A DNA stretch of 64,000 bases from Spiroplasma cantharicola. GTDB lineage: Bacteria; Bacillota_I; Bacilli_A; Mycoplasmatales; Mycoplasmataceae. Positions 1 through 64,000 of the stretch are shown piece by piece. Location of the stretch: NCBI RefSeq assembly GCF_001281045.1, contig NZ_CP012622.1, positions 186,001 through 250,000 on the forward strand. The letters run 5' to 3'. Each line of letters begins with the position of its first letter. Positions within the stretch are counted from its first letter, which is position 1. The notes beneath the pieces are model-generated. The model searched no databases. It was not told where the DNA came from and was given only the letters and a program-made list of their open reading frames with translations. Position numbers and translations under genes: made by a program.

Positions 1-784
1 AACAAATTCAATTATTTCAACAAACTTAGCTTTAAGTTTAGGAGATTATTGTATTGTCGAATCAGGGTTTGGCAGTGATTTAGGATTTGAAAAGTATATA
101 AATGTAGTTAACCAAGACAATGATTTAATTCCTGATTGTACAGTTATGGTTGTAACTTTAAGAGCATTAAATTTGCACAATGATTTTGAAAATAATTTTG
201 ATCACTTACAAAAGCACTTAAAACATATAACTCAATATCATTTAAATTTAATTGTAGCAATTAATTTTATTGAAAATGATAGCATAGAACAATTATCACA
301 ATTGAAAAAGTGATTAGATGAAAATAATTATTTATGAGAAATGAATGAAGCGTATATTAAAGGTGCAACTGGAGCATCTGCATTAGCAAATAAAGTAGTT
401 GAAATTTGCAATACTAAACAAAATTTTAAAGCTTTGATTAAAGAAAATGAAACTATTGAAGAAAAAATTAAAAAAATTGTTAATAATTTTTATTATTTAG
501 AAGACTTCAAAATTAGTAAAGCTGCATCAGCCAAGATAAATTCAATTAATAAAACAAAATATAAAAATCTTCCAATTTGTATGGTTAAATCATCAAATTC
601 AATTGATGGAAATGATAATAAAAAGAGCAATTATAAAATAACTATTGAAGATGTCAATGTAAATAGTGGAGCAAAATTTATACTTGTTTATACAAATAAT
701 GTTATGAGTATGCCTGGTTTAAATAAATATCCAAATTCAAAAGATATTGATTTACAAAATGGTGAAGTAGTTGGATTAAAATAG
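1..784 (+). CDS. fhs: Formate--tetrahydrofolate ligase, C-terminal part
   Basis: 3' end of an open reading frame that enters from the left edge, so the N-terminal half with the ATP-binding loop is outside the window. The protein ligates formate to tetrahydrofolate using ATP, giving 10-formyl-THF for purine and initiator formyl-Met-tRNA synthesis. Seen here are the family segments VESGFGSDLGFEK near the start of the visible part, ATGASALANKVVEI in the middle and MSMPGLNKYPNS near the C-terminus, matching the conserved TEAGFGADLGAEK and TMPGLPK blocks. Several in-frame TGA codons encode Trp. The gene ends at TAG 782-784, just before a hairpin shared with nox. An FNT-family channel gene lies far downstream at 54945. 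Confidence 0.95.
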
Positions 785-785
785 A

Positions 786-818
786 AAATAAAAAAATGGA
801 TTTAAATCCATTTTTTTA
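786..818. terminator. Bidirectional terminator between fhs and nox
   Basis: Perfect palindrome around 796-811 (ATGGATTT/AAATCCAT) with an A-run on the left and a T-run on the right. It can therefore end fhs on the plus strand and nox on the minus strand, whose stop codon is at 828-830. Confidence 0.8.
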
Positions 819-827
819 TTTTCTATA

Positions 828-2186
828 CTATTTTTCGAAATAATTTAATCCTAAAACTTGTAGACTTGCTAATGTTATAAAGTTATATGGCTTATTAAAG
901 TGAGGTAAGAAGAAGATATCAACTAATGGTAATTCATCAATTGTTAATCCTTTTTGAATTGCTAAGGCGAACATATACATAACTTCTGTATGGTTATTTA
1001 CAGAAGCAACTTGTGCTCCAATAATTCTTCTTGATTTTTTCTCTCAAATAATTTTAATTCATACGTCTTTGTAAGTTGACATAAATTCAGGTCTATCTGA
1101 ATCTTTAAACATAACTTCTTCTACATCAAGACCAAAACGTTTACATGCTTCCATTGAAATACCCACTGAAGCCATTTTTCATCCAAATACTTCAATTCCA
1201 TTTGCTCCAGTAAATCCTGGACTTTTTAATTTATTTCCTTGAACAATGTTAGCAGCAGCTAAAATACCAGTTCTTACAGCAGTTGTTGCTAATGCAATTT
1301 GAGTATCTTTTTTCATTGAACAGTTATAAACTTGTGCACAGTCACCAACTGCATAGATATCTTTATTAGAAGATTGCATAAATTCGTTTGTTTTAATTGC
1401 TCCTCTTTCATCAAGATCAATTACACCTTTTAATAAAGCTGTTTGAGGAATAACTCCAACAGAGAATACAACATAATCAACTGCAATTTCACCTTTATCT
1501 GTGATAACTTTATTTACTTTTCCGTTTTTTCCTTCAAATTTGACAACTTTTTGTCCAAGAGCTAAGTTAACTCCTTTTTCTTTCATTGTTTCTTCTACTA
1601 ATCCAGTAAATTCACTATCATAATAAACTGGCATAATTCTATCAGCAATATCAATTAATGATACTTTTTTATTGTTTGCAACAAAAGCATCTACTAATTC
1701 AACTCCGATGTATCCAGCTCCAACAACAGCAACTTTTTTGATTGCAGGGTTATCGTTAGCTGCCTTAATAACTTTTGCATGGTGGAAATTTTTACAAATT
1801 TGAACACCTTCTAAATCAATTCCTTCAATTGGAGGGAATATTGGTCATGTACCTGAAGCTATTACTAATTTGTCGTAATTGTCATCAAATTCTTCTCCAG
1901 TTTTTAAGTTTTTTACTCTGATTGTTTTTTTCTTTGCATCTAATCCAATTCATTGGTGCTGCATTTTAACATTTATGTTTTCACTTTCTAAAATTTCAGG
2001 CGAAGCATAAAATAAACCATTAGGGTCTTTTACTTCTCCTCTAACTCATAAAGCGATTCCACAACCTAAAAATGATATGTTATCATTTTGATCGTAAGTT
2101 GTAATTTCCATATTTTTGTCTAATCTTCTTAAAGTTCTAACAGCTGTTGTACCAGCATGATTAGTTCCAATAACTATTGTTTTCAT
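828..2186 (-). CDS. nox: NADH oxidase (CoA-disulfide reductase-like flavoprotein)
   Basis: 452-residue FAD enzyme expected to oxidise NADH with O2 and regenerate NAD+ for glycolysis in the cytosol. The N-terminal FAD-binding motif (VIGTNHAG) is followed by SFLGCGIALW, in which Cys42 is the redox-active cysteine of the Nox/CoADR family. An NADH-binding motif VVGAGYIGVE lies mid-protein and the FAD motif AVGDCAQV after that. The C-terminal dimerisation domain includes NNHTEVMYMFALAIQ. The start at 2184-2186 has an upstream GGAGC ribosome site, and a TATAAT sits at about 2210 on the minus strand. Whether it makes H2O or H2O2 is inferred (H2O-forming Nox keeps this Cys). TGA codons encode Trp, for example in GIALW and VFGW. 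Confidence 0.94.
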
Positions 2187-2308
2187 TTGTTTTGCTCCTT
2201 AATCTTTTTACATTATAATAATATATGAATAAAGTTGCATTTTGGTAAGAATTGGAATAATTTCTCTAAAATAAGCTTTAAATATTTTTTAAATAAAAGG
2301 TGGTAAAG

Positions 2309-3034
2309 ATGTTCTTAAGAGTAAATGGTGATATAAGTTATTATCTAAAAAGATCTAGTTTCATTAAATACTTTGATGAACATAATCTTTCTAGAAAAAC
2401 TAAATGATATATTAAAAGAGTTGAAAAAAAAATAAATGATAAAAATACCTTTACTTATTTTAAACATTGAATTCTTTGAAGATGAATAAATGCCAATTTT
2501 AAACTTTCAGAGGGTTTTATTAGTAAGTTAAAAAGAAATATTAAAAAATTGGAATTAACTTTAAATTCCAAAGAAGAGCGATTTATAAGAGAATTAGAAG
2601 AACTAGTCTTTAATTCTTGAAGACCTTTAAAACAATTTCCAGTTAGATTCAATTTAGAAAAAAAAGAAAGAATTAACTTAATTCAAACTAGAGTAAATAT
2701 TCATAACTACAAACCAGAACAATTAGAGAAAAAAATTAATCTAATGGGAATTTATGATTGTTATTTTTCAAATCAAAATATCTTTTTAACTGACAATAAT
2801 CAAAATGTATTGAAAACAATTGAATATAACTCAATTGTTGATGTAGCAATTGAAACCTTTGGAGTAATTATCTCTACCAAAAAAAATAAGTACTTATTTA
2901 GAGGAAAAAATCGACTATTAACTTATGTCTTGTTGCAGAGAATGATTCCAAGGTTAGGTCTTAAATTAGAAGCCACTCAAGGCTTATATAATTATTTTGA
3001 TTTTTGAAATAAATTAATTTCTAAAATTAGTTAA
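2309..3034 (+). CDS. Hypothetical protein, basic N-terminus
   Basis: 241 residues, not recognised. The N-terminal ~150 residues are rich in Lys, Arg and Trp (Trp encoded by TGA) and look alpha-helical, with a cluster WILWRWINANF near residues 54-64. The last ~90 residues, from about residue 146, look beta-rich with a final helix, compatible with a small PH-like fold, though this is a guess from pattern only. No signal peptide or membrane helix is evident. An AAAGGTGG ribosome site precedes the ATG. It is transcribed divergently from nox and lies 29 bases upstream of nagB, so it may share that transcript. Confidence 0.75.
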
Positions 3035-3063
3035 TATATAAATATAAGAGGAGAATAGAACAT

Positions 3064-3789
3064 ATGAAAATTATAAAAATAAGCAATAATAGTGAAGCTG
3101 GAAAAGTTGTAAGTGATTTAATATTAGAGGAAGTAAAATCTAATTCAAATATTGTTTTAGGATTAGCTACAGGAAGTTCACCAATTACAACATATGAAAA
3201 TATTATTGTTAAATCAAAAGAGCAAAATATTGATTGAAGTAAAGTTACTACTTTCAATTTAGATGAATATAAAGGATTAGCTCCAGATCACAGTCAATCA
3301 TATAGATACTTTATGAATAATAAACTTTTTAATCATATTAATATTGACTCAAAAAACACTTTCGTTCCAAGCGGTATGATTGAAACGAATCAAGAAGCTC
3401 AAAAATATGATGAACTAATTGCTCAAAAAGGTGGCATTGATTTACAATTATTGGGTTTAGGTATTAATGGGCATGTAGGATTTAACGAACCAGGAAGTGA
3501 ATTTGAGGGATTAACTTCAGTTGTTAAATTGACAAAATCAACAATTGAAGCAAATGCAAGATTTTTTGATAATGAAAAAGATGTACCAACTCAAGCTATC
3601 TCAATGGGTTTAAAATCAATTATGAATGCTAAAAAAATTATTCTAATTGCAACAGGTGAAGCAAAAGCAGAAGCTGTTAAAAATCTAGTCGAAGGACCAG
3701 TATCAAAAAACTGACCATGTTCAATTTTATTAAATCATAAAGATGTAACAGTTGTAATTGATCATGAAGCTGCTAAATTATTAAAATAA
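3064..3789 (+). CDS. nagB: Glucosamine-6-phosphate deaminase
   Basis: 241-residue cytosolic enzyme converting glucosamine-6-phosphate to fructose-6-phosphate and ammonia, feeding amino sugars into glycolysis. Conserved blocks are visible: GLATGSSP near residues 33-40 (phosphate binding), FNLDEYKGL with the proton-transfer Asp near residue 67, and GLGINGHVGFNEPG with the catalytic His near 137 and Glu near 142. Length is normal for the short bacterial form. AGGAG lies upstream of the ATG. The gene is followed by its own terminator. No nagA is visible in the window. Confidence 0.95.
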
Positions 3790-3792
3790 TTT

Positions 3793-3818
3793 AAATCCCA
3801 TTTGGGATTTTTTATTTT
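3793..3818 (+). terminator. Terminator after nagB
   Basis: AAATCCCA/TGGGATTT hairpin directly after the nagB stop, followed by a T-rich tail. Confidence 0.85.
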
Positions 3819-3883
3819 AATTAATTTGCAACATTATAATATGGTGTAAAATTATAGGGTAATCATTAGAGGAGCGTATAAAA

Positions 3884-4633
3884 ATGAGAAAAAAAATTAT
3901 TGTAGGAAATTGAAAGATGTTTAAAACAAATTCACAAGCTATTGAGTTTATTAAAACTGTAGATTCAAAAGTTAAAGTTAATAAAGATATTATTGCAGGT
4001 ATTGCTGTACCTTCAATTATGTTAAGTGACGTTCAAAAAGTTGCTAAAAATATAGTAATTTCAGCACAAAATTGCTACTTTGAAAAAGAAGGAGCATTTA
4101 CTGGAGAAATCTCAGTGCCAATGTTGCAAGATTTAAAAATTAAATATGTAGTTATTGGTCATTCAGAAAGAAGAGACATTTTTGGTGAAACTGATGAAAT
4201 GATTAATAACAAAGCAAAAAGTTTGTTAGCAGCAAATATAACTCCAATTTTATGTTGTGGAGAAAGTTTGGAAACTTATGAAAGTGGAAAAACAATTGCT
4301 TGAGTTAAAAATCAAATTACTAAAGGATTTGCGGGAATAGCTGAACAGGATGCTAAAAAAATAGTTATTGCATATGAACCAATTTGAGCAATTGGAACTG
4401 GAAAAGTTGCAACTCCTCAAATAGCTCAAAATGTTTGTAAAGAAATAAGAGATATTATTAAAGGAATTTACAATCAAGAAGTTGCAAATGAAATTTTAAT
4501 TCAATATGGTGGAAGTGTTAAACCAGAAAATATTAAAGATATTTTAGATCAAGCTGATATAGATGGAGCACTAGTTGGTGGTGCTTCATTAATTGAAGAT
4601 TCTTATCTAGGATTAGTAAATTACAAAGGTTAA
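3884..4633 (+). CDS. tpiA: Triosephosphate isomerase
   Basis: 249 residues, the normal TIM length. It interconverts dihydroxyacetone phosphate and glyceraldehyde-3-phosphate. The substrate Lys is in GNWKM (residues 8-12, Trp by TGA). The catalytic His is in VIGHSERR near residue 93 and the catalytic Glu in AYEPIWAIGTG near residue 165. The phosphate-gripping loop and the C-terminal GGSVKPEN and GALVGGAS blocks are present. AGAGGAG precedes the ATG and a TATAAT lies near 3835. Eight bases separate it from the downstream HAD gene, which is followed directly by gpmI, so the three form a probable operon. Confidence 0.97.
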
Positions 4634-4641
4634 TTTTTAAT

Positions 4642-5460
4642 ATGAGTTATAAAATTTTAGCTTTAGATATGGATGGAACTACTTTCAAATCTTTGGACAA
4701 TATTGTAATGGAAAATGTTGAACCAATTAATCAAGCAATTGAGAAGAATATAAAAGTAGTTTTTGTAACTGGAAGACCAATTCACACTAAATTGAACAGA
4801 TTAGAATTATTTAATTTTAAAAATGAAGGAGCAATTTTTGCAGCTTTTAATGGAGCATTAATTTATGATTTAAAAAATAATAAAGCCATTGATGCAAATC
4901 CAATTGATAAAGAATTGGCTCTTAAAGCTTTTGAACTTATTAAAACAGACAAAGATTTTAGTGAAATAGAACTTTGAGCATATACTGTAAATGACAAATT
5001 AAGTTATATTAATATGCCAATTGAACAAGGTAAAATTTTAAAACACGAAACTTATTTTTTTGATTATGAACCAGTAGTTTTTGATTCAAGTATGGAAATG
5101 CTAGATTGTCATAAAATTTTAACAATGAATACTAATATGAAATATGTTGAAAAATTAAGAGAAATTGGTTTAGAAGTTTCTTGAACACAGGGAACATGAG
5201 CTGGTGAAATAACTAAAAAGGGAATAAACAAAAAATATGCTTTAGAATTTTTAGCTAAAAAATTTTCTATTAAAAAAGAAGAAATTTTAGCAATGGGTGA
5301 TGGAGCAAATGATGTTCCAATGTTTGAATTTGCAGGATTGTCAATTGCTCCTGCAAATGCACATGATGAAATTAAAGCAAAGGCAAGTGAAGTATCTCAA
5401 TATACAAATTTAGAAGGTGCTGTTGCCAAGGCAATTAAAAAATATATACTAGGAGAGTAA
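4642..5460 (+). CDS. Cof-type HAD-IIB family phosphatase
   Basis: 272-residue HAD-superfamily hydrolase, probably a sugar-phosphate or nucleotide phosphatase; the substrate cannot be read from sequence. Motif I is LDMDGT (residues 8-13, nucleophile Asp), motif II is VVFVTGRP, and motif IV is MGDGANDVPMFEFAG near residue 215. The large cap between motifs II and III is typical of the Cof (IIB) subgroup. It starts 8 bases after tpiA and ends 2 bases before gpmI, so it is co-transcribed with glycolytic genes. A house-cleaning role on phosphorylated sugars is inference. Confidence 0.9.
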
Positions 5461-5462
5461 AA

Positions 5463-7049
5463 ATGAAAACAAAAAAACCAGTAGTATTGGCAATATTAGA
5501 TGGGTGAGGAATTGCAGAGCAATCAGTAGGTAATGCAGTTTTTCAAGCAAATATGGAGTTTGTAGAGAGCCTTAAAAAAGAATATCCATGAGTAAGTTCT
5601 CATGCAAGTGGAGAATGAGTTGGACTTCCTGAAGGACAAATGGGTAATTCTGAAGTAGGTCACATTCATTTAGGAGCAGGAAGAATTAAATATGAATCAC
5701 TAACATTAATTAATAAAGCAATTAGTGATAATAAATTTGATTCAAATGAAGAAATTCAAAAAGCAATTAAAAATTCATTAGATAAAAATAGTGCTTTTCA
5801 TATAATGGGATTATTTTCTGATGGAGGAGTACACTCACATATGAATCATATGTTTGCTACTTTTAGAGCTGCTGCAAAAGCTGGGGTAAAAGAAATTTAT
5901 ATTCATTTATTTACAGATGGTAGAGATACAAAACCAACTGTGGCTTTAAATTATTTAGAACAATTAAATAACTTATTTAAAGAATATAAAGTTGGACAAG
6001 TAGGTTCAATTTCTGGAAGATTCTTTTCAATGGATAGAGACAAAAGAATGGAAAGAGTGGCAGAGGGTTATAAATCATTGGTAAATAGAAGTTGTCAAAA
6101 CTCATTTACAGATCCAGCAGCTTATATTCAATCTCAATATGACTTAGGAAAAGATGATGAAGGGATTTTACCAGCTTATAATAAAAGTTGTGAAAATGGT
6201 TATATTAAGGAAAATGATACTGTAGTTTTTGTTAACTTTAGACCAGATAGAGCAATTCAAATGGCAAGTACATTTACAAATAAAAAATATGATGCTTGAA
6301 GTGATCCTGCTTTTAAAGATTTAACTTTTTTAGGAGATAAAATCTATTTCTTATGTATGATGGAATATTCTGCTTCAGTTAAATCAAATCATATTGCATT
6401 TAAATCAATTGAAGTAATTAATGGTTTAGGAGAATGACTAAGTAAAAAAGGTTATAAGCAATTAAGAATTGCAGAAACTGAAAAAATAGCTCATGTTACT
6501 TTCTTTTTTGATGGTGGAAAAGATTACTTTAAAAATGGTTTAGCAACACAAGATGAAATAAAATTAAAAGGAGCATCAATTGATTTAATTGCATCACCTA
6601 AAGTTGCAACTTATGATCTGAAACCGGAAATGTCTGCTGTTGAAATTACAGATAAATTAATTGAACGGATAGCTTCAGAAGAATTTGATTTAATTGTTTT
6701 AAACTATGCTAACTGTGATATGGTAGGGCATACTGGGGTTTTAGATGCAGCTATTAAAGGTGTTAAGACTTTAGATGAACAATTAAAAAGAGTTTATGAG
6801 GCATGTGAAAGTCATGGAGCTACAATGATAATTACTGCTGACCATGGTAATGCAGAAATTATGATTGATGGTGAAGGTGGACCAAATAAAAAACACACAA
6901 GTCAACCAGTTCCAATTATAATAACAGATAAAAATATTAAAATTAGAAAAAAAGATGCTGCAATTGCTGATGTAGCAACAACAATATGTGAAATTTTAGG
7001 AGTTGAAATTCCAAAAGAAATGACGCAACCTTCTCTAATAATAAAATAA
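5463..7049 (+). CDS. gpmI: 2,3-bisphosphoglycerate-independent phosphoglycerate mutase
   Basis: 528 residues, normal for the cofactor-independent Mn2+ enzyme that interconverts 3- and 2-phosphoglycerate. The N-terminal metal site ILDGWG (Asp13) is followed by QMGNSEVGH, whose Ser63 is the phosphorylated nucleophile. GGVHSH, TDGRDTKP and the C-terminal metal block TADHGNAE are all present. SD AGGAG overlaps the end of the HAD gene 2 bases upstream, and the gene ends at a strong GC-containing hairpin. Third gene of the tpiA operon. Confidence 0.97.
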
Positions 7050-7081
7050 AAAAACCGCTTTTTAATTGAGCGGTTTTTTTA
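7049..7081. terminator. Terminator after gpmI, also at the end of lipoprotein copy 1
   Basis: AAACCGCT/AGCGGTTT hairpin with seven to eight T residues following it on the plus strand. The minus-strand stop codon of lipoprotein copy 1 (7079-7081) lies in the T-run. The A-rich left flank lets the hairpin also end transcripts coming from the right. Confidence 0.85.
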
Positions 7082-7633
7082 TTTTGAAGTAGAAGCATTT
7101 GGGTTTTCTTGGATTCCTCAATCGTACATTTTTTTTATGTGCTCTTTTGTTTTATCATTAGAGAATTCATTTTTAAGAGCTAATGATAAACTATGATTGA
7201 ATATTTTTTTATCTTGGGCCCTTAATGTTTCTTTTACTCCGTTGTTTGTTACTAGTTCTTTCTTATAATTTTTATCAAATTGATATATTTTATATTCGTA
7301 TACTGACATTCAAAATATATATATTGTGCTCTTTTGAGATTCCATTGAATTGTGATTAAATTTAATTCTTTCAATATCTTGCTCATCTTTTTTTAGATTG
7401 TCTCAATCAATTTTTATTTTGTGCTCAGCTCATTCTTTGTATGCTTGAACTAAAAAATCTTCATTTTTGTCAACAGCTAGTTTGAAATTAGTTTCAATTT
7501 CTTCGATGTTTTTTGGTTGCTCTGTTGGTATAAAATAGTCTTCATCTTCAATTTCAGGTGTACAGCTAATTATGTTTAAACTTGGTATAGCTGTTAATGA
7601 AATAGAACAAAATGCTAATAATAATTTTTTCAT
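7079..7633 (-). CDS. Tandem lipoprotein, copy 1
   Basis: 184-residue predicted lipoprotein of unknown function, read as one frame with TGA as Trp. Signal peptide residues 1-23 end in LNIISC, with lipidated Cys24. The mature part opens with an acidic stretch (PEIEDEDYF) and then alternates helical acidic/basic segments. This copy differs by Cys9 in the signal peptide (Ser in the others), by ending in STSK rather than KV, and by a short block (7164-7183) that matches copies 4 and 5 while its flanks match copies 2 and 3, consistent with gene conversion. It shares the gpmI terminator. Confidence 0.85.
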
Positions 7634-7762
7634 AATTCACCTCTATCAAAATTTTACAATAAAATTAAAATTTTTGTGAAATAAATTAAAATATGGTAAC
7701 TTAAAAGTTTAAAAATTAATGGAGTGTAATATTATTAATATTTTATAAAGAAAATTATTTAA

Positions 7763-8311
7763 TTAAACTTTTGCATTTGGGTTTTCTTGGATTCCTCAAT
7801 CGTACATTTTTTTTATGTGCTCTTTTGTTTTATCATTAGAGAATTCACTCTCAAGAGCTAATGATAAACTATAATTGAATATTTTTTTATCTTGGGCCCT
7901 TAATGTTTGTTTTATTCCGTTGTTTGTCACTAGTTCTTTCTTATAATTTTTATCAAATTGATATATTTTATATTCGCATACCGACATTCAAAATATATAT
8001 ATTGTGCTCTTTTGAGATTCCATTGAATTGTGATTAAATTTAATTCTTTCAATATCTTGCTCATCTTTTTTTAGATTGTCTCAATCAATTTTTATTTTGT
8101 GCTCAGCTCATTCTTTGTATGCTTGAACTAAAAAATCTTCATTTTTGTCAACAGCTAGTTTGAAATTAGTTTCAATTTCCTCGATGTTTTTTGGTTGTTC
8201 TGTTGGTATAAAATAGTCTTCATCTTCAATTTCAGGTGTACAGCTAATTATGTTTAAACTTGGTATAGCTGTTAATGAAATAGAAGAAAATGCTAATAAT
8301 AATTTTTTCAT
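7763..8311 (-). CDS. Tandem lipoprotein, copy 2
   Basis: 182-residue paralogue of copy 1 with the same signal peptide and lipobox. It is a type-A copy: the segment after residue 127 reads RAQDKKIFN followed by SLSLALESEF. Residue 125 is Gln here. The terminator hairpin found downstream of copies 3-5 is missing after this copy, so its transcript may read into copy 1. Confidence 0.85.
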
Positions 8312-8433
8312 AATTCACCTCTATCAAAATTTTACAATAATATTAAAATTTTTGTGAAATAAATTAAAATATGGTAACTTAAAAGTTTAAAAATTAATGG
8401 AGTGTAATATTATTAATATTTAATTTATATAAA

Positions 8434-8462
8434 AAAGTATCTAGATCAAATCTAGATACTTT
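8434..8462 (-). terminator. Terminator of lipoprotein copy 3
   Basis: Perfect 13-base inverted repeat (AAAGTATCTAGAT / ATCTAGATACTTT) with a CAA loop. Read on the minus strand it is followed by a T-run. Confidence 0.85.
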
Positions 8463-8480
8463 ATAAAGAAAATTATTTAA

Positions 8481-9029
8481 TTAAACTTTTGCATTTGGGT
8501 TTTCTTGGATTCCTCAATCGTACATTTTTTTTATGTGCTCTTTTGTTTTATCATTAGAGAATTCACTCTCAAGAGCTAATGATAAACTATGATTGAATAT
8601 TTTTTTATCTTGGGCCCTTAATGTTCGTTTTATTCCTTTGTTTGTCACTAGTTCTTTCTTATAATTTTTATCAAATTGATATATTTTATATTTGTATACT
8701 GACATTCAAAATATATATATTGTGCTCTTTTGAGATTCCATTGAATTGTGATTAAATTTAATTCTTTCAATATCTTGCTCATCTTTTTTTAGATTGTCTC
8801 AATCAATTTTTATTTTGTGTTCATCTCATTTTTTGTATGCTTGAACTAAAAAATCTTCATTTTTGTCAACAGCTAGTTTGAAATTAGTTTCAATTTCTTC
8901 GATGTTTTTTGGTTGCTCTGTTGGTATAAAATAGTCTTCATCTTCAATTTCAGGTGTACAGCTAATTATGTTTAAACTTGGTATAGCTGTTAATGAAATA
9001 GAAGAAAATGCTAATAATAATTTTTTCAT
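8481..9029 (-). CDS. Tandem lipoprotein, copy 3
   Basis: 182-residue type-A paralogue. Private changes are Lys67 and Asp69 (AYKKWDEH where the others have AYKEWAEH), Lys121 in place of Asn, and Arg125. It ends in PNAKV and is followed on the minus strand by the hairpin at 8434-8462. Confidence 0.85.
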
Positions 9030-9149
9030 AATTCACCTCTATCAAAATTTTACAATAATATTAAAATTTTTGTGAAATAAATTAAAATATGGTAACTTAA
9101 AAGTTTAAAAATTAATGGAGTGTAATATTATTAATATTTAATTTATAAA

Positions 9150-9178
9150 AAAGTATCTAGATCAAATCTAGATACTTT
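9150..9178 (-). terminator. Terminator of lipoprotein copy 4
   Basis: Same 13-base inverted repeat and CAA loop as at 8434-8462. The flank differs by a 2-base deletion, which accounts for the 716-base spacing. Confidence 0.85.
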
Positions 9179-9196
9179 ATAAAGAAAATTATTTAA

Positions 9197-9745
9197 TTAA
9201 ACTTTTGCATTTGGGTTTTCTTGGATTCCTCAATCGTACATTTTTTTTATGTGCTCTTTTGTTTTATCATTATGGAATTCATTTTTAAGAGCTAATTCCA
9301 AAAAGAACTTGAATGTTTCTTCATTTTCGGCCTTTAATGTTCGTTTTATTCCGTTGTTTGTCACTAGTTCTTTCTTATAATTTTTATCAAATTGATATAT
9401 TTTATATTGGTATACTCACATTCAAAATATATATATTTTACTTTTTTGAGTTTCTATTGAATTGTGATTAAATTTAATTCTTTCAATATCTTGCTCATCT
9501 TTTTTTAGATTGTCTCAATCAATTTTTATTTTGTGTTCAGCTCATTCTTTGTATGCTTGAACTAAAAAATCTTCATTTTTGTCAACAGCTAGTTTGAAAT
9601 TAGTTTCAATTTCTTCGATGTTTTTTGGTTGCTCAGTTGGTATAAAATAGTCTTCATCTTCAATTTCAGGTGTACAGCTAATTATGTTTAAACTTGGTAT
9701 AGCTGTTAATGAAATAGAAGAAAATGCTAATAATAATTTTTTCAT
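9197..9745 (-). CDS. Tandem lipoprotein, copy 4
   Basis: 182-residue type-B paralogue. Residues ~128-153 read KAENEETFKFFLELALKNEF instead of the type-A segment, and the preceding linker has SIETQKSK in place of SMESQKST. The codon after the internal Met is TGA (MWVYQYK), so a standard-code reading breaks the frame there. Residue 125 is Arg. Followed by the hairpin at 9150-9178. Confidence 0.84.
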
Positions 9746-9867
9746 AATTCACCTCTATCAAAATTTTACAATAATATTAAAATTTTTGTGAAATAAATTA
9801 AAATATGGTAACTTAAAAGTTTAAAAATTAATGGAGTGTAATATTATTAATATTTAATTTATATAAA

Positions 9868-9896
9868 AAAATATCTAGATCAAATCTAGATATTTT
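9868..9896 (-). terminator. Terminator of lipoprotein copy 5, with compensatory stem change
   Basis: Same hairpin, but the stem reads AAAATAT.../...ATATTTT. The G and its partner C have both changed, so pairing is kept. Confidence 0.87.
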
Positions 9897-9914
9897 ATAA
9901 AGAAAATTTTTTAA

Positions 9915-10463
9915 TTAAACTTTTGCATTTGGGTTTTCTTGGATTCCTCAATCGTACATTTTTTTTATGTGCTCTTTTGTTTTATCATTATAGAATTCAT
10001 TTTTAAGAGCTAATTCCAAAAAGAACTTGAATGTTTCTTCATTTTCGGCCTTTAATGTGTCTTTTATTCCGTTGTTTGTCACTAGTTCTTTCTTATAATT
10101 TTTATCAAATTGATATATTTTATATTCGTATACTGACATTCAAAATATATATATTTTACTTTTTTGAGTTTCTATTGAATTGTGATTAAATTTAATTCTT
10201 TCAATATCTTGCTCATCTTTTTTTAGATTGTCTCAATCAATTTTTATTTTGTGTTCAGCTCATTCTTTGTATGCTTGAACTAAAAAATCTTCATTTTTGT
10301 CAACAGCTAGTTTGAAATTAGTTTCAATTTCTTCGATGTTTTTTGGTTGCTCTGTTGGTATAAAATAGTCTTCATCTTCAATTTCAGGTGTACAGCTAAT
10401 TATGTTTAAACTTGGTATAGCTGTTAATGAAATAGAAGAAAATGCTAATAATAATTTTTTCAT
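9915..10463 (-). CDS. Tandem lipoprotein, copy 5 (promoter-proximal end of array)
   Basis: 182-residue type-B paralogue very close to copy 4 but with Asp125 and NEFYND. Its upstream region keeps only the first ~35 bases of the shared leader before switching to unrelated sequence that leads divergently into the 939-aa gene at 10562. This copy therefore marks the edge of the duplicated unit. Followed by the hairpin at 9868-9896. Confidence 0.85.
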
Positions 10464-10561
10464 AATTCACCTCTATCAAAATTTTACAATAAAATTTAAA
10501 AAGTATATTGTATTTTTTAAATTTTTTAATATTATTTTCTTGAAAGGAAAAATAAAGTAAA

Positions 10562-13381
10562 ATGAGAAAAAAAGAAAGTAACATCAAAAAATTTGTTGAT
10601 AGAATATTTAATAAAAATAATAAAGCAAATTTTAAAAGAGTTTTTTTATTAGGTTCAATATTTGGGTTTGTTTCGTCTATAACGTTAGCTATATCTTTAC
10701 CAATAGTATTAAAATCCAAATTAGAGCAGCAAATTTATTTTAAATTTGATAATAACTATTTTTCTTCAAAAGAGGAGATTTATGAATATTCAAAATTAAA
10801 TGCAATTAATAATAATTATTCTTTTCAAAGTAATATATACATGTTTGATGATGAAATATTCAACACAAAAGATGAGTTAGATTTATATATTGAAAATAAA
10901 TTTCAATTAAACGAAATTAAAACTAAAAGAAATCCTAATGATTATCTTATTAATAACTCAGGAGAATTGTCTGGATTAGTTAAAACAAGTAGCAATGAAA
11001 GTATTCAAACAGTTTATAAAGGAAATAATGATTTGACATATCTTTCAAAAAATGATGCTTTAGAAACTTATACAAATAATTTTCAATTGAATTATGAAAT
11101 AGATGGTCAACATTATGACAACATTTTTAGTGCCAGAGAACATTATTTAAATGTCAAATTAAAAAATCTAGAGTCAAGTGAATCAAAAACAATGTGTTAT
11201 GAGCAAGGGGGAATGTGTCAAACACAAGAGCAAATTACTTCTTGATTAAGAAATAACATTTCAAAAGGTTTTGAATACCAAGGAAAAGACTTTTCAAATT
11301 TAAATTATCTTGAGTTCTTAGATGCTATGAAAGATTTAGATGAAGAAATAATTAATAGGAATATTCAGCCAGTTTTAAATGCAGATAAATCATCATATTG
11401 AGTAACACAACATAGTAAAAAAAGTTTAAGTTATTTTGTTGGTCCAAAATATTTTGAAAGTAATGAGAATGTATCTTCAATTGCAGAATTTAAACCTATT
11501 AAATCTTATGATATCAATGCATTAATGTTACCTATATGAGGGTGAGCCTTTGCAATAATTACTACTGTAGTATTAGATTCAAAAATAAAGGATCCAATTG
11601 GAAGTGATTATGAAATGATGAATTATTTAAATAACACTTTTGAAACTTTAAATTTAAATAAGGAATTTTTAAATGTATTTAATAGAGATTTTTACTCTAT
11701 AATATCTAAAAATTTAAAAGATGATTTATCATATGGTTTAGCTGAAATTGAAGATAATGATTTAAGTGATTTTTATAGATTATTAATATCTTTTAAAAGA
11801 TTTTTGGACTTGACAAAAATATATGATTTATCAATAAAACCAGAAGAATTAGAAAAAAATTTAAAACAAATTGTTGTTGAAATTTTAAACTCCCAAAAAG
11901 ACTTCATGAATAACTTTATTGATGTTAAAGATAATAAAGAAGGCGCAAATATATTATTAGATGATAGTATATCTTTTGATGATATTTACAGTCTATTTTT
12001 AAATACATCCAATTTTTTTAATGATGGAGGAACAAAAAAAATTTTATGAGATATAGCAGAAAAAATATTTAGGGGAGTTGATGCTGTAATGGAAAAAATA
12101 GATAAAATTTCAGGAGCAGTTAAACAAGTCAGTGAAAATATTAAGGACTCAGAAAAAACTAAAAATAAAAATGAAAGTGAATTAGAAAAAAATATGCAAA
12201 AAAATAAGGAGATGATAACTAATTCATTAGTTAATAATGAAAAAGAATTTATCAATGCAATGGGTTTAGACATTGAAGAATCCAATCTTAGATTTTCTCC
12301 TTTGCTTATAGTGTATATTGCTCAAGCAGTATCTGGGGTTTGAAATTTAGGACAAATGTTTAGCTTTATAAGTTTAAAAACATATGAAGCTAAATTAGAT
12401 AGTAATCAATCTTTATATTATTTCAAACCAACATTTAAATTACCATTATTAAATATTTCTTTTGGTAAAGTAAAAGATCAATCTATTTATACTTTAAATG
12501 ATGCTCCCTTAAAATATTTTTCTCCATCAATAGATGGAAAGGAAATAAAAGAATTATATGAGTTTGATGGTAAGTATTATAAGGAAAAAAATAAAGCAAT
12601 TGATGACTTAAAATATTCAATTTACAAAAAGCCAGAAAATTACTTAAAAACAAAGCAATTACTAACTTCAGTTATTAGTAAAGATAATAACTATATGCTT
12701 AATCTTCCAAGTATTTGTAATTCAAACTCATCAACACAAGGCTGCTTGCAAAGTTATGAATATGAAAAAAAACTTGCAGAAGAAAAAGAAAAGTATATTT
12801 CAAACTTATTTAATAAATTTTATAAAGATAATGGAAAAGAGTATTATCTTGATGGTTTTGGTGGCGGATATGAATCAAAACAAATTGCAATTCAGGAATT
12901 GCAAAGAAAGGCTGATGACTCTTCAAATTACAAAGAAATTTATACTTATGAAATGAATAATAATAAAGTATTTAAAGAAACTAAAAAAGAAATTCAAGAA
13001 TTTATTAGAAATAATCAGATAATAGAATATAAATCAATTATTAATACTGATTTAATTGAAACTAGTTATTATTATAATTTAAAAGAAAATAATGGTTATG
13101 ATTTTAAAATTTATGAAATGAATTTTTATGGACAAAAGAAATATTTTAGATCTTATTTAGAAGCAATTAATTATTTAGATAATAAAATTAACTATCAAGT
13201 TTATGAACTTGATAGAAAACAAACAACTTATACATATAAAGGAATTGAATTTCTAGATGAAAAAAATTTTAAACAATGAATAGATAAACAGATAGAAATT
13301 GTATTTGAAAAAAATAATATAGACGGAAGGGGTAGTGAACAAAATGCTAAAACATATTTTAACAGTTTGTGCTATAACTAA
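10562..13381 (+). CDS. Large repeat-bearing membrane protein (939 aa)
   Basis: Unrecognised. A basic N-terminus is followed by a membrane helix (about residues 27-47). Then comes a stretch to ~310 with several copies of a degenerate ~20-residue motif: Tyr-x-Phe/Met-Asp/Asn-Gly/Asn, an aromatic, Ser/Thr-x-x-Glu, then a short helix (e.g. YEIDGQHYDNIFSAREHY). Second and third hydrophobic segments lie near 320-342 and 577-603. Between them is a hydrophilic, partly coiled-coil domain. The C-terminal third has more copies of the motif (YEFDGKYYKEKNKAIDDL). Two Cys pairs occur, C212/C219 and C719/C728. A weak GAAAGG-type ribosome site lies upstream. Its last 38 bases overlap the start of the next gene, so the two are coupled. 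Surface exposure of both repeat regions is inferred from topology. Confidence 0.85.
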
Positions 13382-15467
13382 TTTTTCAACAGCCTCAGTT
13401 ACTAGCATCACAAATTTTCAAAATACAACTATGTTAGATAAAGAGCAGTTGACAGATTTTTTAAGAAGAGATATTGAAGAAAATAAAGTATATATAGGAA
13501 ATCAAATTTATAGTGAATATGATAATAAAATATTTACAAGTCAAGAATCTTTAAATGAGTATATCCTATCTAATTCAATAGTTGAGAGTGAATTTACCTC
13601 TTCAAATCCAAGCAAAATAATTAAAGATTATGAACACATGACTTTAGATGAGAATAAGATTTATGATATTGACATGGATAAATTTTCACCAATTTATAGA
13701 GATGCTTTTGGAAATATTGCTTATACAAGTGATGAGGCTTTGGAAACTTATACTCATGGAGGTCTTGTAAGGCAAAAATATAGTTATGATGAAGAAAATT
13801 GATTTGATTCTCCTGAAGAAGCTAAAATTAATCAAAAAAATAATATGAAAATTAACAAATCTCTTTATTATCAATATAATAATAAATACTATAACGCTTT
13901 TAATATAAAAGATATTAATAATCTTTTAAGTAATTTTGAAGAAGGTTATTTTGTAAATAAATCAAAAAGCTTAGAGGGAAACCATTTATTACAACCAATT
14001 AATGAATATGGAGATAAAGAAATTTTATATAAAAAAATGAAAAGAGAGTTAAAAGAAAATTTCTTAGATAGTTACTATTATAAAGTATCAAAGATGGACT
14101 ACGTCAATTCTCTTCAATTTGGAATAAAAAATAAAAGTGAATTAAGAATTGCTTTTAAAGGAGAGAGTCAAAGTATTTACTATAGAGGACAATATCCATC
14201 AATAATTTTTGCAAATAAATATGAATCAAAAACTGAAATGGTTAATGATTTTAAAGACAAATCAAAATGATCAACAGGTCATGAAGGTTCATGAACTCTT
14301 GGAAGAAATTACTGGTATAGAGATTTTGAATTAAAAAAACCTAATGATAATAAAGTATATAAAGCAACTGTTAAATTAGTTCCTAAATTTAGCCATGGTT
14401 TAGGTAAAAACAATCCAAGCTTTGATGATTATAATTATGAAGATAAAACAGTTTCTAAAATAAGTACTTATTATGATTCAAGTCAAAGACAATTAGTAGA
14501 ATCAATAGGTAATTTAAATCAAAGATATTCAATTCAAGAATCAACTAGAGAAGACAAAGCTTTTATGTATGATGCTTGATTTGAAGAATATTTTCAAAAG
14601 AATATTACAAACTTCAAGGGTAATGAGAATAAAGGTGTAGATTATTCTGATATTTTAAATGAATATTATATAAAAAATGTAGATGGTAGTGTTTATAAAG
14701 ATCTGATGTATGATATAAACTATGCAAAAGGAACTAGTTTCTCTTTAATTCAAAGCTATTATGATTGATTAATTGTAAAAAATGAGTTATTAAAAAAACC
14801 TATAATAATTGATGGAGAAAAAAAATATCAATTAAAGCCAGATTTTTATGCAACAAGAGAACAATTAGATAATTTTTTACAGTTGCAAGGAAAATTTAAT
14901 ACAGTTTTGAAATACTCTTATGGGGCAACACCAGATTTATCTAGTCCAGATGGAAAACTACTTGCTGATTCATATGAAGAAGCAAGAGAAAAGCAATTTG
15001 TGCAAAGTAGTTTAAGTCTTAAAAAAAGATATATAGCTTATGATGTTTTTGGTAAATCAATTGAAAGTGGAAATTCAGAACAAGAAGCTATTAGAGCTTT
15101 AAAACGTAATATTGCACTACAATCAAAAATGACACATAAGAAAGAAATCGATTCATGAAATAATAATATTAAAAAATCTTATGATTCAATTATTTCAGAT
15201 GGAAGATATTTAGTTTATAAATTAAAAGACTTAAAAACTAATTCCTATATTTACTATTCCTCTCAGGAAATGGCGTTAAAGGCAGCTCTTTCAAATGCTA
15301 GAATCAATGGAGATGTAAATAAAATGGCAATTGAAAAATATATGTATACATATAGCAACTCTTTAATTGGTGAAGAAATTAGTGTTATTTTTTACAATAA
15401 TGATATTCAATCAGCAATTGACAAAATTTTATTAAAAACTAATTCTAAAAAAAGAATATTAAATTAA
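13344..15467 (+). CDS. Large repeat-bearing exported protein (707 aa)
   Basis: Unrecognised. Short hydrophobic N-terminus (residues 3-22) resembling a signal peptide, without a convincing lipobox. The body carries the same degenerate Tyr/Asp-Gly/aromatic/helix motif as the upstream 939-aa protein, and one stretch is clearly shared: SDEALETYT here and KNDALETYT there. Other copies are YYQYNNKYYNAF near residue 175 and YDVFGKSIESGNSEQEAI near 575. ATG 13344 is preferred over GTG 13335 because GGAAGGGG (13325-13332) sits 11 bases before the ATG but only 2 before the GTG. It overlaps the upstream frame by 38 bases. Followed by a long inverted repeat terminator. Confidence 0.85.
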
Positions 15468-15481
15468 TTTTAATTTAACAT

Positions 15482-15540
15482 AATTCTCTAACTATAACAT
15501 TTTATTTTTAAATATTATGTATAGTTAGAGAATTTTTTAT
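15482..15540. terminator. Long-stem bidirectional terminator
   Basis: 15-base perfect arms (15482-15496 and 15520-15534, AATTCTCTAACTATA and its complement) with a 23-base A/T loop and T-run. It lies between the convergent 707-aa gene and the minus-strand membrane protein gene. Confidence 0.75.
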
Positions 15541-15630
15541 ATTCAAATATTTCAATAAAAATCAAAGGTTATTATCCATAAAAAATTATTTTATAAAAAC
15601 ATTATTTATAATTAATAAAATATATTTGGG

Positions 15631-16806
15631 TTATTTTTTTAATAAAACTTCCTTATTCTCCGAAAATCTTTCAGCTATTATTGGTATTAAAATAACTATA
15701 GGCAAAATATATATATGAATTAAAAAAAATCCAGAAAAAAAGGAAGAAACAAATTCAATATTCTTATTTTCATATATTTTACATAATCTAAATATTGCAA
15801 ATAAAATCATTGTAATATTTAATATTAGTGCAAATAAATAAACAATTATATACATTATATGATAGAGAGTATTTTCTTTATTATTAAAATTATAATTTGA
15901 AAATATTGTTAATTTATAAATTGCAACAGATATAAAAATTAGGCCTAACATAATTTTTATATAAGCAATTAATTTTTCTTCTGTATTTAGTTCTATAATT
16001 TGATTATTTTTAGAGGTATTTTTTTCCTTTAAACAAAGGTTATTAATTCATATTAATAAGTATTGGCAAAGTGTTATTAAAAGTAAACATACCATAGTTC
16101 CAGCCACAATTAGTTCTTTACCATTGACTACAAAAGGATTAAAGAAAAAATAGGGAGTAGAAAGAACATAAATTGGCAAGTCTAATACTCATTCATGATT
16201 TTCTTCTATTCAACTAATTTCACTATTTGATGCCTGTTTTATAAAATGTTCAACATCCAAATAATTCATTATTAGCATTCTAATTAAAACAAAAAATAAA
16301 TAAAATATTGGATAGATTCAACCAATTAAAAGATTTTTCTTATATCAATTGGAAATATCAATTTTCTCTTTTTTCACTATAAAAAAATAATAGATCATAG
16401 CTATTAAATAAGTTACTAAATGAGTAGTAACTGTAATAAATCATTTTATAAAAGAATTATATTCATTAGCTCATAAAACTAATGGCAGTTCTTTTGAACC
16501 AGATAATGCAGATCAAAAAAGTACCATTGTTAAAGTAAAGTAGCTTAAAAAATTAATTCAAGCTACTTTACCAGGTTTTCACAAGCCTCATTTTCCATTC
16601 AAAGCAACAAATAAAAAGAATATAAAAAACATTCAATTTGTTTGTGTAGTTCAAAAAGAAATATCAGCAAATATTTTATTTAATCATCCAAAAAGGTGAT
16701 ATCTAGGAGCTGGATCAATTTGAGCCATGGTTGCAGAAAGCATTAAGAAAGCAAAAAAATAAATAAAAAATATATATCAAGCTATTATTTTAAGTCTATT
16801 TTTCAT
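15631..16806 (-). CDS. Polytopic membrane protein, unknown function
   Basis: 391 residues with about nine hydrophobic segments spread over the whole length and many Trp residues encoded by TGA. The second segment contains FWTTQTNWMFF, followed by a Lys-Trp-rich loop. This arrangement is reminiscent of FAR-17a/Pr6Pr or DUF1600-type membrane proteins of mollicutes, but I would not assign a family from this alone. Start ATG 16804-16806 has AAAGGTAGAG upstream. It lies 59 bases downstream of the flavoprotein gene on the same strand, so co-transcription is likely. No transporter signature was seen. Confidence 0.8.
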
Positions 16807-16865
16807 TCTATTTCTCTACCTTTAATTAAATAAATAACTTTGAAAAACCTTTAATTCCAATAATC

Positions 16866-17849
16866 TTATCAGCCATTATTTACAGCTTTTCTATTTTTAA
16901 GAGTTTTTTCAATATGTACAATTGCTTGCATTGATTCATAAACTCCAGAAACTAGGTTTCTTACTTTTGTTGGATAAACACAACAATCACCAGCTGCGTA
17001 TATTCCTACTACATTAGTTTGCATAGTATAATCTACTTCAAATCTATTTAGATTATTTATATTTAATTTTAAATTTTCAAATTTTTGTTTTTCAATTGTT
17101 TGTCCAAATTGAACAATAATTGAATCTAATTCTAATTCTAATTCATCTTTTGAATTAATATTGCTTACTTTTATTTTTTTAACATTATTTTTTTCTTCTT
17201 TTATAATATTAACAAAATTGTATGGTGTTAAAAATGCAACTTTATTTTTTTTAGCCTCTTCAATACTTACTGGTTTGGCTCTAAATTCTTCTCTTCTATG
17301 AATTATAGTAACTGATTTTGCAATATTATTGCTAAGTTCATTTGCTCAATCAAGTGATGAGTCTCCACCTCCAAATATTAAGACATTATGATCCTTAAAA
17401 GCACTCATATTTGTAACTGAATAAAAAATATTGTCATAATCTTTTTCAACAAGGGGAATTGGTTTAGATAAACCCATTCCATCTGTAAAAAGAATTCTTT
17501 TATATTTTCTTTTTTGCTTGTTTGAAAATTTAACTTCAAATCAATTATCATGGCCAATTTCTTCTGGTTTAATTATATTAATTTCTAAAACGTATGTATT
17601 ATAAATTGCAATAATTTCGTTGTCTTCTTTTTTAATAGCTTCATACATTTGATCCATAGCTACTTGTGCTTGTATTTTTGGAATTGCTGGAAAATTATAA
17701 ATGTATTTTTCAGGGTAATAAGTAGTTACTTGACCGCCATAAGTGTCTTTAGATTCAACTATATCTCCAGTTAATTTTAAATCAGCTGCCATTTTTCAAG
17801 CATATAATCCTGCTGAACCACAACCTATTATTAAAATATCTTTAACCAT
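16866..17849 (-). CDS. Ferredoxin/flavodoxin--NADP+ reductase-like (TrxB-fold) flavoprotein
   Basis: 327-residue enzyme of the thioredoxin-reductase fold. FAD motif IIGCGSAGLYAW is at residues 7-18, GGQVTTYYPEKYIYNFP follows, the NADPH-binding motif LIFGGGDSSLDWA lies mid-protein, and the FAD motif YAAGDCC near the C-terminus. The redox CxxC of true thioredoxin reductases is missing; VTNMSAF stands in its place. That points to the low-molecular-weight ferredoxin-NADP reductase group (YumC type). Strong SD GGAGG sits before ATG 17847-17849. The final codons are TGA (Trp) then TAA. The electron partner is unknown; no ferredoxin or flavodoxin gene is visible in the window. Confidence 0.88.
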
Positions 17850-17915
17850 AATTACCTCCAAAATAGTGCAAATTCATTATATCATATATACATATAGGCA
17901 AAGGAGTATTGCTAA

Positions 17916-18332
17916 ATGAGATTAGAAATTAATAATCTTGAAGAACTTAATAAGGTTATTGCAGTTATTTTGCCAAGAATTAAGCAAAATTGTTGCTTAA
18001 TTCTTGATGGAGAAATGGGTGCTGGAAAAACTACATTTAGTAAATATCTACTTCAAGAAATGGGTTTAAAAGAATTAGTAACATCTCCAACTTTTACAAT
18101 AATGAATCAATATCAAATCAAAGAATTAAAAATAAATCATATTGATGCATATAGATTATCTTTACAAGAAGATGGTGAAATGTATCTAGAAGAAATGATT
18201 AATTCTTTTAATATAATTGAGTGAAGTCAAAATTTAGCAATTGATTATTTTAATTATTTTAATGTAATAAAAATTTCAATTGAAATAATTAATGAAAATA
18301 AGAGAATATTTATAATAGAGGAGACAAAATAA
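17916..18332 (+). CDS. tsaE: tRNA t6A synthesis ATPase TsaE
   Basis: 138-residue P-loop protein required for threonylcarbamoyl-adenosine (t6A37) formation on ANN-decoding tRNAs. Walker A is LDGEMGAGKTTFSKYL (residues ~30-45). SPTFTIMNQY and the Walker-B-like HIDAYRL follow, then EWSQ with Trp encoded by TGA, all standard for the family. SD AAAGGAG precedes the ATG. The stop codon TAA abuts the ATG of tsaB directly, indicating translational coupling. The partner TsaD is not in this window. Confidence 0.95.
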
Positions 18333-18899
18333 ATGAATCTTTTTTTAGACACAAGTAATAATAAATTAATTATTATTTTAGAAAAAAATAATGAAATTAT
18401 AGATTCATTTTTTTTAGATAATCAGATAAGAATTAGCGATATTACTATAAATGAACTTAATAATTTATTAAAAAATAATAGATTAACTATAAAAGATATT
18501 GATAATTTATATGTAATAAAAGGCCCTGGTAGTTATACAGGAGTAAGAGTAGGGATTACTATTGTAAAAACTTTAAAAACATTAAATAATAAATTTAAAA
18601 TATATGTTTTATCTTCTCTTGCTTTTCAAGCATCAACTAAAAAAGTAATAAGCATATTGGATGCAAAAGGAAAAAATATATATCTAGGAATATATGATAA
18701 AGGAAAAAATATTATTGAAGATCAGTTAGTGCCTTTAGAATATCTTAAGGATTTTGAACAACAGTTTTTAAATTTTCGCTTAGTTGAAGATTATAAAGAA
18801 ATTGATTTTAAGGAATGCTATTTACAAACAAAAATATTCTTTCAAGAAATAAAAGAAATAAAAGATATTAAACCATTGTATATAAAGAGTTTTATATAG
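18333..18899 (+). CDS. tsaB: tRNA t6A synthesis scaffold TsaB
   Basis: 188 residues, ASKHA-fold partner of TsaD and TsaE in t6A synthesis. The N-terminal LFLDTSNNKLIIIL and the signature KGPGSYTGVRVGITIVKTL (around residues 63-81) match TsaB, with shortened C-terminal sequence as is common in mollicutes. It starts immediately after the tsaE stop and is followed after 18 bases by an unknown membrane protein gene. Confidence 0.94.
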   Translation: MNLFLDTSNNKLIIILEKNNEIIDSFFLDNQIRISDITINELNNLLKNNRLTIKDIDNLYVIKGPGSYTGVRVGITIVKTLKTLNNKFKIYVLSSLAFQASTKKVISILDAKGKNIYLGIYDKGKNIIEDQLVPLEYLKDFEQQFLNFRLVEDYKEIDFKECYLQTKIFFQEIKEIKDIKPLYIKSFI

Positions 18900-18917
18900 G
18901 AGAGAGAGTTTTTAGAT

Positions 18918-19394
18918 ATGAAAGAAATTAATAAAAGTTCAAATATGCCAGCATGGGCTTTAATTTTAATAATAATTTTATTTATTATTGGCTTAATAGT
19001 ATCAATCTGAGGAGCAGCTTCTGTTTTTAAATTAAAAAATAATTTAGAAAATAATGATATTAAAAAAATTTTCAAAAATAAAGAAATAATAAAATATGAG
19101 AATGGTTTTAAAAATGAATCAGGTATTTATGCCTTAATTTTTAATAACTTTAATTCAAAAGAGTATTTTTGACCTATATTAATATTTGAGAGCACTAAAT
19201 TTAGTCAAAGTGCACTAGAAATTATTGATAAGATTGAACAAAAAAAATATAAAAATATTGAAGACTATATGCAAGAAAATGGGCTAAATAAGACAGATAT
19301 TAGATTTATACAATTAGAAGAAAATATTGATTATGAGAAACTTAAATACTGAATTAAAAAAACTAAGACAGATATTAGAGGGTTTAATAAGTAA
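18918..19394 (+). CDS. Hypothetical single-helix membrane protein
   Basis: 158 residues, not recognised. One membrane helix near residues 11-37 (rich in Ile and Leu, ending in Trp-Gly) is followed by a charged soluble C-terminal domain of about 115 residues. In the middle is an aromatic beta-like patch (ESGIYALIFNNF). The ATG has GGAGAGAG upstream and lies 18 bases after tsaB, so it is probably the last gene of that transcript. A helper role in t6A synthesis is not implied; the link is only positional. Confidence 0.72.
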
Positions 19395-19437
19395 AATATT
19401 TTAGAAACTCTTATATATTTAAAACTTAAAAATGGTA

Positions 19438-19466
19438 TTGTAATAAAAAATTTTCCATTATATAAT
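19438..19466 (+). promoter_or_regulatory. Promoter of the 77-aa membrane protein / PTS transcript
   Basis: TTGTAA (19438-19443), a 17-base spacer and TATAAT (19461-19466), about 22 bases before the ATG at 19488. The best-spaced sigma-A-type promoter in the window. Confidence 0.7.
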
Positions 19467-19487
19467 AGAAATGTGGAGAATTTTAAA

Positions 19488-19721
19488 ATGGAACAAAATC
19501 AAATTATAGGGTTGTTATTAATAGTTATAGGATTATTAATAATTATAGGTTTTGGATATTGGGCCTATTATGCCAAAAATAAAGCTAAAAATAATTCAAA
19601 TTTTAAAACTGGAAATCAAGAAAGTCAAACAATTTGAGAGTTTACTAAAAAAAACTTTCCTATTTTTGTTGCGATTTTTGGTTTTATAATGGCTTTTACT
19701 GGTTTAATGATGATGTTCTAG
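19488..19721 (+). CDS. Small two-helix membrane protein
   Basis: 77 residues, with two hydrophobic helices (about residues 6-27 and 59-77) joined by a polar loop rich in Lys, Asn and Gln. Unrecognised. GTGGAG precedes the ATG and a well-formed promoter lies directly upstream, which supports expression. It ends 46 bases before the PTS permease gene with no terminator between, so it may be co-expressed with it. A SecG-like shape (two helices, similar length) was considered but no diagnostic motif supports it. Confidence 0.65.
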
Positions 19722-19767
19722 TTAGCAACCACAACAAAAAAAAGAAAAAGAAAGGGAATTAAACTAT

Positions 19768-21873
19768 ATGAAAAATGTTTCTCAAAAAACAGGTGAGAAA
19801 TCTTCAAATAAGTTTGTTGCTAAAATGAAGAGTATGGGTAAAAATATTATGCCTACACTTTCAAAATTAAGTAAAGCATTCTTATTACCAATTGCACTTT
19901 TACCAATTGCAGGTGTTTTTCTTGGTGTTGGTGCAGCAATTTCATCTAATGCCTCTGATGGTACATTCCTATTTTATTTTGGATCACTTCTAAATAAAAT
20001 GGGTGATGTGTGTTTTGGAAATTTACCAGTGTTGTTTTGTATTTCTGTAGCATTAGCATATACTAAGGATTCAGGTATTGCAGCGTTAACAGCTGTTGTT
20101 GGTTTTCTGGTTATGAATGGAATGCAAGCTGCATTATTACATACTAATTCAGTTGAACAAAGTACAGTTTATGTGCAATTGCAAGATAATAGTTGACATC
20201 AACTTTATTCACAAGTTGCAGGTCAAGATAATAAATGATGGATTGACTGAGAAAATTTAAATTTTGGATTACAAGATATTGCAAAATATGTTAGCGCTTC
20301 AAGCAAAAATATTGCTGAAGCTGGAGAAGGTGTAGCAATTAATTCAAATCTTGAATATATTGATGCAGCTGGAAGTGTTTATTATTCATTACTATGAATT
20401 AATTGAATTCCAAATGGTTTAATAACTTCAAATATTGGAGTTAATTCATTAAACACAGGAGTATTTGCAGGAATCTTTGTTGGAGCAATTGCTGCCAAAT
20501 GCTACAATAAATTTCATGATACACAATTACCTTCAGCAATAAGTTTCTTTAGTGGAACAAAATTAGTTCCAATTATAACTTTTGTTGCAGTTATTCCATT
20601 ATCATTTATATTTATGTTTTTATGACCATATTTAGGTATGGGACTAGCAGCATTTGGACAAGCTTCTGGAAAACTTCCATACGGAGTTGATTCATTAATT
20701 TATGAAGTTGCTGAACGTTCATTAGTGCCATTTGGATTACATCACGTATTCTATGCACCACTATGATGAACAAATGCAGGAGGTTCAATTGCTGAAGCAT
20801 TTGAAAAAACTGTTGATCCAATTGTTCAACAACAATTTGCTGATTTATGAGCAAAAAATCATGATGCAATGGGATTGTTAGGAACAGCAGATCCAAAATT
20901 TGACCAAATTAGAAATTTAATAAGTACAAATTACACTGACTTATGAAAATCTATGGGTGACCAAACAATGGCTTATAAAGTTATTGCAAATTCAGATGTA
21001 TTAAACTTTAAAGACTTGGATATTTTAGGTTTAAATATTGGAAGATTCCAAGCAGGTAAATTTGGATTTATGTTATTAGGTTTACCAATGGCTGGATTAG
21101 CTATGTGATTAAATGTTCCAAAAGAAAATCGAAAATCAGTAATGGGAATTTATTTCTCAGCTTCATTTACTTGTTTCTTAACAGGTATTACAGAGCCAAT
21201 TGAATATACATTCTTATTCCTAGCACCATGATTATTCTATGGAGTACATATGCCACTAGCTTCAATTTCATTCCTACTATCTGGACTATTTAGAACTCAC
21301 GTTTCTATGACAGTTTCAGGAGGATTTATTGATTATGTAGTATTTGGTTTAATTCCATTCTTTGGTAATAAAGCTATGAGTGCAACATCAGTATTTGCCA
21401 TTCTAGGAGTAGCAGGTATTATGGCACCAGCATACTTCTTCTCATTCTACTTTGCAGTAAAATATGGAAATGTAATGGTTCCAGGAAGAGATGGAAATAG
21501 TGATGTTAAATTAGCAACTAAAGCTGACTATAAAGAAGCAAAAGGATTAAATACTGATGACACTAAAATTGAAAATAATAAAAGTTCATCAGAAAATGCA
21601 AGAATTGAAAAGGCCACAAAGATTATTGAATTTTTAGGTGGAGAAGCAAATATTGTTGATATTGATGCTTGTGCAAGTCGTTTACGTGTAACTGTAAAAG
21701 ATGGAAGTGTTGTTGACAAGGAGGGTATTATTTCCTTAGGAGGAGCTAATGGAGCTCTAATTAGAGGAACAAATGTCCAAATTGTTTATGGTGGAGAACA
21801 AGAGGCCATTAAACCACGTATGATAAAAGTATTGGGCCAACAACGTAAAGCAAAAAAAGATAAACAAGTTTAA
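19768..21873 (+). CDS. PTS permease, glucose/N-acetylglucosamine superfamily, EIIC-EIIB
   Basis: 701-residue fused permease that imports and phosphorylates a hexose at the membrane. The IIC part has about ten membrane segments, beginning [18 protein letters not shown] near residue 39. Its signatures are [12 protein letters not shown] and [12 protein letters not shown], the latter with the substrate-binding Glu. A ~100-residue insertion between helices 3 and 4 enlarges it relative to E. coli PtsG. The C-terminal IIB domain has the phosphorylated Cys in [11 protein letters not shown] near residue 634. No IIA domain is attached, so a separate EIIA must donate phosphate. Substrate (glucose, GlcNAc or maltose) cannot be decided here. 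Confidence 0.92.
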
Positions 21874-21901
21874 TTTGTAAAATTTCATTTAAATATAATA
21901 T

Positions 21902-21946
21902 AAACCTTATTAGTATATTTTCCCCAATACTAGTAGGGTTTTTTAT
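21902..21946 (+). terminator. Terminator after the PTS IIC-IIB gene
   Basis: Imperfect hairpin AACCTTATTAGTAT / ATACTAGTAGGGTT around a TTTTCCCCA loop, followed by a T-run. Confidence 0.7.
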
Positions 21947-21984
21947 ATTAAAAATTATTATTGAAAGTATTAAGAATTTAGTAA

Positions 21985-22016
21985 AATAAAAAAATTGCAT
22001 TTCTGCAACTTTTTTA
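21985..22016 (-). terminator. Terminator of the ABC exporter operon
   Basis: TTGCA/TGCAA hairpin with an A-run on the left that becomes a T-run when read from the minus strand. It follows the permease stop at 22035-22037. Confidence 0.7.
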
Positions 22017-22034
22017 TTAGTTAAAATTTTTAAA

Positions 22035-23741
22035 TTAAATTTTTGATTTTTTCTTATAGATTAATGAGTTTAAATATATTAATACTGCAGAAAAAGTAAT
22101 TCAACAAATTACAGCAACTGTTATATTAAATCCACCATTTAATTTCATTTCTAAATCTTTATAAAGAGATAAATCTTGATTGCTTATTTTCTCCTCTGAT
22201 TTTTTTGTTCTTCTAATAATTTCTTCAATATCATTTTTTGAATAATATTTTAATGCTTTTGTAGGTTGCATCATAGCTGAAATTGATGAAACATAATCAT
22301 TTACAAAAGGTTTTGTGTTATTACCTCTATAGATATATCATCAGTTATTAAAGAAATTTCCATTAGCAGAAGAATTATTTGATTTGAATTCAGAGTTATA
22401 ATTAATACCATTATTTTTTATACTTAGTATATCATTGTCTGAATTATTGAAATCATTATACATTGAAGCTCTATAACCAGAAAGAATAATTCAATTAATT
22501 ATCATAATTTCAGGATTTTTTTTATAGACTTTAAAAACTTCATTATTTTCTTCACTATTCAATTTTTCATCTTCAAACTTAAATGTATTTTTAATAATCA
22601 AAGGATTCTTTTTAAATATTGAATATGCTAAACCGTTTATTCCGCCAGGTTCACCATCTTTTATAATTGTCAAATAATTGTCATAGATATATTCAACTCA
22701 ATTAAATAAGTCAAATAATTCTGGTAGTTGTGTTTTTAAATGATTTAAAGTAGGTTTAATTTTAATATAAACTTGTTTATCTGATCAAGCTTCTTCAGAA
22801 AGTAATCAATATTGGTTTTCAATACTATTATTATAAGTATCAATTTCTTTTGAACTTTCATAGATTATGTCAATAAGTTTTGCAATTTTATATTGACTTA
22901 GAATTTTTTGATCGCCATTAAAAAGATTTGCTTGACCATTTAAAAAAGCTCTTTTTTCAATATCACCAATATCTTCTTTCTCAAAACTATCATATCTGAA
23001 GTTAATTTCAGTTTCTTCAAAAATATCTTTGTAATCGTCATTATTTTTTAATGAATTATAAAATAAATGACCTAAATGCATATTAATATTGGTATTCATG
23101 TAACTAGTTTCTGAGATTTTATTTATACTTCCATTTAACTGAGTGCTTAAAGCTGCTCCAAAGGGATATATAAAAATTATTAAAGCTAATAGTAAATTAT
23201 TTAAAATACCAATTGCAACACTAAAAGTCATTGAAATAGCTATTATAAAAGGTAGTAATACTATTGGCAAAAAGAAATAAAATGCTAATTGAGTTAGTAG
23301 AATGTCTTTGATAATTACTTGCTCATAACTTGAAATTAAAGTAAATAATAGTCCTAAATTAAAATTAATTAAAACATAAAATATTGATATAAATAAGGCA
23401 AGAGAATATCTATATAGGAAAGATTGTCATATCGGTATTCCAGCTCTCAGTTCAATATTTTGAATTCCATCATCTTTTTGTTTTTTAAAAAAGAAAAAAG
23501 CAATAAGAGTAAGAAAAATGCTAAAACAAAAACCACTACAAATATATGAGACTGCCTTAAATAAAGACAAGTTCATTAGTTGCATTTTAGGATAACTACT
23601 TGAAAGAGATTGCATAATAATAAATAATGAACTAATACAAATAAAAATTAATCCTGTAATAATAATTGATTTATTTCTTAAAGCTAACTTTAAATTTAAA
23701 AAATAAATAATAAATAAACTTTTGGTATTTTTACTTTTCAT
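22035..23741 (-). CDS. ABC-2-type exporter permease with large ectodomain
   Basis: 568 residues. About five hydrophobic segments occupy residues 27-200, then comes a polar domain of roughly 330 residues with no helix of membrane length, then one final membrane segment (about 537-557). A short basic cytoplasmic loop (QKDDGIQNIELRAGIPIW) after the second segment resembles the coupling region of ABC-2 permeases. The start codon overlaps the end of the ATPase gene by 11 bases, so translation is coupled and the two make one transporter. Substrate unknown. The layout is the same as in the unrelated-looking permease at 34836. Confidence 0.82.
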
Positions 23742-24486
23742 TTTTGATATCCTCCTTATACAAGTTTGAAATTAATTCAATATTTACTTTTTTTGGATCA
23801 ATAAATTTTTTATAAATATCAATTATTAATTCCTTTTTATTGTTAAAACTTTTATCATAAACTATTTCTCCATTTTTAATTAAAACCAAATGGTTTGCTA
23901 TTTCTTGAAGTTCTTCGATAATATGACTTGTAATAAGAATAGTAACTCCTAGTTTATTTAATTCTTTAAGAATTGAAATAAACTCTATTTTTGATTCAAC
24001 ATCCAAATTAGCTGTTGGTTCATCCAAAATAATGTATTTTGGTGAACGAACCAAGACACTTGCCATGATTGCCTTTTTCTTTCAACCTGCAGATAGTTCT
24101 TTAATTTTTTTATTTTTAAATTTATCTAAGCCAAGCATTTCATATATATTCTTGATTTTGTTTTCTAATTCTTTTCTTTTAATTCCATTTGCAGCACATA
24201 AAAATAAAATGTATTCATGTAATTTCATATCTAATGGAATATTGTTAGTATCTGGGAAAAAAGCTAATTTTTTTAGATTGTTATTTGAAAATAAATTTTC
24301 ATTATCAATTAAAATATTTCCCTTTTTTAAATGCAATTCTCCAAAAATTGCTTTAATTGTTGTTGTTTTGCCAGCTCCATTGTCACCAACAAAAGCTATA
24401 ATATCTTGGTCATTAATATTAAAACTGACATCTTTTATGCCAGTATTATTTTTAAAGACTCTTGTTAAATTTTTAATTTCTATCAT
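23731..24486 (-). CDS. ABC transporter ATP-binding protein
   Basis: 251-residue ATPase. Walker A GDNGAGKTT is at residues 34-42, the Walker B YIILDEPTANLD lies near residue 150 and the H-loop in ITSHIIEEL. The signature is ELSAGWKKK rather than LSGGQ, with Trp encoded by TGA; this is a tolerated variant in exporter ATPases of this kind. SD TGGAGG lies before the ATG. It drives the permease encoded just downstream. The promoter contains a 17-base poly(A) tract (see that entry), suggesting possible phase-variable expression. Confidence 0.92.
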
Positions 24487-24541
24487 TTGTTTTCCTCCAC
24501 TGCCTTATTATATAGGTATATACTTTTTTTTTTTTTTTTTC
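24487..24541 (-). promoter_or_regulatory. ABC operon promoter with 17-base poly(A) tract
   Basis: On the minus strand, 17 consecutive A (24524-24540 as T on the plus strand) are followed after 11 bases by TATAAT, then a GGAGG ribosome site and the ATG at 24486. The homopolymer covers the expected -35 position, so slippage would alter promoter geometry. Confidence 0.6.
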
Positions 24542-24671
24542 AAATTTTACAATTTTTAACTAAAAAGTGGAAATTATTCCTATTAATTTAATAAAAATCA
24601 TTTTCAAACTTTAAAAATCATTTTTAACAAATTTTACAAAAATGTATTTATATTAAAGCAATATTTTTTGT

Positions 24672-24677
24672 TATAAT
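24672..24677 (+). promoter_or_regulatory. -10 box of tRNA-Ser
   Basis: TATAAT preceded by TTTTGT, 13 bases before the tRNA 5' end. No clear -35 box; a TG-extended -10 is plausible. Confidence 0.55.
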
Positions 24678-24690
24678 TAGAAATGTAAAT

Positions 24691-24781
24691 GGATTGGTAC
24701 TCAAGTTGGTGAAGAGGGCACCCTGCTAAGGTGTTAGGCCGGGCAACTGGCGCGAGAGTTCGAGTCTCTCTCAATCCGCCA
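24691..24781 (+). tRNA. tRNA-Ser (GCT)
   Basis: 91 bases with the CCA end encoded. The acceptor stem pairs GGATTGG with TCAATCC, the D arm is CTC/GAG, and the anticodon stem GCACC/GGTGT holds the loop CTGCTAA with anticodon GCT, reading AGC/AGT serine codons. A long variable arm (GCCGGGCAACTGGC region) is typical of class II tRNA-Ser. The T arm is GAGAG TTCGAGT CTCTC. Followed by its own terminator. Confidence 0.96.
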
Positions 24782-24794
24782 TTTTTTAAAAAAC

Positions 24795-24826
24795 AAAACC
24801 AAGATTTTAAAATCTTGGTTTTTTAT
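24795..24826 (+). terminator. Terminator after tRNA-Ser
   Basis: Perfect inverted repeat AAAACCAAGATTTT / AAAATCTTGGTTTT followed by more T. Confidence 0.88.
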
Positions 24827-24888
24827 TTGAATATAAAAAGTATTACATATAAAATAAGTAATATGAAATATGTTAAGAGGTTTATAAC

Positions 24889-25473
24889 ATGAAAAAAAAT
24901 GATAAAAATAAAGATTTAAGTGAAAATAAACCTAAAAAAGGTTTTCTTAAAAAAATATTTAAAGGAAAAGAAGAACAAAAAAAAGTTCTAAATATTGTTA
25001 AAAATAAAAAAATAAATAATTTGTATTTCTATACTGATGTAAATAATATTTTACTGATTTTAGAAAGAGGTATTAGACTTTTAAAAGATCAAAAACTTAA
25101 AAAAGACGAAGAGTATATTGTATGAACTTATTTGGAAAATGAAAATTCAATCGGATTAGAGTTTGACTCATCAACAAGAGCTCATTTTTGAAAATGAGCA
25201 AGTGAATCAAAAGTAGATATTGAAAAAATTAGTGTTATTGGGGTTGACCCACATAAGTTAGCTAAATTAACTAAAAATGATTGAGCACTTGATGAGGTTA
25301 AAAATATAGTTTATATTTATGAAACAATTCCATTAGAAGTAATTGATTTTATATTAATTAAAGATAAAGCAAATTTAAAAAGAATTCAAACATATGTAGA
25401 AGCAAATGATATTGATATTGATGTTTTCTTTGGTGAAACTGGAAATATTGATAAAAAGAAAGAGAGAAAATAA
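24889..25473 (+). CDS. DarT-like (DUF4433-type) ADP-ribosyltransferase-fold protein, probably inactive
   Basis: 194 residues. After a basic, probably disordered N-terminus (1-43), residues 44-61 (NLYFYTDVNNILLILERG) match the NAD-binding start of DarT-family enzymes, which typically read LYHYTHVDNLxxILExG. An Arg-containing segment FDSSTRAHFWKW (92-103) resembles the next DarT block, and IPLEVIDFILIKD (147-159) resembles the segment after the catalytic Glu. At the position where DarT has AEVLV this protein has NIVYI (Ile140), so the catalytic Glu seems absent. It sits 3 bases upstream of proS and no DarG macrodomain gene is adjacent. The assignment rests on pattern recognition and could be wrong; otherwise treat as hypothetical. 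Confidence 0.45.
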
Positions 25474-25476
25474 TTA

Positions 25477-26901
25477 ATGGCAAATAAAATGGAAAAAATA
25501 ACATTAAGAGATGTAGATTTTAGTCAGTGATATACAGATGTTGTTAAAAATGCTGGACTTATGGAATATGGACCAGTAAAGGGAACTATGATTTTTAAAC
25601 CACATGGTTATGCAATTTGAGAATTAATTCAAAAAATTGCAGATATTGAATTTAAAAAATTAGGAGTTCAAAATGTTTATTTTCCACTTTTAATACCTGA
25701 AAAATTATTTCTTGCTGAAAAAGAACATGTGGAAGGATTTGCACCAGAATTAGCAACTGTTACTAAAGTTGGAGATAAAAATCTGGGAGAAAATTTATTT
25801 ATTAGACCTACAAGTGAAGTATTAGTGGCAGATTTTTTATCTAGAGAAATAAACTCATATAGGGATTTACCAGTAAAATACAATCAATGAGCAAATGTTA
25901 TGAGATGAGAAAAAACAACTAGACCATTTTTGAGAAGTAGTGAGTTTTTATGACAAGAAGGTCATACATTTCATTCTTTAAAAGAAGAAGCAAAACAAAT
26001 GACTTTAGATATTTTAGAAGTTTATAAAAAATTAGCCAATGATGTTCTTTTATTACCTGTAATTTCTGGAAGAAAAACTGAAAAAGAAAAATTTGCTGGG
26101 GCAAAAGAAACTTATACAATTGAATCACTTATGTATGATGGACAATCATTGCAGTCAGGTACTAGTCACTATTTTGAAGATAATTTTGCAAAGGCATTTA
26201 ATATTAAGTTTCAAAATAAAAATCAAAAAGAAGAATATGCTTATTCTTCAAGTTGGGGTATATCAACAAGATTAATTGGTGCAATTATTATGACTCATTC
26301 AGATGATTTTGGGTTAGTTTTACCAAGTAAAGTAGCTCCAATTCAAATATCAATTATTGCAATAAATGATTCACAAGAGGTAATGACAGTTTCAAATGAT
26401 TTGAAAACAAAATTAAACTCAAGTTTTCGTGTTGAATTGGATAAAAGTGATAAGTCTTTTGGTTTTAAAATTTCTGAAGCAGAAATAAAAGGAGTTCCAA
26501 TTAGAATTGAAGTTGGACCTAGGGATTTAAAAGATGGAGTTGTTACTATTTCTAGAAGAGATTTAAGAAATAAAGTACAAATCAAATTAGCAGAAGTTGA
26601 AAATTATATAAATAAAGAAATTTTGGAACATGATAAAAACCTTTACAAAAAGGCTTTAAAAAATAGAACAGATAAAACTTTTAAAGCTAAGACTTTAAAA
26701 GAATATGTATCAATAATTGAAAAAACACCTGGATTTGTTTTAGTACCTTTTTGTGGGGAAATTGAGTGTGAAAATGATGTTAAACAGAAGACATCAACAA
26801 ATTCAAGATGTATTCCAGAAGGTGTTGAACAAACTAAATCAAAATGCTTTAACTGCAATAAAGTATCAAGTTTGATGGTATATTTTGCAAGAGCTTATTA
26901 A
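25477..26901 (+). CDS. proS: Prolyl-tRNA synthetase (archaeal/eukaryotic-type)
   Basis: 474 residues, the short class II ProRS form common in mollicutes. Motif 1 region ENLFIRPTSEVLVA, motif 2 [24 protein letters not shown] and motif 3 WGISTRLIGAIIMTH are all visible, followed by the anticodon-binding domain (APIQISIIAI onward). The C-terminus has the zinc-type cluster CGEIEC...C...CFNC and ends in Tyr, as archaeal-type enzymes do. The bacterial editing insertion is absent, as expected for this type. It follows the DarT-like gene by 3 bases and ends at a terminator. No T-box is seen upstream. Confidence 0.96.
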
Positions 26902-26911
26902 AAATATTTTT

Positions 26912-26945
26912 AAAAAAAACAAATATGAAAGTATTTGTTTTTTTT
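26912..26945 (+). terminator. Terminator after proS
   Basis: AAACAAATA / TATTTGTTT hairpin with a long A-run before it and T-run after it. Confidence 0.85.
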
Positions 26946-27059
26946 AAATTAATTCTAAATAAAAGTTATAATAATTTTGTATTACGATAAAAAAGATAAT
27001 GTTATTAAACTAATATTTTAAAAAAATAGAAGAATGGGTAACTGAAAGGAGGTTTTTGA

Positions 27060-27593
27060 ATGAAATCAAAAACTGGAGATTTAGTTTTTGTTCATGCATA
27101 CAAACACAATGGTAAATTATATAGATCATGAGAAAAAGTTAGTATTTTTGAAGAAACAGAAAATTACATCATATTAATTAATGAAGAAGTATTAATTACT
27201 GAAGTTACTGGGAGAAAATGAAAAACAAATGAACCAGCTATATGATTCTTTTTTAAAGAGGACTGATATAACATTATTTGTATGTTTAAAGAGCGGGGAA
27301 TTAATTATTACTGTAACTTAGCGTCACCTTATATTTTTGAAGAAGGTACAGTAAAATATATCGATTATGATCTAGATTTTAAAGTTTTTAATGATTTTAG
27401 TTACAAAATATTGGACTTAAAGGAATTTAATCGAAATAGAATAACTTGAAATTATTCAAGAGATATTATTGAAAAAGTATGAAAAAGTGTTGATGAAATT
27501 AAAGAAAAAATTAAAACTAAACAAAAACCTTTTGTTCATGAATATGTAAATGATATTTGAAATAAATACTTAGAATTAAAAAATAAGGACTAG
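27060..27593 (+). CDS. ntdP: Nucleoside tri-/diphosphate phosphatase, DUF402 family
   Basis: 177 residues, close in length and motif order to Bacillus YgaC/NtdP, which hydrolyses nucleoside tri- and diphosphates. Shared landmarks are HAYKHNGKLYRSWE (residues 11-24), TEVTGRKWKTNEPAIWFF, NLASPYIFE, VKYIDYDLDFKVF with its metal-binding acidic residues, and the C-terminal KQKPF...YVNDIWNKYLE. The ribosome site AAAGGAGG is the strongest in the window. The stop codon lies inside a terminator hairpin. Six or more Trp codons are TGA. Confidence 0.88.
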
Positions 27594-27611
27594 TTATACT
27601 AGTTTTTTTTA
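27588..27611 (+). terminator. Terminator overlapping the ntdP stop codon
   Basis: ACTAG/CTAGT stem (27589-27593 and 27599-27603) with a TTATA loop and eight T after it. The TAG stop is part of the 5' arm. Confidence 0.7.
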
Positions 27612-27652
27612 GTTACTAATAACAAATTAATTTTTATTAAAAGAATATTGGT

Positions 27653-27658
27653 TATAAT
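27653..27658 (+). promoter_or_regulatory. -10 box of lepA
   Basis: TATAAT in the context ATTGGTTATAATATTTAAA. An almost identical context (ATTGGTATAATATTTAAA) precedes typA at 37604, suggesting a shared promoter form with an upstream TTGG. Confidence 0.5.
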
Positions 27659-27685
27659 ATTTAAAGAAACTATGAGGCGATTAAA

Positions 27686-29488
27686 ATGGATAAATCAAAA
27701 ATTAGAAATTTCAGTATAATCGCTCATATTGATCATGGAAAATCTACTTTAGCTGATAGATTACTTGAACTAACTGGAAGTGTTGAAAAAAGAGATATGC
27801 AAGCACAACTTTTGGATTCAATGGATATTGAAAGAGAACGTGGAATTACAATTAAACTGAACTCAGTTCAATTAAAATATAAAGCAAAAGATGGAGAAGA
27901 ATACATTTTTCATTTAATTGATACACCAGGTCATGTTGACTTTACATATGAGGTTTCAAGAAGTTTAGCTGCTTGTGAGGGTGCTTTGTTAGTAGTAGAT
28001 GCAAGTCAGGGTATTGAAGCTCAGACATTGGCAAACGTTTACTTAGCATTAGACAATGATTTAGAAATAGTACCTATAATTAATAAAGTTGATTTACCTG
28101 CAGCAGAACCTGAAAGAGTTAAAGAAGAAATTGAAAAAGTAATTGGCATTGACTGTTCAAATGCTCCTATGATTAGTGCAAAAACTGGATTGAATGTTGA
28201 AGATGTTTTAGAAGCTATTGTAAAGTATGTTCCTGCACCATTAGATGCAGATGACAATAAGCCATTAAAAGCTTTAATTTTTGACTCTTATTATGATAAA
28301 TATAGAGGTGTAATGGTTTCTGTAAGAATTATGGAAGGAACTGTTAAAGTTGGTGAAACTATTAAAATGATGCAATCACAAGCAACATATGAAGTAACAG
28401 AACTTGGTGTTAAAACTCCTTATGAACTAAAAAAGGATAAACTTGAAGCTGGAGAAGTTGGTTGAATTGCAGCAGCAATTAAAACTGTAAGAGATGTACA
28501 TGTTGGAGATACTATCACTACTAAAGAAAATGGAACAAAAGAAGCTCTTGATGGATATAAAAAATTAAATCCAATGGTTTATTGTGGAATTTATCCAGTC
28601 GATACTGCAAGGTATAAAGATTTAAAAGAAGCATTAGAAAAAATCTCATTAAGTGATGCTAGTTTAGTTTATGAACCAGAAAGCTCTCAATCATTGGGGT
28701 TTGGATTTAGATGTGGGTTTTTAGGTTTATTGCATATGGATGTTATTCAAGAAAGACTTGAAAGAGAATATGACTTAATATTAATTGCTACAGCACCATC
28801 TGTAATATATAAAGTTACTCAAACAAATGAAGAGACAATTGAAATTGATAATCCAGCTTTTCTACCAGATCCTCAAAAAATTAAGTTTATTGAAGAACCT
28901 TTTGTAAAAGTTACAATTATGACTCCTGATCAATATTTGGGAGACTTGATGAGTTTATGTCAAGATAAAAGAGGTATTTATATTGATATTGAATATCTGG
29001 ATGATATGAGAAGAACATTAATTTATGAAATGCCATTAAATGAAATAGTATTTGATTTTTTTAATAAATTAAAATCAATGTCGAAGGGCTATGCTTCATT
29101 TGATTATGAATTAGTTGGCTATAAACAATCTAAGTTAGTAAAAATGGATATTTTATTAAATGGAGATATCGTTGATGCTTTATCAACAATTGTACATAGA
29201 GATTTTGCTCAAGTACGAGGAAGAATCTTGACTGAAAAATTAAAAGAAATAATTCCAAGGCAAAATTTTGAAGTGCCAATTCAAGCTGCAATTGGTGGAA
29301 AAATAATAGCACGTGAAACAATTAAGGCAATGAGAAAAAATGTTTTGGCAAAATGTTATGGTGGAGATATTTCACGTAAGAAAAAATTATTAGAAAAACA
29401 AAAAGAAGGTAAAAAAAGAATGAAAGCTATTGGTTCTGTAGAAGTTCCACAAGAAGCTTTTATTGCTGTACTTAAATTAGATGATTAG
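27686..29488 (+). CDS. lepA: Elongation factor 4
   Basis: 600 residues, standard for LepA, a ribosome-associated GTPase. GTPase motifs are AHIDHGKST (G1, residues ~11-19), RGITIK (G2), DTPGHVDF (G3), NKVDLP (G4) and SAKTGLNV (G5). The family's C-terminal region follows, including [22 protein letters not shown] and the basic end [25 protein letters not shown] gene starts 12 bases after its stop, with its ribosome site right after the stop codon, so the two are probably co-transcribed. Confidence 0.97.
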
Positions 29489-29500
29489 GAGATAAATTTA

Positions 29501-29944
29501 ATGAATTTTTTAATTGAATACTCAACGGAAAATGATATATTTGATCAAGCTTGACAAATTAGAAAAAAAGTTTTCTGTGAAGAACAAAAGTATCCAGAAG
29601 AAGATGAGTATGATAAATATGATTCTACAAGTTTTCATGTTATTGGTTTTGAAAATGACTTAGTAGTTTGTTGTGCAAGAATTTTAGAAAAAGAAGATGG
29701 TTGATATATTGGAAGGATTGCAGTATTAAAACAATTTAGAGGAAAAGGGATAGGTCATAAACTTATTAACTTTTTAGAAGAATTTATTAAAAAAAATTTT
29801 AACGCTACTGAAATTTTCTTAAATGCTCAAGAAACAGTTTTAAATCTATATAGAAAAAATGGCTTTGAAGTTATTTCTGATAAATTTTTAGATGGTGAAA
29901 TATGACATTTTAAAATGAAAAAAAATTTAAAGATAAATAAGTAA
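29501..29944 (+). CDS. GNAT-family N-acetyltransferase
   Basis: 147 residues of the GNAT fold. The N-terminal IRKKVFCEEQKYP segment resembles the ElaA/YjcF-like subgroup. The acetyl-CoA loop is LKQFRGKGIGHKLINFLEE (motif R-x-x-G-x-G, around residues 74-92), and NLYRKNGFEVISDKFL matches the C-terminal block. SD AGGAGA follows the lepA stop directly. The substrate is unknown. No strong terminator follows; a weak A/T-rich inverted repeat lies near 29955-30000. Confidence 0.87.
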
Positions 29945-30065
29945 TTAGATATTAAAAAAGCAGTTATAAAAAAAGACATGTAAAAATTAAAAGCGCTTTT
30001 TTATATAAAAATTATATAATTGTTATCAATAAAATTATATAATTAAACATATAGGCGGTATTTAG

Positions 30066-30980
30066 ATGAAAAAGATAAAAATTTGAAAAATTATAATAAT
30101 GCTGTTAGTTTCTATTTCAATTATTCTAATTTTGCCCTGAATAACTGTAGATATAAATAATAAAATAGTATTTTCTAGTAGTGGATTTAATATAATAAGA
30201 GTAGGTTTATTAGCAACAGGATTAGTTTATGTTGCTATTAGTTTATTTTCAATCTTAGGAAAAAAAAGAGTAGAAAAAATATTTGGAGTATTTGATATTA
30301 TTTTTAGTTTTTGGGTCATTATTATTTTATCTATGCATACATTTCTATATTTTAATATAGAAATTCAATTAAAAATGACTTATTTTATGCCATTATTATC
30401 TCTTTTGATTGTAGATTTAATTATTACAATTGTTGATATATCAATTAACTATGAAAATATTTCATTTAAAAATAGTATTCAAAGAACAAATTCAATTGCA
30501 AATAAAATTAATGATGAAAATTATGCAAATCAAGATTCTCTTAAAGATGTATCAGATTTAAAAAATAAAATTCTTAATATGAAAAGTGGATTAAATAAAT
30601 CATATGAAGAAGCAATTCATGAAATAGAAAGAACAGGAGCTTTAAATGGATTAGATATGTCTTCATTAATAAAAGAGGATGAACAAGAATCTAAAAAAGA
30701 CAAAATAATTCCATTTTCAGTTGAAGAAAATCAACAGATATTAAATGATATTGAAAATTCATTTAAACAACAAGAAAATCAACAATCAGAGTCAAATAAT
30801 AATTTAATAAATGAATGAAAAAAAATAGATGAAGAATTAGAATTACCACTAAGTTTTGATGATCCAATAGCAAATTCTCAAAGTGATAAAAATTATCAAG
30901 ATATTGATTCATCAACTCTTGAAACTAGTGAAATAAGATTTACTTCAAGAAGAACAAATACAGATGAAAATAAACATTAA
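30066..30980 (+). CDS. Hypothetical four-helix membrane protein
   Basis: 304 residues, unrecognised. Four hydrophobic segments lie in residues ~7-130. They are followed by a long, hydrophilic, probably cytoplasmic C-terminal region (about 170 residues) rich in Asn, Gln, Lys and Glu, with helical stretches and no Cys. The tail looks disordered and adaptor-like. AGGCGG precedes the ATG. It is followed after 65 bases by another membrane protein with a charged tail, so the two may form a small set. Confidence 0.72.
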
Positions 30981-31045
30981 AAGAATTTAAACATTTATTT
31001 TGTTTAAAATTTTTTTTATATAGAATTATAGTATTAGGTGAATTT

Positions 31046-31933
31046 ATGAAAAAAGAAAAAGTTTTAAAAAAAGAAAAAACTAAAATTAAGAAAATTAATT
31101 TTAAGAACTTTAAAACAGGTTCAATTTTTTTTATGACTATCTTATTAATATTTAGAATATTAATGGTAATTTTTTGACTATTAGCACCAATAATTGTTGG
31201 TTTTACAATTGGATTCGATGATGGAATACGAAATTTAGTAAAATTTATTGGTATATTTATTTATCCAGATAGAGTATCATCCAATACTACAATTATAATA
31301 AATGTAATAGCACCTCTTTCATGACTATTAACTTTGTTAATACTACTTTTTGCAGATGTTAAACCTTTTTTTAACAAGAAGAAATGAACACAAAGAGCTA
31401 CTTTAGCATTTAATTTAATGTTTTGACCTTTACTATTTATTGGACTTATTTATGGAATATATTTTTTAATTCCAATTCTTCAAATTGGAAATCCAGTAAC
31501 AGACCCAACAGACCCAAATTATGATCCAATATATCAGGCATGAAAATCCTTAAAAGATAGTTATTCTCCATTTAGTAGTTGAATGATTGCTTTACAATGT
31601 ATGTATGGAGTTATTGTAGTATTTGGAATGTTTTCAATTTTTGAGGCACATATGGTTAGAAAAATGAAATTGGATTACACTGACTTTTACATTAAAGACC
31701 AAAACTCAAGAAGTTTAGTTAATCAAGTAATTGAAGGAAAAATTGAGTTTGGAGAGTTTGAACCAGATGAAATTAATAATGAACTTAAAAGAATAAGAAA
31801 AGAAACAATAGAAGAAGAAAAAAGAATGAAATTTGAAAAATTTCAGAAAATGGAAGAAGAATACATAAACAAAAAGAAAGAAAAAAAAGAAAGAAAAAAT
31901 GCAAAAAGAAAGAAAAAGGGTAAAACTGAATAA
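31046..31933 (+). CDS. Hypothetical membrane protein with Lys/Glu-rich tail
   Basis: 295 residues, unrecognised. A very basic N-terminus (1-27) is followed by hydrophobic segments near 28-55, 88-105, 120-145 and 180-197. The loop between the last two segments holds a Pro/Asp/Thr patch (VTDPTDPNYDP). The C-terminal ~75 residues are almost entirely Lys, Glu, Arg and Met and likely form a long charged helix. AGGTG lies before the ATG. Its 3' end overlaps the start of the YgjP-like gene. Confidence 0.72.
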
Positions 31934-32588
31934 AAGCTTAAGTTATAAAGGTCAACAAATTGAGTATTGTTTAACTTTAAAAGACCAGAAATTTATTAGA
32001 CTTAAGTTAGAAGATACAAGCATTAATGTTTCAGCTCCATTTCATGCATATGATTGAGAAATTGAGCAATTAATATATAAAAATATTCAAAAAATTCAAA
32101 AAATAATTGATTATAGAGAAAAAAACCAATTTTTTTTAATTTCAGAAAATGGTTTTGTTAAAATGAATGATCAGAAATATGCAGCAAGATTTTTAGAAAA
32201 AATTGATAGAAAAGAAAAACTTGATTTTAAACTTTATGAAACAAAGGAAGAAACTGTAAAAAGAATGTATAAAAAATTATCTATAAATTACTTTTTCTAT
32301 TTTGAAAGTGTTATCAATAAATATAAGCAAATAATGAATTTAGACTTTAAAAATCTTTCTGTTAAAGTTATGAAAGGCAAATGAGGTGTTTGCTTTCCTG
32401 AAAAATCAAAAATAGTTTTAAATACAAGGTTAATTCACTTTCCAACTGTTGCGTTAGAGTATGTTGTTATTCATGAACTTAGTCATTTAGTGCATAAAAA
32501 TCACTCAAAGGACTTTTGAAGGCATGTTGAGCGATATATGCCAAATTATAAAAAGGTAAGTGAAATACTAAAAGTGAATGTATTATAA
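31899..32588 (+). CDS. YgjP-like metallopeptidase-fold protein
   Basis: 229 residues of the YgjP/DUF45 family. The zinc site EYVVIHELSHLVHKNHSKDFW near residue 188 contains HExxH plus a downstream His and matches the family's H-E-L-x-H-x-x-x-x-N/H-H-S pattern. The KWGVCFPEKSKIVLNTRLIHFP block upstream is also typical. The start is uncertain. ATG 31899 lies inside the Lys-rich tail of the previous gene and is the only in-frame ATG before the conserved region, while CTG 31926, preceded by AAAAGGG, is an alternative. The biochemical role of this family in mollicutes is not established. Confidence 0.85.
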
Positions 32589-32616
32589 AGTATAATAACT
32601 TTATGGAGAAAAACTT

Positions 32617-33600
32617 ATGGGATGAAAACGCGAATTTAAAAAAATGCAAAAAGAGACTAAAAAAGCTTCTAATCTTTTTGATAATTCTGAAGATATTTCA
32701 AGTTTAATTCTTTGAGAAAGAGCTATGAGTTCTGCAAGTCATTGAAAAGTTGATAATTTAGTTATTGATATTTCAAAGTTTAATGGTTTGATTCAAGAAA
32801 TAATTATAAATCAAATTATGCCAGATAATATTAGTGCATACTCATGAAATTTAGGTTCAATATCAATAGTTGAAAAATTTTACGCTTATCCTATGGCAAG
32901 TTATTTCAAAGAAACATATAATAGTATTTCAAATAGACTAGGTGTTTATGAAGCTACATTAATTGTTTTAAGTTGCTCAAAATTTAGTTATTATATAACT
33001 AAGAAATTTTGGAAATTATTTAATTACACCTTTGCAAATAAAAATATAAATGAAATTCCATTATTAAGAGTTTTTGAAGTTATGCAAAGAACCTCTTTGG
33101 AAGCTTTAGAAGGAATTATTGAGAAGTCTTTTTTACTAATTGATAAAAGAAAATTAGATCCATATAAACATCATTTATTAATTGAAGAAATTATTGATTT
33201 AGGAGATGATTTTACTTATCACTGATCAAGAATGTATGATCAAGTGATTGACTTAACTGTTGAAACTTTTATCTTTCAAAGTAAATATGGTAAGCCAAAT
33301 AACCCATCTAAATCAACAGTAGAATCTGATTTTTTCTCGGTAGAAGATGAAGATGACTTTGATGATTTCTTTGAAAAAACAAAAACACTTGTGTTTAATG
33401 ATGAGGTAAATGACGCATTCAATTATTTTGGTATATCAAAAATAGCAAAGCCAGATGAGTTTAAAAAAATTTATAGAAAAATGGCAAAGCAATTTCATCC
33501 AGACTTAAATTCAGATCAATCATCTGCAACAGAAATGAAAAAAATTAATTTATTTAAAGAAATTGTTGAAAAATATTATGAGAAGTATGAGATCTTTTAA
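32617..33600 (+). CDS. J-domain protein with novel N-terminal domain
   Basis: 327 residues. The last ~70 residues form a J domain: NYFGISKIAKPDEFKKIYRK, then the HPD signature in KQFHPDLNSD, then a basic helix. This implies an Hsp70 (DnaK) partner. Residues 1-215 are not recognised. They are Trp- and Phe-rich, mostly helical and without membrane segments. An acidic linker (EDEDDFDDFFEKT, ~250-262) separates the halves. There is no Gly/Phe region, zinc finger or C-terminal substrate domain, so it is a type III J protein. TATGGAGA precedes the ATG. Confidence 0.8.
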
Positions 33601-33858
33601 AAGTAATTAATTTAAAATTGCAAAATAGATGTTCTATAATTAATTAAATATTTGAAACAATTTTATTGATTTTCTATTTTAATTTTGTATTAGTTCTAAT
33701 GTAATCTAATTAAATTAGAAGATAGACATTTTGAATATTTTAAAAAATTGTTTTATTATAAAAATATTTAGAAGATGGGGCTATTATTAATTTATGAGCA
33801 AGTATTATAAATTGATATATTATTTATAATATTTAGATTGAATAGTGGGAGACAGTTG

Positions 33859-34671
33859 ATGGTAATCAAAGAATATGAAGAGTACAGTTTTATACAAAGT
33901 GATTTATTAAGTAAAGAGATTTTTATTTTATATTCAATTTTTGGAGGAGAAAGCAAGTTCTTAAAAGTAATTCAGCAAGAATGATTTGAGACTAAAGATA
34001 TTGAAAAGTTTAGGGACTTTATTGAACTAAAATTTGATGAAATAGAAGTGAAACAAAAGAGTCAAGTTGATAGAGATAGTTTAAGTTGTTTACTAAGAAT
34101 GATATCAATTTGTGATAATTTTTTTGAATATGAATATTTATATGATTCAAGTAGAGTTCTATTTTTAGAGTCTAAAAAAGAAGTTATGAATAATTTAAAA
34201 ACTTATGATTATGCCTTTAAAGAACTTATGGACTTAAACTATAAAAGTTTTATTGAAGAGATTAATACAATGAAGATTTCAAAGAAATATATTTTAGTTA
34301 CAAATGATATTAAACATATTATAAATAGATGTGAAGAAATAAATGACTTTTATTTGATAATTAAAGAAGCATATAAAATAAATGATTTACTAAGTGACTT
34401 ATTAGATTTATTAGAAGAAGATGAGGATAATAGTTTTCAATTTGGTACAGATGATGAAGTTATTCTTTACAATTTTGCAATTTATCATTCAACAAAAATT
34501 TATTTTTCATTATTGCTAAGAGAACATATTATTTCTGAAGAAGAAAGAATAACAAATACTATAATTGATGAAAATAAACCGTTAATTCAAGAAGAAGAAT
34601 TAAGAATATCAGAAACTAAAATGCTCTCTGATCAAAGTAAAGAAATTTTTTATAAGACTTTAAAAAATTAG
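33859..34671 (+). CDS. Hypothetical acidic cytosolic protein
   Basis: 270 residues, unrecognised. Strongly acidic and helical, with heptad-like leucines (e.g. NDLLSDLLDLLEEDEDN near residue 180) and no membrane segment or signal peptide. GGGAGA lies 9 bases before ATG 33859. The 258-base gap before it (33601-33858) contains no ORF of note and no clear stem-loop, only A/T-rich sequence with several TATAAT-like hexamers. A terminator follows directly after the stop. Confidence 0.72.
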
Positions 34672-34700
34672 ACCAGCTTAAATTAAGTTGGTTTTTTTAT
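34672..34700 (+). terminator. Terminator after the acidic protein gene
   Basis: ACCAGCTTAA / TTAAGTTGGT stem with one G-T pair, then seven T. It starts at the base after the stop codon. Confidence 0.82.
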
Positions 34701-34835
34701 ATAAAATATTTTCTCTTATTAAAAATATTTTAGTGTTTAATTTTGCAAAGTATTAATATATCTATTAATTTTAATTTTTATATAATATATATAATATTAA
34801 AAAATCTAAAATTTAGTCAATAAAAAGGGGTTTTT

Positions 34836-36563
34836 ATGAAAAAAATACCATTTTCCGTAATGTTCAAAATGAATTTAGGATTATTATTAATAGATAAAGC
34901 TTTGTTAATATTATCAATATTGTCAATTATAATGGGTTTTTCTGTAAACACAGTATTTATAATAATGAAAACCAACGCTGATTTTATAACATTTTATAAT
35001 TTTTTCTTTTTATTTTTTACAGGCGCATTTTGAATAATTATAACAATGAGACTTGTCTTTCTTTTTTTATATTCCAAAATTGAAGATAAAACAATTTATA
35101 TTATTTCTGTTCACCAAATTTCTAGAAAAAAAATATTTATTTCTCAATGATCAGTTATGATAATGTTTTCAATTACTTTGAGCTTAATCAATTTTCTTAT
35201 GATTAATATCATTTCATTAATAGTGAATTTAGATATAAACTTAGTGGTTTTTCGAACTACCCTTGTTCACTTTATATATACTATTTTTATTTCAATTTGT
35301 TTAATCAACTTTTTTACTTTATTAAGTTTGTTGCTGAAAAGCTCAATTACAACTATTTTAATTACCTTAATGCTAGCAGCTACATTTATATCTAGTTTGC
35401 CATATCAATTTTTAAAAAATAGCGAAAAGCTTAATAATATATCATTTAATTCTAATGTAGGAACACCTTATGTTTCTAAAATAGATAATGTATATAATGT
35501 GTTTGATTTACAACATAATATTAAAAATGGTTATATTAAATATCCAAATTTATCAAAGCATATAAATGATTATTTTGTTGAAAATCAATTTAGAAAAGAT
35601 CAATTTTCATCAAGTTCAAATTTAAAATTAAGATATGATTTTTGAAATTCACTTGGAGTGATTAATAATAAATCAGTAGATATTAATTCAAGTGATTTAA
35701 CAATTAAATCATTACCAAAGCAATGGACAAATCCCGAAATAATACAAGGTTCTAAAGTTGAACTAAATTTAACTTTTAATTATCTTTTTTATTCTGTAGA
35801 AGAAATCGAAAGTATTATTGTTAATATGGAAGATGGTTCCAAAGAAAAAATTATATTAATTGAATTGATAGAATTTACAAAAAGTATTAATAGTTTTTAT
35901 ATTGATGATTTTTCATTTCAAAATGAAACAAGAGATGTTTTTGGAGATATGGTAAGTTTAAAACAAGGTTATATTAAATCAAAAAATGGTAGTCAAGAAA
36001 CAGTATATAATGAAAGTAATTTAAAAAATAGTTATCAATTACATTTTATTGATGGATTAGATGGAGTTCAATTTCAAAATTCAAAAGAATCAAAGGAATT
36101 ATTTGAAGATAATTTATATAATCCTTTATATTTGTCAGTTAGGCTTTTAGAAAACTATTTTATAAATTATACTTCTGATTTTGTAATTTTTAATAATTAT
36201 AAAGTTAATACAACAAGTGAAGAATGAAAAAAATATAGTAAATTAAGAACTGGATACAATATATTTTATATGTTTAATTTTATTGGAAGCACAATGTCAA
36301 TATATACAAATTACTCTGGATTATCATATGATGATATTTGATTTGATCCTTCACAAAAATCAAATATTGATTTAATTGGCCAACAAAATATTTTTTTAAA
36401 TTATCATACTTATACTTTTAAATTAGATGAAAATAATAAAATGAGGCCTGATTCATACAATAATTATATTAAATCTTATTGATTTTTATTTTTTCAATTA
36501 TTTATAGCATCTATTAATTTTACTTTTGGAATTTATTTTTTCAATAGAAAGGATCTGACATAA
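34836..36563 (+). CDS. ABC-2-type exporter permease with large ectodomain
   Basis: 575 residues. The N-terminal region has about five hydrophobic segments (near 18-45, 55-90, 105-130, 140-165 and 168-188). A polar domain of ~350 residues follows (190-545), then a final membrane segment (550-570). A short charged loop with IEDKTIYIISVHQISRKK after the second segment is typical of ABC-2 permeases. AAAGGGG precedes the ATG. Its TAA stop overlaps the ATG of the ATPase by one base (TAATG), so the pair is translationally coupled. Substrate unknown. The topology matches the exporter at 22035. Confidence 0.82.
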
Positions 36564-37507
36564 TGAATCAAGATTTAATAGAATTTAGTAAGTTTTCAAA
36601 AAAATTTCATAAAAATCAAATAGGGGAATTATCATTTACAGTAAAACCAAATAGAGTAACTGCTGTAATTGGAAGAAGTGGTAGTGGAAAATCTGTAATT
36701 TTAAATTCTTTAATTGGAGCAATTAAAAATTATAAAGGGACTATAAAATTAAATAATAGAGATAGAAAAAAAAGAGATAGTTATAAAGACAACAGTTCAA
36801 TTGGTTTTTATACTCAAATGGACTTTTCTTTATACGACATTTCAGCTTATAAATTTTTACAAATTATTTGTCCAAGTTTTGGAATAAATAAAAAAGATTT
36901 AAATAGTAAAATAGAGCAATGAATGAAATTTTTTGATATCTGAGATAGTAAAGATAAAAGTCTCAAAAATTATTCTTGGGGAATGAAAAATAGAATGAAT
37001 TTAATTTTGTGTTTTATTAAAGATCCTAAAATTATAATTCTCGATGAACCAGGAGCAAATTTAGACTCAATATGAAGAAATAAAGTAAAAAATCTTCTTA
37101 TTAAAGAAAAAAAAGAAGGTAAAACTATTATTATAACTGTTCATAATATTGATGAAATTGCAGATATTATTGATGATTATTTAATTATTGATGCGGGAAA
37201 AATTATTTTTTATGGTTCAAGTGAAGAGTTAAATATTTATACTAAATATAAGATTTTTTTCTTTGAAAATATAAATCATCAAAAACTACGTAATTTTTTA
37301 AATGAAAATAAAATTAAGTCATTTAAATATGATGAAGAGGAAAAGTCACTTGTATTTGCAACAAATAATGCAAAAGAAATAAATTGAATATTCTTGTACT
37401 TGTTAAAAGAAGGAATTCCGATATTTAATTTAATTAAGTTAAATATAAATATGGATTCTATATTTAAAGCAATTGAAAATAAGCAGATTAAAAGAACAAA
37501 AATTTAA
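36563..37507 (+). CDS. ABC transporter ATP-binding protein with C-terminal extension
   Basis: 314 residues. Walker A is GRSGSGKS (residues ~37-44), Walker B is IIILDEPGANLD, and the H-loop is in ITVHNIDEIAD. The signature region is NYSWGMKNRM instead of LSGGQ, with Trp written TGG here. The last ~85 residues after the ATPase core (KYKIFFFENINHQKL onward) form an extra small domain as seen in several exporter ATPases. Coupled to the permease upstream by a one-base overlap. Followed by a terminator. Confidence 0.9.
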
Positions 37508-37529
37508 TAAATACTTTAAAAAGATTATT

Positions 37530-37558
37530 AGGTCAATTAAAAAATTTGACCTATTTTT
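37530..37558 (+). terminator. Terminator after the second ABC exporter
   Basis: AGGTCAA / TTGACCT stem with an A/T loop and a T-rich tail. Confidence 0.8.
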
Positions 37559-37603
37559 AATATAACAATAATTTTTAAAAAAATAAATATAGATTTTTAT
37601 TGG

Positions 37604-37609
37604 TATAAT
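37604..37609 (+). promoter_or_regulatory. -10 box of typA
   Basis: TATAAT preceded by TTGG, in nearly the same context as the lepA promoter, about 47 bases before the ATG. Confidence 0.5.
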
Positions 37610-37656
37610 ATTTAAATATTTGTTATTATCAATAGGTTATTAAATAGGAGAAACTT

Positions 37657-39480
37657 ATGAATAAAAAAATTATTAATATTGCAGTTATTGCTCACGTTGA
37701 TGCTGGAAAATCTACATTAGTAGATGCTTTTTTAAATCAGTCTAATGTTTTTAGAGCAAATGAAGAAATAAAAGAACAAGTTATGGATAGTAATGATCAA
37801 GAAAGAGAACGTGGAATTACAATTTATTCAAAAAATTGTGCTATTGAATATAACGACTACAAAATTAATATTGTAGATACTCCAGGCCATGCCGATTTTT
37901 CAAGTGAAGTAGAACGTATTATGAAAACAGTAGATACAGTTATTTTATTAGTGGATTCAGCTGAAGGTCCAATGCCTCAAACAAGATTTGTATTATCAAA
38001 AGCGTTAGAGTTAGGTTTAAGACCAATTCTTTTAATTAATAAAATTGATAAAAAAGACCAAAGAGCATTGGAAGTTGTTGATGAGGTTTTAGAATTATTT
38101 ATGGAATTAAATGCAAATGATGAACAAATTGAATTTCCTTCATTATTTGGAACTGCTCGTGATGGGATTGTTCAATATTCTATGGAAGAAAAAAGTGAAA
38201 ATTTAGGTCCCTTATTTGAAACAATTATTAAACAAGTTGGAAATTACCCATTGGAATTAGCAAAAGAGCCAGTTCAACTTCAAATTTCATCTTTAGCTTA
38301 CGACTCATTTATTGGAAGATTAGGAGTTGGAAGATTATTTAAAGGTGTTCTTAAAGAAGGACAACAAGTTGCAATTTCAAAAAATGATGGATCAGTAACA
38401 AAGGGAAAAATTTCAGGTCTATTTATATATGAGGGTTTAAAAAGAGTTGCTGTAAAAGAAGCACAAGCAGGAGAAATTGTTGTTATATCAGGAATTGGTG
38501 ATTTAACAATAGGTGATACAGTTTGTGAGCCAGATAAAATTGATGCATTGCCTTCAATTGTAATTGAAGAGCCAACAATGAGTATGAATTTTTTGGTTAA
38601 TACTTCACCATTTGCAGGAAAAGTTGGAAAATATGTAACAACAAGAAATATTAAAGAAAGATTAGATAAAGAATTAGAAGTAAATGTTGGTTTAAGAGTT
38701 GAAGCTTTAACGGATTCATCAGCGGATGGATTTAAAGTTCTTGGTAGAGGAGAACTTCATTTATCTGTTTTAATTGAAACAATGAGAAGAGAAGGTTTTG
38801 AATTAGGTATATCAAGACCTGAAGTTGTTGTAAAAATTGATGAAAAAGGTCAAAAATTGGAGCCAATGGAAAGAGTTATTATTGATGTGCCAACAGAATT
38901 TTCTGGTACAGTAATTAATAAATTGAACCTGAGAAAAGGTATGATGGTTGACATGGATTCAGATGGTATAAGAGATAAAGTTACTTACCATATACCAACA
39001 AGAGGATTAATTGGATTTAAATCAGAATTCACTAATGATACTCGTGGTGAGGGTGTTATGGTAAAATCAAGCATTGGTTATGAAGAATATAAAGGTAAAA
39101 TTGAAGGAAGACAAAACGGAACTCTTGTTTCAATGGCAAATGGAATAACACTTCCATATGCTTTGAATAATCTTGAAGAAAGAGGAATATTATTTGTAGG
39201 CCCTCAAGTTGAAGTTTATGATGGAATGATTGTAGGATTACATTCAAGAGATAATGATTTAAATGTAAATCCAACTACAGGAAAAAAATTAACAAACACT
39301 AGAGCATCAGGAAGTGATGATTCAGTAAAGTTAACACCAGCAAAAAAATTCACTTTAGAAGAAGCTTTAGAGTTTATTGAATGAGATGAACTTGTTGAAG
39401 TTACACCAGAAGATATTAGATTAAGAAAAAAATGACTTTCAGAAAATGAAAGAAAACAACATAGAAATGATCCACACTAA
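37657..39480 (+). CDS. typA: Ribosome-associated GTPase TypA/BipA
   Basis: 607 residues. Translational GTPase with G1 AHVDAGKST (10-18), G2 RERGITI, G3 DTPGHADF, G4 NKIDKKD, an EF-Tu-like domain 2, EF-G-like domains III and V and the BipA-specific C-terminus (TRGLIGFKSEFTNDTRGEGV, then GRQNGTLVSM). The final 32 residues (WDELVEVTPEDIRLRKKWL...) follow an in-frame TGA for Trp, so a standard-code reading would falsely truncate it. AGGAG lies before the ATG. Acts on ribosome assembly and stress translation. Confidence 0.97.
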
Positions 39481-39506
39481 AAATTCCATATTGGAATTTT
39501 TTTTTA
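39481..39506 (+). terminator. Terminator after typA
   Basis: AAATTCCA / TGGAATTT stem directly after the stop codon, then a run of T. Confidence 0.85.
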
Positions 39507-39577
39507 AAAAAAGTTCCAATATTATATTAGAAAAAAATATCTAAATATACAAAAATAGGTTTATTATAGAAATGTAA

Positions 39578-40942
<1,365 letters not shown>

Positions 40943-40946
40943 TTAA

Positions 40947-40974
40947 TAAAGGAATCTTAATGATTCTTTTTTTG
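40947..40974 (+). terminator. Terminator after eno
   Basis: AAAGGAATC / GATTCTTTT stem with one G-T pair and seven T. Confidence 0.78.
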
Positions 40975-40991
40975 TTTACTAGTTTTTTATT

Positions 40992-40997
40992 TATAAT
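40992..40997 (+). promoter_or_regulatory. -10 box placed only 6 bases before the PAP2 start codon
   Basis: TATAAT at 40992-40997 followed by TAAATT and ATG at 41004. Transcription would begin at or next to the ATG, and no ribosome site is visible, so the mRNA may be leaderless. Confidence 0.4.
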
Positions 40998-41003
40998 TAA
41001 ATT

Positions 41004-41888
41004 ATGCTTAAAAAAACAAATTTCAAAAATAAATATATTGTATGATTTTCGCTTCTAATAATAACTTTAGTTTTTTTTATTTTAACTTCATTTTATGATT
41101 TAAAATTATCAAGTCATATAGAAAGTAATTTAAATAAAACTTGATTCACTGCAATTTTTGATGCTTACGGTAGGGTTTGTTTATTTCTTCCCATTTATTT
41201 GTTCTTTTTTATTTTTCTATTAAGTTTTTTTAATAATTTAAAATTTAGTAAAAAGCAAAAAATAATATGAATAGCTATCTTTAATTGTATATATTTGATA
41301 ATTGAAGTTACTTTTCTTTATTTTACAAAACATTTTATTTTACAAAAAAATGAATTTCATATTTCAAAATTTATTTTCTCAATATTTTTTACATTTAGCT
41401 TAGTAGGTTTTATTATTTTTATAAATATATATTTAAGGAATTTATTTAATAATGAAAATAATGATATAAATATTTATTTTAAAAAAGCATTAAAAGCAAG
41501 TATCTTTATAATATTATTATTTATAAGTATTCAACTATTGAAAATTATTTTTGGAAGAAATAGACCTGAAGATGTAATAGTTCAAAAAGAAAACTTCCAA
41601 TGACTATTTCAAATAAATTTCTCTAAAGTAAGAGGATCTAGTTTTCCATCAGGTCATACAGCAGCAGCAGGTGCAATGCTAAGTTTTATTTATTTTTTGG
41701 AAGGAAAAAAAATTTGAAAAAAAATTATTATAATTTTTATTTGAGTTTTTATTATTCTTACAGCTATTTCAAGAATATTAATGAGCAAGCATTTTTTGAC
41801 TGATGTATCATTTTCAATTTTAATTGTAATTCTTTATTATTCTGTGTCACAAAAAATAGTTAAAAAAATTTATGAAGGGAAAAAATAA
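41004..41888 (+). CDS. PAP2-family membrane phosphatase
   Basis: 294 residues with about six membrane segments. The three acid-phosphatase motifs are present: KIIFGRNRP (near residue 183), SSFPSGHTAAAG (near 211-222) and SRILMSKHFLTDV (near 255-267), holding the catalytic His residues. Likely a phosphatidylglycerophosphate or other lipid-phosphate phosphatase at the membrane; substrate not decidable. No ribosome site precedes the ATG. Ends 2 bases before ruvX, so the pair are probably co-transcribed. Confidence 0.9.
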
Positions 41889-41890
41889 TT

Positions 41891-42313
41891 ATGGCAAAGT
41901 ATATTGGTTTAGATCTTGGTAGTAAAACTGTTGGTATTGCAACAAGCGAAGGATATTTTTCAAATCCAAAAGAAACAATTAGATTTCAAGAATATAATTT
42001 TTTAGAAGCAGTTAATAAATTAGATATTTTTCTTAAAAAAGAAGGTTTTGAAAAAATTGCAATTGGCTATCCAAAGAATATGAACGGTTCAACAGGTGAA
42101 AGAGTTGAAATGGTTGAAGAATTTATTAAAATTATGCTTGAACAAAATCTAGTTATAGAAGAGCAAATAGAAAGAGTAGACGAAAGATTAACAACAAGAA
42201 TGGCAAAGCAAATAATGATATCAGCTGATTTAAGTAGGAAAAAACAAAAAGAAAATAAGGATCAATTGGCAGCCAAATTAATTTTAGAAACCTATTTGAA
42301 CTCAATTAAGTAG
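41891..42313 (+). CDS. ruvX: Holliday-junction resolvase-like nuclease RuvX/YqgF
   Basis: 140 residues, RNase H fold. GLDLGSKTVGIATSE (residues 6-20) carries the first catalytic Asp. AIGYPKNMNGSTGERVE and RVDERLTTRMA follow, with further acidic residues, and KDQLAAKLILETYL closes the protein, all as in YqgF. Known for this family: pre-16S rRNA processing or junction resolution. Starts 2 bases after the PAP2 gene. Confidence 0.95.
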   Translation: MAKYIGLDLGSKTVGIATSEGYFSNPKETIRFQEYNFLEAVNKLDIFLKKEGFEKIAIGYPKNMNGSTGERVEMVEEFIKIMLEQNLVIEEQIERVDERLTTRMAKQIMISADLSRKKQKENKDQLAAKLILETYLNSIK

Positions 42314-42349
42314 TATATAATTACAATATAAATATCAGTGGAGGTATCA

Positions 42350-42919
42350 ATGGAAACACATCCTTTAGTCAAAAAAATTTTATTTAATCAAGATCAAATT
42401 GACAAGAGAACAAATGAGTTGGCAAAAGAAATAGAAAGTTATTATAGAGATCAAAAAATAAAGGACAACACAGTTATCATTGTAGGATTATTAAAAGGGT
42501 GTGTTCCTTTTATGGCAAATTTTATTAAATATTTTAATCATGAATGTCAAACTGAGTATATGGTTGTTTCATCATATATGGGTGGTACAAAAACTAGTGG
42601 AGAACCTAAAATTAATTTAGATTTAAATTTATCAATAAAAGATAAGCATGTTTTAATAATTGAAGACATAATTGACTCAGGAATAACGTTAGATTATATA
42701 AAAAAATATATTTCTTTTAAAGGAGCAAAAGAAGTTAAAATAGTAACTCTTTTAGATAAAACAGAAGGTAGAATTGCACCAATTAAATCTGATTGAGTTG
42801 GTTTTGAAATTAAAAATGAATTTGTAATTGGTTATGGTTTAGATTTCGATGAAAGATTAAGAAATCTTCCATATGTTGCAGTTTGTGATGTTGAGAAATT
42901 AAAAACTTGAAAATGATAA
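42350..42919 (+). CDS. hpt: Hypoxanthine phosphoribosyltransferase
   Basis: 189 residues, purine salvage enzyme making IMP/GMP from hypoxanthine/guanine and PRPP. The PRPP motif [13 protein letters not shown] (near residue 102-114) and the [15 protein letters not shown] flexible loop are visible, as is the C-terminal [21 protein letters not shown] 42350 is chosen over GTG 42338 because GGAGG (42340-42344) overlaps the GTG. The reading frame ends TGA-AAA-TGA-TAA, the TGAs being Trp. Confidence 0.95.
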
Positions 42920-42935
42920 TAATATCATTTTCTAA

Positions 42936-43958
<1,023 letters not shown>

Positions 43959-43978
43959 TTTTAACAAGGAGAAATATA

Positions 43979-45433
43979 ATGAATAAAGAAATAGAATTTT
44001 ATGAACCAAGTAAGATAGCAAAAAAAATAAAAAGAACTAAAATAGTTACTACAATTGGACCAAGTACTCATTCAAAAGATGATATTAGAAAACTTTTTGA
44101 AGCAGGAATGAATGTTGTTAGATTAAATTTTTCACATGGTAAAACAGAAGAACAAGCTGAAAAGATCAAATCAGTAATTGAATTAAGAGATGAATTGGAA
44201 AAACCAATTTCAATTATGTTGGATACAAAAGGTCCAGAAATTAGAATTGGAAAAGTTTTTGAAGGTGCTCAAAAAATAAAAGCAGGAACTGATGTTAGAG
44301 TTTATACTACACAAGAAGAATACTTAAATCGTGAATGCAAATCAAATGAAATGACGGTTTCATATGATATGAGTATTGATTTGAAACCAGGAGATACTGT
44401 TTTGGTAGATGACGGAAAATTAACATTAAATGTTATTAATGTTGAATCAGGATTGGTAAATTGTAAAGCATTTAATAGTCATATAGTAAAAACTAATAAA
44501 AGAGTAAATTTACCTGGAGTTGATTTTTCATTACCATTTTTAGCAAAAAAAGATATTGAAGATATAAAATTTGGAGCAAAAGCTAAAGTTGACTATATTG
44601 CAGCTTCATTTGTTAATTCAGCAGATAATGTTAATGAAATAAGAAAAATTCTTAAAAAAGAAAAAACAGAGCATATTCAAATTATTTCAAAAATAGAATC
44701 AAAAATTGGGATTTTTAATATTGATTCAATAATTGAAGCTTCAGATGGAATTATGGTAGCTCGTGGAGATTTAGGACTAGAAATCCCATACTATGAAGTA
44801 CCATATTGAGAAAAACAAATGATTAGAAAATGTAGAAAAGCTGGTAAAGTTGTTGTTGTAGCAACACAAATGTTAGAATCAATGACTGATAACCCCCAAC
44901 CAACTAGAGCAGAAGTTACAGATGTTTATTATGCTACTGAATTAGGAGCTGATGCAACAATGTTAAGTGGAGAATCTGCTGCAGGAATTTATCCTTTTAT
45001 TACTACAGAAACTATGGCTACAATTAATAAAAGAGCAGAATTAGGTTTTTATGGAAAGATCTATTATGATAGAGCTTTAGAGGTTGCTCGTCAATCAACT
45101 AGTGGAAAAAGAGCAGAAATAGCTGATGAATTAGCAAATATTACAAGAAATGGTAAATATGAGTTTGCTCTTGTTCTATCAAGAACTGGTGAATTATTAA
45201 GAACAATTTCAAAATTTAGACCAAATGTTACAATTTTGGGAGTTTGTGATAAAGAAGAATTATGAACTGGTTTTGGAGCAATGCATTCAATTTTTATGAA
45301 TAAAGTAAAAAGCATTGATGAAATTATTAAGAACAAAGATGCTTTAATAGAAATTGCTAGATCTTGAGGAGCTAAAAAAGGTGAAGAGATCTTAATAGTA
45401 AAAAATGAAGATATTAAAGTCTATCAAGTTTAA
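43979..45433 (+). CDS. pyk: Pyruvate kinase, copy 1
   Basis: 484 residues. [28 protein letters not shown], the catalytic Lys block QIISKIES, the substrate-binding [14 protein letters not shown] and ATQMLESM are all conserved. The C-terminal allosteric domain ends without the extra PEP-utilising-like domain of Bacillus Pyk. It converts PEP to pyruvate with ATP formation. It is co-transcribed with pfkA (20-base gap, AAGGAG site). A second complete pyk follows 99 bases later after a terminator. Confidence 0.97.
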
Positions 45434-45434
45434 A

Positions 45435-45461
45435 ATTAACCAATTAATGGTTATTTTTTTA
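45435..45461 (+). terminator. Terminator between the two pyruvate kinase genes
   Basis: TAACC / GGTTA stem with an AATTAAT loop and eight T after it. Confidence 0.72.
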
Positions 45462-45474
45462 TACACTTGTGTAT
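45461..45474. promoter_or_regulatory. 14-base palindrome upstream of pyk copy 2
   Basis: ATACACTTGTGTAT, arms ATACAC and GTGTAT around TT, placed immediately before the putative -35 box of pyk copy 2. Size and position fit a repressor or activator site. Confidence 0.4.
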
Positions 45475-45505
45475 TTGAGCAAATCATCTAATAAAGTGAT
45501 ATAAT
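45475..45505 (+). promoter_or_regulatory. Promoter of pyk copy 2
   Basis: TTGAGC (45475-45480), a 19-base spacer and TATAAT (45500-45505), 28 bases before ATG 45533, with AAGGAG in between. Confidence 0.55.
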
Positions 45506-45532
45506 TTTTTTGTTATTAACAAGGAGAATAAA

Positions 45533-46969
45533 ATGAATAAAATTAATTTAAATGAAAAAATGAAAAGAACCAAAGTTATTACAACTATTGGTCCAAGTGT
45601 TCACTCAAAAGAAGCGATAAAAGAATTGTTTGAAAAAGGAATGACAACAATTCGTTTAAACTTTTCACATGCAGATTTCCAAGAACATGGAGAAAGATTT
45701 GAATGAGTAAAAACACTAAGAAAAGAAATTAATAAACCAATATCAATATTACTAGATACAAAAGGTCCAGAAATTAGAATTGGTAAAATGAAAGATGGAA
45801 AACAAGAAATTAAAGTAGGAACAGAAGTAACTGTTTATACTGACCCTAAAGATTTTTCTACAAGAGAATGTAGTGCAACTGAAATGCAAATGTCATACGA
45901 TATGTCACAAGATGTAAAAGTTGGAGATACTGTTTTAGTAGATGACGGAAAATTAACAATGCACGTAACTAAAGTTCAAAAATTTAAAGTTATTTGTAAA
46001 GCATTTAACAATCATTTAGTAAAAACAAATAAAAGAGTTAATTTACCAGGTATTGAATTTACATTGCCATTCTTAGCAGAAAAAGATTATAACGATATTA
46101 ATTTTGGTATTGATAATAATATTGATTATATTGCAGCTTCTTTTGTTAATTCAGCAGATAATGTTAATGAAATAAGAGAAATATTAAAAAAGAAAAATGC
46201 AGAACATATTCAAATTATTTCAAAAATAGAATCACAAGTTGGATGTGATAATATTGATTCAATCATTGATGCATCAGATGGAATTATGGTTGCTCGTGGA
46301 GATTTAGGATTAGAAATCCCATATTATGATGTACCATATTGAGAAAAACAAATAATTAGAAAATGTAGAGAAAAAGGGAAACTAGTTATTGTTGCAACAC
46401 AAATGTTGGAATCAATGACTGATAACCCCCAACCAACTAGAGCAGAAGTTACAGACGTTTATTATGCTACTGAATTAGGAGCCGATGCAACAATGTTAAG
46501 TGGTGAATCAGCAAATGGTGATTTCCCATTTATTACTGTTGAAACAATGTCAACAATCAATAAACGTGCAGAAATAGAATTTTATGAAAAAAATTATTAT
46601 ACAAAACAATTGGAAAAAGCTAGAAAATCAAGTTCAGGTAAAAGAGCAGAAATTGCAAATCAATTAGCTAATACTACAATTAGTGGAGGTTATGAATATG
46701 CAATTGTTGTTTCAAGAACTGGTGAATTATTAAGAACAATTTCAAAATTTAGACCAAATGTTACAATTTTGGGAGTTTGTGATAATGAAAAATTATGAAC
46801 TGGTTTTGGAGCAATGCACTCAATCTTTATGAATAAAGTTGATAATTTGGATGCCTTTATGAAAGATGAAAAAGCAATAGCACAAGTTGCAAAATCATGA
46901 GGCGTAAAAAAAGGCGAAAGAATTCTATTTGTTAGAAATGAAGATATTAAAGAAATTACAATAAAATAG
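45533..46969 (+). CDS. pyk: Pyruvate kinase, copy 2
   Basis: 478 residues, complete and with all catalytic motifs: [50 protein letters not shown] and ATQMLESM. It is clearly a paralogue of copy 1, and some tracts are almost identical at DNA level (e.g. around 44880-44990 versus 46412-46522, including a CCCCC run), suggesting recent conversion. N-terminal and C-terminal thirds are more diverged. It has its own promoter, palindrome and terminator, so it can be regulated apart from pfkA-pyk1. Confidence 0.96.
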
Positions 46970-46974
46970 TTTTT

Positions 46975-47008
46975 AAACCTAAACCTTTAAAGTTTAGGTT
47001 TTTTTATT
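46975..47008 (+). terminator. Terminator after pyk copy 2
   Basis: AAACCTAAAC / GTTTAGGTTT perfect 10-base stem followed by T-run. Confidence 0.88.
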
Positions 47009-47173
47009 ATTTAAATTCATAAATAGAAAATTTTCTATGTATTTTTTATTGAATAAGTGTTATTATTTTTTTGAAATTAATAAGGAATAGGAGAAAATGT
47101 ACATCTATTAAATATATAGTTAGTATATTTTCTTTTTCTTTATAGTTTTAACATAATTAATAGGAGAAAAAAA

Positions 47174-48427
47174 ATGAAAAAACTACTTTCAATTTTAGGA
47201 TCAGCGTCAATAGTGGTATCTTCAGGGACATATGTAATTGCATGTAATCCAAATAAAGATACAATTAATATATTATTTGTACCATCACAAAATAGTACAG
47301 AAATTATAAATACTGTAAAACCATTAGAAGAAAAGCTAGCAAATGAGTTAGCTAAAATAGCACAAGCAGATAATAGAATATCAACAAAAAAAGTTAAAAT
47401 TGCTCCTTCAACAAGTTATGAAGTTGCAGGAAAAACATTACAAGATGGAAAGGCTCATTTAGCATTTTTACCTGTAAATACTTATGCAAAATATAGAGGG
47501 CAAGAAAAAGATAAAGCATTTGATAAGGAAGGAATTTTATTAAATGCTTCTAGAGCAGGTGCTAAACCTGAAACTACATTTTCACAATTTCTTGATGAGC
47601 AAAATAAATTTAATTTGTCATTAGCAATGGAAGAAGTTACTTCAGAAGCTTCATTAGAATTATCTAAGCATTATAATAAAATGGTTAAAGATAATCCTGA
47701 AGAAGTAAAAACACAAGAGAGTGCAAAAAAATTATTATTAGATCAAGATAATGAAGTATCTTATTATAGATCATATATATATGCAAATAATAAATTCCTA
47801 TCAGATAATCAGTTTGATATTAATTCATTTGAAAATGGTGAGGAGTATAAAGCAGCTTTAAAAGAATTAATTTTAAAAGGTGCAAAAGATAAAAAATTCC
47901 AATTTACTTTTGGAGCTAGCAAAACTTCAAGCTCAGGAGTGTTATATCCTATGCTATGATTGCAAGATGTTTTAGGAATTGAAGATAATGAATTAAAAGA
48001 TTTATGACAAAATAAACATGAACAAGGTAGTTATCCACAAGCATCTCAGGAAGTTTCAAATGCAACTTCAAATTATGCTGTTGGATTTAGTGATATTAGA
48101 ATGGAAAGTAAATCTTCAACTGACGTAGAAAATGCTTTTAAAAATACAACAGTTATTGGGGCAACTGAACCTATTGTTAATGATCTAATAGCTTATTCTA
48201 AAAAAACTATAAAGGATGAAATCTTCAAAAATGATTTAAGAACTGCTTTTAAAAACTTAATTGCAGATAAAGATAATGCAAGTATATTTGAAATTTATAA
48301 TCATACTGGCTATGTAGGGCCAATAAACATTGAAAATAGTAATGACTTTGAAATAGCAACAGATAAAACAATAACTGATACAACAAATTCAACACAAGCT
48401 CTATTAGATAAGATGAAAAATTGATAG
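47174..48427 (+). CDS. phnD: Phosphonate/phosphate-type ABC substrate-binding lipoprotein
   Basis: 417 residues. Signal peptide with lipobox YVIAC (Cys24) anchors it outside the membrane. The mature start TINILFVPSQNSTEIINTVKPLEEKLANEL and the later HLAFLPVNTYAKY are typical of the PhnD/transferrin-like binding-protein family. A 60-70-residue insertion with many acidic and Lys residues lies mid-protein. AATAGGAGAAA precedes the ATG. It is followed by phnC and phnE. In mollicutes this family's ligand is uncertain (phosphonate, phosphate or thiamine have been proposed for relatives). Confidence 0.88.
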
Positions 48428-48440
48428 GAAAATAAATATG

Positions 48441-48474
48441 GTACAAAAAGCTTTAAGCTTTTTTGTATTTTTAT
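48441..48474 (+). terminator. Hairpin between phnD and phnC (partial terminator)
   Basis: ACAAAAAGCT / AGCTTTTTTGT stem with one unpaired T, followed by TATTTTTAT. It ends 3 bases before the phnC start codon, leaving no room for a ribosome site. Confidence 0.55.
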
Positions 48475-48477
48475 AAT

Positions 48478-49233
48478 ATGATAAATTTTACAAATGTAAA
48501 TAAAGTTTGACCTAATGGCAAACATGTTTTAAGAAATATCAATTTAAAAATAGAGGATGGAGAATTTGTTGCAGTAATAGGTTTATCTGGTGCTGGTAAA
48601 ACTACACTTTTAAAAACTATTAATGGTATTAATAAAATTTCTTCGGGAGAAATATTAATTAGTTGAAATAATAATGAAGAATACAATTTAAGTAAAATAA
48701 AAAATAAAAAATTAAGACAATTAAGAAATAAAATTGGTCTTATGTCACAAGAATATAATAATTTAGAAAAACAAACAGTTTTAACAAATGTCTTAAATTC
48801 AAGAATTTCAAAAGTAAACTTTTGAAGATCTCTTTTAGGAATTTTTTCAAAAAAAGATAAAGAAATAGCTCTAAGGTCATTAGAAAAATTAAATCTACTT
48901 GATTATGCATATATTAGAGCTGAAAACTTAAGTGGTGGTCAACAGCAAAGAATTGCTCTTGCAAGAACCTTATCACAAGAACCACAATTAATCATTGCAG
49001 ATGAACCAGTTTCTGCATTAGATCCAATACTTGCAAATCAAGTTATTAAAGATTTTCAAAATGTTAATAAGTCTGATAAGATAACAATTATTTTAAATAT
49101 ACATCATGTTGAGTTAGCACAAAAGTATGCTTCAAGAATTATTGGATTAAAAGATGGAAAAATAATTTTTGATGGTAAACCTCAACAATTGACTAAAAAA
49201 ATATTAAAAGAAGTTTATGGAGATAATTATTAA
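48478..49233 (+). CDS. phnC: Phosphonate-type ABC transporter ATPase
   Basis: 251 residues. Walker A is GLSGAGKTT (residues ~35-43), the Q-loop in MSQEYNN, the intact signature LSGGQQQR, Walker [13 protein letters not shown], and the His switch in LNIHHVELA. It ends 1 base before phnE (TAAAATG). No Shine-Dalgarno sequence lies before ATG 48478; a hairpin sits immediately upstream. Still, the N-terminus [20 protein letters not shown] lines up well with the family, so the start is kept. Confidence 0.94.
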
Positions 49234-49234
49234 A

Positions 49235-51847
49235 ATGAATAGAAAAATTAATGCAATTACTTCTAGAAATGTTTTTGCAATAAATGATAAGTATACAAAA
49301 GCTCCAAAGAAAACATTTTTTATATCTCTATCTATTATAGTTTTCATATTAATAATCTTTGGTTTCAATATGTTAGAAACAAATTGAGTTGAATTTTTTT
49401 CAAGTTTTAGTTTATTCTTTGAAAGAATTGGTGATTTAATTAGGTGGGATTGAGAGGACTTTCTTAAACCAGATACAGTTGGAATAGTATTTTTTAATAC
49501 GGCTTTATACTCAATTTTTATGACAATGATTACAGCCTTTGCTGGAACAATAATTGGAGTGCTTATAGCAATTCCCGTAGCAATTTTAGCAGCAGGAAAT
49601 ATTGTTACTAATAAATTTATTAATAATACTGCTAAAAGTCTTATTGCAATTTTTAGAACAATTCCAGCTTTTGTTTATGCTCTTATTTTTGTGGGATATT
49701 TTGGCCAAACAATTTTAACAGTTACAATTGTTTTATCAATCTTTACATTTTCAATTACTTCAAAAATTTTATTTGAAAGAATTGAACATATCAATACAAA
49801 GATTTTTATTTCACAACAAGCAACTGGTGCTAATAAAATGAGATCTTTTAGGTCAGCAGTTGTACCGCAAATATCAAATCATATTACATCAGCAACTTTT
49901 TATGCTTTGGAAACTAATATAAGATATATTTCTGTTATTGGTGGTGTTACAAATTATGGTATTGGTAAATTAATTGATGATTCAAGAGGAAATGATGATT
50001 GATCACGAGTAGGTTTTTTATTATTTTTAATTATTAGTGTAGTAATATTATTAGAATTAATAATATATGTATTAAGAAAATATATATTATTAGATAAGGA
50101 CTTTATTTTAGATGAAAAAAATCAAAAAAAATATTCAACTTTAATTAAAAAAATTTCAAGAATGAATAATTTAAATTTTTATATAAGATATGTTATTCAA
50201 AAGGACCTATTTTTAAATCTTGAAATAGCTAAGCAAAATAAAGACTTTAATTCAATTAAAGAAATTAAAGAAGAAATGAGAATTAAAAAAAATAATTTTC
50301 TATCTGATCATAAATCAAAAATGAAAAAAGATATTAATGACTTTGAAATATTTAAAAGTCAAAATTTAAATTCAAAAAATTGATTTATTTGAGATGCAGA
50401 GAATTCTATGAATGTTAGAAGAGATAAAATTTATTTAACAAATTTTAATTTTGAGGTTTTAAAATTAAAAGAGGAAATAAAAAGTAATTTAGATAATACA
50501 GCATTGCAAGAACATGAAACTTATTTAAAAAATTTAACTATAGATGAAGTTATTAAAAAAAATCCCAAAAGATATATTAAAAGATTATGTTTATACTTTA
50601 TTCTTTTTGCATTATTTTGTTATTCATTAACCTTTATTGAATTTAATATAGAGAGTGCAGAAACAATTAAAAATACCAATAATAATATAATAGAAATGTT
50701 TAAAATAAATTGATTGTCACTTTTCATAGCTCATGGATATGCACCTCAATCAGTAATTTATTTACTGTTTCAAACTTTATCAATTGCAATAGTTGGTACG
50801 TTTATTGGAGCTATCGTAGCATATGTTTTTGGTATATTAAGTTCAGAAAATATAGTCAATTACTATGTTGCAAAATTCTTTGTATTAATAACTTCTATAA
50901 TAAGATCAATACCCACATATATTTATGCAATTTTATTTATAGCTCTTGTTGGAATGGGACCTTTTACTGCAACTTTGGCAATTGCTGCAGGAACTGTAGG
51001 AATGTTAACAAAATATAATAGGGAAGTTTTTGATGATATAAATTTAAAAGTTTTATATCAATTAGAATCTACAGGATTAAATAAATTTCAAAGATTTAAA
51101 TATGGAGTAATGCCTCAAACAACAAGTAGTGTAATTTCATATATTATTTATAGATTTGATATAAATTTTAAAGAGGTTGCGCTTTTAGGAGTAGTTTCTT
51201 CTGGAAATATGGGTTATTTATTAAATAGTTATTTTGCAGATCAATTATTTAATGAATTTGGTGCACTATTATTTGGTATTATATTATTCACATTATTGAT
51301 TGAGTATATTTCTACAACTTTAAGAAATAAAATAAATTTAGGAATCAATCCTAAATATATTGATAAAATCATTCTTTTTATTAAGCATAAAAATTTTGCA
51401 AAATATAAAGCCAATGAAATTTTAGGTTTATCAAAAGCTGATTTTGAATATATTCAATCAGAAGCTTACTATGCATATATTAATAAAGTTATTTATCAAG
51501 AAGCAAAAATCATTTCTAAAGATAAAAAAGTTTCAAGAAGTCACGGTTGATACTTAAGTTATATTAAAAACTTTAACTTAAGTAATAATTTAGACTTAGA
51601 TTTACAAGAAGCAAAAAAAATATATAACAAACATAATTTAGAATATAAAAATCTAATTAAAGAGTTTAATGAAAAAAGAATTGATTTTATTCAAAAATTA
51701 AAAAATAGTAAAGCTGAACAAATTAAAGAATTGGATTTAAATTCCAAAAATATATTAGAAGATAAATCCTTTAAAAAAGAAATAAAAGCTTCAAAATCTT
51801 TTATTAGAAAATCAACTAAAATTAAAATTGAAAGTTTAGAATATTAG
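49235..51847 (+). CDS. phnE: Double-length phosphonate-type permease PhnE
   Basis: 870 residues, about three times a single PhnE. Two permease modules are fused. Module 1 (about residues 28-290) contains the coupling-loop region FISQQATGANKMRSFRSAVVPQ. Module 2 (about 450-700) contains VLYQLESTGLNKFQRFKYGVMPQ, the same EAA-like motif. A charged linker of ~140 residues lies between them. The C-terminal ~170 residues after the second module are hydrophilic and Lys-rich, probably cytoplasmic coiled coil. A fused heterodimer working with one PhnC pair is inferred. Many TGA-encoded Trp would split this gene under the standard code. Confidence 0.93.
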
Positions 51848-51857
51848 AGGAAATAAA

Positions 51858-52805
51858 ATGTTTAAAAAACTTATTGAACTAATAAATAGTAATAAAAAAA
51901 TAATTCTTTTGAGACATATATATCCAGATTTTGATGCAATTGGTTCACAAATGTCCTTATATCAATTCATTAATGATAATTTTAAAAATAAAAATATTAA
52001 ATTAGGTGGAGATTTACCAAAGGAATATCATTGTATTGGTAAAACACAAAAATTAAAGCAAGAAGACTTTAAGGATGCTTTAGTTATTATTACAGATACC
52101 GCTATAAAAGAAAGAATAGATATTCAAGATTTAAATTGGTTAGCTCTAGCATCTGATGTATTTAAAATTGACCATCACGTTAATATTGATCAATATGGAA
52201 CCATGGAAATTGTAGATTCCTCATATCCAGCTACTTGCGAGTTATTAACAGAACTCTACAATAACTCCAAATTAGTTTTTTCAAAATTAACAGCCTATTA
52301 TTTATTTCATGGTCTTATTACAGATACTGATAGATTTATGTATAGAAATGTAACTGCCAGAACATTTGAAATGGCAAGTATTCTTATAAAAAAAGGTTTT
52401 GCTATAAATGATGTTTATAAAAATATATATGGTTTAAGCCAAGACGAAGTTAGATTAAAAGGCTATATTTTAAGTAATTATAAAATCTCAAAAGAAAAAA
52501 TTGCATATATTATTTTAACCAAAGAAGTAATGCAAGGTTTTAATATTGATGATAATAATAAAATTTCACTTTGAGTTAACATTTTAGGAGAAATAAAAGA
52601 TGCAACAGCTTGAGTATTCTTTACACAAGGCAAAGATTTTATAAGAGTTGAATTTAGGTCAAATAAATGTAATGTTCGTGATATTGCTGTTAAATTTGGA
52701 GGCGGAGGGCACATTAATGCATCAGGTGCCAAATTAGAAAGCATTGATCAATGTCTTGAAGTTATAAAATATTTTGATAAAAATTTTAAAAAGTTAAAAC
52801 TATAG
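51858..52805 (+). CDS. DHH-family phosphoesterase (NrnA/MgpA-like)
   Basis: 315 residues of the DHH-DHHA1 family, likely an oligoribonuclease or pAp phosphatase acting on 2-4-base RNA fragments or a cyclic dinucleotide phosphodiesterase. Metal motifs: HIYPDFDAIG (residues ~20-29), VIITDTA, and FKIDHHVN. The DHHA1 part ends with the substrate motif KFGGGGHINASGAKLE. The usual GGGH is seen as GGGGH. AGAGGA precedes the ATG and a terminator follows. Substrate not decidable from sequence. Confidence 0.9.
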
Positions 52806-52810
52806 TTATT

Positions 52811-52843
52811 AAAAATATACTATTATAAAAGTATATTTTTTTA
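52811..52843 (+). terminator. Terminator after the DHH gene
   Basis: AAAAATATAC / GTATATTTTT perfect stem and T-run. Confidence 0.8.
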
Positions 52844-52901
52844 TTCTAATATTGAAATTTTACAAAAAATAATAATAAAATAAAATATAAAATTAATTTA
52901 T

Positions 52902-52931
52902 TTGTTTGTGATTAATAAAATTATGTATAAT
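52902..52931 (+). promoter_or_regulatory. Promoter of thrS
   Basis: TTGTTT (52902-52907), 18-base spacer, TATAAT (52926-52931). The leader to the ATG is only about 45 bases, too short for a T-box. Confidence 0.55.
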
Positions 52932-52980
52932 TAAGAATATTAGGTTATGTATTTTTTATAAAGACAAAGGTGGAGAAAAA

Positions 52981-54918
52981 ATGAAAATAACACTGCTAGA
53001 TGGCAACATTATAAATTATGATCAACCAAAATCTGTTCTTGAAGTAGCTCAAGAAATTTCTAAGTCACTTGGTAAGAAGTGCGTAGGTGCTGTTATTAAT
53101 GATAAAGAAGTTGTACCAAATACTGCTCTTATTGATAGAGATTGTAAATTGCAACTAATAACTGAAAGACATGAATTATATGAATCTGTTATAAACTATA
53201 CTGCAAAGGTAATAGTGGGCTTAGCTCTTAAAGAAATTTTTCCTGAAGGTAGCCTTTATCCAGAAGAAGAAGGTTATAATAAATTAGAGTTTTTTAGTTA
53301 TTTTGATTGTGATCAAAAGTTAACTTTAGAAAATATCAAAAAAGTTGAAGAATTATCAAACAAATATATTTCATTAGCTCTTGATATAGAGTTTAAAGGA
53401 AATACTTTTACTGAAAAAGATTATATTAATATGATGAACAAAATGAATGTAAAAGAGAAATATACAATGGGTATGGTGGATTTAAACAAAAAAAGATATA
53501 TTAAATTCCCAATTTCTGCTATAAAAGATGTTTTATTTTACTCAAGATTTGCAACTTTAAATAAAACAAGTGACTTATTTAAAATTCAATTAAATGAAGT
53601 TACAGCATTTCAAATTAGAGAAGATAAGTTTGTTTATAAAATTCATGGTTTAACTGCAACTACTGAAAAAGCTTTTTTAGAAAAACAACAAAAAATTGAA
53701 GAAATTAAGGAAAATGATCATAAACATATTGCCAAAATTTTAGAAATTTATCATTTAGACCCCTTAATTGGTCAAGGATTACCAATTTGATTGCCAAATG
53801 GGACTATTTTAAAGCAAGAAATTAAAAAATATTTAATGCAAAAAGAATTTGAATATGATTTTATTCAAATTGAAACTCCAGTTATTGGTACAAGTGAACT
53901 TTATAAAACATCTGGACATTGAGACCATTATCGTGATGACATGTTTGCACCAATGTTGCTTCCAAAAGAAGAAATGGTTTTAAAACCAATGAGTTGTCCG
54001 CATCATATTGCAGTATATAAATACAAACAAAGAAGTTATAGAGATTTACCATTAAGATTTGCAGAACATGCTCTACAACATAGGTATGAGTCATCAGGTA
54101 GTTTAACAGGACTTGAAAGAGTTAGAGCAATGGAATTAACTGATTCACATATTTTTGTTACTCCTCAACAAGTAAAAGAAGAATTTGTAAGATGTTTTAA
54201 TCTAATCACAGAAGTATTACTAACTTTTGATATTAAAGTAGATTATTTATCTTTATCTTTAAGAGATCCAAAAGATAAAGAAAAATATTTTAATGATGAA
54301 AAAATGTGAAATCATGCTGAAACAGAATTGGAAAATGTTTTAAATGAACTAAAAATTGATTATAAAAAAATGATAGGTGAAGCTGCCTTTTATGGTCCAA
54401 AATTAGATATTCAAGCAAAAACTGCTTTAGGTCATGAAATTACTGTTTCAACAATACAATTAGACTTTTTACTACCACAAAGATTTGATATAAGTTATAT
54501 TAACAGTGATGGAGAACTTGAAAAACCAATTATGATTCATAGAGGTCTTGTAGGAACTTATGAACGTTTTATCTCAGTTCTTTTAGAGCAAACAAAGGGA
54601 GTATTACCTTTATGATGTTCACCTTTACAAGTTGAAATAATACCAGTAAATATTGCAAACAAAGATTATGCAGAAAAAGTAAGAGATGCATTTAAAGCAA
54701 AATTAATTAGATCAAAAATTGATTTAAGAGATGAAAGATTAAGTTATAAAATTCGTGATTCACAAGTAAGAAAAATTCCGTATCAATTAGTTCTGGGAGA
54801 AAAAGAATCAGAAAATGAAACAGTAACTTTTAGAAAATATGGTTCTGAACAACAAACTACAGTATCATTAAAAGAGTTTATTAAAATGATTGAAGGTAAG
54901 ATTATAGATAAAGAATAG
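52981..54918 (+). CDS. thrS: Threonyl-tRNA synthetase with degraded editing site
   Basis: 645 residues, full length. Order: TGS domain (1-60), N2 editing domain (~60-225), class II catalytic core, anticodon-binding domain. The catalytic zinc ligands and motifs are kept: [33 protein letters not shown] and [14 protein letters not shown]. The editing domain normally has HxxxH (E. coli His73 and His77) and a later CxxxH. Here the first motif reads NYTAK (Asn72, Lys76) and the second region reads KFPISAIKD, with no Cys or His. Charging is therefore expected to work but post-transfer clearance of Ser-tRNA(Thr) is not. GGTGGAG precedes the ATG. Confidence 0.96.
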
Positions 54919-54944
54919 TGTATTAATAGGAGAAAATACTTTTT

Positions 54945-56033
54945 ATGAATAAGAATAATAGAAATATAGAAGAAGAAATAAAAATTCTAAAAGAACAAGA
55001 TTATGGTATATTAGATGCTCAACACTCATTTATGATTGATGGTACGCTTGGAGGATTCAAAGCAGCTATTCATAAATTGCACTATACTTTTATAAAACAA
55101 ATTCTTTTAGGAATTATGAGTGGAGTAATAATTGGCTTTGGTTATGTAGCGTGTGTTATAGCAATGGTTTCTTTAGAAGGAACCGATTTTGCAAAGGTTG
55201 GAACTCTTTTATTAGGATTTCTTTTTCCGGGTTGCATTATTTTAATTACTTTCCTTGGCGGGGGATTATTCACAAGTCACGTCTTTAGTACGATTCCAGT
55301 TTTAAAGGGTTGTGCTAGTAAAAGGTCCTATTTAAAAGGAATTTTTGGAGTCCTTTTAGGAAACTTTTTGGGTACTTTTATATTTGTAGCAATTTTTGCT
55401 GGAGCTGGAGGTTTGCTTAATAGTAATCAGCCATTTTTACTTAAAACCTTTGATATGACTATTCATAAGTTATATTTAGTTGCAAATGATTTAACTAATG
55501 GTAATTCTATTAAAACAGTAAGTATTTTTGCAACTATAGGAATAGGAATTTGTTCAGGAATCTTATGTAATATGATGGTTTGTTCAACTTTGCCTTTAAC
55601 AAGCTCAACAAAAAATTCAGCAACAATAGTTTTATTATTAATTTTCCCAATTGCATTTTTTGCAATTGGAGGATTCCAACATGGTCCTGCAAATTCATTT
55701 TTCTTATGAATGTTATTATTTGAAGTAATTTTTAGTCCAGAATTAACTTTAAAAAGTGGATTAACACCACAGTTTTCTCAAGTTTTATTGTTTATTGCTT
55801 TAAGTACTATTCCAACATTAATTGGTAATTGAATATCAGGAGCATTATTATTGCCAGGTATTTTATATTATATTAATAAAGAATATGTTTCAATTTTATT
55901 TAAAAAAATTAAATTAGAATATTTAGAAGGTAAAACTGTTAGTTTTAAAGATAAAGCAGATAAGCAAATAAAAAGAATTGATAAAAAAATTAAACTACAA
56001 GAAGCTGAAAATGATTCAAAAGATAATAAATAA
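54945..56033 (+). CDS. Formate/nitrite transporter (FNT) family channel
   Basis: 362 residues with six membrane segments, then a charged cytoplasmic tail of ~60 residues. FNT landmarks: GGGLFTSHVFSTIP (equivalent of the omega-loop segment of FocA), GILCNMMVCSTLPL (broken helix 5 region) and GGFQHGPANSFFLWML with the central pore His. These channels pass formate, nitrite, hydrosulfide or, in some parasites, lactate. Formate or lactate export fits a glycolytic mollicute, but the substrate is not decided here. GGAGA lies before the ATG, 26 bases after thrS. Confidence 0.93.
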
Positions 56034-56060
56034 ATTATTTTAGATTAAATAATATATTTT

Positions 56061-56087
56061 AAAAATGTCAGAAATGACATTTTTTTA
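56061..56087 (+). terminator. Terminator after the FNT gene
   Basis: AAAAATGTCA / TGACATTTTT perfect stem with GAAA tetraloop and seven T. Confidence 0.9.
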
Positions 56088-56090
56088 TAT

Positions 56091-56096
56091 TATAAT
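56091..56096 (+). promoter_or_regulatory. -10 box of the leader ORF
   Basis: TATAAT immediately after the FNT terminator, 29 bases before the tiny ORF's ATG. No clear -35. Confidence 0.5.
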
Positions 56097-56124
56097 TTAA
56101 TAGATAAAAGTACAGGAGTATATT

Positions 56125-56169
56125 ATGAGATCAAAAATCAAGCAAAACAGTAAGGGCAAACGTAAGTAG
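56125..56169 (+). CDS. 14-residue Lys/Arg-rich leader ORF
   Basis: ATG to TAG encoding MRSKIKQNSKGKRK, with TACAGGAGTA as a good ribosome site 7 bases upstream and its own TATAAT. Seven of 14 residues are Lys or Arg. Unlike its neighbours it favours codons ending in G or C (AAG three times, ATC, AAC, GGC, CGT). It lies 131 bases before a YfcC-family carrier gene whose family includes basic-amino-acid exchangers, so a regulatory leader peptide is plausible. It could also be a stand-alone small basic peptide. The 56170-56285 stretch is A/T-rich with no strong hairpin. Confidence 0.45.
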   Translation: MRSKIKQNSKGKRK

Positions 56170-56300
56170 TTTAAACTATGTTTTTTTTGATTGATTTTTC
56201 AATTATACTTATTTTTTAAATTTTTAATACACAAATAAATAATAATCAACAATAAATAAAATATTATCAAATTATATTAATTAGAATGCGAGAACTCAAA

Positions 56301-57818
56301 ATGAATAATAATGAAATAAAAATGAAAAAAAAGAGGAAATTTAAAGTTCCTACATCTTTTACAATACTTTTCTTTGTATTGGTAACAATAATGATAGTGT
56401 CATGAATTTTACACTATTCAGGTATTAAAGTTGAAAATGAAAAAATTAAAGCTATTGGTATTATCGATTTATTTGTGTCTATTTTTCAAGGATTTAATGA
56501 TAAGGTTGAAATTATAGTTTTTGTTATGTCTATTGGTGCTTTTATTTTTATTGTAATGAAATCTAAATCTTTAGATGCTTTAACTCAAAAAATTGCATGA
56601 AAGTTTAAAGATAAAACAATATGAGCTATTCCTATTATTGTAGTATTTTTAAGTTTTTGTGGTTCAGCATATGGTATGGCTGAAGAAGCTTTAGGGTTTC
56701 ATATGATAGTTATTCCACTTATGCTTGTTGCAGGATTTGATGTTTTTACAGCAACAATTACTGTACTTCTTGGTGGAGGAATTGGGCCAATGTTAGCAAC
56801 ATTTGATCCTTTTCTAATTTTTACAGCTTCAGCTGCTGCTAATTCAAGTCAGGCTGGTATTTCTGAACCAACTGATGGATTAGCTTTTAGAATAATTGCT
56901 TGATTTTTAGTCACTGGGTTTACATCAGCATATATTATGTTTTATGCAAGAAGAGTTAAAAGAAATCCCAGTTTGTCTTATACTTTTTCAACATTAGAAG
57001 AAGATAAAAAATTTTTCTTAAAAGAACAAATAAATGAAGTACCTTTAACAAAAAAAAGAATTTCGATATGTGTAATATTTTTATTAATGTTTCTCTTAAT
57101 GATTGCTTATTTATTTCCTTGAGATACATTAATAGGAAAAAATATATTCGAAAATGCGGGTATTTGAGTACAAGAAAATATGCCATTCTTTACATCATTA
57201 GTTCCTGGATTTGGACATGGTGATATGTATGTTGTTGCTGGATTTTTCTTAATTGGGTCGTTAATTGTTTCAATTTTAAATTGAGAAGGAGAAGAGACAT
57301 TTGTTGAGGATTTACTTACTGGATCAAAAGATATGATAGGAGTTGCTTTTATTATTTCAATAGCTGGAGCAATTACTTATTTATTGAGTGAAACAGGAAT
57401 TAAATCATTGATGCTTAGTTCCATAAATGGTTCAAATAGTAATGCAATGAATCCATTTGCATTTATAGTAATAACTTTCTTATTATTTATTCCATTGTCA
57501 TTTGCATTACCTTCAACTTCAGGGTTCTCAACAGCCATCTTTCCAGTATGAGGACCTCTTGCAAATTCAGTTACAATTGGTTCTACTTCTATTACTATGG
57601 TTTCAGGAAGTATTACAGCATTTGCATTTGCAAATGGTATGGCAAATATGGTATCACCAGCATCAGGAATTGTTGTTGGAGCAGCACAAATTGGTAGAAC
57701 AAGTTATGGTACAATAATGAAAGGTACGTGAAAGTTCCATTTATCATTATTAGGTATTAATATTGCATTACTATTAATAGGAACTGGACTGAATTATACA
57801 GGTTCTCACATTTTTTAA
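56301..57818 (+). CDS. YfcC-family membrane carrier
   Basis: 505 residues with about twelve membrane segments. Belongs to the YfcC group of the DcuC-like carrier superfamily, recognised from SFTILFFVLVTIMIVSWILHYSGI at the start, GSAYGMAEEALGFHMIVIPLM, GGGIGPMLATFDPFLIFTASAAA, and the C-terminal LPSTSGFSTAIFPVWGPLAN with its NGMANMVSPASGIVVGAA. Members are often annotated as basic amino acid antiporters, but direct evidence is thin. ATG 56301 is used; an in-frame ATG at 56286 would add five residues, and neither has a good ribosome site. Confidence 0.87.
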
Positions 57819-57826
57819 GAAGAACT

Positions 57827-57852
57827 AAAAAAACCTAAAAAGGTTTTTTATT
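57827..57852 (+). terminator. Terminator after the YfcC-family gene
   Basis: AAAAAACCT / AGGTTTTTT stem with AAAA loop. Confidence 0.8.
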
Positions 57853-57867
57853 TTTTGAGGTATTTAT

Positions 57868-59676
57868 ATGAAAAAAAAGAAATTTATAAGTGATAAAGCA
57901 TTTTCAAAAAAGAAATTTATAGACTCTTTCAAAATGATTGGTGAGTGTATAAAAAGAAATCCTGCTACTTTTACAGGATATATAGTTTTTACAATTATTG
58001 ATGCAATTTTTTATTCATCAATGACAATTGTTGTTAGTCAAATGACAAAAAATATTATTAACAATGGTGAACAAGCAAATCAATTTTTATGATTTTCAAT
58101 GAGTTGAGTTAGCTGAGCATATGTTGGTTTAGGACTATTAATATTAATTGTAATTTTTGATTATCTGACAAATATTTATTCTGCATATTTTTCTAAAAAA
58201 GTTGAAATTTATTTAAGAGTAAAAGCTTTAAAAAAACTTGTTGAAGTTGATATTAGTTACTATTCAAAAAACCAATTAGGTTTAATTATGTCAAGAGTAA
58301 TTAATGACAGTCAAGGGGCAGGAGATTCATTCAATGATTTCTTGTTAAATTTATTATTTACAACTGTTAGTTTTATAGCAATGATGGTATTTATGTTTAT
58401 CTTAGACGTTAATCTTGCTTTGATTGTCTTAATGATTTTTATTGTTTTAGTAATAATAATTTGAGTTTTATTTATTTATTATCGAAGAGCAATTATCGAA
58501 TCAGTTGATGTTAAACAATCAATTGATGCAGATATTACTGACAGATTAATTAACATTAGAGCAATTAAAGCAAATGCAGCAGAAAATAGAGAAACTAAAA
58601 GAAACATGAGATTGCATGATAAATATGATAGAAAATTAAGTAAAGTAATTTGACTTCAATCTTTATTATCATTTTTCTCTTATACTTTTGCTTGGTCTCT
58701 ACCAATTATTACAATAATTGCTGCAATTGGACTTTATAAAAACTCTATGGATCCAAGCGAGTTATCACATTTGCTTGTAGCTTTTACATCAGCTACTAAT
58801 AATATTTTGTATTCTTTATTAACATTACCAATGTGAATGAGAGGACTTACAAAACTGTCTAATTGTATTATGAGATTAAATTACATTTATGATACAAATT
58901 CATTGTTAAATTTTGTAGATCAACCTGAAAAAGTAGGAGATATTGAAAAAATAACTTTTGATAGAGTTACATTTAATTATCCAGAATCACCAACAAAAAA
59001 AATATTGCCTGAAATAAATTTAACTTTTGAAAAAAACAAAAGTTATGCTTTTGTAGGCGAAACAGGTGTTGGTAAGTCAACTATTGCTAAATTATTATTA
59101 AGATTTTATGATGTTACTACAGGTCAAATATTAATTAATGGTAAAAATATTAAGCTATTAAACCCAAATGATTATCTAGATAAAGTAGGTTATGTTGAGC
59201 AAGAACCTCAAATTCTTTATGGAACTGTGATGGAAAACCTGAAGTATCCTTTCTTTGACAAGACTGATGAACAAGCAATTGAGGCTGCAAAAAAAGCAAA
59301 AATCCACAATTACATAAAAAAACTACCAATGGGTTATGATACAATTTTAGGAGAACGAGGTTTTATGTTAAGCGGAGGGCAAAAACAGCGTTTAGTAATT
59401 GCAAGAATCTTTTTAAAAGATCCTCAATTGCTAATTCTCGATGAAGCAACAAGTGCACTTGATAACGTGATTGAAAAGGAAATTCAATCAGAATTAGATA
59501 AATTAATGATTGGTAGAACAACTGTTGTTATTGCACATAGGTTAAGTACAATAAAAAATGTAAATGAAATTATTGTACTTGATAAAAATGGTGTTTCTCA
59601 GAGAGGAACATTTAACGAACTTAAAGAAAAAGAAGGTCGTTTTAAAAAATTATATACATTAGGTCTTATGAAATAG
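57868..59676 (+). CDS. ABC half-transporter (membrane domain + ATPase)
   Basis: 602 residues. The N-terminal exporter-type membrane domain has six helices (about residues 35-320). The ATPase domain follows with Walker A GETGVGKST (near 393-401), signature LSGGQKQR, Walker B LLILDEATSALD and H-loop VIAHRLS. It is expected to work as a dimer for lipids, peptides or drugs. The substrate is unknown. GAGG lies before the ATG. The PTS IIA gene starts 9 bases after its stop, so transport and sugar genes share a transcript. Confidence 0.93.
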
Positions 59677-59685
59677 GTGAGTAAA

Positions 59686-60003
59686 ATGAGCAAAATTGAC
59701 TGAGAAAATATATCGATGGAAATGATTTCTTGTATTGGAACTTCAAAATCTAATGCAATAATGGCAATTCGTTCAGCAAAAATTAAGGAATTTGAAAAAG
59801 CAAATAAATTAATGCAAGAAGCTGAAATTGAAATGACCAAAGCACATAGTCTTCATTTTGATATTGTTTCAAGAGAAGCAAATGGAGAAAAATTGGATTT
59901 AAAATTAATTTTTATTCATGCTGAAGATCAAATGCTAACTACTCAAGCTATTATTGATCTTGGAAAAGAAATGATTGAAATGTATAAAATTATAAATAAA
60001 TAA
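59686..60003 (+). CDS. PTS EIIA, lactose/cellobiose family
   Basis: 105 residues, all-helical EIIA of the lactose/cellobiose/chitobiose family. The phosphorylated His is in LIFIHAEDQMLTTQAI near residue 84, and IGTSKSNAIMAIRSAKIKEFEKA near the start matches the first helices. It needs a cognate IIB and IIC: a IIC of the same family begins at 62254, while no IIB is visible before the window ends. AGGTGAG precedes ATG 59686. Confidence 0.93.
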
Positions 60004-60023
60004 AAATTTTGGGAGGGCATAAT

Positions 60024-60983
60024 ATGCCAAAAGCATTTACAATAGATTTAGGAGCAACAACTGCAAAATGTGCTTTTTTTGAAAATATGAAAATTAAGCA
60101 AACTTTTATTTTTAAAACAATAAATAAAGATAAAATACTTGAAAATATTGCAGTAGAGGCGTTTAAAATAGCAAAAGAAAATAACATAAATATGAATGAA
60201 CTAGATTTCATTGGAATCGCAGTTTGTGGAATAGTTGATAACAAAACTGGAACAGTGATTTATTCAACAAATCTAGGCTGAAAGAATTACCCAGCAAAAA
60301 AAGAATTAATGAAGTTATTTAATAACAAAAATGTCTATGTATTAAATGATGCAAAATCTGCTGCTTATGGAGAATGAGCAATTTCTTTAAAAGGGAAGCC
60401 AGATTCTATGGCACTATTTACATTAGGAACTGGTGTTGGTGGAGGAGCTATTTTTGATAGAAAATTAGTTTTTGGAGATAACACTGGATTACCAAGTGAA
60501 CCTGGGCATGGTGGTGGATTTCAATCAGAGTGTCAATGTAGTTGTGGTTTAATTGGTTGTATAGAACCAGTATCATCAGCAACAGGGATTGAAAGAAAAT
60601 TAAGAGAGATTGGTTCAAAATCTACAGGCCCATTGGGTAAAATATACAGTCAATTAAATGGTGATATTCATATTATTGATATAGCTGATTTAGTTAAAAA
60701 TGGAGATAAAGAAGTTATTAAAATATTTGAAAATAGCTTAGAGCCATTAGCAAAATGTATTTCAGTATTAATTCATTTTTTTGATTTATCAATGATTGTT
60801 ATTGGTGGAGGTCCATCAAATTTGGGTGAACCTTTAATTCAAATTATTAAAGAAAAATTAAAAAATTACGTTTTACCAGACTTTTATTCAAGAATAACTA
60901 TCAGAACAGCTCAATTAGGAAATATGGTTGGAGCTTGGGGAGTTTATAAATATGGTATAGATAATTTAATAACAAAAAAATAA
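60024..60983 (+). CDS. ROK-family sugar kinase (glucokinase-like)
   Basis: 319 residues. The ATP site DLGATTAKCAF is at 8-18. LGTGVGGGAIFD follows, then the ROK metal motif EPGHGGG...CQCSCGLIGCIE with His and three Cys for zinc, and VIGGGPSNLG near the C-terminus. Probably phosphorylates glucose released from a disaccharide imported by the neighbouring PTS. TTG 60009 was rejected as the start because GGGAGG (60011-60016) overlaps it and ATG 60024 is correctly spaced. The last codons form part of a very long terminator stem. Confidence 0.93.
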
Positions 60984-61009
60984 ATTCTTGAATTTATTTT
61001 TTTGTTATT
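60968..61009 (+). terminator. 20-bp perfect hairpin overlapping the 3' end of the ROK gene
   Basis: Arms 60968-60987 and 60990-61009 are exact complements with a 2-base TT loop. The stem includes the last codons and stop of the kinase gene, and runs of A and T allow termination in both directions. Confidence 0.78.
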
Positions 61010-61054
61010 AAATGCTTTAAATATTATAAAATATATATAGAAAGAGTTGATTGC

Positions 61055-62248
61055 ATGAAAAAAATATTATCTTTGATGGGTACAATTGGATTAAGTTCTT
61101 CATCAATTTTATTAACAACCCAAGTTGTTTCGTGTAACGCAACTTGATCTTTGGAATATAAATCAATTTTAAAAAAGGATGCCCAATCTATTGCTGAAAA
61201 TGAGTATTTTGATATTACTAGTAAAATTGACCTATCAAATAAAATAAAAAGAAATTTATTTTCATTAGATATTAATAGTCAAATTAAGAGAAATAATGCC
61301 TTATTGAGAGAAATAACTGATGAGTCATTAGAATTATTTGCAATAGCTAGAGCTTATTTTGATTCAATGGTAGTAATTGATGATGAGGGCAATAACAATA
61401 ATGACTATTATTACTATGTTCTTCAAGATAAGGAAATTTATGGTAACGCTTCAAAAATAATGAATTATGAATCTGAGAAAAGTTTTTTAGACTTTTTTGG
61501 AGATGAAATAATAAAACCAGAATTTCAGTCAAATGCTGCTAGATTTGCAGTATTGAAAAATAACTTAAAATTTACTCAAGCTTACTATGAGGTAATAACT
61601 TCAGATTATTCTAAACAAACTTCTCAAAATAAAGCATATATTGAAAGTATTCATGAAATGAATAAATATATTGAAGATGGCTTCTTTGTACCATTATTAA
61701 AATTTATTGTAATGGAAAAAGTAATAAGTGCTGGAAACTCTTTAACAAAACTTAAATTTGATAAAAATATTATTGAATATTTAAATGTTGGTCAAAAAGG
61801 AGAAAACACACTAGATAAATATATAGGTTATTGATATGATTCTAAAAATAAAAATACAAGTGGTATTTTAACTTATAATTGAAATTGTGAACATACATAT
61901 GAAAGCAATTTAGATTTAGATTACATGAAACTTTCAAACGAACAAAAAAAAGAATATCTAAACAGTTGAAGATCATGTGAAGATTATAAAGGAAAACCAG
62001 CAAATCAATTAAGTGAAGAAGAGGCTTTAAAAATAGATGATAATTTAATTAAAGTTATGTCATTAGGAATTAATAAAAATGATTCAAAAATTAATAATGC
62101 AATTGTTGAAAAGGATTTTGGACTTGAAGAAAAAGTTCAAATTGCTCCTAGAGTTCATTTTAATGCTTTAGAGGGAATCTTAAATAATGAAGAGGTTCAA
62201 AAATTCTTTAAATACGGTTTTCAAGAAGTTGATAAAGGGGGTATTTAA
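61055..62248 (+). CDS. Lipoprotein of unknown function beside the PTS genes
   Basis: 397 residues. Signal peptide with lipobox QVVSC (Cys27); the mature part is mostly helical with a run of Asn and Tyr (DEGNNNNDYYYYV, near 112-124). Two further Cys residues near 284 and 312 could pair. No known sugar-binding motif was recognised. AGAGTTGA is a weak ribosome site. It ends 5 bases before the coiled-coil PTS gene with GGGGG overlapping its last codons, so the two are translationally linked. A role in capturing the PTS substrate is inferred from position only. Confidence 0.82.
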
Positions 62249-62253
62249 TAATT

Positions 62254-64000
62254 ATGCAAAAGTATGAAAAATATCCTGAAATTTTTGAAGCAACAAAAAT
62301 AATTAAAGAAAATAAAGTAAAACTAAAAAATAATAAAAAAGAATTATTTGAATTGTCAAATCAGCTTCATCAAAAAAAGCAAAAATTAAAATTAGTATCT
62401 TCAACATTTAATAAAATTAAAAAAGAAAAACAAAAAGATATAAAAGCGAATTTTGATTTATCACTTTCAATTGCGAAATATCAAAAAACTGATATTAATA
62501 AACTTTATGATGATTATGAAAAAGAGATTGAAAATTTAGATACAGAATATGAAACAAAAAAAATTAACAGAATTGAAAAAAATAAGTTAGATATAGAAGA
62601 AACTAAAAGTAAAATCTCTTCTATAAAAAGTCAAAAGATTTCTATGAAATCAAAAAATAAAGAACTTAAAACAAAAATTAAAAGGGATTGAATAGATAAA
62701 AAAGCTTTAATTAAAGAAGAACATTTAAAATTAATTGAGCAATTAAAAACAATTAAGTCAGAAGTTTCAGCTAATATATATGAATATAGAAAAAAATACA
62801 AAGCAGAATCTAATGATTTAATGGAGAAATGAAAAAAGGATAATAATAGTCTTGCAAATATTGATTACATTTTAAAACGCCAAAGAAAAGTTAGAAGAAT
62901 TAAACGATTTCAAAATGAATTAGATCAAACTATTTATGATTTATCTTTAAAAATAAATGAAATCAGAATTTCATATGAGAATCAAATTAGAGAAGAAAAA
63001 TTAAAAATTAAAAATCAAAAACTTTTAATTAGATATAATGCAGGAAAAGCAGATCGATTGACTATTAAAATGACAGTAGATAAAGTAACAAATGCATCTG
63101 GTAAGCTTTCAAACTGAAAATTTATGGTGGCTTTAAAGAATGGATTTTTCTCACTTATGCCATTGGTAATTGTTGGTGCTGTTTTTATTCTAATTAATAA
63201 TATTGTTTTAGGAGCAGCAAATGGAGGGTTCTTTAACTTCTTTTACCTAACTGCTGATGAACTTGCAATTTTAGATAAATTTAAAACAGTTGGTTCTTAT
63301 ATTTGAAATGGAACTTATGCATTTTTTGGTTTTCTATTAGCAGGAGCAATTGCATATCATTTAGCACCTTATTATAAGGTTAATCAATGGTCAGCTGCTA
63401 TTGTTGCTTTTGTAGCATTTCTAATTATGAGTCCATCATTTTGAACAAGCATAGGAGTTTTTGGAACTTCTGGAATGTTTACAGCCATGATTATAAGTAT
63501 TTTATCTACTGTTCTATTTGGTAGGCTTTCACAAAATGAAAAACTTAAGATTAGAATGCCTGAATCAGTACCTGATGGGGTTTCTAAATCATTTAATATT
63601 TTAATTCCATATGCTATTTCAGCAATCTTTTTTGGAATGATAGCATTTGCAATTACATGAATTGGTCAAATCGTGGGAGAAATTTCTATTGGAGCTGAAA
63701 CAGTTACATTTATTGATTTAAATGGTTTGATAACTGTAGCAATTCAAAAACCAATGGTTAATGCAGTTTCAGGATTTGGTGGAATGATTGCTATAGTACT
63801 TTTATGACAAGTACTATGATTTATGGGAATTCACGCAAGTGGAGTGCTTTCACCAATATTAGAACCAATTCAATTAGATGGTCTTACTCAAAATCAGCAA
63901 GCACTAGCAGAAGGGTTAGACCCTGAATATGTTTTTACAAATCCATTCATGAATAACTTTATATTTATGGGAGGTACTGGTGGTACGATTGGACTAATTC
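62254..64000 (+). CDS. PTS EIIC (cellobiose/lactose family) with long N-terminal coiled coil, 3' end missing
   Basis: Continues past the right edge. Residues 1 to ~270 form a highly charged Lys/Glu/Ile coiled coil with no membrane helix (e.g. LDIEETKSKISSIKSQKIS near 115). From about residue 273 (MTVDKVTNASGKLSNWKFM) an ordinary lactose/cellobiose-type EIIC begins: ALKNGFFSLMPLVIVGAVFIL, FGFLLAGAIAYHL, LLWQVLWFMGIHASGVLSP and FMGGTGGTIGL. The frame is unbroken across the join with TGA as Trp. No start codon with a ribosome site is seen at the EIIC boundary, so it is a true fusion. Related EIIC proteins normally start right at the membrane domain. Confidence 0.9.

What the first reader, a model, noticed from the sequence alone, without database searches (positions are those of the whole stretch)
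10562..15467. Two coupled giant proteins sharing a degenerate strand-turn-helix repeat
Seen: the 939-aa and 707-aa proteins overlap by 38 bases, share the DALETYT/EALETYT block, and both contain many copies of a pattern of Tyr-x-Phe/Tyr, Asp/Asn-Gly/Asn, aromatic, Ser/Thr, x-x-Glu-Ala, short helix. I know no named family with this pattern. Inference: an exported surface complex, next to a lipoprotein array, possibly for adhesion.
Basis: partly seen in the sequence, partly recalled or inferred. Interest (0 to 1): 0.6.

Follow-up and report, generated by a model that had tools for sequence, protein, structure and literature searches.

The report
Coupled surface-protein pair with lipoprotein array
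Two overlapping genes in a Spiroplasma-type bacterium make distantly related secreted proteins built from the same small repeated fold, which travel with arrays of small lipoproteins and most likely form an accessory, changeable surface complex of a family not found in the libraries searched.

Summary
Two ORFs (939 and 707 aa, code 4) overlap by 38 bases, share the DALETYT block, and carry many degenerate strand-turn-strand-helix units, far above chance. The two proteins (A and B) are ancient paralogues, related at both ends (independently in a divergent class). No Pfam, NCBIfam or PDB family matches. The pair is an accessory module of one mollicute family: A in 25 of 60 genomes, B in 16 of 395 class genomes, all in that family. 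A and B nearly always abut (23 of 24 pairs) and diverge in parallel (r = 0.96). Lipoprotein genes are enriched beside it (67 of 190 ORFs against 19 of 343); the window-type lipoprotein family occurs in 11 of 14 genomes with a window-type A and 0 of 46 without. In the slot beside iPGM, relatives show the module intact, decayed or absent. Class-3 A proteins carry lipoboxes, so A lies outside the cell. Best reading: a membrane-anchored A-B surface heteromer with exchangeable lipoproteins, probably for host attachment. Surface location is well supported; adhesion is untested. It is not a sarpin-type (ScARP) adhesin.

The parts
10562..13381 (+). Gene A: 939-aa membrane-anchored extracellular protein
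   Evidence: homologues
10655..10711 (+). A residues 32-50: single N-terminal hydrophobic anchor (replaced by a lipobox in class-3 homologues)
10730..11353 (+). A residues 57-264: N-terminal repeat region with the DALETYT unit
11579..12361 (+). A residues 340-600: A-specific central region with no counterpart in B and only weakly hydrophobic stretches
12539..13309 (+). A residues 660-916: C-terminal repeat region, homologous to the B C-terminus
13344..15467 (+). Gene B: 707-aa secreted paralogue of A, overlapping A by 38 bases (mechanical start GTG 13335, 710 aa)
13325..13332 (+). GGAAGGGG, probable ribosome-binding site of B inside the end of A
   Evidence: by eye
13497..13943 (+). B residues 55-203: N-terminal repeat region (YRDAFGN, EALETYT, YSYDxxxWFDSPEEA, YYNAFN), the most conserved part of B
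   Evidence: model of residues 48-175
14808..15422 (+). B residues 492-696: C-terminal repeat region, homologous to A 660-908
9915..10463 (-). Small lipoprotein gene, copy 1 of 5, divergent from A
9197..9745 (-). Small lipoprotein gene, copy 2
8481..9029 (-). Small lipoprotein gene, copy 3
7763..8311 (-). Small lipoprotein gene, copy 4
7079..7633 (-). Small lipoprotein gene, copy 5, next to iPGM

Best explanation
A and B are the two diverged halves of a duplicated surface protein, made as one translationally coupled unit. A is held to the membrane by its N-terminal anchor (a lipid in class 3) and lies outside. B is secreted and stays with A. Their strand-turn-strand-helix units form an extended scaffold, and the conserved B N-terminal units form the core of an A-B heteromer. 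Small lipoproteins from the neighbouring, easily duplicated array join the complex as its changeable part. The complex most likely mediates attachment to arthropod-host surfaces, as an accessory trait gained, multiplied and lost between species. Shown here: paralogy, coupling, parallel divergence, linkage to lipoproteins, gain and decay. Inferred: surface position of the window's own proteins, heteromer, lipoprotein as partner, adhesion.
For: A and B are homologous at the N-terminus (E 8e-8) and the C-terminus (E 1.6e-4), and independently in class 3 (E 3.9e-10 over 206 columns). Pairs abut in 23 of 24 cases, with A and B distances correlating at r 0.96 and 0 of 1000 permutations as high. Export: a hydrophobic N-terminus in nearly all A proteins, a signal-peptide-like N-terminus in B, and a lipobox in 6 of 8 class-3 A proteins by rule, in a seventh behind a later start by eye. 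Lipoprotein linkage. Accessory behaviour: A in 25 of 60 family genomes, several copies per genome and relics, and the iPGM slot intact, relic or empty. A and B are under purifying selection (pN/pS 0.17 each), while the lipoproteins are looser (0.40-0.64).
Against: No interaction, localisation or binding data. No confident structure. No homology to a known adhesin. Lipoprotein linkage is incomplete: 3 of 14 genomes with class-1 A lack the family and 5 of 32 loci have no flagged lipoprotein within 3 kb. Genomes are not independent samples, and parallel divergence is also expected of any two linked genes inherited together. The lipoproteins show no pN/pS above 1.
Confidence: 0.45

Rival explanations
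1. The module is a nutrient-capture or export apparatus: the lipoproteins bind substrates, A-B is a surface scaffold, and the polytopic membrane protein of classes 2 and 3 is the channel.
For: Class-2 pairs have a 467-504-aa polytopic protein directly after B in 6 of 6 loci; class-3 loci have a 5+1-TM protein with a large outside loop in 9 of the 10 class-3 loci by my reading of the call tables.
Against: No such protein sits beside the class-1 pairs, the window's included. The membrane proteins match no transporter family. Tandem near-identical lipoproteins are unusual for solute-binding proteins.
Confidence: 0.15
2. The module works in conflict with other cells or phages: A-B is the acting or recognising part and the multiplied lipoproteins are surface immunity or receptor-masking proteins.
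For: Tandem amplification (up to 9 copies in L068), patchy presence and decay, lipoproteins diversified in patches.
Against: No catalytic or pore motif was recognised; A and B are themselves conserved rather than polymorphic at the C-terminus; no mobile-element or defence family was found in the pair (only Pfam and NCBIfam were searched; PADLOC was not run).
Confidence: 0.12
3. A-B is a structural surface coat with no specific ligand, and the lipoproteins are unrelated antigenic-variation genes that merely hitch-hike.
For: Lipoprotein families differ between classes; lipoproteins are common in these genomes (19 of 343 background ORFs).
Against: The class-1 lipoprotein family follows class-1 A: 11 of 14 against 0 of 46 genomes, 45 of 50 copies within 6 kb of an A or B gene or relic. 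Even relics of B keep a lipoprotein neighbour.
Confidence: 0.2

Closest known systems
ScARP/SARP1 ('sarpin') adhesins of Spiroplasma
   Same: Secreted, repeat-bearing surface proteins of Spiroplasma; a multi-gene, fast-changing set (PMC2386487, PMC3485318, PMC8208695, passages read).
   Different: Sarpin repeats are 39-42 aa. In a plasmid-borne S. poulsonii adhesin of this build they match Pfam beta-propeller repeats. The A/B profiles and unit model find nothing in it. It has a C-terminal membrane anchor and charged tail, which A and B lack.
Two-gene adhesin operons of mycoplasmas: P140/P110 (M. genitalium) and P97/P102 (M. hyopneumoniae) (recalled, not tested)
   Same: Adjacent genes for two large, distantly related surface proteins acting together; several copies per genome in P97/P102.
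   Different: No family hit to any such protein here; the repeat unit, the lipoprotein arrays and the host group differ.
MIB-MIP pairs of mycoplasmas (recalled)
   Same: Paired surface genes in several divergent copies.
   Different: No protease family hit; hosts here are probably arthropods without immunoglobulins (inference).

Membership tests
ScARP/SARP1 sarpin adhesins | Repeats homologous to sarpin repeats | tested here: not met
   Unit HMM and A1/A2 HMMs at full sensitivity: no hit to the S. poulsonii sHy plasmid adhesin; hhalign E 0.37 or worse. Only this one member was tested.
ScARP/SARP1 sarpin adhesins | C-terminal transmembrane helix and short charged tail | tested here: not met
   No hydrophobic segment near the C-terminus of A or B in the homologues scanned (18 A, 16 B).
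ScARP/SARP1 sarpin adhesins | Cleaved N-terminal signal peptide | tested here: inconclusive
   B begins with a signal-peptide-like stretch; A with an uncleaved-looking anchor or, in class 3, a lipobox. Hydropathy and a pattern rule only.
P140/P110 or P97/P102 adhesin pairs | Sequence or fold homology to these proteins | not tested
   No member was compared directly; Pfam and NCBIfam scans gave no hit above cut-off.
P140/P110 or P97/P102 adhesin pairs | Two adjacent co-expressed genes for paralogous large surface proteins | tested here: inconclusive
   Adjacency, overlap and A-B homology are met; co-expression was not measured. This is an analogy of layout, not of descent.
Mollicute lipoproteins (NCBIfam LP_plasma) | Plasma-type lipoprotein signal peptide on the array proteins | tested here: inconclusive
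   Neighbours of class-2 and class-3 pairs pass NF038029 (L077 protein 25.6 bits, L086 protein 31 bits, cut-off 24); the window copy scores 19.5, just below. The invariant Cys at position 24 is present in 16 of 16 aligned.

The most novel reading that the evidence does not exclude
A, B, the small lipoproteins and (in two classes) a polytopic protein form a hitherto undescribed multi-part surface machine: an A-B scaffold of a new repeat fold that assembles or displays exchangeable lipoprotein cargo, with the cargo array amplified and renewed independently of the conserved scaffold.
Probability: 0.25. Interest if true: 0.7.

Novelty: new variant of a known kind. Interest (0 to 1): 0.48.

Why it matters
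Spiroplasma surface biology rests on a few characterised proteins (spiralin, ScARPs, ALP). Here is a separate family found in 25 of 60 genomes of the bacterial family searched, with fixed partners, three divergent classes and clear gain and loss. It gives testable candidates for what sets host range and tissue attachment in these symbionts and pathogens, and a possibly new repeat fold.

Tried and rejected
Sarpin/ScARP homology: considered first, rejected. PDB and virus structure searches with the 128-residue model: nothing significant. A second look at Foldseek's own list had a best Z of 2.1 (8f3k, rmsd 6.5, 79 aligned). The model is weak, so this shows nothing about fold novelty.

Plasmid and phage collections with A, and plasmids with B: no match at E up to 1. 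The plasmid collection does hold Spiroplasma plasmids (5 records matched a transposase). Viral contigs with the B profile: nothing. A single-protein genome-contig scan found nothing; the profile scan found one named locus, S. poulsonii MSRO_BK.

Whole-B AlphaFold2 with 3 rows: mean pLDDT 35.6, not used. hhalign self-mode printed nothing, so my own window comparison was used. Promoter scan of 10400-15700: fewer sites than shuffles (37 against 45.9), no evidence. Positive selection on the lipoproteins: not found, pN/pS 0.40-0.64. The first lipoprotein-profile search matched signal peptides of most lipoproteins (44 of 60 genomes at E 1e-3), so E 1e-15 was used afterwards.

Papers: searches (listings seen) found no description of this pair; passages were read. 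That is no proof that none exists: annotation names of these genes were not known to me.

Full report
OBSERVATION. Under genetic code 4 the window holds ORF A (10562-13381, 939 aa) and ORF B (13335 or 13344 to 15467, 710 or 707 aa), both on the + strand. Five near-identical lipoprotein genes stand upstream on the - strand, in units of 678-718 bp.

REPEATS. Profiles of A and B were compared window by window without gaps. 123 window pairs scored above 8 (1.7 expected from 20 column shuffles) and 30 above 10 (0 expected). The units follow Tyr-x-Tyr/Phe, a turn with Asp/Asn/Gly, an aromatic, Ser/Thr, then Glu-Ala or similar and a short helix. In the ORFs of the 33 loci searched (32 fetched loci and the window), the 30 proteins that pass E 0.05 with a unit HMM are all members of A or B; the HMM was built from A and B, so this shows only that nothing else nearby carries the unit. 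The only usable structure model (B 48-175, 3-row alignment) shows recurring strand-(strand)-helix units at mean pLDDT 60.5. Its other four models reached 38-48, and the whole-B model was useless.

A AND B ARE PARALOGUES. Profile-profile comparison aligns B 55-163 with A 88-191 (E 8e-8) and B 492-696 with A 660-908 (E 1.6e-4) (first seen). A divergent class shows the same kinship independently (E 3.9e-10, 206 columns). A differs by a central region of about 260 residues without a counterpart in B.

DISTRIBUTION. Single-sequence searches found A in 17 of 60 and B in 16 of 60 related genomes. Profile searches found A in 25 of 60 genomes of the window's family (6 of 12 genera) and B in 16 of 395 genomes of the class, all in that family; a class-3 B profile matched 11 of 296, again all in that family. 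The only named relative is Spiroplasma poulsonii MSRO_BK, where A is cut down and B is split over two ORFs, amid transposase ORFs. Three classes can be drawn: class 1 (window type), class 2 and class 3. They are related over their full length (B: E 2e-66; A: E 1e-59). Some genomes hold several pairs.

COUPLING. I took 24 pairs from the loci, leaving out fragmentary loci; six of the 24 still have a shortened A or B ORF. 23 of 24 have a gap of -113 to +22 bases between the A stop and the first possible B start; the exception (378, L071) has a shortened B. A-A and B-B distances correlate at r = 0.96 (0 of 1000 permutations as high). This is expected of linked genes as well as of partners, so it supports a unit, not a proof of contact.

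LOCATION OF THE PRODUCTS. In the 18 A proteins scanned by hydropathy, all but the N-terminally shortened L085 ORF have a hydrophobic N-terminus; internal segments are weak and not constant. Of 8 class-3 A proteins 6 begin with a lipobox by my rule, a seventh (L086, first copy) has one behind a later start by eye, and L085 begins within the protein. A therefore most likely lies outside, held by its N-terminus. B begins with a signal-peptide-like stretch in most of the 16 scanned and has no C-terminal anchor.

LIPOPROTEINS. With a simple lipobox rule, 67 of 190 ORFs within 3 kb of a pair are lipoproteins, against 19 of 343 in 20 arbitrary 20-kb regions of the same genomes (odds ratio 9.3). Of 33 loci one (L081) had no A or B by the quick search and was dropped; 27 of the remaining 32 have at least one flagged lipoprotein within 3 kb, and L064, L073, L078, L083 and L085 have none. 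The rule also flags a few larger proteins (602-626 aa in L062, a membrane protein in L079, A paralogues in L082 and L086), and tandem copies are not independent. The class-1 lipoprotein family (A7), counted at E up to 1e-15, occurs in 11 of 14 genomes with a class-1 A and in 0 of 46 without (from the tables). 45 of its 50 copies lie within 6 kb of an A or B gene or relic. One further genome (G011) has a weaker match at 1e-13, below the cut. G026 and G034 have class-1 pairs beside another lipoprotein (359 aa) instead. Genomes are related, so the p-values are only guides.

MEMBRANE PROTEINS. Six of 6 class-2 loci have a polytopic protein of 467-504 aa directly after B (one of the six only a distant relative, E 1.5e-13). 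Most class-3 loci have a roughly 600-aa protein of about 5+1 membrane segments from two related families (E 7e-10). Neither has a Pfam or NCBIfam match in the members scanned. Class 1 has none beside it.

GAIN AND LOSS. In the window the module sits between iPGM and a 391-aa membrane protein gene. Of the 19 other same-genus genomes, 5 (G001, G004, G006, G008, G017) have these two genes 33-45 bases apart and nothing between. Two (G003, G009) keep a lipoprotein relic and a C-terminal piece of B in the same slot and orientation, with A gone. Two (G013, G019) have an unexplained stretch. Ten do not have the 391-aa gene there. G006 carries its module elsewhere in the same neighbourhood. In the window's own genome three further lipoprotein genes each follow a C-terminal scrap of B. 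So the cassette is accessory, decays with A lost first, and lipoproteins multiply together with the tail of B.

SELECTION. Between two near relatives A and B each have pN/pS 0.17. Lipoprotein arrays have 0.40-0.64, with differences bunched in the middle or last third. The most conserved stretches of B are residues 91-210 and 451-630.

KNOWN FAMILIES. Pfam, NCBIfam and PDB sequence searches gave nothing above cut-off for A, B or their homologues. Sarpin adhesins were the obvious candidate. A plasmid gene of S. poulsonii sHy annotated 'adhesin' (L152) has 39-aa repeats, a C-terminal membrane helix and a charged tail. Its repeats match the Pfam beta-propeller repeat SBBP (E 1.9e-5), and neither the A/B profiles nor the unit model find it. 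A/B is thus not of that kind. By layout, not descent, the nearest analogues I know are the two-gene adhesin operons P140/P110 and P97/P102 (recalled).

MECHANISM. The most likely reading is an A-B surface heteromer with lipoproteins as the changeable third part, serving attachment to arthropod hosts. Surface position about 0.85; stable A-B complex about 0.7; lipoprotein as physical partner about 0.5; adhesion about 0.45. Rivals are transport, conflict with other cells, and passive coat.

VERDICT. A real, conserved and apparently undescribed module of moderate interest; novelty lies in the family and its fixed company, not in the general kind (paired surface proteins of mollicutes).

Noticed in passing
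L152:12513-14444 (S. poulsonii sHy plasmid): The 39-aa 'sarpin'-type repeats of a Spiroplasma adhesin match the Pfam beta-propeller repeat SBBP (E 1.9e-5), so sarpin domains may be small beta-propellers.
   Followed up: partly
L173 (G000:C1:470501-490500): Three lipoprotein genes in the window's genome each follow a C-terminal scrap of B (residues about 608-698), as if lipoproteins were duplicated together with the tail of B.
   Followed up: partly
L093:12296-13981 (S. poulsonii MSRO_BK): Next to the decayed A-B pair stands a 561-aa ORF with an HEMGH motif and a hydrophobic C-terminus, without a Pfam match; perhaps a surface metalloprotease.
   Followed up: no
L083 (G030:C1:1033001-1049000): A class-3 pair sits inside a cluster of ORFs of one family that look like MreB by eye (no family search was run on them).
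   Followed up: no
window 8403-9896: Perfect palindromes (AAAGTATCTAGATCAAATCTAGATACTTT type) separate lipoprotein copies, likely terminators, so each copy may be its own transcription unit.
   Followed up: no
L073, L075-L080, L082, L085-L088: Polytopic membrane protein families next to class-2 and class-3 pairs; the members scanned (L073, L076, L079, L080, L085) have no Pfam or NCBIfam match.
   Followed up: partly

Follow-up and report, generated by a model that had tools for sequence, protein, structure and literature searches.

A length-conserved, charged helical extension fused to a lactose/cellobiose-type PTS permease of Spiroplasma cantharicola

Why should a PTS sugar permease carry a long, highly charged helical region ahead of its membrane domain? 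We addressed this question in a 64,000-nucleotide stretch of the S. cantharicola genome (hereafter the window; C1:186001-250000 of G000, a genome of 1,179,577 bases), at the end of which a gene read under translation table 4 (TGA = Trp) joins a Lys/Glu-rich extension, here called the coil, to an EIIC domain. The gene, its parts and its neighbours are as follows.

57868..59676, + strand: ABC exporter-type protein, by appearance; first gene of a conserved block
59686..60003, + strand: PTS IIA, lactose/cellobiose type (PF02255)
60024..60983, + strand: ROK family sugar kinase (PF00480)
61055..62248, + strand: lipoprotein with a weak spiralin-type profile match; adjoins the fusion on its 5' side in nearly every orthologous locus
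62234..62242, + strand: probable ribosome-binding site AAAGGGGGT, purine-rich, before ATG 62254; read from the sequence
62254..64000, + strand: coil-EIIC gene, cut by the window end; 732 amino acids, with the stop 452 bases further on, at window position 64452 (full length, L004:4255-6453 of G000)
62254..63099, + strand: Lys/Glu-rich helical extension, residues 1-282 (from composition, a single-sequence model and the orthologue alignment)
63100..64000, + strand: first part of the EIIC domain, lactose/cellobiose family (PF02378 and PDB 3qnq matches)
29 bases downstream of the fusion: IIB, 99 amino acids (PF02302)
second gene downstream of the fusion: MupG-family protein, 367 amino acids (PF19200 and PF05913)

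A preliminary description of the window had proposed a single unbroken frame, and this is what we found: the frame from ATG 62254 runs without a stop to the window end and continues in the genome sequence to 732 residues. This openness is not due to chance, since start, frame and coil length are all retained in 13 intact orthologues of the genus. Using profile searches, we found that TIGR00410/lacE covers residues 282-703 of 732 with 283.6 bits against a cut-off of 236, that the PF02378 match begins at residue 296 and that the sequence matches PDB 3qnq (ChbC-type) with an E value of 2.9e-26. By these matches, the protein is a lactose/cellobiose-type PTS EIIC. As it falls below every equivalog cut-off, its sugar cannot be named. 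Its lactose/cellobiose-type partners, IIA and IIB, are present as separate genes; a C-terminal IIB, which the preliminary description had suggested looking for at full length, is absent from the protein and is encoded by the next gene instead. Scans of contigs for relatives returned one match, a 28%-identical EIIC of a Ruminococcaceae MAG.

We searched 20 genomes of the genus, including that of S. cantharicola, for orthologues. An intact, full-length orthologue with the same extension was found in 13 of them and a broken copy in 2 (G015 and G018), while the remaining 5 had no match to the coil model. The expectation that the fusion would be shared across species was thus confirmed, with coil and EIIC lying in one frame in all 13 intact orthologues; close homologues beginning at the EIIC boundary were also looked for, and none of the orthologues starts there. 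Coil and EIIC are therefore a true single-frame fusion. Across the intact orthologues, the length of the coil is nearly constant: in 13/13, 285 or 286 residues separate the start codon from the motif at the EIIC edge, which reads SNWK in most, and the alignment of the intact orthologues contains 1 gap column in 282 over the coil, compared with 14 in 39 over the C-terminal tail. The coil nevertheless changes faster than EIIC, with mean pairwise identities of 41% and 67%, respectively. In the closest pair, dN/dS was 0.15 for the coil and 0.07 for EIIC and, by this measure, both parts are under purifying selection; values from distant pairs (up to 0.67) are unreadable since synonymous change is near saturation. 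Among the broken copies, that of G018 is disrupted at several places, and that of G015 carries a stop inside EIIC together with an in-frame loss of 50 residues from the coil, as if coil length were no longer guarded once the gene was broken.

Beyond the genus, the coil model matched in only 19 of the 248 genomes of the order that were searched. These comprise the 15 genomes of the genus and G025, G050, G033 and G046. The matches in G025 and G050 are EIICs with N-terminal coils from two further genera, and those in G033 and G046 are weak (E value of 3e-4) and fall on a coil attached to an ABC permease.

The extension is highly charged and nearly free of proline and glycine, with 60 Lys, 12 Arg, 28 Glu and 16 Asp, a single Pro and a single Gly among residues 1-282 and a net charge of +28. 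In the AlphaFold check that the preliminary description had suggested, AlphaFold2 run without an alignment predicted two long helices (residues 8-195 and 201-290, separated by a break at 196-200; mean pLDDT of 83), although the packing of the helices cannot be read from this model because no alignment was used and pTM was 0.28. A single-sequence model of the 582 residues encoded within the window gave nearly the same two helices, its EIIC part being unusable (pLDDT of 49). Hydrophobic residues over positions 1-195 recur with a best period of 3.60, above all 300 shuffles; local periods are mixed, at 3.42-3.68 residues (3.4-3.7 when rounded), and residues 200-262 gave no periodic signal. Residues 1-195 could plausibly form a long amphipathic helix able to enter coiled coils of mixed register. 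The earlier designation as a coiled coil is plausible, although, with a mixed period that is absent over 200-262, the region may depart from the canonical form. The proposed cytoplasmic placement is borne out insofar as the coil sits on the end expected to be cytoplasmic.

Conservation along the coil, assessed in the 13 intact orthologues, peaks in three stretches, namely the tip (residues 1-15), residues 46-90 and the part between 211 and the membrane; it is lowest at 121-195. The motif A-K-Y-x-K-x-D-I-N-K-L-Y belongs to the first two of these stretches taken together, and about a dozen residues of the coil are invariant, including K42, Y76, W146, Y228, Y261 and N262. Comparison with solved proteins using phmmer yielded a best E value of 0.006, to unrelated helical proteins, and Foldseek returned 0 matches to the single-sequence coil model.

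The preliminary description assumed that EIICs of this type start at their first membrane segment. To place the fusion among its relatives, we assembled a set of lactose-type EIICs of this bacterial family and determined how much of each protein lies outside the EIIC domain. Among 77 nearly complete proteins, 22 have an N-terminal extension of at least 120 residues, 29 have a C-terminal extension of at least 80 residues and 9 have a fused IIB, with 17 showing none of these features; the assumption thus fails in this family, in which N- or C-terminal helical appendages are common. In a quick EIIC tree, the 13 orthologues form one group (SH-aLRT of 97) with another six N-coil EIICs, drawn from G025, G047, G050 and G051 in three other genera; the edges of this group are uncertain because of very long branches. 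A second N-coil group, comprising a 622-residue paralogue from the S. cantharicola genome, L025 and L109, lies elsewhere in the tree, and C-terminal coils appear at several places. On this sequence comparison, appended rods recur on transporters of the family, and the coil-EIIC fusion is a well-conserved instance.

Further appendages and related loci were recorded. In S. cantharicola, a nucleoside-type ABC system includes, as its first permease (L188:1578-3281), a protein with a charged C-terminal coil of ~200 residues; in L185, L186, L187, L100 and L101, the coils of such permeases span roughly 200-400 residues and vary in length between species. In L067, L072, L074-L081 and their relatives, the EIIC halves are split by an insertion of ~130-180 residues and followed by a C-terminal coil of ~85-196 residues. 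In another genus, two N-coil EIICs lie near each other in one operon in both L117 (G050) and L120 (G051), with coils of 250 to 346 residues. In L066, L071, L073 and L111, EIIC is followed by a C-terminal helical linker and then by a conserved domain of small size that carries the motif Y-G-G-Y-K-I-R-I-[DN]-G-K-T-V-A. The locus of the 622-residue paralogue (L161:8545-13570, - strand, G000) also contains a MupG-family gene, a lactose-type IIA, a regulator resembling RpiR by appearance and a weak match to a BadF-type kinase. Within the window, a protein of 876 residues is encoded at 49217-51847 (+ strand); about eight membrane segments are predicted in it, and 282 of its residues are coil-like. 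Another, of 939 residues at 10562-13381 (+ strand), has two membrane segments and 298 coil-like residues. Positions 7079-10463 (- strand) hold a tandem array of five lipoprotein-like genes, each of 182-184 residues and set ~717 bases apart, which share nearly identical first 25 residues and the same charged stretch at 41-172. Lastly, the operons of the broken copies are themselves decaying (L151 in G015 and L153 in G018), with stops in EIIC or the coil and a split lipoprotein gene; in L153, the MupG-family gene is also split.

We favour, with roughly even confidence, a model in which the coil forms a fixed-length stalk in the cytoplasm and, by associating with itself or with a partner, clusters or tethers the permease. 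Two long helices would make up a rod on the cytoplasmic N-terminus of a lactose/cellobiose-family EIIC. If EIIC is dimeric, as ChbC is, each dimer would hold two rods in the cytoplasm, and the amphipathic faces of these rods could pack together or against a partner. The tip (1-15 and ~46-90) and the membrane-proximal part (~211-285) would serve as contact regions and the variable middle as a spacer, so that the permease would be clustered or tethered at a fixed distance from the membrane. As a transporter, the permease would take up a sugar (probably a disaccharide) and phosphorylate it via the separate IIA and IIB, and the MupG-family enzyme and ROK kinase would process the imported sugar. 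Since similar appendages are found on other EIIC groups and on an ABC permease, a general cytoplasmic role is suggested for the coil, as opposed to one in the chemistry of phosphotransfer.

The main rival to the stalk, which we consider rather unlikely, is that the coil is a scaffold on which IIB and IIA, as separate proteins, or else the ROK kinase or the MupG-family enzyme would dock, so that the phosphate relay stays close to the permease. Such docking is allowed by the operon context, as the IIA, ROK, IIB and MupG-family genes share the block at most orthologous loci. IIA proteins of the lactose/cellobiose type are helical bundles. Moreover, a long N-terminal coil and a fused C-terminal IIB never occur together in the collected EIICs. 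However, coils of like character are found on ABC permeases, whose transport involves neither IIA nor IIB, the S. cantharicola genome also encodes a coil-less EIIC beside an IIB-like gene, and the G003 orthologue retains its coil with no IIA, IIB, ROK or MupG match within ~5 kb on each side. The spread of rods over unrelated permeases favours the stalk over IIA/IIB docking.

Alternatively, the coil might function only weakly, as a spacer or steric bumper, and owe its fixation to lineage history with no binding role. The coil evolves faster than EIIC and, its length and a dozen invariant residues aside, may be only weakly constrained; this would fit such a part, as would the many family appendages of differing length and position and the 5 genomes of the genus without a coil-model match. 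We judge this unlikely: insertions and deletions are nearly absent over 282 residues in 13 species, yet a decaying copy has a deletion, and invariant residues such as K42, Y76, W146, Y228, Y261 and N262 persist.

Among specific forms of tethering, the rods might link permeases, each at a set distance, to the cytoskeletal ribbon inside the cell (fibril/MreB) or arrange them in order along its length, a proposal that we regard as quite improbable. MreB matches occur in several copies in the genus of S. cantharicola and are strong (E value of about 1e-128) in some genera; in other genera they are much weaker (E values of 1e-19 to 1e-61) and probably reflect other actin-fold proteins such as DnaK. 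Among the EIICs collected from the weak-MreB genera, none carries an appendage of more than 100 residues except a fused IIB, but these EIICs are too few and too related to weigh on the proposal. Should the rods interact with the cytoskeleton or among themselves, the coupling of membrane to ribbon in wall-less helical cells would become testable with defined proteins.

That coil and EIIC are made apart via an internal start at the junction is scarcely credible, as the sole indication, a weak 4-base Shine-Dalgarno-like match (AAAG) before TTG 63058, is limited to S. cantharicola, none of the other orthologues pairs such a match with a candidate start at the junction, and no free-standing coil protein was present among the coil-model matches read from the 248 genomes of the order. 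The preliminary description had seen no ribosome site near 63071; this stands in that ATG 63070 is not conserved, being replaced by other codons in other orthologues, and is qualified by the AAAG of this one species. We accordingly rejected a separate start at either codon. Purine-rich motifs do precede most orthologous start codons, and that of the fusion, AAAGGGGGT, falls within the 3' end of the lipoprotein gene.

Our literature search, which left most subscription journals outside its reach, found no account of coil-bearing EIICs or permeases in Spiroplasma. Length-constrained cytoplasmic rods on several unrelated permeases of one bacterial family suggest a way of organising membrane transporters that is, as far as we found, undescribed. 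Among known systems, MurP-MupG of Staphylococcus aureus likewise pairs its PTS permease with a phosphoglycosidase of the MupG family (DUF871) in one operon; the family was defined in S. aureus, where its member hydrolyses MurNAc-6-phosphate-GlcNAc (PMC6262408). The present locus differs in having a lactose-family EIIC with a separate IIB, in a lineage taken as wall-less. A search of the S. cantharicola genome for the MurQ etherase (TIGR00274) gave no match, while control profiles did match. Given these differences and the lack of a MurQ match, the substrate is probably not that of MurP-MupG. Like other lactose/cellobiose-family EIICs (TIGR00410; PF02378; 3qnq), the fusion contains the whole EIIC domain and lies adjacent to matching separate IIA and IIB genes; unlike them, it has ~280 extra N-terminal residues. 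Its closest parallels in architecture are the 622-residue paralogue and the 683- to 830-residue C-coil EIICs of the family, which also join EIIC to a long charged helical appendage; they differ in lying on other branches of the tree, in having shorter or C-terminal coils and, in some cases, in carrying a large insert.
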